A stretch of 64,000 bases of DNA from Cyathus striatus (lineage: Eukaryota; Basidiomycota; Agaricomycetes; Agaricales; Nidulariaceae), in contig JAOVFP010000007.1 of assembly GCA_025738555.1 (NCBI GenBank), positions 4,030,001 through 4,094,000 on the forward strand, given 5' to 3'. Of the stretch, positions 1-64,000 are shown in pieces (positions within the stretch are counted from its first letter, which is position 1; every line of letters begins with the position of its first letter). Under the pieces are notes generated by a model, which saw only the letters and a program-made list of their open reading frames with translations, was not told the DNA's origin and made no database searches. The position numbers and the translations under genes are program-made.

Positions 1-1017
1 ATTCTACCTTGGCTTGAAATCACTTGACAAGTTATGTGGGCGGTGTGGTAAACCTTATGCAGTGTCACAGCGTAAGACTGCCCAATGACGACAAGAATCC
101 CGACGATGAGCTTTCATTAGGTAGATGTTAGTATTGAGCTACCTTTGTAAGTACGCAATACCTACCAAGGAGTGTTTCCCTACAACCATTTCAGCGAGCA
201 CGAAGCTGATGTGCGAAGTTTGCTTGCGATATATGTGGACCGTAAGCAGACTCCAAGCGTCGCCGCCGGTCGGCTAAACGAGAGGTCAAGTTAGCTTTCA
301 GAACCAGCGTGGATAGTTTTCTGAATGTACCATATCACTGGGACACGCTATTAAGCGCTAAGCTTCCATTATCGACTTCCGTCCATGATATAGCAATGGG
401 GCACCCATGTGTTATACTTGTGGATGGCACCGAGAGACAAACGCACATGTGCTATACGGTTGCGAGCTACTCCTGGGATCCTATGAGATGCTCGCAAATT
501 TGTGTACCATGGCAGCGCAGTGGGAGATGCGTCTTCGATATCGTCTTCTACGCCGACCATTAGCACTACAGTGTGATGCAAAGTCACGAAACGTACGTGC
601 TTACCCAGTAGCAACGAACACGGTTTTCCCTCAAAAGTCTTTCACCAAGCACTAAGAACTCTTATTCCCAGACAACCTTCCACCTTGAGCCACATCCGTA
701 GACATGAATTCGAGCTCTATATGTCCTAAAAGCCAGTACCAGCTTTGAGGTCCTCGAGTTCGAACGATGACAGCATTGTCTCTGAATTTTTCTTTGAATA
801 TTGATATCGACTTTTACAAGGGTCTAGGTGAGTTGTCGGTACCTTCATAATCAAAGATGAACAGTGGGACAGCACAGACTGAAAGAGGACCAAAAGAGAA
901 CCGAAAAAGTTGGCCAGTGGACGGGATCATTGGGATAATCATGAGGCGAGAGAGGGTGGAAGCCAAGTTTTCGCGAGCTAGTGCCCTGGTGAGAACAAAC
1001 GCGTACAAGTAACGCAA
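1..1017. repeat. Direct repeat R1, left copy (about 1 kb)
   Basis: This stretch aligns over its whole length with 46951-47965, in the same orientation, with scattered substitutions and small indels. The last about 230 bp (790-1017) are the best conserved. Both copies keep a matching minus-strand open frame of about 67 codons there, and another around 369-614 / 47399-47638, but no protein family is recognised. It may be a segmental duplication or an unclassified dispersed repeat. The left end is cut by the window edge. Confidence 0.85.
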
Positions 1018-1058
1018 CTCGACCCGCCGGGGGTTCGATTCCCTCTTAATGCATCATG
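1018..1058 (+). other. tRNA 3'-half-like fragment
   Basis: A B-box/T-arm sequence (GGTTCGATTCC) sits in a 5-bp stem GGGGG/CCCTC (one G-T pair), followed by a seven-base acceptor-like strand and A. No 5' acceptor, D-arm or A box fits upstream, where repeat R1 ends. A broken tRNA gene or tRNA-derived fragment is possible; it is not a full tRNA. Confidence 0.3.
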
Positions 1059-1882
1059 CTTGTCTTTCCGAGACTTTTTATACACGTATATGGTTGCAAT
1101 CGAAGCATATAGTACAAAGTGCGCACGCGCAACTACTAAGAGTTAACGTTTTAACGTTCACCTCGAATATCTAGCAGAAGTCACTGCTACAGCTACAACA
1201 CTCCAGACCTGTCAAGCTGTATAACTACATATAGGTACCTCGCAGCACCGCAGCGATACTTGCACGCATACCCACCAAGTCTCTAACTCTCACAAACCAC
1301 ACCTGCATCTCACCAAAGGCAGCCAGCTAACCGCCAGCGTAAACATAAGTTGTAGGTCAAGTACAGCCCGGAGCGCGTCTACAGTGCCCAGTCGATACGT
1401 TCGACGACGTGCAAGTGGAGTGATGGTACAACGACACCTGCAATGGTTTTTGGACATGCAGCACCCCACCCACCCGTGACACGACGGGGTGATTCCGGTG
1501 CGTGACCTGTTCAGCCTGAGGCTCAAGCGTGTAAGGATGTCGCTATATCGAGTGTTAATACTGTATTACCTCCATAAATGATACAGGATAGTACTCACCC
1601 ATTGCAATCCACCGGGGTCGATGAGCGCAAATGAGCACAGCTTGGTGGCGAGACCTGAGGCCAATCCCCTCATAGTACCTCCCAAGAAAACGACTTTAAC
1701 GACCAGCATACAGAAAACGGCACGATTATGCATAGCGGACCGACCATAGAGGCGAGCAAACTTGACAAGCTACGCATAGATGAGGTCGTGGGTGTAAGAG
1801 CTCTGTTCGGTATGTGGTACACCCCCTACGCTCTATTCATGACAGCGGGGGTCGGTGAAAGTAAAAATTGAGTAGAATGAAG
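1059..1882. other. Intergenic, no gene recognised
   Basis: CpG-normal sequence with only short open frames on both strands. No protein family, RNA gene or repeat was recognised. Confidence 0.5.
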
Positions 1883-2745
1883 TTGTGGATGTGGTCCCCA
1901 CTTCGAGCTGTTGGCTAACGAGTTAATTGTAGTGTGGATAAGATACGAGCGTACGTACGTTACCCGGATCAACTACACATCCCACCGCCAAACCAGACCC
2001 TCCCAAAAGCACTACGGCGGCCAAGGACGTTCGTTCGTCCATTTTGGTACGTATAAAAGTTCCGATCCGAACTTTGTACATCCTAGTCATCCTCCAATGC
2101 TCTGCCGAGGGTTAAACCCCAGAGTATTAAACTCTTCAACCGTAGTACGCTGAAAGCTCCAGCGCGATGGATAGTCTAAGCCGAGTAGACGAGTTACGAT
2201 ACCGTCCCAGAGATATCTCGGTTCTCGATGCCAGATGAACGACGCCTCCACAAGTGGACAGTGGGGTGTATTAGACAGATGAATCGCCACTGTCACACAC
2301 TTTCCCTAAGGCAACCTAACAGAGTGAATAGGTCAGCATCCGGGTTCATAAAGAGTGTGTTTGGGCGTACCATACGTGTATCCCATGGCCCATCCTCCTT
2401 CAAGCCTTCAACGTAACATCTCGTAGAGACAAACACAATACGAGTCGCAGTCACCCTAAACTGAAAGAGCAGTTGATTAGCTTTCAGCGCCGGCGCATAA
2501 GCTGAACGTACATACTTGAAATAAACTTCCGCCAACGATTAAGATCAATCCCAGTGCCTTCCGACTTCAATCAACCCCCTTGAACGGTGAACCTTTTGAA
2601 CCAATGTAAGCGCTCTACAAACCCACGAACAAGTCAGCAATCACCCAACATAAACAGAAACAGAGACTCCAACGGCCCGCGCACTCTATCAATACAGAAA
2701 TCAGACCACGTGCACCAGGAGAATGAGATTCATAACGCAAAGTAC
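1883..2745. repeat. Direct repeat R2, left copy (CpG-rich)
   Basis: Aligns in direct orientation with about 31640-32490. This copy keeps its CpG dinucleotides, whereas the first half of the right copy has TG or CA at many of the same places. For example, the segment after GGATCAACTACACATCCCAC reads CGCC here and TGCC there. No coding potential is recognised; in the right copy the repeat lies just upstream of a hypothetical gene, so promoter or 5' UTR sequence is possible. Confidence 0.85.
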
Positions 2746-5025
2746 GTTCGTGTGTAGATGCAGGACGTGACGGGGCAGAAATGCGCCGAGGGGCGTGGGG
2801 GAGGTTGCGCAAAAGAGAAGTGGTCGGCCGCCTGAGGATGCCACTGCGAGGTTGAGGGGTGTGTTGGAAGAATCTATCAGCGTTGTAAGTAAGTCTGAAA
2901 ATGGATGATAAAGAGGAAAGGAAAACACACGCATTTGCACCATTCAACCAATCCATTCACCAACACTATACTCCTCTTCGGTCTTCACCTGGCGGGATAC
3001 TCCGATGGCTGGATAAGACTCGGCACTCCCATCCCATCGTCCTTCGTTCCCAGTGCCGTATAAACAGAATAATGATCGGGTGAATGAACACCCCCTTCAT
3101 GTTCGTATTGTGCTTCAGTGCCACGGATTGTTGTGAGTGGGTAGTAAGATTTGAAAGATTTGCGGTAGTCAATGCGCTAGATATTGATCATGTTAGATTT
3201 GGGAGAAATGTAGAGTAGGATGAGGGAGAAAGACGCACGTCTAAGGATAGAGGATAGCGGCCAACGCAATCGCATGTCTACCTCCCGAGCCCTGCACAGC
3301 CATGTACCGGCGATCCCGAAAGCGTCGGTGGAACCAGTCCAACTCGATTCATTCTTGGTTTAAGGCCAAGGGGAGCCTGGGGAGGGGTGTACGAGGGATT
3401 GAAAGTCGAAACTACTCGTGGCGCATATACCGGCGGTGTAAAGTTGGCTGCTAGCCCGCCTGGTGGAGGGAGTAGCAGCATGTCATTCGTCCTATTCGTA
3501 AGCGATGGAATATCGAGTTCGAGGCCATGGCAGTTGAGGAAGTGGAAAAGGTGACAGTGAGAGCGCCAACCAGGTGCCAACGCCATCATGTGATACATCA
3601 ACGCCACCTGCCTTTGCTGCTCGCCAAGCACATTACAAGCGCCGTGAAACTACGGTCCCATCGATGCGACAATGAGTCTCAGAGACAATGTATGCGTGTC
3701 GCATGTACGTACTTCGACAACCGCCAGAGGAAACTGGACCATTCGATCGACAGCTACACGATTGCACCGGGACACTCGAAAATCCCTTACTAGTACAAGG
3801 ACCTACATGTGATTGCTCTTCCATGAGATCCTCCCTAATTGGGTTATCGATAAGCACCAGTACGTGTTATATTTCTGTACTTCGACATGCACCTAAGCTG
3901 AATCTGGACAGCTGTACCGCTCAGTCGATGACAGTTCTTTCACACCAGTTTTATACTACGATCTAAATCAAGACTGACCCCCAATAAGTGAGTTATCGAT
4001 TATCACAGGAAGTGTGAACAATCGATTAATTCATATTTCAAAGCGAACTAGTTCTGCGATAGGTCTCTGATTGAAGCCTGCTGTCGACGATGTATTTCTT
4101 CGTCATGTCCGTTATATTAAACGAATGCTACACATGAAATACCCTTTACATTCGAGCCGACACATTTATTACACTTAACTTCAACCCATGTATAGTTCCG
4201 CAACAGATGTCCATTGAAGGACCGTTTTAGCGTGTAGGTATCATATTCAACAACCAGCGAGACATATCTGGAACCTTGAAGCTCAATAGCAGGCGGAAGT
4301 GAACAGTAGAACACCGAAATAGAACACCCCTCGAGACAGTGGGAGAAGGAGAGCTGGGACACGGAGAAAGGCGACAATGCTTGAGCACATACGAAGGGGT
4401 GGTGCTTAGCATGAATCGAAGATAAAGCAGAGTGCCGTATGAACCGAAAACGATGGGTAGAGAAAGGGAAGAACCTAGGCTTTCGTTAAATGATTACCTT
4501 GTACCTATGGCATTGTCCTCTAAACTCCAGTCGACCGCACGACGATTACCGTCACTCATGTATTTCATTTCGACAGGATAACGCCGTGCAGTCACGCATA
4601 TTGCGTCCCCGCACGCAGCACGATGTTGATCCCTTCAAGATCCCTTATCCGTTCAAAATGTCGCTCAGGGTATAGAAAAATTGGGGTTTTTCAACGTCCA
4701 ACCTCCCGACCCTCAAATGTGTATCGCGATATTCCTGTAGTATCAATTACTGGTACTTCAGTACTTTACGATTCTGTATGTTATTTTTAGAAATGACGTT
4801 TGAACCTCATGCGAACAGCATTCAGAATGTCATTTTGGATACAAACACGTGTATTAAATATAGGTCATACGATCACAATCGCATTGTCATATATAGATAG
4901 ATTGTGAAGGCATATCCTTGTATGGTGATTTCTATTCAGAAGGATTGAACATGTCGAAGCATGAATTTCCGATGCTTTGGCTCGTAACACATTGCGTAGC
5001 ATGTGTTAATGGCATTGTACCACTT
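2746..5025. other. Gene-poor, CpG-normal region
   Basis: No convincing gene. A proline-rich minus-strand open frame at 3278-3631 (117 codons, with short PPG and PPQ runs) is the most protein-like stretch, but it has no recognisable domain and overlaps plus-strand frames of similar length. The rest is unremarkable. Confidence 0.45.
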
Positions 5026-5031
5026 TATAAA
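5026..5031 (+). promoter_or_regulatory. Probable TATA box of the NACHT gene
   Basis: TATAAA lies 104 bp upstream of the chosen start codon at 5135, in the last CpG-containing stretch before the CpG-poor block. Spacing to the start is compatible with a fungal core promoter plus short 5' UTR. Confidence 0.5.
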
Positions 5032-5134
5032 GCCCATTCATCTATCATTTGTTCCTCCTTCTGGTCTTCTCAAACGCCTCACTCAAGTTACAACACTGAT
5101 TCGCAAGCTCAGCTACGATCTTACTGCATCTTCA

Positions 5135-7288
5135 ATGGCTGAAAATCAATACAGTGCTCAAGTGTTCTCCGGCGCACAACACGTAAATGCAACGAACGTG
5201 CAGATAACTACTGTTGGCCATGATCAAATCACTGTCCATAATCACAATGATCAAGAAATCTCAGAGAAACTTAAAATATTGCAGCCTATTGACCAGAACT
5301 TGCATTATCCTCCTCCATGCATGGAAGGGACTAGAGTTACAATTCTGAATAAAATTTATAGGTGGCTCAATGATTTTGGTAGGTAGATATATTGGTACAT
5401 TTATAACAGAACTTAAATCAATCACTTTTATAGATGATTCCACTCCAAACATCATGTGGATTACTGGTAGTCCAGGAACAGGGAAATCTGCAATTGCCTC
5501 TACTCTGGTTGAAACACTCAGCTCCAAGGAATGGAAGAGACTAGGTGGCTGCTATTTCTTTAAGAGAGATGACAACACTTTGAGTGATGCAGCTGTAGTT
5601 TGGAGAACAATAGCTGCAGAGTTGGCATCTAAATCAAAGTATTCCTTTGTGAAAGAGAACATTGCAGAATATCTTGATAACAGCTTCAAGCTTGGGGGAA
5701 TTGAATGGCATTTCAAGCACCTGATTGCTGATACACTTACAGCTTGCCATGATAAATTGGTTATGTCCCCTCCTGCTTTTGTTATTGATGCTCTGGATGA
5801 ATGTCAATCTTCAATAAATATTAGGAGAACTTTCAACACTTGGACTGAACTTCCAAAACATTATAAACTGATATTAACAGGCAGACCAGGCTCTGAACCT
5901 GATATTGTTCAAAATCTTCAAAAATGTGTGGTGGTCAAGCTAGAAACTAATCCAAAGCTTGATCCAGAAATTAACAAAAACATATATCAGTTCTTAAAGC
6001 AATCTTTTGAAATTCACAGGGATGAGCTGCAGTTAAATTTTGTTGAAAATGAGTTAAACAAAATGACAGAAAGAGCTGCAGGATTGTTTATATGGGCATC
6101 TACAGCAATGAAGTATATAGGAACAAACACACACTTTACTGAGAATGAACCATCACCAAAGGAGAAGCTTAACCATATTCTCTCTGAAGAGATAGGCAAT
6201 CCAGTTGACACACTCTATCAGCAAATACTTCAAACTTCTTTTGGAACATGGGATGATAATAGGAAAGAAATTGTTAGGCAAGTTTTGGCAGCTATCTATT
6301 TAGCAAAGTCTCCACTACCTAAAGATGAGCTTCAATATTTCATAAAACTTGATTTTGAAATGAACTACCTGGAAAAAGAAATCAAAAGAATATTACATTT
6401 CCTTCAACCAGTTACAACAATAAATGATAACAAAATAGCATTTAATCATCTTTCTTTTGGCAAGTTTCTTATGCAATCACCTGAAATAAACATATTCTCA
6501 ATAAATGATGAAAAGTATATAAAGAGAATGGCTACAGGCAATGAATATCTTTCTTCACAAGATCCACATGACAAATATTTTACTTTGCAAGATCCACATG
6601 ATGAATATTTTTCTCCACAAGGTCCACATGATAAACACCCTTCACAGGATATGAACAATGATCATTCTTCTTCAAATGAACCTGGGGACAACCCAATTCC
6701 ATCCACTGATAGATGGTCAGATGTAGAAGATATTATGTCTGGGAACTTTGGTGGATCAGATGGAATATTAACAAATGCTCATGACTTCAGCATTCATAAT
6801 TCAGCATTCATGGATTACTCAATAAATATACAGGGTATGTAATGTGCACTTCTATAATAAGTATTATTTCTCATTACTTATTAATAGGTGACATAGTAAA
6901 TATGGGTACTGGATACCCACTAATTGCTGGGGGAATGCTGACATATGCTGGGCACTTCACATTCCAACAGTTCTGGCTCAAATGTGTTTCTCAGATTGAA
7001 ACTATCAAATCAAACACAAAATTGCAGATTGGCTTATCAAGGGATGGTGGTGCATTACTTTCTGTAATGTATCATTCCAAAACACATCATATAGTTGAGC
7101 ATTATGGAAGATGTATGGCAGTATCAGATATTTCAACTGGTGGAGACCTGCAGTCATGGCTATTGGAAATGTACTCCAAGAATATCAAGAGCTTGGTATC
7201 ATCTAAGTCTTTGGTGTTGTGGGGGGGGATTATTTTTACTGCCCTTATGCATCATGGTCTCAGTTTCAGGAGATCTCAGGACACATAA
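5135..7288 (+). CDS. NACHT-domain STAND NTPase (fungal NLR-like), three exons
   Basis: Exons 5135-5378, 5434-6834 and 6888-7288; introns of 55 and 53 nt have GTAGGT..TAG and GTATGT..TAG ends, both phase 1, giving 2046 nt (681 aa plus stop). Exon 1 starts MAENQYSAQ and carries the FSGAQHVNATNVQITT-like N-terminal segment often seen in mushroom NACHT proteins, then a conserved PCMEGTR linker. Exon 2 has Walker A GSPGTGKSAIA and Walker B FVIDALDEC, then LILTGRPG and a GLFIWAS motif, all typical of fungal NACHT ATPases that act as nucleotide-switched receptors in nonself or heterokaryon responses. Three QDPHD-type repeats of about 11 residues (around 6557-6650) follow. There are no WD, ankyrin or TPR repeats; exon 3 encodes about 130 residues I do not recognise. 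The gene is open although it has almost no CpG. Role in recognition is inferred from the family. Confidence 0.85.
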
Positions 7289-9479
7289 ACTTTAATTACC
7301 TAGTATTGCTGTTACACTTTTTCCATCTCAACTCCACCAGACCCCCTCCATTTCATGTGACCACTTATTTATATCTGCTGCCTTAACTCATCTCACTCTA
7401 TTTATAGTACTGATACATGTTTCACTTCCATCATCCCTTACCCCTAGCCCCTTACCCCTTGCCTCACTAGTTTGTCATACTACAGGCACAGACTTTACTT
7501 ACTGATACATTTCACTTATTTATGTACACATTTCATCTTTTCTTAGACCTCTGCTGAGTCATGGCAAGTCATGGACTTTATTTATAGTAGCATACTGTTC
7601 TGTGAATGGACCATGTTTCTTTTGTATAAGTAGCACTCATGTATTCTGATCAAGCTTCCTCAGCTTGATCTTAGTTTAGCTATTGACCAATATAGCTGGT
7701 AGCCCCTCAATTTCCCCTCTGCTCTTATCACCCTCTACTTCATTTCTGCTCTTCAAGTGACTACTGTGAAGATGCCTCAAGTTCATTAGTATGTACACAA
7801 GTGCAACTGTTTAGAATTTGACTTTGTTATATGACTTACAAGTGTAGTGACAAGTCATGAGATTAACTCATCATGTTATCAAGATATCACAAGACCAGCT
7901 CAGGTTGTAACAATTGCCATTTTTAACTCTGAGTGTACTATATAAGTAGTGTAATTTATTATAAGTATTGCAGTTTGATTTTGGTTTGATTACAATTTTA
8001 CAATTTCTATGGAGGCTTAATTCCCACTCCCTTTAGGTAGTAGGGAATATGTGGTACTACTTTCAAAAATGTATTTTTCAGGCTGATCACTTGACATTGC
8101 ACCAGATCAAAACCAGCCTTGTATGATAAAAAGTTTGTTTGTGTTCAATGTTGTTGAGTCACATGACAAGTTAAGTAATACTTTATGTACTTAGAATAGA
8201 AATCCCAAATATATTTATAATACTCAAATCTCAAGGTGTGATTTCAGTAAGTATGAGGGGTGTAATTGTGTTCAATCCAAATTTAGATCAAGTTTAAAAA
8301 TAGAACAAGTTAAACTCAGCTATTTTCAGTCATGTATCAAAGTGTTTCAAAGTAAAAGTGTTCAGATTCAATTCAGCAAACTCAGTACATAGTTCTCAGT
8401 GTCTAAACATCTCATAACTAATTCTGATTCTTGTCTGATTCATCTTTACACACCCTGTCTGCAGGAGGGAAGAATGCCTGGCAGTTCTTGCCTTATTCCT
8501 TCCCCTTTCCCCTAATATATACCTATTTCTTATCTACTTATTTACAAATTGCATAGTAATAAAATCCTATTATATCCTATTTGATTTCTGGGTATTTCAA
8601 TGACTCAAGCACTGCATCAGCACCCAGATGGTGATCAGCCAATTATGTGCATAGCTCAGTGTGCCCCCTTTCTGCAATGCACACTTGTTTGAGCATCCCA
8701 TTGGTTACCTTCCTAATCAGGTAATCAGCCAATGTGGCAGTGTCAGCCACTCACATCAATTTCATTTACATTGGTCTCATGAGTCAGTTCCCCATTTCTG
8801 CATGAACTTCTGACCATTGGGGTACTCACTTTCTTTCTGTTCTTGCCTTCTTTCCCCCCTTCTTGTGCTCTCCTCTCCCTCACTGTCTCATTCTCATTCA
8901 TCATTGTCGCCATTCAAGATCACTGGTATCATGTTTCTGAGTCTTGGTAAATCCATGTCCTATCAATTTCCACCTGTTGTATCTCATGCTGACATTGTCA
9001 CTAGTCATATTGTCTGTTCTGGGGTTTCTGGTACTTGTATATAGAATGCAACATTGTTTTGAAATGTAAAGTGTTTAATGTATTTTATTGGTTTAATGGT
9101 TTAAAACCAGTACTAATGCAGAGTTGATATGTTTTGTTATAGGTTTATTGTATCCCTTGTTTAATTATGGGAGGCAGCACAGGAAATCAGCCCCTCCCCA
9201 CTATTTTCTCACTTGACATGCTTGGTACTGGTGTCTTGAAATTGAGATGTAAAGAATTAAATTTAAGGTACATTGTATTCTTTTTACAGGCATATCAATG
9301 TGTTGAACAGGTTGTCACTGTTGTGAGGAAAGGAATGAGGTGCCTATGGTCTGTGAAGGGGGGAATGTGAACTACAGTCTAACCAAACATGTAGCAGTGG
9401 TGATAGTGATAGCAGTGTTGATTTTTAAGCCCTTATTAACCCCAGATTTTATAATTAGGCCTTAACACTTAAAAACTGG
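7289..9479. other. AT-rich intergenic stretch, no gene recognised
   Basis: CpG-depleted, pyrimidine-rich in places, with only short frames (for example 8817-9044, low-complexity Ser/Leu). I see no domain, clear LTR pair or RNA gene. Short inverted motifs around TAAGCCCTTATTAA at 9425-9520 may mark the 3' end of the hAT relic that follows. Confidence 0.4.
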
Positions 9480-10440
9480 TATTAATAAGGGTTCTATTTT
9501 AAGTGTTATTAAGCCCTTTGCTCAGGTTACATCATCCCTCAAAATTGTTGCCTGAACCTTCCAATTCCCCATCATCTGGTGTTGGGTCCTCATCTGCAGC
9601 CTCATCTGCAAGCAGCTCCATTAGCTGTGCTTATTCCGTGTACACCTGCTGTCTCCTAGATATCCTCTGCACCTGCTCCTCATCATTGACATCTTTCCTC
9701 CCACTAAACAACAACTCCAGTGAGCATGGCAACCACTTTGATTGTCTCTCTCCATACAACACAGCCAACTCCTCCTCAACATCAATGTTTATCTCTGTGG
9801 TGTCTCTTTCCCACTGTATCCAGGTCTCCATTGCCTTCCTCCAATCCCTGCGTGATCATACCAAGACTGGCCAGCATGCTTCATCTTCAGGCTCAGTACC
9901 TCCAATCTCAATTGTCTCTAGGAGATTGGCATAACATGGGACTGCAAGTAAGTCTGCTACTTTCTCTGAATCATGGTTACTATGCTTTACACACTCTTTT
10001 GTGTAGCCAGCCTTCCTATGAGAGTCTCAGAGGTTTGCCCCCACCTGGAAGATCAATATTAGTACAGAGTTCTCATGCTACTGCCAAATAACAAACCTTA
10101 GCCATTTTCTCTAGCCTTGGGAGCTGCAAGCAGTTGCATAATCATGTCTTCTTTATCTTCAGGTCAGAGAAGTTTTGCTCCAACCCTGCCTGATTTACTG
10201 ATATTCTCAGTAATAGCATTGCAAAATCAGCAACTGCTGTTGTGTCTTTAAGCTTGTTCCACATGCAGATAGGATTGGTTCCCTGTGGTAGCTGGTGAGT
10301 TCATTGTCATTATAGGTTATCAAGATTACTGAACACACCTTTCTCCACAACCAGGACTCTTTATTCTCTATCCAGTCTGCAAAATCTCCAGTAGAGCCGA
10401 GGTATGCTCCAAAGGCATCAGAGACTGCTTGTTCCTTCAC
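9480..10440 (-). pseudogene. Decayed hAT transposase, C-terminal part
   Basis: Read on the minus strand, 10100-10190 gives NQAGLEQNFSDLKIKKT, then a stop, LCNCLQLPRLEKMAKV. This is the C-terminal dimerisation stretch of basidiomycete hAT transposases, where the motif is normally KTRLRNRL. The three arginines appear as TGA, TGC and TGC, as expected from CpG to TpG change. Further downstream on the same strand (9631-9831) a frame continues with a WLPCSLELLFSG stretch, then a TAA and an acidic tail, matching the end of those proteins. The upstream piece at 10207-10440 (GAYLGSTGDFADWIENKES) fits the preceding region. Several stops and frame changes show it is dead. The N-terminal catalytic part is not recognised. 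Confidence 0.7.
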
Positions 10441-10608
10441 AACTCTTTCTGCCTCTTCTGTGGCAGTGTGTGGTGTACTGGGGGTCGAGAGTGTACATGC
10501 CTATAAGTCTGTAGATATGTGTATGAGTCCCAAGCAGATGAAACTGAGACAAATGCAATATGTACTTGAAGGAATAATGTGTGAAGTGTGAATGGATTAA
10601 CAAGCAAG

Positions 10609-12440
10609 GGTGAGTCTGGGAGAATATCTGCAGAATACACAAGGTAATTCCAGGCAAAAGGGGGGGATGAACATGCTTAGTATATTGGCTTGTACACTAT
10701 AACACTTGTTTTATAACTACTATTTAATAACACTATAAACTCCTTTGAGGTCCTGGGAAGGCTTAGATCACACAGGTTGTTACACTCAAAAGTAAATGGA
10801 TTGTCATGAATACACTAAGTTGCACTAATAGCGGAAGAATTGATACAGGATTGCTTGGTTCTACATGAGCAGGTTTGTGAGTCTTATATACTACTGAAAG
10901 AGTGGAGTTCTTAGGTACTGTAAAGGTACTGTACAGGTATAACATATGTCTAGATAGAGTAATTTACTATGATGCTGGGAGGAGGGACATGTACATTCAG
11001 GAGGTAAGGTCTGGATAGGAGAGTGTTGGTCATATTGTCTCAAAGGGTACAGGCACATGGGATAATGAAGACATGCTTATTGGCTGATGTGTGTTCCTAA
11101 ATGCCTGTCACATTGTGGGCCTAAAGATAGAACCATCAGCATGCATAGCTTCAGATCTATGGTCTGTTTGCTCTGATCAGTAGATCAGGTTGAGATTTCA
11201 TTTGGAAGATGCCAAGGGCTGATTTGGCCTGAGTCCAGAGTGATGGTAATAGTCATTGATGCTTGATGGGCACTTTGCTATTTTGGGCTTCTTTTGGTGT
11301 GTAGCACTGGGGGAGCCATTCCATGACCTAGACTTGTCATGTTATCACATGCTTAGGGTTGATCAAGTGCCACTGGAGTTCTGTATACACACTTTCTTGC
11401 TCTATCTCTTATTATAATCACTATTGCTTTCTAGATGTTTTTACTATTGATATGCCTGATGGACATACAACATATATAAGTGTAATTTTTGCAATATCTA
11501 CATAATATAAATCACTCACTTGTGATCACAATTGGATTACCTAAGCGTTGGAGTGAGGTCCGAACTGCCAATGATCATGCTATTTATAGTCACCACCACT
11601 AAGGACATAGTAAACAGATTCAAAAGCAAGAGTGATTATAGTAAGGGATTAGCAGGAAAGCGTGTATATAGAACCCCAGCGATACTTGATCCAACATAAG
11701 CACGTGGTAACACAATGTGTCTGGGTCACGGGATGGTTCTGGCAGTGCTACTTACCCAAAGAAGCTGACAGTGTCAAGGTGCCCATCAAGTGCCAACAGC
11801 CATTGCCGCTACTCTGGACTCAAACCAGATCGGTCCTCGGCATCTTGCGAATGAGATCTCACCCTGATCTACCAATCGAAGTGAACAGACCATATACCCG
11901 AAGTCATGGTTGCCAATAGTTCTATCTTTAGGCCTGTGATGTGACAGGGTGTCTAAACACACACATCAGCCAATAAGCACATCTCTATTATCATGTGCAC
12001 CTGCCCCTTTCAAGGAGCTATGTCCAATGCTCTCCTATCCAGGCCTTCGCGCACATCCCTCCACCCAGCATCATAGTTTAATTACCTTATCTAGACATAT
12101 GTTAAACTTGTACAGTACCTTTACAGTACCTAAGAACTCTGCTTTTCCAGTAGTATATAAGACTCGCAAACTTGATCATGTAGAACCAAGCAATCCTGTA
12201 TTGATTCCTTCCACTATCAGTGCTATTTAGCATATTCATGATAATCTATTCAATTTCCAAGTGTAAAAACCCAGTGTGATCTAAGCCCTCCCAGGACCTC
12301 AAAGAAGTTTAGTTTATTATTAGTGATTACAAGCATTATAGATTACAAGTGAATATTGTAGTGTGTTCATCCCTCCCTTGCCCAGAATCACCTTGTGTAT
12401 TCTGAAGATATTCCCCCAGACTCGCCCCCTGCTTGATTGT
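10609..12440. repeat. Large imperfect inverted repeat (arms about 850 bp)
   Basis: 10609-11460 is the reverse complement of about 11590-12440, with mismatches throughout; pairing positions sum to about 23050-23065. The right arm (11600-12060) keeps many CpGs that are TG or CA in the left arm. The spacer 11450-11605 has its own inverted copy at about 12480-12690, outside the arms, so the order is A, S, A', S'. No transposase or clear terminal motif was identified; a foldback element or two head-to-head insertions are possible. Confidence 0.8.
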
Positions 12441-12479
12441 TAGCAAGAGTAAGTGATGACCCTTACATAGTTTTGTAGC

Positions 12480-12690
12480 TATTACTCCCTAGTAACCCTC
12501 TTTGCCCTTTTACTATGTCCTTAGTGGTGGTGTCTATAAATAGCATGATCATTGGCAGTTTGGACCTCACTCCAATGCTTAGGTAATCCAATTATGATTG
12601 CAAGTGAGTGGCTTATATTATATAGATATTGCAAAAATTACACTTATACATGTTGTACATCCATCAGGCATATCATCTCCCCCCCACCAA
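12480..12690 (-). repeat. Inverted copy of the spacer at 11450-11605
   Basis: The reverse complement of this stretch matches 11450-11605 closely, including the segment GGATTACCTAAGC and the following TTGGAGTGAGGTCC-like run. It lies outside the large inverted repeat and so shows a second, nested duplication event. Confidence 0.75.
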
Positions 12691-13066
12691 TAAATGACTG
12701 TTCTCAGTCTTTAATAGGCCACCAGTTTTATCTACACATGTTCACCCTCAAAGCTTAAATGCAAGTTGCCACATCATTCAAAGGTTCCAAAGAAGGTACA
12801 GTTTTCCCTTCATTTGTCTTGGATCCTCAGGGTCCACTTATGTGTTCTGAGTACTTAATGCTTGCCAGGAGGGGTAGATAGGCTTTGTGCATTTCTTGTC
12901 GCTCCCTTCACCTCTACTCTCTCTGCTTCCACTCATGCATTTTCCCAACTGTCCAGTTCCCAAAATGCCTGTGGATTATGATGCCTTCAAGACCTTGCTG
13001 GCATTACCCCACTGTCTCCCAATGCTGAACAGGCAGTACTTTACACTCCCCCCCCCTTTCACCATG
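12691..13066. other. Short unassigned stretch
   Basis: A 70-codon plus frame (12887-13099) contains PVDYDAFKTLLALPHC. It could be an exon of a gene related to the one starting at 14236, but the satellites that follow interrupt any such model. No family is recognised. Confidence 0.3.
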
Positions 13067-14205
13067 AATTTACATGAAATTCACATGGAAATCACATGAA
13101 AATCACCTATTTAATATAAATTCACATGAAATTCACATAAAATTACATGAACTTCATGTGATTTTAAATATTTTCCAAAAGGCATAGATTCATGAACTTT
13201 CATGTATTTTAGGTGAAATTTTGGTGAAAATATAGTGAAATTCACATGAGAGATTGGGGGTCATTACACTACTCCATGGAATCAGATGGAGTTCACTTGT
13301 GACACCATGTACAAAGTGTGACACCACATGTTGAGGGTGACACTGTGTGCTAAGTGTGACACTGCATGGTTGAGTGTGATGCTGTGTGCTGAGTGTGATG
13401 CTGTGTGCTGAGTGTAACACTGTGTGCTAAGTGTGACACTGCATGCTGACTGTCTAAGCTGTACCTAGACTCTATTGTCACAGTTGTAACATGTTTCCTA
13501 CAGTCATCAAACTTGTCACACATGTGTGAAAGTATGACATTGGGAAAATGTTGGAAAAAGCGTGACATGTGTGACATGTCACGCTTTCCCCCCAACATTT
13601 TCCAACATGTTACAATTTTTCCCATACATGTCACACATGTCACGCTTTTTCCAACATTTTCCAACATATCACACTTTCACACATGTGTGTATTGAGTGTG
13701 ACACTGTGTGTTAAGTGTGACACATCACACTCAGCACATAGTGTCACACTTGCACCTGACAAACAGTATCACACTCAACACATAGTGCCATACTTGTAGA
13801 GTACAGGTAGAGTTCAGGTCTGTGGGAAAACTATTAGTCATCACTCTGCAGTGGTTGGTTCAATTATGACTGAGGTCATTATGAATTATGTACATTTATT
13901 TGTATTACTAGTAAGCAATACTATGAAATACAACTGAAGCTCACTACTCTTGTATAAGCTTCACATGAGTTTCATATGAATATCACATGAACTTCACTGA
14001 GTGACATGAATGCCAGGTGAAAAATTCATGTGAATTTTCACTTCATCTTCACATGAAATTCATGCAAAATTCACATGAAATTATTAGCAGTGTTCTCACT
14101 GAAATTCAGCAAAAATAATGCAAAAAGTTCACCTGAAATTCACATGAAGTTCACATGACATTCACCCATTTATGTGAAACTCACATGAAATTCACATGAA
14201 AGGGG
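13067..14205. repeat. Nested, roughly symmetric short-motif satellites
   Basis: Outer flanks (13067-13260 and 13960-14205) are built of a degenerate palindromic 10-mer TTCACATGAA. Inner flanks (13290-13460 and 13690-13790) are built of GTGTGACACTGTGTGCTGA-type units. The centre is a long hairpin (13513-13688). The motif order outer, inner, hairpin, inner, outer makes the whole block quasi-palindromic. Confidence 0.75.
13513..13688. repeat. Hairpin with about 62-bp stem
   Basis: 13513-13575 is the near-perfect reverse complement of 13626-13688; both contain ACATGTGTGA and TTGGAAAATGTTGGAAAAAG-like segments. The about 50-nt loop repeats the same CACGCTTT and CCAACATTTTCC motifs. It is the centre of the satellite block. 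Confidence 0.8.
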
Positions 14206-14235
14206 GGGGAGAGCATAAAGAGCTCTGAACAGGAG

Positions 14236-16027
14236 ATGGCTCTGTCTGACTGGGACCCTTCACCCACACCTATGTGTGCCCCACCACTTCTGTTACCCAA
14301 GTGGTATTTTGTTGAAGGTATGCACTCACATCTCTTTTTGCTGTGTGGCTAACTCTCTGATGTTTTTACAGGCTGTAAGGGTGGTCCACTGGGGAAGAAA
14401 ATATTCAAAGTTCTCTTGACTCCTCTTGCTGCTTTATTGTCCCTGGCTCAATCTATGCATGTTCCTTTGCTTGCTCCCAGTGGGGTTGCCACTTCTAGTG
14501 CTCCTGCTGCTCATAAGTGGATTTTCTGCCTTTTTATATGCAGTATCTTATTGTTCTAACTACCTGTTGATTACAGTTCTCACAGCAGGGTTACCAGGTT
14601 ATCCCCACCCTTATGTACCTGTTGTCTCTGGGGTGGTTCAACCAAAGCCTCATGTGGTTACTCTGGCTGATTCTCCCCCTGTGTCTCATTGTCAGTGCAC
14701 AACTTTGGTTGCTGAGGATGACTTTGCCTATGATCAAATGGTAGAACATCCACTATTACCAGACCCAGATGACTCAATGGATGTCAACATGGTCCCCAGT
14801 GCTTCTGAGGTGGATGAGAGTGAAAAGGAAGAGACTATGGCTGAGGAGGATGTTCCTGCCCCTGCTGAAGTGGTACCCAAAGAGGAGGAGGAGTCTTCCT
14901 CTTCCAATGCCAATGAAGAGGACAAGTTGGATGATGATAGTGGGTCTTACCAACCTAGTTTGTCTTTTTCATATCCTGCTTTTCCTTTTCCTAATCTTTC
15001 ATTTATTTCCAAACTCCCAGTCTTGTGAAGCCTCCTCTGACTCTCCTTGCCATTCTGCTCACCCATCTGTATCCAAGAAAACTGTGGCTACTTCCTCTAA
15101 TGGCCCAGTTACTTTGTCTAAAACATGTTCTGGCAAGAGTGCTAGCACCACACCCCACAAAACTACCAAGGCTACTTGTCAACAGGAGGACCTCCTCCAT
15201 ATGACAGCTGGCACTCCTTTGAGGAGTGAGCATTTGTATGTATCTCTTGAAGAGGCACTTACCACCTTAGGTACTAAGAATTGTGTGGCTTGTGACACCC
15301 ACTCCCTGGACTGTGCTGGTGAGGCTGATGCTAATACTACCAGAGTCTGCTGTTGGTTCTGCAAGCACTTCCAAGGTGGTCAGTGTAGTTGCCAGGTGTT
15401 ACCACCTGTGGCTACTTTTCAAACAGCTCTTGCCCATAGTGCTGGTTTGACATTTATTCATGGTAAGTACTTTCTTTGCTCTTTCTTTCATGCTAAGAAC
15501 TGACTTGTGTTTCCACAGGAATTGCTGAGCTAGGATGTGCTATTGATGCAGCTGACTTGGCCTGCCACACTTCGTCCCTATGCTATTCCATTGACTACAT
15601 GAAGTGCACTCAGTATTGTGTCACCCTGGTCCAACAGTTGCATGCTTATGTTCAAAGGCACAGCTTTGCCCATTTTATGGCCACCAGCTTCTTTCATGAT
15701 GATTACACTGTCAAGGAGTTTGAAGAGCTCATGAAAATTGCCAATTTTATTGACAGCAGTGCTCTTCCTTCTGTTACTGAAGTTTCATGTTTGGAGGATG
15801 CTTTGCATCAAGCTTTGTCTTGTGAGTTGGCTGCTACCAACCAATCCTTGGGGAATTTCACTATTCCAGTGGCAGATACTCAAGTGGTTCCTTTGGCCTT
15901 CTATGATGACATGCTGCTGGAGTTCCAAGCTGTCACCTTTCCTTCTTTGGTCCCATTTGGTCATGCTTATGAAATTTTGGAGGATGGGACTAAGGTTACT
16001 ATTGCTGGTGCAGGCCAGTCTTTTTAA
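14236..16027 (+). CDS. Hypothetical multi-exon protein with Cys-rich motif
   Basis: Start ATG 14236 (MALSDWDPSPTPMC). A first intron 14318-14371 (GTATGC..ACAG) joins WYFVEG to CKGGPLGKKIFKVLL. A last intron 15473-15518 (GTAAGT..ACAG) joins LTFIHG to IAELGCAID, and the last exon runs to TAA at 16027. Between them the open frames 14560-14940 (acidic, Ser/Glu-rich) and 15031-15472 must be spliced, but the internal junctions near 14500 and 14940-15030 are ambiguous. A Cys cluster with CVACDTHSLDC, then CCWFCKHFQGGQCSC, resembles zinc-binding Cys motifs in uncharacterised Agaricomycete multigene families. No known catalytic domain. CpG is rare, as in the surrounding repeats, and the reading frames are otherwise open, so it may be an expressed or recently active gene. 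Confidence 0.55.
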
Positions 16028-16463
16028 ATTGCAATTTGTTTTGGTAGATACTCTTTATTTGGTTTGTGCATTTCATGTACAATATGTTTTTAGCTAGTAT
16101 TTAGTTATCTAATGCAATTATGTTTCTGTTGTGTGCTTATTCCTTCACATGTTATATTTCTAAGTTGAAATGTGCACATGTAGGCAATGTCATGAGTATA
16201 TGAGCAGCTACCCATACCCATGGCAGGTAGTGGTTAAACCCATGGGTTTTTGATTAAGTTGAAAGAGAAATAAAATAAAGATGTATATTAGATTGGTGTG
16301 ATATATAGTAGTAGTATATATACATGACACATACACAGTTTTAATCACAAATGTGCATACATTCATATGGGAAAGAGTTTAGACTTGAAAGTAGTAATAG
16401 ATCAATAGTGAGAGGTAGATAGGAAAGAATAAATCATAGCAGTGGAACAAGAAGTCCAAATTG
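16028..16463. other. 3' flank, nothing recognised
   Basis: AT-rich sequence following the Cys-rich gene, CpG-free, without open frames of note. It ends at the first solo LTR. Confidence 0.4.
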
Positions 16464-16776
16464 TGTTAGATATTCTGAGTTGCACAGCTTCTTTGACAGC
16501 TGTCACTTGTCACCTGTCATACTTGACAGTTCTGTGATTGACAGATACTTGATTGACAGCTGTCAGTTACCTTAGTTACAGGACTTTGGTTGGACTTTGG
16601 TAGACACACTCAGTATATAAACACTCTGTAACTTGATAGTTGTAAAACAAGTTTCCTTCCCATCTGTGTCAGTGTCAGTGTTTGTGTTTGAGTTCTTGCT
16701 CCTTTACCACTCTCTTTGCTCTCTTATTATCCTCTTTGCTCTCAACCACCCTCTTTATTCTTTGTTACTTCTGACA
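16464..16776 (+). mobile_element. Solo LTR 1 (313 bp), TSD AATTG
   Basis: Starts TGTTAGATATTCTG and ends TTGTTACTTCTGACA, so it has TG..CA ends, and contains a TATATAAACACTC TATA-like box followed by a CT-rich tract. The 5 bp on both sides are AATTG (16459-16463 and 16777-16781), a perfect target-site duplication. No internal retrotransposon DNA is attached. It matches the LTRs at 17176 and 17608. Confidence 0.85.
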
Positions 16777-16781
16777 AATTG

Positions 16782-17175
16782 TATGTTTAATAGGTCATTA
16801 TAAACATTGAAGTAAGGGCAAATCTTATACAAAGTTATGAAACAAACAGGCCAGAACTGGTGGCAAAATAATAATAAATTATTAGTGTGGAAAAGAATGA
16901 TAGAAAAATACATAGCATTATAACATGTGCACCAAATTTTATGTTAAATTGGCTGTTTTTTACATTCAATATAATACTAACAATGTATTGATTTACAAAA
17001 CAAATGGACCACACATGATGGTAAAATAGTAATAATTGTTAGTTTGGGGAAGAAATGATAGAAAATGTGATAGCATTAGAACAAAAGCATCAAAATGTAC
17101 AGTCAATATGCCATTCTAGATGTTAATGGAAGTACAATCAGTACACCAATTTATGAAATGAAAGGAGAACAAATG
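16782..17175. repeat. AT-rich duplicated spacer between solo LTRs
   Basis: Contains two diverged copies of an AT-rich unit of about 190 bp (around 16810-16960 and 16995-17150), with the shared segments GGTAAAATA/GGCAAAATA and GATAGAAAA. A related piece lies at 17525-17600. No gene. Confidence 0.55.
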
Positions 17176-17517
17176 TGTTAGATATTCTGGGTTGCACAGC
17201 TTCTTTGACAGCTGTCACTTGTCACCTGTCATACTTGACAGTTCTGTGATTGACAGATCCTTGATTGACAGATATGTGATTGACAGATTGACAGCTGTCT
17301 GTTACCTTAGTTACATGGACCTTGGTTGGGACTTTGGTAGATAGCCTCAGTATATATATACACTCTGTAACTTGGTAGTAGTTAACAAGTTTCCTCCCCA
17401 TTTTGTGTCTGTGTCTGTGTCTGTGTTTGAGTTCTTGCTCCTTTATCACCCTCTCTTTGCTCCACTATCACCCTCATTCTTCTCAATCACCCTCTCTATT
17501 CTTTGTTACTTCTGACA
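17176..17517 (+). mobile_element. Solo LTR 2 (342 bp)
   Basis: Same family as the LTRs at 16464 and 17608, TG..CA ends, with an extra copy of the ATTGACAGAT-type motif that explains its greater length. The flanks are AAATG and AAATA, a target duplication with one transition. Confidence 0.8.
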
Positions 17518-17607
17518 AAATAGTGGAGATATATGGTAGTTTATTTGTGGGGAAGGGAAGATAGATAAACTATAGAATTAGGATAAGGGGTCAAATTATA
17601 CAGTTAA

Positions 17608-17908
17608 TGATAGATATTCTGGGTTGCACAGCTTCCTTGACAGCTGTCACTTGTCACCTGTCATACTTGACAGATCTGTGATTGACAGATCCTTGATTGA
17701 CAGATTGACAGCTGTCAGTTACCTTAGTTACAGGACTTTGGTTGGACTTTGGTAGACTTAATCAGTATATAAACACTCTGTAACTTGGTAGTTGTTAACT
17801 AGCTTTCCTCCCATTTTGTGTCTGTGTCTGTGTCTGTGTTTGAGTTCTTGCTCCTTTACTATCCTCTTTGCTCTCAATCACCCTCTTTATTCTTTGTTAC
17901 TTCTGACA
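17608..17908 (+). mobile_element. Solo LTR 3 (301 bp), TSD GTTAA
   Basis: Same family; starts TGATAGATATTCTGG and ends TTGTTACTTCTGACA. Flanked by GTTAA on both sides (17603-17607 and 17909-17913), a perfect 5-bp target duplication. No internal region remains. Confidence 0.85.
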
Positions 17909-18044
17909 GTTAATACACCATCATTGACATTGGATATAGATTCTCAATTTAACTATATCAACATGAACTATTACTGGTTAAATTATCATAAAAATATGGA
18001 GTGTGTTTGTCTGGAAACTATAGTTTAAGTAAAATACATGAGTA

Positions 18045-18240
18045 TGGTGCTGAAGTTCAACCCTGTGGGCTGAACAAAATAAAAAAGTGGGTTCTTGTGC
18101 TAATACATTGCACATTATATGTTGATGTACTCTATTAAGTCTGTAAAAAGGTAATTTATTACTGACTTTGTTCTTGCATATTTTTATTCAATGTCCCACT
18201 TATGGGTACCTGTGGGTTACAGGTGATATGCCAGCTTTTA
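18045..18240 (+). repeat. Dispersed repeat R7, copy 1
   Basis: Matches 31385-31600 in the same orientation. Shared landmarks are TCAACCCTGTG.GCTGAACAAAAT at the left, TTTTTATTCAATG in the middle and GGTACCTGTGGGTTACAGGT at the right end. No coding potential; probably a non-autonomous element. Confidence 0.7.
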
Positions 18241-19992
18241 GAATATCCTTATTTTTTGATTATTATTTCATTTATGTAAACTTCTATTTTAAATATGTGT
18301 GAAATCTACCCCATGAGTACAAGGGTTGGAAAGAGAGCTGGGGCTGAGACCTGTGCTGCCAGCTAAAGTATCTCCTCAATACAAACCAAGGGTATGGAAA
18401 TATATATTATATGGGTTGCTGGCTTTCTGCACTTATTAAACATGTTCTATTCATTTCTTAGTAGCCACTAAGCTACTTATTTAATTATTATTATTCTATA
18501 ATGAAGCTGCCATACCACTCTTGTACACCTTGAATGGTGCTCTAGCATGAAGTCCAACACATCATACCACATGCCATTATTATGTAATGCTCTGGAGGAA
18601 ATTCCTGTTGTCTTGTCTCAAGGCTGTAGTAAAAGGATATATCTCAGACTGCCTATATCAGGACCCAAATGGCTGCACTAGAGACATGTGCAAAACCACA
18701 TGGGACACTGCATGAAACAGCCAAGAATGGTACCAACACCATCATGCACTATTGATGCATGCATCAGAATGGGCTGTTAAGTCTGTAATTCCCTGTAACT
18801 GAGTGTGTACTGACATAAGCACATGTCCTAGCACATGCATTGAGATAGTACCAATGCTGCAGCATTCAAGACACTTCTGAAACAAGGTGCATCTGTATGG
18901 TTTGGAAGGTTGTTCCTGCCTCAAGAAAGCTTATTAAATATGCTTGGAAGTATGCTACCTACTTACTTGGTTTACACTACATCATACAATATACCTAAGA
19001 TAGCAGGCATAAGGTTCCAGCATGCTTACATAATACAAACTTAACCTCAACTCAATCCTGAAATACCTTCCTCAACATTTATTCTAGTGCAAATCTAATT
19101 CCAAGAAGTTATTCTGTAGTGTATTTAAAGCAGAACATTCAAAAAGAAATTGAAAAAAAAGTTAATTGACTTCATAATTTTGACTACAAAATTTTTAAAG
19201 AAAACTTGTTCAGAATACATTATTATTGCACTGTAGATAGGTTGGAAGCCTCTTCAGATTTTTGTCCCCTAACATTTTGCGGCTTACATAATCAAGTCAC
19301 ATGACTATTCAAAGCACAGCAGCCACTTCATATGAACAGAAACAAGAGGATATCGATGTGAAAAACATAGGTAGACATCCCAAAAACACAATAAACCACT
19401 TATCAAACTTGAAGAATGGTTACAGTGAAGATGACAAGTGCATACCAAGATATGGTGTGAGTAAGTCAAGAGTAAGTATGTACTACTTCAGTCATCAGAA
19501 GCTTAATTACCTCCAAGAAACAGTTTCTGAGAATCTTGAATCATTGGACTCCAAAGAATTTTACCTGAAAGAAGAGATAATGTCCTTGCATGTCTGGATG
19601 ACATCCCACAACTTCAAATTCTTCAGTACATATGCTGCATAACAATACTTAATTCTCATACTTAAATTTAGATATACCAACCACTCAGCAGATGACATGC
19701 TTAATTAGTGTATATGATCAGCATCTGACAGGACCTGACTCTGTTGCCTGATGCAGCATGGGCTAATAGAAAGCTCAAGGTACCTCCTCACTGTGAAATG
19801 GCATCTACTTAATAATCTTAAGAGTGAATATCAATGATATATACTTAATATTACTTTGTAATGCCAATATTAATTATATTACACAAAATCCATACTCCAC
19901 AGAGCTCATCCGAGCTGATTCCTAGCACATAATTTTTTGGATTTTTCTGAACCCGACATTTTGCACCTCTTGGCGCTTACATAATCAGCTTA
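18241..19992. other. Unassigned AT-rich DNA with LTR-like fragment
   Basis: No gene is recognised. A 113-codon plus frame at 19301-19642 begins MTIQSTAATSYEQKQ and has no family. 18999-19030, read on the minus strand, matches the first about 38 bp of the LTR-like sequence at 19993. A short direct repeat with ACATTTTGC and GCTTACATAATCA occurs at about 19270 and 19950. Confidence 0.4.
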
Positions 19993-20292
19993 TGTAAGGG
20001 TGCTGGAACCTTGTGCCCACTATCTTAGTCTTCATTGTAATATATAAGTAGCTAGTTTTAGTTTAGAGAAGACAAGTACTGCATGAGCTGTCTTCTGTTC
20101 TCAAAGTAGAGTAATGTTCTGAAATCAGTATCTGAAGTTTTGATTAGAATTTGAAGTACCAAGTACTTTTGAATTGAATTGAATATTAGTTATCCAAGTT
20201 TTTGAACTAGTACTGCAATTGAAGTATTAAAACCCAGTCTTAGAAATCAAGCTATAGTCTTTAACATCATTCTATTTCATTATTGCTAACCA
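19993..20292 (+). mobile_element. Candidate LTR (about 300 bp)
   Basis: Begins TGTAAGGGTGCTGGAACC, has a TATATAAG box about 50 bp in, and could end ..CTAACCA at 20292. The same start sequence occurs inverted, ending at 19030. No target duplication or paired LTR was found, and it is unlike the gypsy 3' LTR at 27229, so this is only a candidate. Confidence 0.35.
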
Positions 20293-20469
20293 GATACCCT
20301 TCATACTAAATATAACTAATGTAAGAGGGGTGTCAGCCAATTTGATCATGAAATGCCCTGGATTTTTTGATCACCATGATCATAAAAGCCAGGGCTTTTT
20401 TTGATCACCTGCTATCATATATTTACTAATGAATCTGTGAGTTACTAATGAATGTAGTGGTGATCATAG

Positions 20470-21150
20470 GTTAGTTCAAGTGCATATTCACATACTATTA
20501 CTACTAATAATTTCCAAGGTGATCATAGGTGATCATAGGCCATTTCAAGTGTGTATTCATATATTATTACTACTAATGATTTTAGAGGTGATCATAGGTG
20601 ATCATAAGTTATTTCAAGCATGTATTAACATATTATTACCACTAATCATTCTTGAGGTGATCAAAGGTGATCATAGGTCATTTCAAGTGTATATTCACTT
20701 ATTATTACTAGTAATATTTTTGGAGGTGATCAAAGGTGATCATAGGTCATTTCAAGCATGTATTCACTTATTATTACTACTAATAATTCTGGAGGTGATC
20801 AAAGGTGATCATAGGTCATTTCAAACATGTATTCACATATTATTACTACTAATGATTCTGGAGGTGATCAAAGGTGATCATAGGTAATCCCAAGCACATA
20901 TTCACATATTATTACTACTAATCATTCTAAAGGTGATCAAAGGTGATCATAGGTCATTTCAAACATGTATTCACATATTATTACTACTAATGATTTTGGA
21001 GGTAATCAAAGGTGATCATAGGTCATTTCAAGCACATATTCACATATTATTACTACTAATCATTCTGGAGATGATCAAAGGTGATCATAGGTGATCATTA
21101 AGCATTTCAAGGGTATATTGGCTTATTATTAGTACTAGTAAATGTAGAGA
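20470..21150 (+). repeat. 69-70-bp minisatellite, left arm (about 10 units)
   Basis: Each unit has two TGATCA palindromes a few bases apart, then GGTCATTTCAAGC.TGTATTCACA and TATTATTACTACTAAT. Because the unit is close to 69 bp, a repeat-encoded frame stays open for 135 codons (20480-20887); this follows from the period and is not evidence of a gene. Confidence 0.85.
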
Positions 21151-21164
21151 TGATTATAGGTGAT

Positions 21165-21745
21165 CAATTCACATGTGTCACATCTGTCACACATATTCCC
21201 ACATGTCACATCTGTCACACATATTCACATGCATCACATTTGTCACATATATTCGCACATGTCACATCTGTCACACATATTCGCACATGTCACATATATT
21301 CACACATGTTACATATATTCGCACATGTCACATATATTCACACATGTTACATATATTCGCACATGTCACATATATTCTCATGTGTCACATTTATCACACA
21401 TATTCCCATATATCACATCTGTCATGACACCACGCACCTTACACATATCATACATATTCCCACATTTCATGAATTTCCTGCATGTTACATTTGTCATGCT
21501 TTCCATGTGTGTTACACATGTCACACAAATTCCTGTGTATCACATTTTATAATCTTATGCATAACATATATCATGCATTTTACACATATCATATTTGTCA
21601 CATATATTCCTACATTTCACATTTGTTACACCTAATCATGCACATGACATATGTCATGCATGTATGTCATACTTTTCACACATATTCTCAGACATGTCAC
21701 ATCTGTCACAAATTTCATGTATGTCATGTTTGTCAATTGTTTCTT
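21165..21745 (+). repeat. 28/19-bp minisatellite, left arm
   Basis: Units are CATCTGTCACACATATTC plus CCACATGTCA (28 bp), shortening to 19-bp units in the middle and degenerating toward the centre. All three forward frames are open for long stretches as His/Ser/Thr/Ile-rich repeats, which is an effect of the base composition. Confidence 0.8.
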
Positions 21746-22489
21746 TACATCTCATAGCCAAGGAATCAGAGCACTCTAAAATACTACAGTGAACTATTGG
21801 TTCATTGTGTGTAAATTAGGTCATGAGCAGGAAACCCAGCAATATCAGGCACATGAACCACTTCCTGATGCTGTCTTGTTAAATTGGATGAGGGGATTCT
21901 AAAATGTCTATTGACTGCCAATCCTGAATGGTGTCTGATCCTAAAAAAGTGAAAAGTAATGGCCACTGAGCAAGAAAGAGTACAGGAGTACAGGAGGCAT
22001 TTTTATACTTAGAAATAGATAAGAATACTAAAAGAACTATATAACATATGGCACTGAAATGGTAAAACTAAGTGTGACACAATATCACTAAGAGTGAAGA
22101 TAGTTTCCATTAATTATTTGTATCAATAAAACAAAAAAACTGCTTTGTAGTGATGTTTGATGTGATGTGAAATCATATATTTGACCATTCTTTCACATTT
22201 TTTATTCATGAGTGGTTCTATCACTATTCTTTTCAATAGCAAAATGTTCAATACCATCATATCACATCTCTAGTTCTAATTGTAAAACATGTCATACCAT
22301 CTCATTCCAAATTTATCATACATTGTTAATGAACCTATGGATCTACATACACTTTACACTTTATTACAAGTTATGACCTTCAATTCTACAAGAGCATATA
22401 TGTTTCTTTTTTAAATAATTTATTGTGCACTTTTGGATACTTTGAACCTGAGTTATTTTTTACATGTCATAACAAGTTAATACATGTTG

Positions 22490-23010
22490 CACATGATATA
22501 TGTAAAAAGTGTGACAAACATAACATGCATGAAAAGCGTGACAGATGTCACACATGCGAATATATGTGACAAATATGACATGTGTAAAAGGTGTGATATA
22601 TGTCACATACAGAATTATAAATGTGATGTACATGGAAAGCATGACAAATGTAACATGCAGGAAGAATGTGACAAATGTGATATACAGGAATTCATAAAGT
22701 GTGGGAATATGTATGATATGTGTGAGGTGTGTGACATCGTGACAAATGTGACATATGGGAATATGTGTGATAATGTGATGTGTGTGAATATATGTGACAG
22801 ATGTGATGTGTGGGAATATGTGTGACAGATGTGACATGTGCAAATATGTGTGACAGATGTGATATGTGCAAATATATATGACAAATGTGATGCATGCGAA
22901 TATGTGTGACAGATGTGACATTTGTGAATATATGTGACAGATGTGATGCGTGCGAATATATGTGACAGATGTGACATGTGGGAATATGTGTGACAGATGT
23001 GACACATGCG
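22490..23010 (-). repeat. 28/19-bp minisatellite, right arm (inverted)
   Basis: Reverse complement of the array at 21165-21745 with TGTGACAGATGTGACATGTG-type units. The two arrays differ by substitutions and unit number. Confidence 0.8.
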
Positions 23011-23019
23011 AATTGATCA

Positions 23020-23670
23020 CCTATGATCATCTCTACATTTACTAGTACTAATAATAAGCCAATATACCCTTGAAATGCTTAATGATCACCTATGATCACC
23101 TATACATTTATTAATAGTAATAATAGACTAATGTGCAGTTGAAAACACTTAATGATCACCTTTGATCATCTCCAGAATGATTAGTAGTAATAATATGGGA
23201 ATATGTGCTTGAAATGACCTATGATCACCTTTGATCACCTCCAAAATCATTAGTAGTAATAATATGAGAACACATGTTTGAAATGACCTATGATCACCTT
23301 TGATCACCTTTAGAATGATTAGTAGTAATAATATGTGAATATGTGCTTGGGATTACCTATAATCACCTTTGATCACCTCCAGAATGATTAGTAGTAATAA
23401 TATGTGAATACATGTTTGAAATGACCTATGATCACCTTTGATTACCTCCAGAATTATTAGTAGTAATAATAAGTGAATATATGCTTGAAATGACCTATGA
23501 TCACCTTTGATCACCTCAAGAATGATTAGTGGTAATAATATGTTAATACATGCTTGAAATAACCTATGATCACCTATGATCACCTCTAAAATCATTAGTA
23601 GTAATAATATATGAATACACACTTGAAATGGTTTATGATCACCTATGATCACCTCTAAAATCATTAGTAA
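23020..23670 (-). repeat. 69-70-bp minisatellite, right arm (inverted)
   Basis: About nine units, the reverse complement of those at 20470-21150, with TGATCACCTTTGATCACC palindrome pairs and TTAGTAGTAATAATAT segments. Confidence 0.85.
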
Positions 23671-23782
23671 CCCATAGATTCATTAGTAAATATATGACAG
23701 CAGGTGATCAAAAAAAGCCCTGGATTTTTTGATCACCATGATCATAAAAGCCAGGGCTTTTCATGATCATATTGGCTGACAC

Positions 23783-26700
23783 TCATGCAAATGCCTATGA
23801 ACTGTCATTGATGTGAGGCAGTGCAATGATAATATGGTAAAGGACATTACTCCTTTACCAGACCAAGAGATAATCCATGAAGACATTGCAAGAGGAAAAT
23901 ACCAGTCGAAGATAGACCTTACAGATGCATATGAGCAAGTTTGTGTGCATCCTTCAGATGTGGGAAAAACAGCATTTGCAACAATTAGTGGTACATATGT
24001 TAGCCACATCATGCAACAGGGCAACTGCAATGCCCCAGCAACATTCCAATGATTAATGACAGCAGTCTTCTGGGATGCCATAGGATGCTTCATGCATGCC
24101 TATATTGATGACATCTTCATATACTCAGACACCATTGAAGAACACAAGGAACACTTAAGGATCATGTTCAACAAGCTTTGGGCTAATGACCTGTACATCA
24201 AATGAGAAAAATGTGAACTGTATGCCAAAAGCATTGACTGCTTGGGGCATGTCATTGATAATGAGGGTATACACCCTGACGAAGACAAACTTAGTCATAT
24301 AAGGGACTGGAGAACCCCCTGCACCTACAATGACATTCAAAAATTCATCAGGCTTGTTAACTATGTGGGACATTTTCTGCCTGACATTTCCACATACACA
24401 AGCCCACTACTGGCTATGATACAGAACAGAGCACCATTTCTATGGCACCCCCTTCACCAGCAATGCTTTGATATGATCAAACAGATGTGCTGCAAGACAC
24501 CTATCCTATGCCCTATCAACCCATGCACATGGGAACTGATATGGCTCATTTGCAATGCATCCCAGACAGGAGTAGGTGCCATGTATGGCCAGGGAACCAC
24601 CTGGGACACATGTCACCCTGCGGGTTTCATGTCCAAAAAGTTCATGGTGGCGCAGCAGAACTATACTGTCTATGAACTCAAGACACTTGCCATCCTTGAA
24701 GCACTGATCAAATGGGAGGATAAACTGATGGGCTATGACCTTCACATCATAACTGACCACAAGGCCCTTGAGTTCTTCAAAACCCAAGGGAACCTCTCCA
24801 ATCACCAGTGACAATGGATGGACTACATGTCTCATTTTGACTTTGACATCACCTATGTCAAGGGAGAATACAACAAAGTGGCAGATTGTCTATCCTGCTA
24901 CTATGAGAGTGACACACTGGACAACATGCACGGAATAGAAGATTATGTGCATGCAGATGCCCACATTGACTCCACCAGCAAGGACCTCCCATCATCAAGG
25001 TACCACGAACTGTGTGACCATGCCATCAAACCATGTGCTCTATGTGCAATGGAAACAAGGCACAGCAGGCACCTCCAAGAATGACAAGAAATGCAGGATG
25101 TTGAAGCCCAGGAAATGCTAGCCACAGGAGAACAGGAACCTATGGTTACACCCAATGAGGACCCAACACCTGAGCCTCCACATGGACCACCTCACAATGA
25201 CATGGTTACCCTAGCAGATATCCTGTTCCACAAAGCTTTGACCACCATGCCCCTGACAGTGACCAATGAAACATTCACGCAATGCATCAAAGAGGGGTAT
25301 GTAGACAACAAACTGTTCCAAATCATACTGGATACACCAGAAGCATATCCATGCTTCCCCATATACGATGGCATAATTCATGCCCTCAACCTTGCTGGAG
25401 AGGAAGTGGTATGTGTACCACGCAACCGTGAGTTGATCACCACTATAATCAACCAAGTCCATGAAAGAAGGAGGTACGAGGTTGCCAGACAACAATTCAA
25501 CAACAAGAAGGAGAAGCAGGAACTGAGAACAAGGACAATCCCAGGGCAAATACCTGACACCCTTGGAGTTGTAGAGCAGAAGAAAGGACAGATTGAGCAG
25601 GAAAACTGGCTCTCAGGAATGTTCGGCCCATCCATATATGTATCTAGGAGGTCGAACTGTGCATTCGCAGGACGGACAGCTGAAGAGGCCTCATGCATCA
25701 AGCTCAGAGGCACTCAGGCTTATCAACCTTGATTGGCATTGTATAATGTTGTGCTGAGAGGGTTCCCCATGAACCCCCTGCAAGTTGACATCCTAGCAGA
25801 TATGATTAATGACCTGCAATATAGTCAGGATGTATGCTTCGAGGCCCATGAGCTTCTTAACATCTTCAGGACCATAGCAGGATGGGTCTTCCCTGAGCAC
25901 AGGGACCACTCAATGTGTCATGTGTTATCAAGCCCTTGCCTTGCAGGGGGGATTCCCCCCCTTGATATCTCTTATAATCCTGGTCTCCCTCGAATTGAGA
26001 GGCCACAATCATCCTTCACAAGGAGAGCATCCTCCTCTGCCACAGGTGGAGCAGGGCTGTTGATGCCCCCTCCCAAACATCAATTGATGGTAGACCTCTA
26101 CTGTCAGTATATATTGCACCATGGCCACCCTGGTAGCTCTAACCCCTTCATAGGGATAGCGGTCAACTGGGCATTTCAAGTATGTCATCGCAGCATCTTC
26201 AGATATTTACTAGGAAGAGCTATTGGACCAACTGCAAGGGAAGTGAGAGTCACTTTCCTTTGCAAATTCACCTTCCTGTTAGCTCAGCCCAACCAGTACC
26301 ATGAAGAAATCAAGGCATGAAATGCCTCCCACCCCAACTCCCCATTCATGCCACAGAGGGGACCTGACTTTGTGAGTAGGCAGTTTGACTGCCCTGCCAC
26401 CTCATCCCACAATGTCGGGATGATGGATGTCATCTCAACTCTTATCACAAATGGTGTACCCATCAGGTGGATCAACCACATGTATCCATACAGGCTGAAT
26501 TACTTGGACACCTATTTTATGAACTCACCCCTGAGGAGGGAGCTATTCCTCGACATCAATGACTGCAGGCTGGACCACCTGCAATATCATGGAGAACCAT
26601 GGGCCATAGTTGAGTGGTCCAGGTTCTGGACTCCTTCCCCTGAGGACTTCAACCGCATCCACACCCTGATGTGAATCAACCAGATTCACAACAGGGTGCT

Positions 26701-27162
26701 GGAAAGAGAAGGAAGGTGGTTACTATATGCTGAGTTGTCCTCCTTCCTCTACCTTAGAGGCTGCCCCTGCTCTGATTTGGTACTCATGCCTTCAACAAGT
26801 GGGACAAACATGGTTACTCAGAGTACTGTGAACCCAGAGTCTAATGACTCCACTATGGAATTGGAAGAGGACCCCTGTCAACCCCACTGGTCTCACTGCC
26901 CCCTCCCCTGGTTACAAGTGTTGGGGGGTCTAACAACCCCTTGTTGACAGAGGGGACACATACTGGAGGGTCTAATGACCCTCAACTACAGAATGAAGAG
27001 ATGCTTGGGGGTGTTGGGTCTAATGACCCCCCACCCCCCAGGGAGGGAACATCTACCGTACCCTCAGCTATGGAGGTCAATGATGGAGCTTGTCCCCACT
27101 GCCCTTTGATGCCTCAGCCTCCAGCTCATTCTCCTCCTCCATTAGGACCATCCTCAGCTTAG
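23783..27162 (+). pseudogene. Ty3/gypsy pol relic (RT, RNase H) with extra C-terminal region
   Basis: One frame runs from 23783 to 26947 and is interrupted by nine TGA codons (23798, 24050, 24203, 24809, 25082, 25730, 26318, 26672, 26945) with no TAA or TAG. It encodes gypsy reverse transcriptase (SKIDLTDAYEQVCVHPSDV, AYIDDIFIYSDTIEEH, CLGHVIDNEGIHPDEDKL), RNase H (ITDHKALEFFKTQG) and the DITYVKGEYNKVADCLS linker. Soon after a VPRNRELITTIINQVHE segment, where the integrase should begin, the protein changes to an unrelated region. This runs about 500 codons (NVVLRGFPMNPLQVDILADM, ..IFRTIAGWVFPEHRDH..) and resembles conserved uncharacterised proteins of mushroom genomes. A frameshift in a G-run near 26920 moves to another frame ending at 27162. 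The 5' part (gag, protease) is missing because the foldback element abuts the RT. Confidence 0.85.
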
Positions 27163-27228
27163 ACTCCTCACTGTATCACCCTCCCATCCCTGTGTAAAAC
27201 TGCATGTACTCAGTCTCAAGAGGGGGTG

Positions 27229-27720
27229 TGTAAGGCAGCACCTCACCTATTTTGCTTATGTCACTAATTGATGTATGTAGTTGTTTACCTATGGACTGTT
27301 TGACAATGCCTGATGGCATTGCCACATATAAAATTACTTGTATTTACATTTGTATGGACAACTGTTACTTGAACACTCATAGACTACCAATACATTGGTC
27401 TGGTTTATGTCATGTATAAGTAAGGGAATTGCATAGAGGAGTGCCACCTCTACAGGTCCACCCATAAGACAATGAAGCATAGGGACTAATGAGAGCTGAA
27501 ATTTTATTATAATTTGGTTAAGTAACTCTTTAGTATTTACTATTGAGCTCAGTTGAAATTTACTTTAGTACAAAGTTCATAAAGGATTGGGTTTGTCATT
27601 CATGATGTAAAGTACATTACCAAGGGGAGCCTCCACCTCCTCTCTACTCCAGTTTGATCAACAAAGCCAATAACTCCTAGACAGCATGACAAGAACCTTC
27701 AACATTTTGACCCTATCACA
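27229..27720 (+). mobile_element. Candidate gypsy 3' LTR
   Basis: A purine tract (AAGAGGGGG, ending at 27226) precedes TGTAAGGCAGCACCTC. A TG..CA unit could end with CCTATCACA at about 27720. There is no second LTR in the window to confirm the limits. Confidence 0.45.
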
Positions 27721-30717
27721 CCTTCAACTGTCATCTCAGTCTTCATAGGTCTTGCTGTATGAAATGGAGGTGCTCATGGTACTCAATACAGCAGTCAGTT
27801 GTTGAGCAGCTACCTATGAGGATAAAAGGGAGTGAGATGGAAGGGAGGAGGGAGGAGGGGGGGTTGAGTGACATGTACAATGGTGGCATTGTCTTCATGA
27901 CACAGAGAAAATGGGGCTTGAGAGCTCTGGAGGACATCACATCCTCATTGTGGTGAAGCAGGGGGAGATGGGTGACGTGGCAGAGGATGTGGTCATAGCT
28001 GATACAGCACCTGGTGGCATATGGCTACCTATTGAAGAGAGAGGAGGGAGACAGAGGTGAGAAGGGAGGAGGGGCTAGGTGACCTGACATTAATGCTGCA
28101 CTTGCCAGTGACATCATTGTCTTCATGGAGTGCAGGAGGGGCCTACATGATGTGGTGTTGTTGTCATTGTGATGCAGAGAGGGACAAGGGAGGAGTGGGG
28201 GTTGCATTGGGTAATGTGTCATCAATGCCATTCTTGACAGTGGTGCCATCAATCTCGAGAAGCAGAAGGAGGGGGCAGGAGGATGTGATGCCATCATCCT
28301 CATTGCTGGGAAGGAGGAGGAGGAGGGGGGGGAGATGTGGCATGTTCATCTTCACAAAGGAGGGTGGGGGGTGCTAGGCAACATGGTGCCAACACTATTT
28401 TTTCCAGCTGCATTGTCATCTTCTCAACACAGAGAGGAGAGGAGTCTGCATGTAGTGGTCTGGGTGACATAGGGGGCACAACAAGTAGTGGTACTGGTGG
28501 TGGTGGGAGAAGCTGGAGGTGATGTATTGATGGTGTGACAACATAGTCATTGAGCAATGGATGCAGCAGTTGGGGAAACAAGTGCTGGGTGGAATCTGGA
28601 AGAGGCTAATGGAAATCATCAGAGGAGTAAGAGTGATAACGAAATGGAGCAGTCATACCATATGCCCAAAGATCCTATCAAGTGCTGGAGGGGGAGGAGG
28701 AGGAGGACAATTGCCTTGTGATATAGCTGTGAGGATTGAAATCATGCTGTGGCACTCCACATCCATGTTCTTGATGAGTGTTATACCCTCAGAAGGACTA
28801 GATGTGTCAGCATATGTTCTCGGAGTACTAAGATGAAGCACAGTGGTACTGTGTCTATGTGTGTATAGTCAACCCATGCACAATAGACAGGCCAACACAT
28901 GTACCTCATATCCCTGTGGACTGAAAGGATCATTTTCAGCTCAATATCTCTTTGCACATGCACTATATTTCCATGACTCCCGTGTTCTTAGCTGGATGGG
29001 TCTTGGTCTCCATGAGAACACTTGAAGTTACCACAATATTCAAGAGACTCGAGAGGGGTACCTGGCTGGTTGGCCATCTATACATTTAGCATGACTGGAG
29101 AATGGCCAAAATGTCCATGCATCTGGGAGTTGATAGAGTCAGAGGAGTCACCAGCTGTAGTGGACATTATTATGAAGCTGGGATCATTCAACAGATTGCC
29201 ATCTGTGAATGAGAAGTGTTCTTGATCTTCAGAGGAGCTGGATGTGATCACCTACTATGCAAAGCAAGGTATAAATATCACATAAGTATGGAAGCAGTTG
29301 TGGATAAGTTAACATTGAGTTCTGAAGGAGCTAGGTTTGAGTTGGTAGGTTGAGGTGAAACAAGAGGGAGAGAGAGGGGAGGGAGGGAGGAGGAGGAGGA
29401 GGGAAGGAGTGGGGGGGAGGGGAGGGGGGAGAGTGGGGATGGAGTGGGGATGGTGGTGGTACAGAAACAAGAGAGGTAGTGTCAGTGTCATGCTGACAGA
29501 AGTCACATTGTTTGGTCTGGATAAATATAGTCATGGCATCGTGCCGATTGAGTGGGTAGGAGCGACACAGCTGCAGTGATGATTCATGAAGTAGACTGTG
29601 AAGACAAGGATGGAACATCAGGTAGAATAAGTCATGCATGCAAATCAGTGACTCAGTGGTGTGAACAGTCATAACCAGATAAGATTGAGCTGTTTTATCT
29701 GTGTGACATTGGTTGTTATCAATTGAGGCCTCATAGGATAGAGATGGTGAAAGCAGCAGTTGGTTCATCGATTTTGATGGGCTGGAAGCAACATTCAAGG
29801 GCTGCCTCTTTGCCTGTTGTCTTTCTGTACTCGTTGGCTATTCATGTTGCATTAGCATGAGGAAAAAAGAGATCTTTTTTTTTTTTGGTGGTACCTTGTG
29901 CAAAGTAGCACTGCACACTGCTGTTAACAGTAGTTGAGTTACATGTACAGTAGAGGGGGGAGCCTTAGAGGCAGGAGAGAGAATAAAGACCAGTTACAAG
30001 TTCATACCACAATGGAGAAATGCCTTGATGCATGTCTCAGGTGTTTCCTAAGGTGTGTGGGACTCTGGGCCTCCAGGATCACTGGGTGCTGGGTGCCAAA
30101 GGACCTTGGATTTTGTTCGTTGCAAGAGAACTAGAAGGTGTTAATACTAGGTATGTAAGTAAACTGAATGAGAGAAAATCAATATTTACAAGTGCCCTTT
30201 GTCACTTGGAAGTGCTGGCTGCAATGGCAGAAACCTTGCTTGCTGAAAGAAGTAGGGGGGGGGGGGGAAGCAAAGATTCAAATAATGTAAGGAATGGATG
30301 AGTTGTTTTATATATTGTGTTGCAGTTCTCTCAAAAAGAAATGTCATGGGAGTAAATGAGTCTAGGAGGGGAGAGAGTTTGGGTGTTGAGATTCAGGAGA
30401 CAAAGAAAAGGAAGGAAGATTCAGAAAAAGTGCTGGAGATGAGCTGGGGTGAGCAGAAAGTGGACAATGTGACTGTGTGAAAAGTCACGTGAAAGTCGAA
30501 AAGTGCAACCTATTTTCAACCAGGAGAGTACCTTGGCAAGCAAGGTGACACAATATCACAAGTGATTGATAGACCAACCAATCACAGAGTATAAAGGGGC
30601 TTCAACCAATCACATTGCCAGAAAGTGAGATCCCGACCACAATCCACAAATTGACTTATAGGGTAATCCAGAGGTCCCCATAACCCAACTACCTTAAAAG
30701 GTAGTGGGAATATATTG
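27721..30717. other. Purine-skewed, CpG-poor region without recognised gene
   Basis: The plus strand is rich in GGAGGAGG and GGGGAGG tracts (strongest 27840-28340 and 29355-29460), with a 14-G run at about 30255. Open frames are short and low-complexity (Pro/Ser/Leu on the minus strand, Gly/Arg on the plus). A frame at 29022-29225 (VPGWLAIYTFSMTGEWPKCP) looks protein-like but has no recognised family. Probably a decayed element. Confidence 0.45.
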
Positions 30718-31040
30718 AAATGTTCAATACCAAATTTAGTCTGATCCAAGCAATCAATTTAAACATTCATAGGCTCATATTAAACATGTCACTGAGGGTC
30801 CTTATCATACAAAACTTGAGCTACAAGAGTTTTAATTGAAATTATTAATATATTCAAACAAAATGAAAGGGTTCAATTACATATTCAGGCTGATCTAAGC
30901 AGTCAATTTAAATGTTTGTAGGCTCATTACAAGCATGTCATAGAGGGCCCATACCATACAAAAAGTGATAAGACTGATTTGAAATAGTTACAACAGTTTC
31001 AAAAGAAATTATTAAATGAATTCAAATGTTTAATAATATA
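30718..31040 (+). repeat. Tandem duplication of about 145-160 bp
   Basis: Two units share GAATTTAAA-like starts, CTGATC.AAGCA.TCAATTTAAA, TAGGCTCAT and CATACAAAA; a partial third unit begins near 31025. AT-rich and CpG-free, without coding potential. Confidence 0.65.
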
Positions 31041-31384
31041 TTCAGACCAATACAAGCATCACAAATTAAATAAAAGTTGTATTAAGTCCAATATACAGTA
31101 GTATAGAACATGCCCATAGCACATGTAACCAGTATGCATTAGTGCAATCTGTCTATTCAAATAAGAAATGAGTGATTGTGATTTAGAGTAGGAATCTTAT
31201 TATCTGTGTACAAGGAAATAGGCAAACAATATCATCCATAGAAATAGAACAAAATGGCCTATAAATACAAATGTAAGGTCATTATGACTGTGAAGCATAG
31301 GGCTATTCAGATATCTAATATTGATAACATACCAAATAAATTGGAGTAGCAATGTTAGTTTTAATGGATTGCACAATATTATAT

Positions 31385-31600
31385 CACCTAAGCTCAACCC
31401 TGTGAGCTGAACAAAATGCAAAACCAAGTTTTGTTGTAAACACAAACACTTATTATAGTAATGTACACTATACACTTAATAAAAGGTATTATGCTTACAG
31501 CAACTTTGTTCCTGTCATTTTTATTCAATACACTACCTACAGGTACCTGTGGGTTACAGGTCTTGAAGACCTGACCTGTACCCATACCCACCAGTACCCT
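31385..31600 (+). repeat. Dispersed repeat R7, copy 2
   Basis: Second copy of the element at 18045-18240. It is followed by a run of CCTGT/ACCCA motifs and then immediately by repeat R2. Confidence 0.7.
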
Positions 31601-31639
31601 TACCTGTGACCCATGTGGTTATGGTGTACCTGTGCTATT

Positions 31640-32490
31640 GCCTATCAATGTGGATGTGGTCCCCACTTCAGGCTGTCAAACAATGAGGAGTTAGTTGCAG
31701 TGTGGGTAAGATACCAGTGTACATACATTACCTGGATCAACTACACATCCCACTGCCAACCCAGAACTTCTCACAAGCACTATGGCAGTCAAGGATGTCC
31801 ATTCCTCAACTATTTGAACCTTGATATAAGTCTGGTTTCCTTTCTACATCCTAATCTTCTGTCAATACTCCATGAGCATTAGACTCAGAACTTGAATGTC
31901 CATTGGACTCTCCAATTGAAGCTCCCTTCAAGCTCATGATCTTGATAAACAGTCTAAACCCTAGATGATACAGTCCCTTGGATATCTTCTCCATTTTCCA
32001 TGGATGAATGACGCCTCCACAAGTGGACAGCCAACACTGTATTGGACAGATAGGTTGCCACCATACACTTTAACCCAAGCTGAAAGAATGAACAAGTCAG
32101 CTTATAAGTTTGTTAAGAGTGTTTCTGTACATACTATACGTTTATCCCATCGCTCTTCCTCCGTCAAGCCTTCCTAGCTCTCAACGTCTCAGAAAGACAA
32201 ACACAAACCGAGTCGCAGTCAACAACACCCACCACAATCTGAAAGAGCAGTTGATTAGCTTTCAGTGCCGGCACATAAGCTACTGGACGCACTTGAAGTA
32301 AGCTTCCACCAATGGTCATGATCAATCTTAGTGCCTCCAGTCAACCCCTTGAATCTCTTGAACCAGTGTAAGCGCCCTACAAATGCACGAACGAGTCAGC
32401 AATCACCCAACAGAAACAGAAACAAAGAACCCAACGGCCCGCGCACCCTATCATGCGCACCAGCGAGTCAGATTCATAACACAAAAGCAC
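31640..32490. repeat. Direct repeat R2, right copy (half CpG-decayed)
   Basis: Homologous to 1883-2745. From 31640 to about 32150 nearly every CpG of the left copy is TG or CA here. From about 32195 onward CpGs are kept (for example CCGAGTCGCAGTC and GGCCCGCGCACC). The change in decay inside one repeat marks the right edge of the CpG-depleted block. Confidence 0.85.
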
Positions 32491-32793
32491 ATACATACCC
32501 CGCACAAGCGGCCCTGTCTCGTCCTATGCTATTCTTACTCCAGATGACAGATGATATCAAGTATCACATCGCAATTGAAACGCTGTAATCCCGCACGCGT
32601 GAGCCTAGAGTATATGTATTAAGAGCCAGATGTTGTACATAGAGCGGGAATAGACGATGTAAAGATAAGGATAAGGGTTGGGGCTGGGGGGAGAAATCGA
32701 GACCGTAGTTGACCGTAGTGGGTATCACGAGCAAATACGCCATCACTACACCCACCGCGCTTAGCACCCTTTCTCCCAACCACCACCACCACC

Positions 32794-33580
32794 ATGTCCT
32801 CCCACACCCCACCCTCCACTCCCCCGCGCACCACAATGTCAACAGCCAGCACCCCAGCCCATGAACAAGAACGCTTCTTCACACCCACAGGCGCAGCCTC
32901 TCAAACTCAAACACCGTCCCTCGAGCTCGAATCACCCACCATCGAGTCCCCAACACCAACAGCAGACACACCCACACCAACACAGACTACACGTCCAACA
33001 CCCTCCAACCTCGTCATCCCCTCCTCTTCTCCAGAAGACCCAAGAGAAGGAGAAGGAGAAGCAGATACGCAGCTACACGACCCACTACCACCCTATCCCT
33101 CCCGCGAACGCCGCAGGCGCAGGCTAACAGTATCACGCACAGGAACGTCCGCATCTGAAGATGCCCCTCCCCCCGCCGCAGCCCCACAGCCCTGGGCCAC
33201 ATACGAAGACGAAGAAGCAGCCGAAACCACACCTCCTCTCCCCCGGCTCAAGCCGCCGAACACAAACAAGAACAGGAAGACCCAGATCCTACTCGTACAC
33301 AAGCATGCTTAGCGCTGTGCCCTCTCTTGCGCGAACCGTTCTCTCTCTATTCGATACGGCCACCGATGTGGGAGATACCAGTTCACCAGACCAAATCGGT
33401 GCCAACCACGACCACGAAGACGAGGATGGCGACGGGTGTCCCCCGTCTCACGATGGACAAGCACCCATGTCCCCTCTCCGCCTACGAAATGCGGACGAAG
33501 ATGATTTATCAGAGTACGATTCTCCCTCTACATTCTCCTTCTCCTCGCGGAGGAAAGGCATACTATTACTCTCGTCATAG
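32794..33580 (+). CDS. Disordered hypothetical protein (frame break inside)
   Basis: Starts MSSHTPPSTPPRTTMSTAS and continues as a Thr/Pro/Ser-rich, then Arg-rich segment to about 33270. The continuation (YTSMLSAVPSLARTVLSLFD, acidic DHEDEDGDG, ending RRKGILLLSS at 33580) is in another frame, so either a small intron or a frameshift lies between about 33240 and 33310. The short SLARTVLSLFDTATD helix is the only ordered-looking part. No family recognised. It follows repeat R2, which may contain its promoter. The CpG-normal composition differs sharply from the block to its left. Confidence 0.5.
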
Positions 33581-34233
33581 AGGAGGTACTTCCGCCCGCT
33601 TGTCAGAATGCCTTATTATCGTGCATTGTTCCATTTGCTGGTGTTGAATTTCCCTTATGCGTTGGTTACGTGGGTGTACCTTTTCGTGTTTACTGTGGTA
33701 TGTTCTTTCTTTTTCGATAGTGTGAGGGGAGGCTAATAAGGGGTTAGACGGGTACAACGTTACTGGTTGCGCTTCCGCTTGGTGCGCTGCTTTGCTTTTT
33801 TAAATCTGTTGGATGTGAGAGCGTTTGCTAGAGGAGAGGTGCGTCCTTTTCTACCTTTTCACTTTCTTCATCCTCCTCTTTTCCTCTCCTCTTTTCTTCC
33901 CCCTCTTCCTATGTTGGAGCTTGTGAACGTTCTTTGCTGTGGTCTGCAAAGCAGACAAACCAGCAACCAGGCAACAATGTCGACATGGAGTGCTGGGGAA
34001 TAGACGTACACTATACGTACGTCTCTTATCGAGCGCACTGGTGTCCGTGACCATGTTCGAAGCAGTCTCTGCCATTGTTAGATTTTCATCTGCCGGTGGC
34101 ATCATTACGAATATATTCGCTAAACTTGAAAGTGCTGTTGCTTGGTGGGAGCGCGGGCTCTGTGCGAAGTCTGAACACGATAGTGTCGTTGGTCAATACA
34201 GGGTACTAAGTAGTGAGTAGATACAATAGCATG
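33581..34233. other. Intergenic, no gene recognised
   Basis: CpG-normal, with a TTTTC-rich tract near 33850-33920. No recognised coding region. It ends at the start of the duplicated kinase segment. Confidence 0.4.
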
Positions 34234-35726
34234 TATTACCAGCTGTAGTCATTGCAACAATATAAAACTTTATTGTTCTTTCAAATGGCTTCGACATTTG
34301 CTGAAATGTAAATAATAATATGAAACAGGAGACATAACACCAATATAAAAATACAAAATAAGGTATATTTGAGTAAGATAGTCCAAGCTATGTTCGTCCA
34401 TGAAATATTCATAGTATAAACAATGTTCGTAGTAAGCAATATTCGTAGTCTAAACAGTGTTCGAAGTCTAAGCAATGTTTTGAGTCCGAACAGTGAGAAT
34501 ATTCAATAAAGCAGTAATACTGCGTAGATGGCCCATGTCGTCGAGTACTGGGATTGCCGAAGAGAATCAGGAAGCAATCCAGAGAGGGCGATACAAGGAC
34601 TAGCGTGGTTTAAAGAACTATAACTGGCAGCGTTTGAAGAGAGAGCAAGATCTAGCACAAGGAGATACGAGGACCATAGAGCAGAAATCGAAGGAATGAG
34701 AAGCCGATACTTCGAATAAGTACAGACGAAGACGAAGATTGGACTCCAGGTCCTAAAGAAGGCGGTGGAAGGACCAGAGTCGGTGCAATTGCTTGAGCAC
34801 GCAAAGCGTGCTCATCATCGAGAATCTTGTAGTATTCCTCCAGGGGTGGAGCAACTGTCTGTTGCTCAACGGCATCCCCAATCACTGTATGAATAAACGA
34901 AATCAGAACAAGTAAGAGTACTGAATGAGAATCATACATCGTTTCGAACATCTAATGATCATGAATCTGCCCGTAGGTCAGTCGGTTCTCTACACTCGAG
35001 TCAATCATCTACGAGATAAAGAATACATAAGAATAAGTATACAACATAATGTTGAAGAAAAACGTACCCTAGTGATGAAGTCCTTTTCGGCAATAGTCAT
35101 AGACCCATCTAACCTTAGGACTCTGGACTCGGGATCTCCGGTATTTTTCTCGACATTTGCTAGGTCTGCATAGGAAAATTTGCCGCACAGTAGTAGGTGT
35201 GTAATGACACCCACGCTGTAAAGGTCTGCCCCGAAACCATGATACTCGCTCTTCATGACTTCAGGAGCTGCGTGGATAGATGTACCGCATGGAATGTTGA
35301 CGGTCCATGGATTGTCTTCGGCCCACAGAAACGGGAATGTGTACGTATCCTGATTAACTTTTTGAGTGCGAGCTTGATCCTCGAGATAGGCGGTGGTCCA
35401 AGCAGAGAATTCGGACGACAATAAGGTCTTGCGAGGGAACGGCAAATTGGTGAGCCATTCCAAAGTCACTAATTGCGAGATGATTAGAAGGGTTTAGGAA
35501 GATGTTCTCGGGCTTTACATCCCGATGGATGATGCGAGAGTGATGGAGGACCCTAAGTGCGACGACCTAAAAGCAGATTGGACAAAGACATAATGAAAAT
35601 GAGTGAAGATAACTTACGACTTCCGTGACATAAAATATAGCCAAGTCGCCGGGAAAAGTGGACACTTGCGCATTGATATCATACAGGGTACCGACATATG
35701 AATGCTATCAAGCAGTCAGATCTGAA
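34234..35726. repeat. Segmental duplication R3, copy 1
   Basis: Aligns directly with 41518-42936, covering the 3' flank and the C-terminal two thirds of a kinase gene. The homology ends inside an intron of that gene. Confidence 0.85.
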
Positions 35727-36600
35727 CTGCGTTCAAAAAGTGAAAGAAACTCTCGTACCGTCACCATGAACATCTCACCCTTGTACACAATCCCCCTGAA
35801 AAGAGTTCACTCTCAGCAAGACAATCGTGTTTCATCCTCCTGACAGTCACCACCTTCGGCATTCGCTGATCTTCCTTACGCACCCGCACCCAACAGCCTC
35901 TCATACGAGTAGGTCGCGAATAAATCCGTCACCCAGACGCGACGTCCCAGTTTCGGCACTGGAATGTCGAGAACCCGCTTCACCACGGTGGCCGGATCCT
36001 GGGCCTCCGGGGGTGAATATTTCGCCACCTCAACGGTAAAATCCTCTTTATACTCCACTGACTGAGGGACTCCAGTGGCGTGACCTTCTTGTGGGACTGA
36101 ATTCAGTTTTTCGTCTTCATCGCCCTCTGATACCGGTGGATCGGGAACTTCCGCTGGACTGGTTTGTCCAGCAAATGGCCTAGGTAATGGCACGAATAGT
36201 TGCTGGATACCACAGGAAGGTGGATCCTTGACAGCGCGAATGTTACTGCTATAAGAAACATTAGATAATTAAAATGAAGTTATGCCAGAAAAAGTACCTC
36301 GGCCTCAGATGACCACTTAAACGAAAAGGACATATCACCCCAGCATCCCCGGTGCAAGCTTCCGCACGGGATATGATTTCGAATCCGTCAGGCGTCAGAG
36401 GCAGACGATCTCCTAGCCGATTCGCTTCGGTAACAGGTCGCGCGAGGCGTTTCGTCGTGGCGGAAGGTTTGACAGGAAAGGTGGCAGCTTGATGCCCAGT
36501 GAGATTCGGCACCACTGGGTCAACAATTCCAACGCTACGAAACATGAGAAGATTACACTCACTCCGCATAAGGTAGAGCAGGAAAGAGGCCATCGAATAA
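34652..36600 (-). pseudogene. Protein kinase gene, disrupted
   Basis: Exons read from about 36600 down to 34652. A disordered N-terminal part (NSVPQEGHATGVPQS) precedes a glycine-loop-like YSYERLLGAGA. Small exons give GEMFMVT and HSYVGTLYDINAQ. Then comes the catalytic core: IIHRDVKPENIF (HRD at 35519-35527), DFG (about 35460-35467), CGTSIHAAPEVM (APE) and GADLYSVGVITHLLLCG. This is a CAMK-like Ser/Thr kinase fold. Introns are short; one starts GTAAGT at VTEV|VVAL. Compared with the copy at 42 kb there is a 2-bp deletion just after DFGMAHQFAVPS (about 35420), a Trp to TAG change in the C-lobe (34952-34954) and a 1-bp insertion further on. As assembled it cannot encode a full kinase. Confidence 0.7.
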
Positions 36601-36619
36601 CGTCCTAGCGGGCTCCACT

Positions 36620-38279
36620 GTGGTTGAATGGCTACGGGGCGGAAGGTATTCGGGAAGCGGTAGCGGCGCTCCTGGAGTTTGTCGAGCTTGACATATTGAC
36701 AGCCGGTGCGCGTTCGATCTCAGCCATATGACCGGCTGTGGAACGATGCAGTGTTAAGGCATCGTCAATTTTACTGAACAATGGGTGATCGCCTTCTCGA
36801 TGAGCAACACTGCAAAAAGTAAACTGTCAGCCTATACGATTAACTAGAAGGGAATAACCTACTTTGAATCGGGCGGAGCCTGACCAAGCACCTCAAACAA
36901 TGGCCCAGCACGCGCGTTTTCGACTGCGGCTAAATATCTGCAGGAAAACGGGTAATCTGGAAGTGGAAGTGAACCATCGCTTGAGGATCTCCTTGAGGTG
37001 GTGCTCTGACGCCTTGTTCTTGTGCCCATCACGTCATTGGATGTGCCTTTGTGGTTGTCTTGTGTGGATGCGGGGTAATCCTCGTCGCCGTCGATTTTGC
37101 CACCAACTATAAAGAGCCTAAGCATCTCACTGCGGAAAATACTGTAACTGGACGTTCCATGGTCCCTTGTGTCGGCCGCTGTGACCGGGCCTTCCTTGAT
37201 CCCAACATCGGCGTCCTCCCCGCAAGTCTGAATAGCAGCTGGAGAACGTAAATTGAGAAAAGGTTGGGACGATTTTAGAAAGGAGATACGCATCGTCGCG
37301 GTATTGAGCAACCTGAACGCCGATGGAGCGTTAACGAAGGCGTCCCTTAACATCAACAGCCCTAACCTTAACGGACGTCAGGCCATGGCGTGCGACTGAC
37401 TTGTGTCCAGCGGATCTCGGAGTGGTCTTATGCCCTTATGACCTTGGGAATGGCCTGTAATACATCTCGGTACCAGTGAAATACAACTAATGTTGAGAAC
37501 TCCGTTTACCATTTCTAACCGCATCGCGACCACCTTTTCTTCCATCTGTCATCGTCCTCCGAAGGTTATATCTCAGTCGTAAAAAGGCTCCGAATACCGC
37601 GCCAAAGGTAAGAAAGCGGTAAAGGAGCAAGACGAGTGTGATCGACGCGTCCCCTGATGGTGTTGAAAGTAAGTCCATTGTCGTGTGAAGTAGGTCGTCG
37701 AATTGCTGAACAGTAGAGCTTACAGTCCAGAAGACCGTCGACTGCAGAAAGTGGTATCGCTCAGTGGCATAATCCGCGATCAAAGACACCATTCGGCAAG
37801 ATAAAAGCATCGGAGAGGAGTCGCAGCTAACCACTTGCGAGTACCGACAATATGTAGAGCCTCGCAGCTCGAAGAGACGGTGTGAGCGGAGAATAGATCG
37901 CTTGAGGAAGAATTAGTAGCAGCGGAATGCAGGTCAGTAGCAGACAATAAGGGGTCATCGGAAACGAAATCCACAAGATCGTAGAGGGTGCTGTAGGCAG
38001 GGGAGAAAGACGATACGAAATTGTTATCGTAATTGATAGCAATGGAGGACGGAACGTCGACCAGGACCGAAACATCGGGAGCATCTTCGATGTCAGGCTC
38101 CAATAAGGCCAGGTATTCTGGATGTCGGCGGGTGGAAGTTCCCACGAGATTGAGGGCCACGTACAGGGAGAAAGCCAAGGTTCACATATTGGTCCTGCAC
38201 GTACGGGGTAGAGGGAGAGGAGAGGTGCGAGACACAGAACCGTTCCTGGGGTAGTTGGTGGCGGGTGCTGTGCTGACAA
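36620..38279 (-). CDS. Hypothetical exons upstream of the kinase
   Basis: Minus-strand open frames at 37780-38178 (LEPDIEDAPDVSVLVDVPSS, FVSSFSPAYSTLYDLVDFVS), 37487-37780 (a possibly membrane-associated stretch with SITLVLLLYRFLTFGAVFGA) and 36859-37356 (Ser/Arg-rich, SRRSSSDGSLPLPD) look like exons separated by short introns. They may be the N-terminal region of the kinase gene or a separate gene; junctions are not resolved. No domain recognised. Confidence 0.4.
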
Positions 38280-39046
38280 TCATTGTAGCTATAACTTCAC
38301 AACGACACTCGAACCCGAGGTAATGGAAGACGGAGAGAGGAGAGAGGGGAGCGGAGAGTGTAGAGTGTAGAAAGGAGAGAGGAGAGTGGGAGTTGAGACT
38401 CCGAAGAGTCAGCCTCTTGACGAAAAGGCCCGCGGCCTTGAAGGTGTGCTGCTTGACGGTACGCACAGAAGGTTGAGACGGAACACTTTTAAGAACGCTC
38501 GAAAAGACTTGAAGGGCGGAGATGTGCGGAGGGGTGTGAAGGGATTTGAGGGGCGAGAGGCGACTGGGTGGCTGACACAACGATTACAAACGACGAACAC
38601 AAACAGCCAGTACAAACGCTAGCGGTAGTAACACTATATGTGTTATGCTAAGGTGACAGTATATCTTGTAAGACAAGAGGCGGGAGGAGGGGAGGGGAAG
38701 GCTGAAGGAGATGGAAGCCGGGAGAGCCTCAGATCTCTGTGTTCGCCAACTTTTGAAGACGGAGAGTGTTCGCACAGCTTTCCGAATTCCGACTGTCCTC
38801 TTGCCTCTAAACATGTCCGCCTCCCACATAAATATTATTATTTTAGAAATAATCAAATAACATACTCGGGCAGCAATTGTAGCAATGACATGTCTCAGTT
38901 TCTCTTTGTGAATGCAATAATTAACACTTGACAGACGTTCCGGGCTTGTACAGATCCACTCGAAACCGTATGTACGTCCTCCGATGCTCGTACTTCAGCT
39001 GAAGTAGCTCTTGAGGCAAGTTCGTGGTGAAAATCGTTTGGGCAAG
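38280..39046. other. Intergenic, no gene recognised
   Basis: GAGAGG-rich tract at 38325-38400. Short frames only. Confidence 0.4.
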
Positions 39047-39415
39047 ATATGAGTTCACCCTGCGTCATCGTCTAACGCAGCAGCACACTCCTGTAAGCCG
39101 CCTAGGCTTAGCACAGATCCATAATAGCACCCTGGCACCAGCCGTAGAAGGCATGTATACCGACACCAGTCTCTTGGCTTTCAACAAAACTTCACGATCC
39201 ACCTCGTCCAGGGTCCGTCGAACTACTCATTTCGGAATAAGTATGAGTTCACCATGCGTCATCATCGAATGCGGCAGCCTGCTCCTGTAAGCCGCCAGGC
39301 GAAGCACAGATCCATCATAACATCCGGGCACGAGTCGTAGAGGCTGTATTACGACACCAGCCTCTTGGCCGCAAACACAACTTCACGATCCACTTCGTCC
39401 AGGGTCCGCCGGACT
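39047..39415 (+). repeat. Tandem duplication (about 190-bp unit, two copies)
   Basis: Units 39047-39240 and 39241-39415 both start TATGAGTTCACC and end TCCAGGGTCCG.CG.ACTAC, with about 15% differences and small indels. The encoded stretch TSRSTSSRVRRTT recurs in both but has no recognised family. Confidence 0.8.
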
Positions 39416-41211
39416 ACAGAGGGCGCGACTATGGTAGGTCTTCGCTGTCACCTCTCCACCTCAAACGAAAGCCCCCAAACAGATCTTCCAACTGTAGCTC
39501 GCCATCTGTCCGACGAATTCGTGCATAAAGCTGGTTGCCTGCGTAAAACATGGTATGGGTCCATCATCGCTCGAGTATGGCTTAACAGGGCGCGCACTCC
39601 AGGGGCACAGATAGAGACCAGCAGATTTATTGTGGCGATAGTTACTCCACAGCAAGTTTGCTCAGGGATACGTGGATACTGAGAGAAGAATCGCGCTTAG
39701 AGTTGAAATTGCTAATAAGACACGATAAGTAGTGCTATGTGACTCACGGGCTAGTCCATCTTCTCCGTTCATCTCCATTCTCTACTGCGAGCCTGCATCC
39801 CAGACACTGGATTCGAGGCTGATCGACTTTGACTTGCTTCGTCCCACCGCCGACTGAATTCCTCGAATGTCGAGAATAACGCTTGTAGCACTCGTGGCTA
39901 GTCCATCTTTAACTGCGAGCTAAAACCGGGCTTCCAGATATATCCATCAAGGATTGGCCAAAATTTCGCGTCAATGGAAGATGGGAGTTGGATGGGAGTT
40001 GGATGACAGTCGGGAGTCGGGAAGCCAGGACCCGGACAACGTTAAAGACGCCGACGGTCACTGAACTGCACCTGCACCGTGCCGCTCTTTTATTTGTCTG
40101 AAACCTCAAAATCAAACACCCATGGTTCCAAACACACTGATAGTCACAGTCACTTACACTGTCGATTCGATCACGGTCACCGCTATCAGGAGCTCGCTAG
40201 GCTAGGCCTCACAAGACGTAACAGGCTTTTGCTACTTACACGATTGGCTTCAGGACTGCTTACCTGAATCGGTAACAAACTTGTTCGCGCTCTTCTCAGC
40301 ATCTTTCTCCTCCAGTCTCCTTGCAAGAACCCTATACAGACTGAGAAACACATGAGAGTCCAGACTCTGGGTATCGCAAGACGCACTCGGACCACTCGTA
40401 TCCTGCGCAGCAGATCAAGCAACCCTCTTGAGGTTGCATCAGATTTTGGCGTTTACACTGAGGACTTGTCGTGAGTCTCATCTATTCGTTGCTATTTTGG
40501 TTTGGGAGGAAGGGATCCACCCGTGCACCTCGTAGTCCTAGGTGTGATAGGACTTGGTCGTTCCCATCTTAATTGCTGGCATACACCCCTTCTTTTCTTC
40601 ATTCCCTTTCACTCCTTTGATAAGACTCGCTAACCATCGTTCGTAGTACTCAGTCAACAAATTGACAATGCCTTTTGGGTTCGTGTGGATGCAATGCGAG
40701 CAGCATCCGCATATCGTGGCTGAGCTACACTCGGCGCTGAACAAGTGAATTGATAATGGTCCTGATCACTGTACGTGGTTTCTTTTCGTTTAGGAAGTGA
40801 TTACTGACGAGAGCGCCATTTCTTCCTCTCTCTCCGTTAGCTCCCGCCAATGACCCATTACACCCCCATCACCGACTTGCTAAGCTCGGCCACAGCCTTG
40901 TTGTGGATATATGCCAGAGGGGGAATGAGATGACCTAACGTCCGTTGGACCTTTCACTTCTACATCCCAGCCCAACGGGGACCAATCTACGCATTATGAC
41001 TCGCAGAGTACGCCGGATGCTGGAGTAGGCCTGGCCCCGGTGGGAAAACAGCGTCGACTTGTGCTTCTCTGTGTTCTGTTATTGAGCCCTGTTTCGATGG
41101 ACGATTACAGGAGTTGGAGGATGCAGAAGGGGGATGCCGGTCCTCAGCATAACGCGGCAAGAACGATGTCAGTCAAAATCACTCCCGGAGTGTCGTTATT
41201 GATGGATGATG
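39416..41211. other. CpG-normal intergenic DNA
   Basis: Short frames on both strands, none over 110 codons and none recognised. Nothing further seen. Confidence 0.4.
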
Positions 41212-41345
41212 AGTCTAGTCTTTGACTTCAGCAGGAAGGTGACGCGTAACCAACTCTTCTCGTACCTCCTCCCTCAGTCCTGCTACCATACCACCAGAAA
41301 TACCAACCCGGCACGCGCGCTGAAGTTTCACCGGAGTTTTCACCC
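41212..41345 (+). repeat. Repeat R4, copy 1
   Basis: Shares CAGGAAGGTGAC.CGT, CCAACTCT.CTCGTACC and AACCCGGCACGCGCGCTGAA with 47996-48115. It precedes a DIRS-like relic at the second site and the kinase duplicate at this one; no coding potential. Confidence 0.75.
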
Positions 41346-41517
41346 ACCCACCACACCCACAGAATGAGCGGAGCAAGATAAGCGGCAGACTACCACTTCA
41401 AAGTCCAACTTGGTTATGTATCTCGTCCGCACTGGGAGCCCACCCACCCGTCGGTTTGCTTCTCGGCCCCCAGCAGGAGAGATCAAGCCAATCTGGGAGA
41501 TGCGCAGTATTACCAGC

Positions 41518-42936
41518 CGTAGTCCTCATAACAATCTAACTCTTTCTCGCTCTTTCAAATGGCTTCCGACACATGTATATAATAAAACGAAACAGAGACA
41601 TAACACCACCGTAAAAATACAAAATAAGGAACATTCGAGTTAAAATCTAATAAGCAATGTTCGTAATCTAAGCAGTGTTCGTAATCTAAGCAATGTTCCT
41701 ACTATCTAAGCAATGTTCGCACAGTCCAAGCAATGCTTCAGTCCAAGAAATCAGCAATACTCAAGAAAGCGGCGGTACTGTGGAGATGCCGAAGAGAATC
41801 AGGAAGCAATACGGAAGGGGTGATACAAAAACCAGCGTGGATTGAAGCACTATAACGGCCGGCAGCTAGCACGAGATGGAGATACGAGAACCATAGAGGA
41901 GAAATCGAAGGAATGAGAACCGATACTCAGAATACAGACGATGACGAATGAATTTCAGGTCCTAACGAAAGCGGTGGAAGGACCGGAGTCGGCGCAATTG
42001 CTTGAGCACGCTTTGCACGTTCATAATCAAGAATGTCGTAGTATTCCTCGAAGGGTGGAGCAACTGTCTGGTGCTCAACGGCTTCCCAATCGCTGTATGA
42101 ATAAACGAACTTAGCACAAGTAAGAATACAGAATGAGAACCATACATCATTTCGAACATCCAATGCTCATGGATCTGCTCATAGCTGAGACGGTTCTCTG
42201 CGCTCGAGTCCATCATCTACGAGATAAAGAATATATAAGAGTAAGTGTAGAACATAATGTTGAAGAAAAACTTACCCTTATGATGAAGTCCTTTTCGGCA
42301 CTAGTTAAAGACTCATCTAACCTCAGGACTCTGGACTCGGCATCTTCGGGATACGCCTCGACATTTGCTAAGTCTGCATAGGGGAATTTGCCACACAGTA
42401 GTAGGTGTGTAATGACACCCACGCTGTAAAGATCTGCCCCGAAACTATGATACTCGCTCTGCATGACTTCAGGAGCCGCATAGACAGGCGTTCCGCATGG
42501 AGTATTGACCGTCCATGGATTGTCCTCGGCCCACAGAAACGGGAACGTGAACGTATCTGGCTTAGCCTCCCGAACACGAGCCTGATTCTCGACATAGGCG
42601 GTGGTCCAAGCGGAGAATTCGGGAGAGGACATGAGGTGTTGCGAGGGAATGGCAAATTGGTGAGCCATTCCGAAGTCACCAATTGCGAGATGATTTGAGG
42701 GGGTTATAAAAATGTTCTCGGACTTTACATCCCGATGAATGATGCGAGAGCGATGGAGGTCCCTAAGTGCAACAATCTAAAAGCAGATTAGACAAAACCA
42801 GAATGAAAATGAGTCAAGGTGACGTACAATTTCCGCGACATAAAATATGGCCAAGTCGCGAGGAAATGTTGATACTCGCACATTGATGTCAAGCAGGGTA
42901 CCGGCATATGAATGCTATCAAGCAGTCAGATCTGAG
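41518..42936. repeat. Segmental duplication R3, copy 2
   Basis: Second copy of 34234-35726. It stops within the intron before HSYAGTLLDINVRVS and is followed by unrelated sequence. Confidence 0.85.
41927..42936 (-). pseudogene. Truncated kinase duplicate (C-lobe only)
   Basis: Contains HSYAGTLLDINVRVSTFPRD, an intron (GTACGT..TTTTAG) and then IVALRDLHRSRIIHRDV (HRD 42729-42737), DFGMAHQFAIPSQH, CGTPVYAAPEVM and GADLYSVGVITHLLLCG. A further spliced tail reads EAVEHQTVAPPFEEYYDILD. The catalytic-loop and activation-segment frame is intact, unlike the copy at 35 kb, and the C-lobe Trp is present (IHEHWMF). The glycine loop, the beta-3 lysine region and everything N-terminal are absent, so it cannot be an active kinase alone. 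It is a duplication fragment that preserves the ancestral frame better than the longer copy. Confidence 0.75.
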
Positions 42937-43829
42937 CAACATTATTCCAAACACACGGTCACGATCACCGCTACCACCGCTACCGGTTCCGCCAAGATTC
43001 CGCTACTGCTACGACGCAAGACGTCGACGTCGGGACAACGCTTTTCAAATTTCAAATTTCAAATTTTCAATCTTGTGTCTATGCTTGTATCCGCCTGCCA
43101 TCCTTTACATTCATGCATCATCAGGCAGGGTTCTCGCCTTTGGAGGAGAATTGTATGAAGACAAGGAAGGGGATAGCCTGACGATCCTACGTACGTTATT
43201 TTCCTTCTCAGACACTTCATCCATCTAACTCTACGAAAGTTTTGCGACGCTTCGCCGCCAACTACACTCTATGTTCTCTCATGCTTGTTCTGTATTAATG
43301 TACACGTCCATTTCTGCTGCTCCGAAACAGATCGACCGCCATACGACCGATTGCCTCCCACTCAGAATGCGACGTTAAGCACTTTTGAGCAACAAGTAAT
43401 GTCTGTCTCGATCGAGCGTGTGATGGCCCTAAAGATATTCTTACCTGCATACCAGACTCACCAAGGTTGTGGTGCTCGATGGTGGAATGCGGAGCCTAGT
43501 CGATGCCACGAATGTTTTTGGGGTCTTCTACAACAGCTCAGATTACAAGCGTTGAACGCTCGCACTGCTCTCCCCGACCTCTTCTGTGGAAGGGGTAGCT
43601 CAGTCGGGACGATCCACAGCATCGCTGGTTTGTCTTCACGCTGCTGCGGGCCATGGAATAGAGCCAGGGGTACCCATACGTGACCCAGTGCGACGTGCAG
43701 ATATGAGTCCGTGCATTGTTGGCACTGCATCAAGGCTCCTAATGTTTGTTTGTTGTCCCAACGCTACTGCTGCCACATTGTACTACGGACTATATTGTAA
43801 TGCTACATCACATTAGTGAATGTTTTACG
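42937..43829. other. Unassigned, with tRNA A-box-like motif
   Basis: No gene recognised. A TTTCAAATTTCAAATTTCAA microsatellite occurs at 43046-43069. TAGCTCAGTCGG at 43596-43607 matches the tRNA A-box consensus exactly, but no B box or cloverleaf follows. Confidence 0.4.
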
Positions 43830-45047
43830 TTAAGGAACAAACGTTTCGGACACTGCTGCAGATGCGAATAAATCGAGAAGCGCGGGAATCCAGACAGGTT
43901 CGAGAGAATTTTGAGAATCCTGAGAAGGAAGGGCAGAAGCAGAGAAATCATGAACAGCACAGGTGGAATTGCGAGGACCATCATAGGAGCTAGAATTATG
44001 AGAGCCAGAATCATAAGCAACAAGATCAATCGCATTCAAAGAAGCAACGGGAGTGATCTCTTCGACCCCGGGATCTTGCAGCATCGCAGTAGTCGGTTCA
44101 GCTTCGGAGCGAGCCAATGCCTCGAGAGTTAAATCATCTTCAGGACTTTTTGCTCCGTTGGTGTTCTCGAGCGCGCTTACTATGTCCTTCTCTTCGGTCC
44201 CAGGGTCTTGCAGCGTCGCAGCAGCGGCCTGAACTCCTGAAAGAGCTACCAACTCAAGCGCAATATTCACCTCTATACTTTGAACCCCGTCGGTGTTCTT
44301 CAGCGTGTCCACAAACTCTAGTGGAACATCCTGCTCCTCGGCTATCTTCTTGAGCTCGAGCTCTAGCTCTATTTGCTTGTCCTCTATGGTCTTAATGAAA
44401 GCGGTGACTTCTCTGCCGTTATCCATGGGCTGCATGTACATGGAACACAGCTCGGCCAGAAGAGTGTCCGTATCCTTCAGTCCATTCGCCTTGTCCTTGA
44501 AGGGATCTGAAGGAATACATTTGCTTTCAGAACGAATCTGTTTTCCCGACTTTGCTCGAACCTTGAACAAACAGATTGACCGAGGGCTGAGCATTCGCCG
44601 GTGAGGTTGACGCCGATAATAACGATGTGCTAGCCACACCGGAGGACACGGAGCTGTTGACAGGCCCGAAGAAGTCTGTCGCAACAGGTCGAGACTTTTG
44701 ATACACTTAGTATCTGGTATAGAAGAGTTATAATATGAAGGAGGGGGCGAAGAAAGAACTGCGTACACGGGGCGTAGGACGGAGTGGAAGAGCTGGGATT
44801 CGAGGAGTCTGCTGGCATATTGTCCACCAGAGCGAAGAAAAAGAGACGCGAGAAACAAGGAAGAACGAGAGCTCGAAGTGGAGCGGCGACTTGGTAGAGG
44901 CGGCTTGCGGCGAGTACTTGGACTTTGAAGTGCTGCAAGAATCCTACCAGAATACAAGATGACGTCGCCGATGGACGATAGGAGGAGAACTAAGGAAGAG
45001 ATAGAGAGTGGGCGGGTCAAGTAGGAAAAGAACAAGATATTGAACAT
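43830..45047 (-). CDS. Hypothetical protein with internal repeat and coiled coil
   Basis: A 405-codon minus-strand frame. The N-terminal third is Ser/Leu-rich and low-complexity and may not be translated as such. The C-terminal part looks real: TDTLLAELCSMYMQPMDNG, then a charged helix KTIEDKQIELELELKKIAEE (probable coiled coil). Two diverged repeats of about 40 residues follow, each with a LK/EN-T.G.(K/Q)S core, a LALE-type helix, and a LQDPG.EE end. It finishes with an Asn/Ser-rich tail. No family recognised; the true start and any introns are uncertain. CpG-normal composition. Confidence 0.5.
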   Translation of the reverse strand: MFNILFFSYLTRPLSISSLVLLLSSIGDVILYSGRILAALQSPSTRRKPPLPSRRSTSSSRSSLFLASLFLRSGGQYASRLLESQLFHSVLRPVYAVLSSPPPSYYNSSIPDTKCIKSLDLLRQTSSGLSTAPCPPVWLAHRYYRRQPHRRMLSPRSICLFKVRAKSGKQIRSESKCIPSDPFKDKANGLKDTDTLLAELCSMYMQPMDNGREVTAFIKTIEDKQIELELELKKIAEEQDVPLEFVDTLKNTDGVQSIEVNIALELVALSGVQAAAATLQDPGTEEKDIVSALENTNGAKSPEDDLTLEALARSEAEPTTAMLQDPGVEEITPVASLNAIDLVAYDSGSHNSSSYDGPRNSTCAVHDFSASALPSQDSQNSLEPVWIPALLDLFASAAVSETFVP

Positions 45048-45235
45048 GCCCGTCCAAGCTTGGGGGAGAGCAACGACTTGATAGAGGTGACTGACTTGCG
45101 GACCTAGCAGCGAGTACTTTCGGGAACTTTGAAGTGCTGCATGGATCCTACCAGATACGAGATGACGTTGCTGATAGACGAGAAAAAAGACCTAGAAAGG
45201 AGATGGGGCGTGTGCGAGTGAAGAAAGTTTGAGGT
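44880..45235. repeat. Tandem duplication of about 170 bp
   Basis: 44880-45035 and 45065-45235 share GCGAGTACTT..GGA.CTTTGAAGTGCTGCA, then ATCCTACCAGA.TAC and AGATGACGT. The left unit overlaps the 5' end of the frame at 43830-45047. Confidence 0.65.
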
Positions 45236-46950
45236 ATAGAACAAGATACGGAATAGGCTGACCCAAGCCCGCCTCCTCTCCTAGACGCATATTGCATCGG
45301 AATTACGATCGATATAAACTCCGCCCATAACGGTAAAGGATCGTGCATACGGCCAGTCGAGTAAATTTCAGAGTCCTGATACAATCCAAGAGCTGGTAAA
45401 CCAGACACGGCCTACAAGAATGCTAGACCGATTGTATGTAGCTCTGAGAGAAAGTAAGCATCCGTATAAACCGTGTCATATACATGAACTTTCTCACTCA
45501 TACTACTCCGAGAACAGAGCGTTACAGCGTAAACTTTATCAAGTAGATATCATTGCAAATCTTGGTGCATGCCGATATTCATCCTACTGACCACGTCGTT
45601 GGTGCTGTAGACTGTCCTGATGTGGCCGTGGAGGGGTAGGCTAGGGTAAGCATGATTTGTAGAACCGCCAGTGCTTCAAGCTGGGCGTTCGGAAGCCATA
45701 GCACTCGATGGACATTGAATAACCAGTGCGGTGGTGGGGCGTCCGAAATCGAACGTAACGTAGTTATGCAGCTTTCCTTTACGTATCTATGCGGGCTTGC
45801 AATGGTATAAACTCGGAAAACGTACTGCTCAACCAGTACGATTGCGGTTCTCTGTAAGAACGTAGCGAAGCAGGCAATGAACAGTACACATACATGCAGC
45901 TATGAGGAACACTACACAATGCCAAACCTATAGTATATCTAACTCAGATCAACCTCAGCACTCGACGTGATCAGATTATAAGGAACGCACACACACAGAC
46001 ACGCATAACCAGCACAGCTAGTATCTGTGTCGCAACACAATCTCCGTAACATCACGTCTTGTAGGATTTATAAAGTCCATTTGATGTACGCATATGTGAA
46101 GGCTTATATTCCGCTTTCTGTACCATAAGACGTCCGACCTTGCTAACATTGCATGCGAAGTATCTAAAAGGTTCCGTAGCGTAGTCCCCTTCGAAAAAAA
46201 CCTCTGTATAGCAATCTGGCACATATGTAGTCCTCAGAATGTGTCGAACGGAACGACCAAGGCTTGCTCGCGAAAGCCTACGATGACGTAACACCAAGTA
46301 TACAGCCTTCTATAACGACCTACCAAATTTATTAGTCCTTAACGCTGAACGTGGTTAGCAAAATGCATGCTTACCAGTTATCAACAACATACACCAACGT
46401 CTTTCCTATAGCTAGAACTGTCATCCCTCGATGCCAAGAAGTGCTAAAGACTTCGGCTTGCGATATGTATACATGATTAGGTTTGCCTCAGTGGTAGAGC
46501 ACGGTAGAGTTCAGGCATTGCTTAAAGAGGCTACTGAAGAAGGCGAAGTGGGCCTTCTTGCGGCAGGCCGTACTTTGGGGACTAAGTCTAAAAACCGCTC
46601 AGCGAGGGTATGTGGGGATGCGGTTTGAGTAGACAGGGTACTGGCAGATCCTTGGAGGGGTTAGGTAGGATGGGAGGTTGATGACAGAAGGGAAGCTTAC
46701 AGCTAGTATGACTCAAAACAGAGTGACTGTTCATGGGCAAGCTAGCGATGATACATCATAGGATAAGCACCGAGATGCAGTAACCAGAAGTACCGCTCCC
46801 CATGCAGAATTTCCTGCTTAATACGCAATTAGTATCAGCAAGGTGCAAGGTTATATCGTTCTCGCATACATACCATCTTTCCCCGAACACATATACATCA
46901 GTTCCCATAAACCCCCCCTACAAACGCTACACCGACATCTAATGGTGTTT
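45236..46950. other. CpG-normal intergenic DNA, D-arm-like motif
   Basis: No gene recognised. TTTGCCTCAGTGGTAGAGC at 46482-46500 resembles a tRNA D-arm/A box with one mismatch, without a convincing B box or acceptor stem. Otherwise nothing seen. Confidence 0.35.
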
Positions 46951-47965
46951 ATTCCTCCTTGGCTTGATATCACTTGACAGATTACGTGGGCGGTGTGGTG
47001 AACTTTACGCGATGTCACAGCGTAAGACTGTCAAATGACGACAAGAATCCCGACGATGAGCTATCATTGGGTAGATGTTAGTATTGAGCTACATTTGTAA
47101 GTATCCAATACCTACCAAGGAGTGTTTCTCTACAACCACTTCAGCGAGCACGAAGTTGATGCGGGTAGACGTGCGAGGTTCGCTTGAGATATCCGTGAAT
47201 CGTAAGCAGACTCCAAGCGTCGGCTGAACGAGAGGTCAGTTTCGCTTTCGGGACCAGCGAGAATGGTTTTTTGAACGTACTGTATGAGTAGGGCATACTA
47301 TCAAGCCTCCTTCGTGAACTTCCGTCCCGGGCCATAATAGCAGTGGGGCACCAATGTGTTATGCTTGTCGATGGCACCGAGAGACAAACGCACATGTGCT
47401 ATACGGTTCGAGCTACTCCTGGGATCCTAGGAGATGCTCGCAAAGTTGTGTAACATGGCACCGCAGTGGGGGATGCGTCTTCGATATCGTTTTCTACGTC
47501 GACTCTTAGTACCACAGTATGATGCAAGCTCAGGAAATGTATGTACTTACCCAGTAGCAATGAACACGATTCGTCCTCAGTAGTCTTCCCCAAGAACCAA
47601 GTGTCTACATTCCCCGACAACCTTCCACTTAGAGCCACGTCAACACGTCCGAAAGCTTAAATTTGAAAACCAGTATCAGCTTTGAGCTCCTCGAGTTCGA
47701 AAGATGGCAGCATTGTCTCTGTAAATTTTTCTTTGAATATTGATATCGACGTTTACAAGGGTCTAGGTGAGTTGTCGGTACCTTCATAATCAAAGACGAA
47801 GAGTGGGGCAGCACAGACTGAAAGAGGACCAAAAGAGAACCGAAAAAGTTGGCCAGTGGACGGGATCATTAGGATGATCATGAGGCGAGAGAGGGTGGAA
47901 GCCAAGTTTTCGCGGGCTGGTGCCCTGGTGAGAACAAGCGCGTACAAGTAGCGCAACATGTCCGG
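46951..47965. repeat. Direct repeat R1, right copy
   Basis: Second copy of 1-1017, same orientation, starting TTGGCTTGATATCACTTGAC and ending AAGTAGCGCAAC. The tRNA-like fragment after the left copy is absent here. R4 (47996-48115) follows almost immediately. Confidence 0.85.
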
Positions 47966-47995
47966 TCTCACTCGAAGGGAACCGAGAGAGAGAGC

Positions 47996-48115
47996 TTAGT
48001 CTTCGACTCCGGCAGGAAGGTGACACGTGACCAACTCTGCTCGTACCACCTTCCTGCTACCGCCAGAAATACCTACCAACCCGGCACGCGCGCTGAAGTC
48101 TCACCGGAATTTTCA
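47996..48115 (+). repeat. Repeat R4, copy 2
   Basis: Matches 41212-41345. It forms the immediate left flank of the DIRS-like element. Confidence 0.75.
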
Positions 48116-48169
48116 TTTCTATCATACTAAACCGCGCCAACATACTAAACATAATAAACATTATATACA

Positions 48170-49854
48170 ATGCAAAGAATGGAGGCAGATCCATCAGGTG
48201 AAATATGCCCAGACTTCAGAGGAGAAATCTTCGAAGACATGTGCAACATGGCCAGGGGGGGAAATGAACAGATGACAGATGAAGAAGCAATAGAAAAACT
48301 GGTAACAACATGGCAGGTGACTCATCAGAGAAAGGTGACAGCATGGGAGGCACAGGTGCAGGCAGAAAACGAAGAGAGGCAGCACTGTCAACTAGAGGAG
48401 GAACCACAATCCCCCCAGCCAGACGAGAACAGGGATGGACAAAGGGAGAACAATGGCAGACAATGGGTGGGTAGCAGAGAACCAAGCCCATGAGCAGATG
48501 GTAGACAGAGGCATAGGCATGACGAAGAAGAGGAAAGCAGACCGAAAAAAGTAAAACCTTTCATCTTTGATGCAAATGTAGGAATAGAGACTATGCCATT
48601 GACTAGACCAGCTCAATATGCTATAACCAAACTAAAGGATTGAGCATATGTCGAGATAGATTACTTCACACCACGCAGGTGCAGCTTAGCAAAACACGAG
48701 AAATCCATGAGTTCAGCAGACACCCTAGGCTTCACAACAGGTGCAAATGGGACAATTGCACTCCAACCACTATCAGCAATGAACCCCCTGAAGAATATAC
48801 GTCAGGACATAGAGTTGTCATGGAGCGAGGTAAACAAGGCATGACATGCCATGTCAAGACACATGGTGGAAATAGGGGCACCAGTATGGCCAAAACATAT
48901 AATACAGGCATTTTCAGACTTTTTTGGGGTTTTAGATGCACACCCCATATGAGAACAAGAATACAGAGACAAAACAATTGTGAAATATCAAGCCATAGTC
49001 AGGAGAGAGTGGCATGATTGGATGGAATTAGGCCAGGGCATGAACCTGGGCATAGTCAATAACATCCTGCTACAGCAGATCCGACAAGACATCATAATAC
49101 AGAATGGAGCAGACAGAGCAAGAGAGGTCAGTACCACTCCATAATACAAAAGAAAGAAAACAATACTGACCTATGAATTCTGATCCCTTTTTTTCCTTTT
49201 TACAAATGCACACAAATGGCAATTCAATACACCTAATATGACATGCCATATGCCACTGCCATTGCCATTGCCATATAAATACACCATTTGCCATGTGGGT
49301 ATCAACATGAATTGTACACCCCTCACCACTGGATAAATGGCACAGTTGAATGCGATGGTGATGCAGGCATTGCAAATGCTATTGGAAATGCCAAGGAAAA
49401 GGAGGTATGACCAGTCACACTCACGATCTCCAAAAAGAGCAAGGATAACATCAGACTGACATGGCCAACAACAACAGAGCATGTCGCCATCCCCCAAAGA
49501 TCAGACACCCAAAACCAACAAGTTTTTTCAGAAAGGCGCAGCGAAACCACAGAGCATCACCACTTGCGCCATGTGCCTGGGACGACGCAAACATGAGTTC
49601 TCCAAGTGCGACAAATGACAACTATGGGATGGCTTCACCAAAGCATGGGCAATACATGGAGAGAACAGAAAGCTCACCAAACCCAATGGCGACAGCATAT
49701 GCTTCCAATGGCAAATGCCAACAGGATGCCTTGACACAACACACCCAGACCGACACTGCTGCTCAGGGTGTGGGAACACTGACCATGGTGCTCAGAAATG
49801 TCCTCGAGCAGAGAAGTTATAAACCACTTACACCATACAAAGTTGAGAAGTGGG
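48170..49854 (+). pseudogene. DIRS-like element, Gag region (decayed)
   Basis: Starts MQRMEADPSGEICPDFRGE and continues through an acidic, Gln-rich stretch to a Gag-like domain (LTRPAQYAITKLKD, SMSSADTLGFTTGANGTI, WHDWMELGQGMNLGIVNN). A probable intron from GTCAGT at about 49128 leads to EMPRKRRYDQSHSRSPKRAR and then two Cys/His motifs, CAMCLGRRKHEFSKC and the zinc knuckle CSGCGNTDHGAQKC. In-frame stops checked here are TGA (48641, 48842, 48950, 49457, 49616). Frame changes occur near 49820. The region leads into PLTPYKVEKW, the start of the RT module, where copia copy 1 is inserted at 49855. Family assignment rests on the RT/RNase H that follows in the displaced parts. Confidence 0.7.
49850..49854 (+). 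other. Target-site duplication GTGGG (left partner)
   Basis: The GTGGG directly before the LTR of copy 1 matches CCCAC at 55999-56003, which is GTGGG on the strand of copy 2 right after its 3' LTR. The pair therefore flanks different copies. Confidence 0.85.
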
Positions 49855-50190
49855 TGTTGGATCACGGAGGGTTGCTTATGCAATCCGTGCGCTTTTGATG
49901 CGCCGTGCCGACAAGACGGAATGCCGTCTCTCCCTGCCATTGACTTGATATGATTCCGTACTTACAAATTTTCGATCTCTCTTAGTATTTAAGTAGATTA
50001 CCAAGCAGTTTTCTGCTCTCCTCAGTCGTCTCTCATCTATTGCGAGAACTGAGGTGAGCAGGTTCATACTATATTACTTTACTATTACTTATATATTACC
50101 TACTATAGTGTTCTATTGTATAGGTAATATATTGTTAGTCGTCTCTCATCTATTGCGAGAACTGAGTGTTCTATTGTATAGACTCTTATA
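49855..50190 (+). repeat. 5' LTR of copia copy 1
   Basis: Begins TGTTGGATCACGG and ends GACTCTTATA. It contains TCGTCTCTCATCTATTGCGA twice, each framed by CTCAGT/ACTGAG-type ends, and a TTAAGTAGATTACC promoter-like segment. Confidence 0.95.
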
Positions 50191-50257
50191 GGTTATGGGC
50201 CCCGCCCCTGCCAATTGAACTGCAATTATTGAATACACGAAACATCTTTTATTCGAC

Positions 50258-53200
50258 ATGTCGAATGCAACTAGCAACGCAGGCCTCGTTAATTTCTCTC
50301 AGGCTGTCGACAGACTTGACAGTTCAGGAGAGAACTGGGTCATGTTTGAGACTCGTTTCGAAGGAGCTATGAGAGCTCAGAAAGTGTGGAAGCACTTTAC
50401 TGGGCAAGCCGTAAAACCGAAGGACGATTCCTCAGAGCTTGAGGCATGGCAGGAGAAGGAGGACTTGGCGTCCCACCTGTTGATGCAAAAGCTTCCCGAC
50501 TCTATACTCGCGAAGTATTTGTCGAAACCTTCTGTGGCTCAGAAGTGGTCAGGGATTGTGTCGGAATTCACGAGCAAGTCCATGCTGATGCGGAATAACC
50601 TTCGAATGAAGTTTCTGGCCTTGCGCTATCGGGACGGAGCAAACTTACACGACGAGTTTGATAGAGTAAATATGGAGTATGAGAAGCTGAAGGCTTTAGG
50701 AATTACGGTTACAGACGATGAATACCGGAGTCTCATTATTAATTTCCTAGAGCCACTACCAGACTTATCCACCTACATTTCCCAGATAGACGCTAATGTG
50801 CGAGCCATCATTGCGACAATTGAGGGCACGATTGGTCAAGAATTAAGCAATATTATTGCCCCCAGTACTTCGGACTCGACAACCACTACAGCTACATCTA
50901 CTACGGCAACTACCTCTATGTCTTCACCCTCCCCGGATACCAAGTCACCAACCAAGCATCTCGCTACACAACTCAAGCCAGACTACATGGTACACCTGGT
51001 TCTCCAGGAGTGGGACCGAGTGTATGGTGACAAGAAGCAAGAAGCAAAAGGGCGTCAGGAAGGCGAAGGACTCAAATACTTCAGACTCATCAGGAGTTGC
51101 CGCGTATAGTACTATGTCGAGTGAGAAGCCCGGTTCATGTTCAGGTGGAGGTCATCGACGAAAGGATAATCAGCGGAAAGGATCACGTGCGACAGGCGAA
51201 TGTTGGAATTGTGGAGGCCGCGGACACAAAAAGGACCAGTGTCCCTCCCCGAAGAAGGATGACGGAAAGGATGGGCGAGATGGTAACACATCAAAACCCC
51301 GATCCAAATCCTCCTCCGGTGGAAACAATGGTTCAGCGTCCACTGCTGCTAGCCTGGATGAGATCGCCGGCGCGTGGACAGTTTTCTATACTGATGACAT
51401 CGTCCTGCAAAATGGTGGAAGTCTAGATGACGCTATGGATAGGACTGGTACACTGCCGCACACAGAGCACGTTGAGGACGTGTGGGATGAAGATATGCCC
51501 CCTCTAGTTGAGTTGTCGGAGGACGAATGCAACGACAATGACGAAGGAGGGGGAGCAGCTGGAGGAATAGACCCATTTCCCGAGACAATTAGGATGTCGG
51601 ATAAGGCATTAGATTTGGTCGCTGTTGCTGCTGCCGGAACAAAGGTAGACCCATGTGACTTATACGACTCGGGGGCTTCGCACCATATGTCCCCATTCCG
51701 AGAAGATTTCATTAGCTTCAAGTCTATCGTCCCACGCTCATTATCCACTGCCAACCAGCAACTTTTCTCTGCTGAAGGGATTGGGGATGTTATTTTGTCA
51801 GTCCCAAATGGCCAGGACAAGGTAAAAATACGACTCACAGATGTGCTTTACACACCGTCACTTGGTTTTTGCCTTGTATCGATTGGCAAGATTGATGATG
51901 CTGGTTACTATACCACCTTTGGCGGCGGGACATGCGAATTCCGGCACAGTAGAGCGGGTGATGTGATAGGGAGTGTCACGAAGACACGAGGATTGTACAT
52001 TGTACCTCGCGGAGGACACGCAGCGGCAGCAATAGACTCCCAGGTAACAAAGATGTCGATCATGGAATTACATAGGAGGATGGGGCACATCGCTCCCCGA
52101 GCGGCACGAGAGCTTGTAACGAAGGGCTTGATTAGTGGTATAGAAATCACCAACTCGGATGAGCCCTTACAGTGCGACATTTGTATCCAGGCTAAGGCTT
52201 CACGTAAGCCCGTCTCGAAGGAATGTGCTGGGCCACAAGCTACCTCGTTTGGAGAAGAAGTTCATTCGGATATTTGGGGGCCAGCGGATACTGAAACTTT
52301 GGGTCATCGTCGATATTTCATCAGTTTCACTGATGATTACTCACGCTGGACAACAATATATCTTCTCCGTACAAAAGATGAGGCTTTTACTTCGTTCAAA
52401 AGCTTCAAGGCCTGGGTTGATACACATTTGCAGGCCCACGTTACATGTTTACGCTCTGATCGAGGTGGTGAATATATGTCAGATGAGTTTCGTCAGTACC
52501 TGGACCAACATGGGATTCAGCAAAAACTTACTGTCCACGATACCCCTGAGGAGAATGGAGTCTCCGAGCGCCTGAATCGCACATTGCTCGAGAAGGTCCG
52601 CGCCATGTTACTAACGGCCACCCTTCCTTCCTTCTTGTGGGGAGAAGCACTGTTGCACGCGGTCTTCTTGAAGAACCGTACGTCGACAAAGGCCCTGAGT
52701 GGTAGGACACCCTATGAAGTGGTCAACAATAAGGTACCATACCTTGGAAACTTGCCACTGTGGGGGAGTAAAGTGTGGGTTCACGATCCGGATGGCGGAA
52801 AGATTCGTACTCGTGCACGCGAAGGACGATGGGTTGGATATGATTTGCATAGCAATGGGCATCGCGTATATTGGCCGGATAAACGAAGCATAGGGGTGGA
52901 GCGTTCAGTCTTCTTCTCTGAACCTGGAATGCTGGCTGATGCTGCCGAGGACGTTGTGCTCGAGGGGGAGGAGTCGAAGGATGTCGATCCCAACGTTGAA
53001 GAAGGGCTAGGAGAAGAAAAGAGTCAGGGGGAGCATTACACAGATAAGCAAATCGACGTACCTGCTACTCCTTTGAACTCATCACTCCCAGCTATCCCCG
53101 AGGATACTCGTCCACAGCGCAACCGTAAGCCATCACAATATGTGCGCGATATCCAAGCCGGCATCGGAACTGCCACACTGAGAAGATCCCCACGTAACGC

Positions 53201-54887
53201 CCTCCCGAAAGGAATGCAGGTTCCTGGAGGATTTGAAGAAACCAACGAGACACCTGAGTTGGAGGAGGAGATCACTGGGCTTGCGATGGCGGCAGCGATG
53301 GCAGAAGCTCATGGACTAGAGCGCGCTCATTCGCGGAAGCAAAACGAAGCCCAGATTGGCCACGTTGGGAAGAAGCAATGTTCGAGGAACAGGCAGCGCT
53401 TGAGGCACATGGGACTTGGAGACTTGAAGTCCCTCCCGAGGTGCAAACATAGTTGGTTGTCGCTGGGTGTATGCTGTAAAGCGGGATATGACTGGCATTA
53501 TACAGCGATACCGAGCTCGCCTTGTAGCCCAGGGCTTTTCTCAAGTTCCCGGGGTGGATTTCTTCGATACGTATGCCCCCGTCGCCAAGATGGCATCGAT
53601 CCGAGTTATTCTTGCATATGCCGCGCGACTGGACTTTGAAATCCACCAGGTAGACGTGAAAAGTGCATATCTAAACGGAGAATTTGAGCAAAACGAAGTA
53701 ATATACATGAAATTACCGCCCGGACTACACCTTACTTCTGACCCCAACAAAGTCCTCCGTCTCCTACGTCCGCTGTACGGATTGAAGCAGAGTGGCCGTC
53801 ACTGGTACAAGAAGTTGAACTCAATCTTGAAGGGCACCTAGGAATGTCGCAGTGCGAGGTAGACCAGGCCGTCTTCTATCGTGTCGACAAGAAGGGATCT
53901 ATCTTGATCGCAGCACATGTCGACGACCTCACCATTGCCACGTCGAAGCCCGTCTTGATGGAGGAAGTAAAGGGAGCATTGCGAAAGGAAGTCGAGATCT
54001 CTGATATGGGTGAGATACATTGGATTCTAGGCTTTGCAGTGCATCGAAACCGTGAAGAACGTACCTTATCCCTGTCCCAGAAGGCATACATCGACTCCAT
54101 CCTCGAACGCTTTGGATTCACGAATGCAAGGCCACGAGCTATGCCGATGAGTCCCGGCCTACGATTATCGAAGTCGCAGTGTCCTCAAACTGCAGAGGAG
54201 TTTGCTCGTATGAAGAATAAGCCGTATCGAGAAGCTGTTGGTTCCCTTCAGTATTTATCGCTGGGAACAAGACCGGACATCACTTATGCTGTCGGCCAAC
54301 TCGCGAGCTTCAACGAGAATCCAGGTCCTGCACATTGGGATGCAGTAGCAGCAGTCTATGCCTATCTTGCGGGAACGAGGGAGTATGAACTCACCTATGG
54401 ACACAAGTCGTTGGATCTTGAAGGATTCGGTGACGCGGATGGGAGCAACTTGGAACATAGGAGGGCAGTCTCTGGGTATGCGTTCTTGATAGATGGGGGA
54501 GCAGTCTCGTGGAGCTCGAAGAGACAGGACCTCATTGCGCTGTCAACAACGGAAGCCGAGTATGTGGCAGCTACCCACGCTGCCAAGGAAGCACTATGGC
54601 TTCGCACTTTGATTGGACAGCTCTTCGGAAGCATCCTAGGACCTACAACACTTTACGGCGATAATCAGTCTGCTATCGCACTCACCAAAGACCAGCAATA
54701 TCATGCACGAACAAAGCACATTGACATTCGTTTCCATTTCATTCGCTGGATAGTAGACGAAGGCAAGATCAAGTTAGTATACTGTCCAACGGATGATATG
54801 GTGGCCGATACCTTAACCAAGGCGCTTCCGAGTGCCAAGGTAAAGCATTTCGCGACGGAACTAGGACTTACGACGCGCAAGGATTGA
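50258..54887 (+). CDS. Copia gag-pol, copy 1 (frameshifted)
   Basis: Gag starts MSNATSNAGLVNFSQAVD (50258). Domains in order: copia-type Gag; zinc knuckle CWNCGGRGHKKDQC (51200-51241); aspartic protease DLYDSGASHH (about 51657); GAG-pre-integrase HRRMGHI..CDIC (52068-52180); integrase core (HSDIWGP, SDRGGEY, EENGVSERLNRT); RT (YRARLVAQGFSQVPGVDFFD, YGLKQSG, HVDDLTIAT); RNase H (ALSTTEAEYVA, YGDNQSAIAL). Compared with copy 2 the frame is broken by a 7-bp duplication near 51035 and by single-base losses near 53322, 53436 and 53832. The protein is otherwise colinear and complete. It would direct cytoplasmic reverse transcription and integration if the breaks are sequencing errors. Confidence 0.95.
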
Positions 54888-54893
54888 GGGGAG
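54886..54893 (+). promoter_or_regulatory. Polypurine tract, copy 1
   Basis: GAGGGGAG immediately precedes the 3' LTR; copy 2 has one more G in the run. This is the expected primer for plus-strand DNA synthesis. Confidence 0.8.
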
Positions 54894-55229
54894 TGTTGGA
54901 TCACGGAGGGTTGCTTATGCAATCCGTGCGCTTTTGATGCGCCGTGCCGACAAGACAGAATGCCGTCTCTCCCTGCCATTGACTTGATATGATTCCGTAC
55001 TTACAAATTTTCGATCTCTCTTAGTATTTAAGTAGATTACCAAGCAGTTTTCTGCTCTCCTCAGTCGTCTCTCATCTATTGCGAGAACTGAGGTGAGCAG
55101 GTTCATACTATATTACTTTACTATTACTTATATATTACCTACTATAGTGTTCTATTGTATAGGTAATATATTGTTAGTCGTCTCTCATCTATTGCGAGAA
55201 CTGAGTGTTCTATTGTATAGACTCTTATA
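54894..55229 (+). repeat. 3' LTR of copia copy 1
   Basis: 336 bp, identical to the 5' LTR except G to A at 54957. Followed by CATCG (55230-55234), not by the GTGGG found on the other side. Confidence 0.95.
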
Positions 55230-55234
55230 CATCG
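55230..55234 (+). other. Target-site duplication CATCG (left partner)
   Basis: Pairs with CGATG at 61375-61379, its reverse complement, beyond the far end of copy 2. Confidence 0.85.
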
Positions 55235-55998
55235 CTCCTGAGTTTGTCCTCTGCTCTCTTCGATTTCTTTTCTCCATTGCTCTCGCTGTTTGTTGTAATC
55301 TTTAAGGTGCTCTCGCAATATTCGTATGAAAATGTGATCATCCACCCATCATGATGCTGGGCCAATACCACTATATCTAACAATTTCCAGAGCAGCATCT
55401 GCTGCCTCACCATATGCTCCCCCAGCGGAGGTGATACCGAAATTATTGTTGGTGTTAATTGCATAACTGTCATCCCCTTTGAGTTTGACCACAAGTCCAG
55501 GCCACTGGCTTGGGTGTGCTGGTATTGTTCTGTAAGCTTCTGCCACGTCTCTGATTGATGCTTGTGATCCAGGGGGAAGTCTTGACACCAGTAGGCATAT
55601 TGTTGAAAACGTACCCCATGTACAGGGAAAATTTTCTGCCTTAATGTGAGCATTAATGGACTCCACTCTGTTGTCTGGTTTGTGTGGGAAAGAGAAATTG
55701 TGTATTGCTCGAAATTGCCCCACTGGTCCAGTTTTTGGAATGAGTGATACTGGAGATGACTGGAATGGCCCAATGAGTTCTTCTGTTTGACATCGTGAGA
55801 GCGGTCCCAGGTATCTTCCACTTCTGAATTCCTTCTCAATGATATCCATGTATGCCGCATCATATTGATTGATTGATTTGTGATTTGATGGTGTGTATGT
55901 TTTGGCAATAGCAGGTATGCCAAACTGAAAACCCCAATGTAAACCTTCAACCACCCTCTCATACCTTTCCTCCAGTCCAAATGCCTGTAGTTTCTCCT
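55235..55998 (-). pseudogene. DIRS-like RT segment, inverted
   Basis: On the minus strand the frame 55349-55954 encodes VEGLHWGFQFGIPAIAKTYT, ELIGPFQSSPVSLIPKTGPV, CTWGTFSTICLLVSRLPPGS and RT motif A IRDVAEAYRTIPAHPSQWPG, then NNFGITSAGGAYG. After an in-frame TGA, motif C WVDDHIF (55331-55351) and an acidic-basic stretch follow. It is the missing middle of the element whose Gag lies at 48.2-49.85 kb and whose later RT/RNase H lies at 61.4-62.4 kb. Flipping it restores colinearity at both junctions without loss or gain of bases apart from the target duplications. Confidence 0.85.
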
Positions 55999-56003
55999 CC
56001 CAC
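55999..56003 (-). other. Target-site duplication CCCAC (GTGGG on minus)
   Basis: Partner of 49850-49854. See the inversion finding. Confidence 0.85.
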
Positions 56004-56339
56004 TATAAGAGTCTATACAATAGAACACTCAGTTCTCGCAATAGATGAGAGACGACTAACAATATATTACCTATACAATAGAACACTATAGTAGGTAATA
56101 TATAAGTAATAGTAAAGTAATATAGTATGAACCTGCTCACCTCAGTTCTCGCAATAGATGAGAGACGACTGAGGAGAGCAGAAAACTGCTTGGTAATCTA
56201 CTTAAATACTAAGAGAGATCGAAAATTTGTAAGTACGGAATCATATCAAGTCAATGGCAGGGAGAGACGGCATTCCGTCTTGTCGGCACGGCGCATCAAA
56301 AGCGCACGGATTGCATAAGCAACCCTCCGTGATCCAACA
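56004..56339 (-). repeat. 3' LTR of copia copy 2
   Basis: 336 bp, begins TATAAGAGTC and ends CCGTGATCCAACA on the plus strand. Confidence 0.95.
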
Positions 56340-56346
56340 CTCCCCC

Positions 56347-59300
56347 TCAATCCTTGCGCGTCGTAAGTCCTAGTTCCGTCGCGAAATGCTTTACCTTGGC
56401 ACTCGGAAGCGCCTTGGTTAAGGTATCGGCCACCATATCATCCGTTGGACAGTATACTAACTTGATCTTGCCTTCGTCTACTATCCAGCGAATGAAATGG
56501 AAACGAATGTCAATGTGCTTTGTTCGTGCATGATATTGCTGGTCTTTGGTGAGTGCGATAGCAGACTGATTATCGCCGTAAAGTGTTGTAGGTCCTAGGA
56601 TGCTTCCGAAGAGCTGTCCAATCAAAGTGCGAAGCCATAGTGCTTCCTTGGCAGCGTGGGTAGCTGCCACATACTCGGCTTCCGTTGTTGACAGCGCAAT
56701 GAGGTCCTGTCTCTTCGAGCTCCACGAGACTGCTCCCCCATCTATCAAGAACGCATACCCAGAGACTGCCCTCCTATGTTCCAAGTTGCTCCCATCCGCG
56801 TCACCGAATCCTTCAAGATCCAACGACTTGTGTCCATAGGTGAGTTCATACTCCCTCGTTCCCGCAAGATAGGCATAGACTGCTGCTACTGCATCCCAAT
56901 GTGCAGGACCTGGATTCTCGTTGAAGCTCGCGAGTTGGCCGACAGCATAAGTGATGTCCGGTCTTGTTCCCAGCGATAAATACTGAAGGGAACCAACAGC
57001 TTCTCGATACGGCTTATTCTTCATACGAGCAAACTCCTCTGCAGTTTGAGGACACTGCGACTTCGATAATCGTAGGCCGGGACTCATCGGCATAGCTCGT
57101 GGCCTTGCATTCGTGAATCCAAAGCGTTCGAGGATGGAGTCGATGTATGCCTTCTGGGACAGGGATAAGGTACGTTCTTCACGGTTTCGATGCACTGCAA
57201 AGCCTAGAATCCAATGTATCTCACCCATATCAGAGATCTCGACTTCCTTTCGCAATGCTCCCTTTACTTCCTCCATCAAGACGGGCTTCGACGTGGCAAT
57301 GGTGAGGTCGTCGACATGTGCTGCGATCAAGATAGATCCCTTCTTGTCGACACGATAGAAGACGGCCTGGTCTACCTCGCACTGCGACATTCCTAGGTGC
57401 CCCTTCAAGATTGAGTTCAACTTCTTGTACCAGTGACGGCCACTCTGCTTCAATCCGTACAGCGGACGTAGGAGACGGAGGACTTTGTTGGGGTCAGAAG
57501 TAAGGTGTAGTCCGGGCGGTAATTTCATGTATATTACTTCGTTTTGCTCAAATTCTCCGTTTAGATATGCACTTTTCACGTCTACCTGGTGGATTTCAAA
57601 GTCCAGTCGCGCGGCATATGCAAGAATAACTCGGATCGATGCCATCTTGGCGACGGGGGCATACGTATCGAAGAAATCCACCCCGGGAACTTGAGAAAAG
57701 CCCTGGGCTACAAGGCGAGCTCGGTATCGCTGTATAATGCCAGTCATATCCCGCTTTACAGCATACACCCAGCGACAACCAACTATGTTTGCACCTCGGG
57801 GAGGGACTTCAAGTCTCCAAGTCCCATGTGCCTCAAGCGCTGCCTGTTCCTCGAACATTGCTTCTTCCCAACGTGGCCAATCTGGGCTTCGTTTTGCTTC
57901 CGCGAATGAGCGCGGCTCTAGTCCATGAGCTTCTGCCATCGCTGCCGCCATCGCAAGCCCAGTGATCTCCTCCTCCAACTCAGGTGTCTCGTTGGTTTCT
58001 TCAAATCCTCCAGGAACCTGCATTCCTTTCGGGAGGGCGTTACGTGGGGATCTTCTCAGTGTGGCAGTTCCGATGCCGGCTTGGATATCGCGCACATATT
58101 GTGATGGCTTACGGTTGCGCTGTGGACGAGTATCCTCGGGGATAGCTGGGAGTGATGAGTTCAAAGGAGTAGCAGGTACGTCGATTTGCTTATCTGTGTA
58201 ATGCTCCCCCTGACTCTTTTCTTCTCCTAGCCCTTCTTCAACGTTGGGATCGACATCCTTCGACTCCTCCCCCTCGAGCACAACGTCCTCGGCAGCATCA
58301 GCCAGCATTCCAGGTTCAGAGAAGAAGACTGAACGCTCCACCCCTATGCTTCGTTTATCCGGCCAATATACGCGATGCCCATTGCTATGCAAATCATATC
58401 CAACCCATCGTCCTTCGCGTGCACGAGTACGAATCTTTCCGCCATCCGGATCGTGAACCCACACTTTACTCCCCCACAGTGGCAAGTTTCCAAGGTATGG
58501 TACCTTATTGTTGACCACTTCATAGGGTGTCCTACCACTCAGGGCCTTTGTCGACGTACGGTTCTTCAAGAAGACCGCGTGCAACAGTGCTTCTCCCCAC
58601 AAGAAGGAAGGAAGGGTGGCCGTTAGTAACATGGCGCGGACCTTCTCGAGCAATGTGCGATTCAGGCGCTCGGAGACTCCATTCTCCTCAGGGGTATCGT
58701 GGACAGTAAGTTTTTGCTGAATCCCATGTTGGTCCAGGTACTGACGAAACTCATCTGACATATATTCACCACCTCGATCAGAGCGTAAACATGTAACGTG
58801 GGCCTGCAAATGTGTATCAACCCAGGCCTTGAAGCTTTTGAACGAAGTAAAAGCCTCATCTTTTGTACGGAGAAGATATATTGTTGTCCAGCGTGAGTAA
58901 TCATCAGTGAAACTGATGAAATATCGACGATGACCCAAAGTTTCAGTATCCGCTGGCCCCCAAATATCCGAATGAACTTCTTCTCCAAACGAGGTAGCTT
59001 GTGGCCCAGCACATTCCTTCGAGACGGGCTTACGTGAAGCCTTAGCCTGGATACAAATGTCGCACTGTAAGGGCTCATCCGAGTTGGTGATTTCTATACC
59101 ACTAATCAAGCCCTTCGTTACAAGCTCTCGTGCCGCTCGGGGAGCGATGTGCCCCATCCTCCTATGTAATTCCATGATCGACATCTTTGTTACCTGGGAG
59201 TCTATTGCTGCCGCTGCGTGTCCTCCGCGAGGTACAATGTACAATCCTCGTGTCTTCGTGACACTCCCTATCACATCACCCGCTCTACTGTGCCGGAATT

Positions 59301-60971
59301 CGCATGTCCCGCCGCCAAAGGTGGTATAGTAACCAGCATCATCAATCTTGCCAATCGATACAAGGCAAAAACCAAGTGACGGTGTGTAAAGCACATCTGT
59401 GAGTCGTATTTTTACCTTGTCCTGGCCATTTGGGACTGACAAAATAACATCCCCAATCCCTTCAGCAGAGAAAAGTTGCTGGTTGGCAGTGGATAATGAG
59501 CGTGGGACGATAGACTTGAAGCTAATGAAATCTTCTCGGAATGGGGACATATGGTGCGAAGCCCCGAGTCGTATAAGTCACATGGGTCTACCTTTGTTCC
59601 GGCAGCAGCAACAGCGACCAAATCTAATGCCTTATCCGACATCCTAATTGTCTCGGGAAATGGGTCTATTCCTCCAGCTGCTCCCCCTCCTTCGTCATTG
59701 TCGTTGCATTCGTCCTCCGACAACTCAACTAGAGGGGGCATATCTTCATCCCACACGTCCTCAACGTGCTCTGTGTGCGGCAGTGTACCAGTCCTATCCA
59801 TAGCGTCATCTAGACTTCCACCATTTTGCAGGACGATGTCATCAGTATAGAAAACTGTCCACGCGCCGGCGATCTCATCCAGGCTAGCAGCAGTGGACGC
59901 TGAACCATTGTTTCCACCGGAGGAGGATTTGGATCGGGGTTTTGATGTGTTACCATCTCGCCCATCCTTTCCGTCATCCTTCTTCGGGGAGGGACACTGG
60001 TCCTTTTTGTGTCCGCGGCCTCCACAATTCCAACATTCGCCTGTCGCACGTGATCCTTTCCGCTGATTATCCTTTCGTCGATGACCTCCACCTGAACATG
60101 AACCGGGCTTCTCACTCGACATAGTACTATACGCGGCAACTCCTGATGAGTCTGAAGTATTTGAGTCCTTCGCCTTCCTGACGCCCTTTTGCTTCTTGTC
60201 ACCATACACTCGGTCCCACTCCTGGAGAACCAGGTGTACCATGTAGTCTGGCTTGAGTTGTGTAGCGAGATGCTTGGTTGGTGACTTGGTATCCGGGGAG
60301 GGTGAAGACATAGAGGTAGTTGCCGTAGTAGATGTAGCTGTAGTGGTTGTCGAGTCCGAAGTACTGGGGGCAATAATATTGCTTAATTCTTGACCAATCG
60401 TGCCCTCAATTGTCGCAATGATGGCTCGCACATTAGCGTCTATCTGGGAAATGTAGGTGGATAAGTCTGGTAGTGGCTCTAGGAAATTAATAATGAGACT
60501 CCGGTATTCATCGTCTGTAACCGTAATTCCTAAAGCCTTCAGCTTCTCATACTCCATATTTACTCTATCAAACTCGTCGTGTAAGTTTGCTCCGTCCCGA
60601 TAGCGCAAGGCCAGAAACTTCATTCGAAGGTTATTCCGCATCAGCATGGACTTGCTCGTGAATTCCGACACAATCCCTGACCACTTCTGAGCCACAGAAG
60701 GTTTCGACAAATACTTCGCGAGTATAGAGTCGGGAAGCTTTTGCATCAACAGGTGGGACGCCAAGTCCTCCTTCTCCTGCCATGCCTCAAGCTCTGAGGA
60801 ATCGTCCTTCGGTTTTACGGCTTGCCCAGTAAAGTGCTTCCACACTTTCTGAGCTCTCATAGCTCCTTCGAAACGAGTCTCAAACATGACCCAGTTCTCT
60901 CCTGAACTGTCAAGTCTGTCGACAGCCTGAGAGAAATTAACGAGGCCTGCGTTGCTAGTTGCATTCGACAT
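56347..60971 (-). CDS. Copia gag-pol, copy 2 (one frame break)
   Basis: Two overlapping frames: 59412-60971 (Gag, zinc knuckle, up to the protease site) and 56347-59550 (1067 codons from just after the protease active site through integrase, RT and RNase H to the stop). The only break is a run of four C (plus strand 59562-59565) where copy 1 has five G on its strand, exactly in the DSGAS protease motif. This could be a run-length sequencing error. Apart from it the polyprotein is complete (about 1540 residues), in the usual size range for copia elements, and has all catalytic motifs listed for copy 1. Confidence 0.95.
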
Positions 60972-61038
60972 GTCGAATAAAAGATGTTTCGTGTATTCAA
61001 TAATTGCAGTTCAATTGGCAGGGGCGGGGCCCATAACC

Positions 61039-61374
61039 TATAAGAGTCTATACAATAGAACACTCAGTTCTCGCAATAGATGAGAGACGACTAACAATAT
61101 ATTACCTATACAATAGAACACTATAGTAGGTAATATATAAGTAATAGTAAAGTAATATAGTATGAACCTGCTCACCTCAGTTCTCGCAATAGATGAGAGA
61201 CGACTGAGGAGAGCAGAAAACTGCTTGGTAATCTACTTAAATACTAAGAGAGATCGAAAATTTGTAAGTACGGAATCATATCAAGTCAATGGCAGGGAGA
61301 GACGGCATTCCGTCTTGTCGGCACGGCGCATCAAAAGCGCACGGATTGCATAAGCAACCCTCCGTGATCCAACA
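61039..61374 (-). repeat. 5' LTR of copia copy 2
   Basis: 336 bp, same as the 3' LTR of this copy by eye. GGTTATGGGCCC (read on minus) follows, as in copy 1. Confidence 0.95.
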
Positions 61375-61379
61375 CGATG
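61375..61379 (+). other. Target-site duplication CGATG
   Basis: Reverse complement of 55230-55234 and the right flank of copy 2. Confidence 0.85.
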
Positions 61380-62640
61380 TTGAATATGGTACAGAGGCAA
61401 AGAGATGCCAGACAGGTGACCAGAAGAATATGACGAAGATATGCAAGCTGAGCTCAAAGATCTGGCCTGGGAAAAGAGACGAGCAAGCTTACAGGAAGAA
61501 CCATATTGTTACAATGATGCAGACATTGATGAGCTATCGGAACAACTGGGTACTGTATGGGAAAGCACTAAAACTGTTCTTTTTCAGTCAGTGGTACCTT
61601 TTCTTGGTTTTAGTTGGGATCTGGAGCACAAAACTGTTTCTCTACTTGAAGCTAAATGCAACAAGTATTTGCAAGCAATTACGGAGTGGGGAAATAGAAA
61701 GCGACACACTCTCAAAGAAGTTCAAAAGTTATATGGAAAACTGCTCCATGTTACTCTCATTATTCCAAGGGGGAGAGCATACCTCACCAAACTCGAGGCC
61801 ATGTTGGGAACGTACCACAACAATCCTTTCACTCCACACTTTCCACCGAAACACACAAATGAAGATCTTATTTGGTGGGAAAGACAACTCAGAGGACCAA
61901 TGTTGTCATGAGAAATCCCAGCACCAACCTCAACAGAGGACATTGGCACATACTCAGACGCCAGCTCAGACTTTGGGATCGGCATCACTATCGGACAGAA
62001 GTGGAGAGTGTGGAGGTTACACCCCAAATGGCAAACCAATGGGTGAGATATTGGGTGGGCTGAAGCAATTGGCTTCAAACTTCTCATCAACACAATCATA
62101 CATGAGAGACTCATCAAAACGAAGAGAAAGCAAGTCAGGGTACATGGGGACAACACAGGAGTGGTCGAAGGATGGTGGGCAGGAAGAAGCTGAAGCTGGA
62201 GGGTCAATGAAGTCTTCCGACAAATACATGACCTTTGTGAGGAAAACGGCACAACGGTACACACAAGATATGTACCAAGCAAAAATAACCCAGCAGATGA
62301 CCCATCAAGGGGCATCTACTCAGCATCAGCAAACCTCCTACCAAAATCCTCATTCCAGACACTTTACAGCCATATGTGTTCAACTTTGATGACCCAAGTA
62401 CAAAGGATTGGCCTAGACCCTACCCGCTACAAAAGCCAGAAAAGCAAAACAGGCAAAATGGACAGTACCACCACTTCAACGAAAGACAACACGAAGAATT
62501 ATGGGCAGCAGAACACAATACATAGAAAGAATACAACTCAACAAGAATGGGGACCAGCCCAAGCAAGCCAGCTTCCAGTTAGATGAACTCAAACATCAAA
62601 TAGAGACCGAGCATCAGCAAAGTCTGGGTTTGCTACCCGA
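61380..62640 (+). pseudogene. DIRS-like element, RT thumb and RNase H (decayed)
   Basis: The frame at 61441-61911 gives MQAELKDLAWEKRRASLQEE, VVPFLGFSWDLEHKTVSLLE and QKLYGKLLHVTLIIPRGRAY, the RT connection region. After a TGA (61909) RNase H follows: GTYSDASSDFGIGITIG, DIGWAEAIGF, VHGDNTGVVEGWW and SKNNPADDPSRG. TGA codons again stand where arginine is usual (for example before DIGWAEAIGF at 62044), and there is a frameshift near 62200. I find no tyrosine recombinase downstream, so that module is lost, elsewhere, or unrecognisable. Confidence 0.8.
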
Positions 62641-64000
62641 TGCTACATAGCATTACATAGTACCATAGCACCAAAACAAAGACCCCCCTTTATCAGATAC
62701 TGTATAGACTCCCGCCTATGCTACAGAGTTCTATATAGCTTGTACTGCATGCTATGGGTTGCTATGAGGTGCTAGTGAACATTAAGTGGCATACTATGGA
62801 GCATCATGGAGCCCTCTGAATGCACTGCGAGTTGCTATGGTAGTCATACAGCCGCTAGCGTATTTCGAAAATAATATTGCTTCTTGCTTATGATTTCGCA
62901 AATTCAAATTCCAGATTACACTTAAAAGACAATATACTAGGTACATACACACAAAACATATACAATATAAGTGCGATTTCCCCATCACCAGAATTTTCAG
63001 ACGCCTAATTTCATCACCGAATTTTATCTTCCTTCACACTTCAGCTTACCACCCCTCGCTACAAAATATCACTGACCAACAACCAACGGCATGCATGTAC
63101 TCTCACCACCCGCTCTCACAAACAAAACAAAGTCGAGGTTGAACTCGAACTCGCCGGTCCGCTGTCCTCTTGTCCAGAGCGAGCTGCATGCCAAAGTGGT
63201 GGCGCTTGGTATCTCATTGCTTTGGATTCAGGAGTGGGTTGCGAGAGGAGTATGCGCCTCCAAGTCAATGGCTCCTGACTCCTGAGGCAAGATGTCAAGT
63301 TAGCAGTGTGAAGAGTGGAATGGAAAGGAGAAGGAATAGAGGGAGGTACGAAGAATTAAAGAAAGGAAAAGATGAAGAACAAAGGGGGGAGGAAGGAGGG
63401 GAGTGAAATGGGGGATTAAGGAGTGAAGGGGCAGGGGCAGAAGAAAGGAATGGAGAAGGGGAAGGATATACATCAAGGATAAAATGAAGGAATGAGGGAA
63501 AGCATACATGAAAGAAGGGAATACGTACAATGATATGCTGCCCATGCCCCGCACCATTGGCACATATTGTAATGTCAAGTCGCCCTCACACCAGACTCTT
63601 GATGATACTCCCACTAAATCCGTGCCGCACACGCGATTCCCGCAACTGCAATTGTTACATTCCAAACAGGCATTAGGATCTTCAGGTAGGGCGAAATGAA
63701 GGATGGCATTTAGCCAAGGATGTGACGTGGCGTCGCCTACAGTCTATGCACTGTGTTAGCTACACCATGCTTTTAGTAAAAGAAAGCAGATGAAAACTAA
63801 ACTCACATATTGCTCAGCAGGATGATTGATTGTAGCTGAGAGGGCAAATGTCCAGATACATTGAATGTGAAGACGAAGCTGGCGGTGAGCCGGGCATGGT
63901 GAGGTTGCTATAGGTCCATAGCATAAACTGAAATAATGCGACTTCAGAGTGAGCACATAGATAGTGAGAGGGTTATAGGAGAAGTGAACTCAGAGACTCG
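62641..64000. other. Flank with CATAGC/GCTATG-rich stretch and purine tract
   Basis: 62630-62860 has many GCTATG, CTATGCTAC and CATAGCA motifs, possibly the terminal region of the DIRS-like element. 63300-63500 is purine-rich (GGAAGGGGA). Only short frames; no gene recognised. Confidence 0.4.

Follow-up and report, generated by a model that had tools for sequence, protein, structure and literature searches.

Two opposed copia copies with exchanged target duplications around a reversed host segment in the Cyathus striatus assembly: a probable recombination footprint

The stretch of Cyathus striatus DNA analysed here, 64,000 bp long and referred to as the window (C7:4030001-4094000; coordinates below are window positions unless a contig is named), contains two copia elements that lie in opposite directions within one DIRS-like element. 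Neither copy is bounded by a matching pair of target duplications, and the host segment between them reads backwards with respect to the rest of the host. The question raised by this locus is which event could have produced such an arrangement, and whether the assembled order can be taken as the cellular one.

From left to right, the DIRS-like host is first represented by its left part (47956-49854, plus strand; 96.4% identity to its C1 paralogue, L009), ending in GTGGG, the outer target duplicate of site A (49850-49854, plus strand). This part is followed by copia copy 1 (5375 bp; 49855-55229, plus strand; LTRs at 49855-50190 and 54894-55229), by CATCG, the inner target duplicate of site B (55230-55234, plus strand), and by the middle segment of the host, 764 bp long and inverted, which holds part of its putative reverse transcriptase, lies on the minus strand (55235-55998), and matches C1:125683-126446 at 98%. 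Then come CCCAC, i.e., reversed GTGGG, the inner duplicate of site A (55999-56003, plus strand), copia copy 2 (5371 bp; 56004-61374, minus strand; 5' LTR 61039-61374 and 3' LTR 56004-56339), and CGATG, i.e., reversed CATCG, the outer duplicate of site B (61375-61379, plus strand), with which the right part of the host begins (61375-62613, plus strand; 95.9% identity to L009). In the original prediction the feature was placed at 48170-62640; the locus itself was found there, but its limits have to be redrawn, the host homology to C1 covering 47956-62613.

On the forward strand copy 1 is flanked by GTGGG/CATCG and copy 2 by CCCAC/CGATG. Taken along each element's own direction, the flanks become GTGGG...CATCG for copy 1 and CATCG...GTGGG for copy 2; left and right are mismatched within each copy, and the 5-bp flanks are exact between the copies, crosswise, at both sites. 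Both the mismatch within each copy and the crosswise pairing had been described beforehand and are borne out base by base. A random pair of 5-mers from the host element matches with a probability of 0.00176, and both crosswise pairs would match by chance at about 3e-6.

The usual behaviour of related elements was assessed on 30 LTR loci among the best 40 of 95 candidates. Four of these loci are the window's own, 10 with an end that could not be located were omitted, and the remaining 16 were resolved into 11 units bounded on either side, of which 5 have paired LTRs and 6 were taken as solo, since no element interior adjoins. Exact 5-bp duplications were found in 8/11 related units, while one unit matched at 4/5 positions, with a CG/CA difference, and two at only 3/5. 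Among the matches listed, both other insertions of the same copia family carry a 5-bp duplication: the full-length copy C4:5213031-5218402 has CATCA and the solo LTR C9:928951-929288 has GTATA on both sides. Two side observations were made in this set. The related copia element at C6:3071189-3076209 has two LTRs but mismatched flanks (TGGAA/CAGAA) and could be another recombinant, and five LTR loci (L027, L028, L030, L033, and L035) are partial matches with a nearly common left flank, which suggests an LTR fragment carried within another repeat.

The second group of evidence comes from the host. When the left flank, the reverse-complemented middle, and the right flank are joined with single target copies, the product aligns without gaps to the C1 element (1139/1167). 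This paralogue is copia-free and unoccupied at both target sites, and its reading frame of 761 aa spans both of them. According to the gapless alignment and this frame, the earlier claim that the host coding sequence is colinear only if 55235-55998 is flipped holds, and the uninverted arrangement and empty sites, which it was proposed to look for in the genome, were found in paralogues: the order is unflipped in all seven paralogues examined (L002-L008, among 39 other listed matches), at both junctions in six of them and at the right junction only in L008. The matches to the middle segment were the best 40 of 47 candidates, in which L009 is the same locus as L002. The presence of a single target copy per site in the uninverted arrangement is known from the paralogues rather than from an allele of this locus. 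The crossed duplications, the reversed host order, and the unflipped paralogues together make it well supported, as a statement on the assembled sequence, that the 764-bp middle is inverted between two insertion sites.

The LTRs of both inserts are 336 bp long (TGTTGG...CTTATA). In copy 2 the gag (59415-61010, minus strand) matches the Pfam copia gag model PF14223, and in the pol frame (56353-59577, minus strand) the integrase core rve (213-291) precedes RVT_2 (586-832). From the gag, the position of integrase before reverse transcriptase, and the paired LTRs, the two inserts are classified by sequence as Ty1/copia LTR retrotransposons; as assembled, both have interrupted coding frames. The copia pol has its relatives (best 120 of 609), where organisms are named, in mushroom-forming fungi, among them Ganoderma, Sparassis, and Gymnopilus, the exception among those listed being one record labelled as a Chlamydiales metagenome bin. 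The family has at least four insertions in the genome (two in the window, C4, and C9). Targeting of the host element by this family is unsupported, as the flanks of the C4 and C9 insertions, compared over about 1.4 kb or more per side, are unlike the window or C1 host.

The two copies are almost the same. No internal substitution separates them, and their LTRs show a single one; a 7-bp tandem duplication also distinguishes them, as do five one-base differences in the length of G/C runs. These run-length differences are suspected to be consensus errors, since no internal substitution accompanies them. The copies contain 296 and 297 CpGs, with the sole CpG-type difference located in an LTR. In comparison with the C4 copy, the only other full-length one among the matches listed, both show the same 98 substitutions, of which 97 are transitions. 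This common set and the near-zero divergence indicate that the copies are either young and from a single source or homogenised by gene conversion. The C4 copy has neither window copy's state at the differing indels and so phases no difference between them, and dating by LTR divergence is uninformative, three of the four window LTRs being identical and the fourth having a single change.

The best explanation, to which a probability of roughly 70% is assigned, is that two insertions took place and that the opposed copies later recombined homologously. A low-copy Ty1/copia element would have entered, on two occasions, a DIRS-like element that was old and had lost CpGs by decay. The two insertions, about 769 bp from each other and facing opposite ways, would each have duplicated 5 bp, GTGGG at one site and CATCG at the other. 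A crossover between the opposed 5.4-kb copies would then have reversed everything between them, leaving each copy with one target duplicate from each site. The explanation is favoured by the exact crossed duplicates, the normal duplications of 8/11 controls, the gapless empty paralogue, and the unflipped order of 7/7 paralogues, and the crossover is plausible because the opposed arms are nearly identical and offer ample homology. We infer three parts of this history, namely, that the insertions were separate, that the flip came about by a homologous crossover, and that the cell carries the segment in the assembled orientation. With arms this long and near-identical, the segment is probably able to flip back, and both orientations may consequently coexist in one culture.

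Several observations weigh against this account. Two of at least four family members lie within 769 bp, a coincidence of about 9e-5 for independent events under uniform insertion, where the figure is post hoc and takes one family into consideration. Two of the 11 control units likewise have mismatched flanks, and in PMC9879454 four closely studied isolates showed zero recombination between inverted Ty1 elements of the same arm. Chimerism of the copies, which PMC2775673 treats as a mark of recombination, cannot be read here since the copies have no internal substitution. The original statement that two insertions and recombination "predict exactly this" is correct as a prediction, but the pattern is not unique to that history: an assembly flip or a coupled integration would yield an identical sequence.

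The strongest of these competitors, though an unlikely one, is an error of assembly orientation, by which both insertions would be real and uninverted and the 764-bp middle would have been placed backwards between near-identical opposed 5.4-kb repeats. The four LTR-host junctions are identical in either orientation; as a result the orientations cannot be told apart by short reads, by coverage, or by the suggested PCR across the junctions, and only reads longer than one copy discriminate. The five run-length differences in G/C runs, found with no internal substitutions, look like residual consensus error, and a fungal inverted-repeat locus is described in PMC6591007 at which the reference is suspect and only the inverted order was amplified. 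Opposed to this is the continuity of the assembly, since 24 contigs for 107.45 Mb imply long reads, which commonly exceed 6 kb.

A coupled integration is kept as a minority reading and is considered improbable, more so than an assembly error. Here two sister cDNAs with exchanged ends would have joined two nearby sites at once, with the middle inverted meanwhile, and if this were true LTR retrotransposons would invert DNA directly at integration, with no later homologous recombination. According to PMC2775673 the insertion of a hybrid element yields the same duplications, with copies that are identical rather than chimeric. The near identity of the two window copies agrees with this, but recency or gene conversion accounts for it just as well; the closeness of two among at least four family insertions (within 769 bp, about 9e-5 under uniform insertion) agrees too, but that figure is post hoc and allows neither for insertion bias nor for how many families might have been considered. 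The hybrid-element model comes from work on cut-and-paste transposons, and to our knowledge there is no documented case of such an insertion by an LTR retrotransposon.

Chance, i.e., unrelated insertions that lost or never had matching duplicates, finds a parallel in the mismatched flanks of 2/11 related units but is negligibly probable, because both crosswise pairs match (about 3e-6), the inversion of the host segment has exactly these points as its ends, and the gapless empty-site alignment contradicts it. Transposition of a composite unit was also considered and is unsupported: among the matches listed (best 40 of 47 for the middle and best 40 of 95 for the LTR) no other LTR match adjoins a middle-segment match.

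The nature of the host element is defined less sharply. In the C1 paralogue a VDD motif in the RT frame and R, HxxR, and Y-type motifs in a frame of 413 aa were read by eye, which we take as marks of a putative reverse transcriptase and tyrosine recombinase, respectively; the putative recombinase gene of the window host lies outside the window, behind a third insertion, at C7:4094497-4095675 and has 95% identity to C1. Five host proteins gave no Pfam model above cut-off and one sub-threshold match, a PDB search with the host element proteins gave no match above cut-off, a methyltransferase domain was absent from the host by Pfam, and no terminal repeats emerged when positions 2001-8500 of L009 or the host pieces in the window were compared with themselves. 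In view of the Pfam result, the missing methyltransferase domain, and the lack of terminal repeats, the host is best designated as DIRS-like only and not as DIRS1 proper.

Of the CpGs kept in C1, 62 are gone from the window host, against 14 losses in the reverse direction. The stops of host-type elements are mostly TGA, and at two compared places a window TGA stands opposite a C1 CGA, a pattern that fits CpG decay. Recoding of TGA in the host is rejected at the places compared, since TGA is found opposite CGA and the losses are mainly CpG to TpG/CpA.

A third insertion, about 1.9 kb long, cuts the right part of the same host element; it occupies 62614-64000 and continues to about C7:4094490. 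It has TIR-like ends TCAGCAAA (by eye) and a target duplicate of about 6 bp with one CpG-type change, and C15:1710379-1711665 is near-identical to its first 1287 bp. Elsewhere in the window a frame of 497 aa (5349-6839, plus strand) has NPHP3_N and NACHT matches above cut-off; the 0-30 kb region in which it lies is CpG-poor (observed/expected 0.29). For one open reading frame of the window the sole match comes from Cyathus striatus, at 61% over 58% of the query.

In the recombination reading the locus shows, compactly and to the base, an inversion driven by a retrotransposon, and paralogues within this genome record the ancestral order. The near-identical opposed 5.4-kb pair around a marked 764-bp centre would make the frequency of flips countable in cultures by long reads. 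More generally, target duplications expose flips, or assembly errors, that are invisible to short reads.

A literature search, mostly outside subscription papers, gave only the Galileo paper for exchanged target site duplications with a retrotransposon, and in the same mostly non-subscription literature no LTR retrotransposons at inversion breakpoints with target site duplications were found, which hints weakly that such LTR-retrotransposon cases are rare. Three known systems can be compared with the present locus. In Candida albicans, which is fungal too, recombining long inverted repeats flip the segment between them, and the reference orientation is suspected to be wrong at one locus; most of those repeats contain ORFs or are associated with centromeres, and the events are without target duplications, unlike here (PMC6591007). 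PMC9879454 deals with inversion by crossover between inverted Ty1 elements of one chromosome arm; these are LTR retrotransposons of the same Ty1/copia superfamily as the copies described here, but the breaks were induced by Cas9, unlike here; according to the same source inverted-repeat events need reads of at least 10 kb.

The closest parallel is the Galileo inversion 2z3 of Drosophila buzzatii, the footprint of which was attributed to ectopic recombination (PMC2775673). Galileo belongs to the cut-and-paste DNA transposons and makes 7-bp duplications, whereas the window holds an LTR retrotransposon with 5-bp duplicates; 2z3 is a chromosomal, polymorphic inversion, whereas here a 764-bp segment is concerned and its uninverted order is known from paralogues only; and the Galileo copies are demonstrably chimeric, whereas the copia copies are too alike to judge. 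Common to both are opposed copies of one element at two breakpoints, exchanged target duplications, and single target copies in the uninverted state. The kind of event is already known, and on the favoured reading the locus described here is a small, clean LTR-retrotransposon instance of it.
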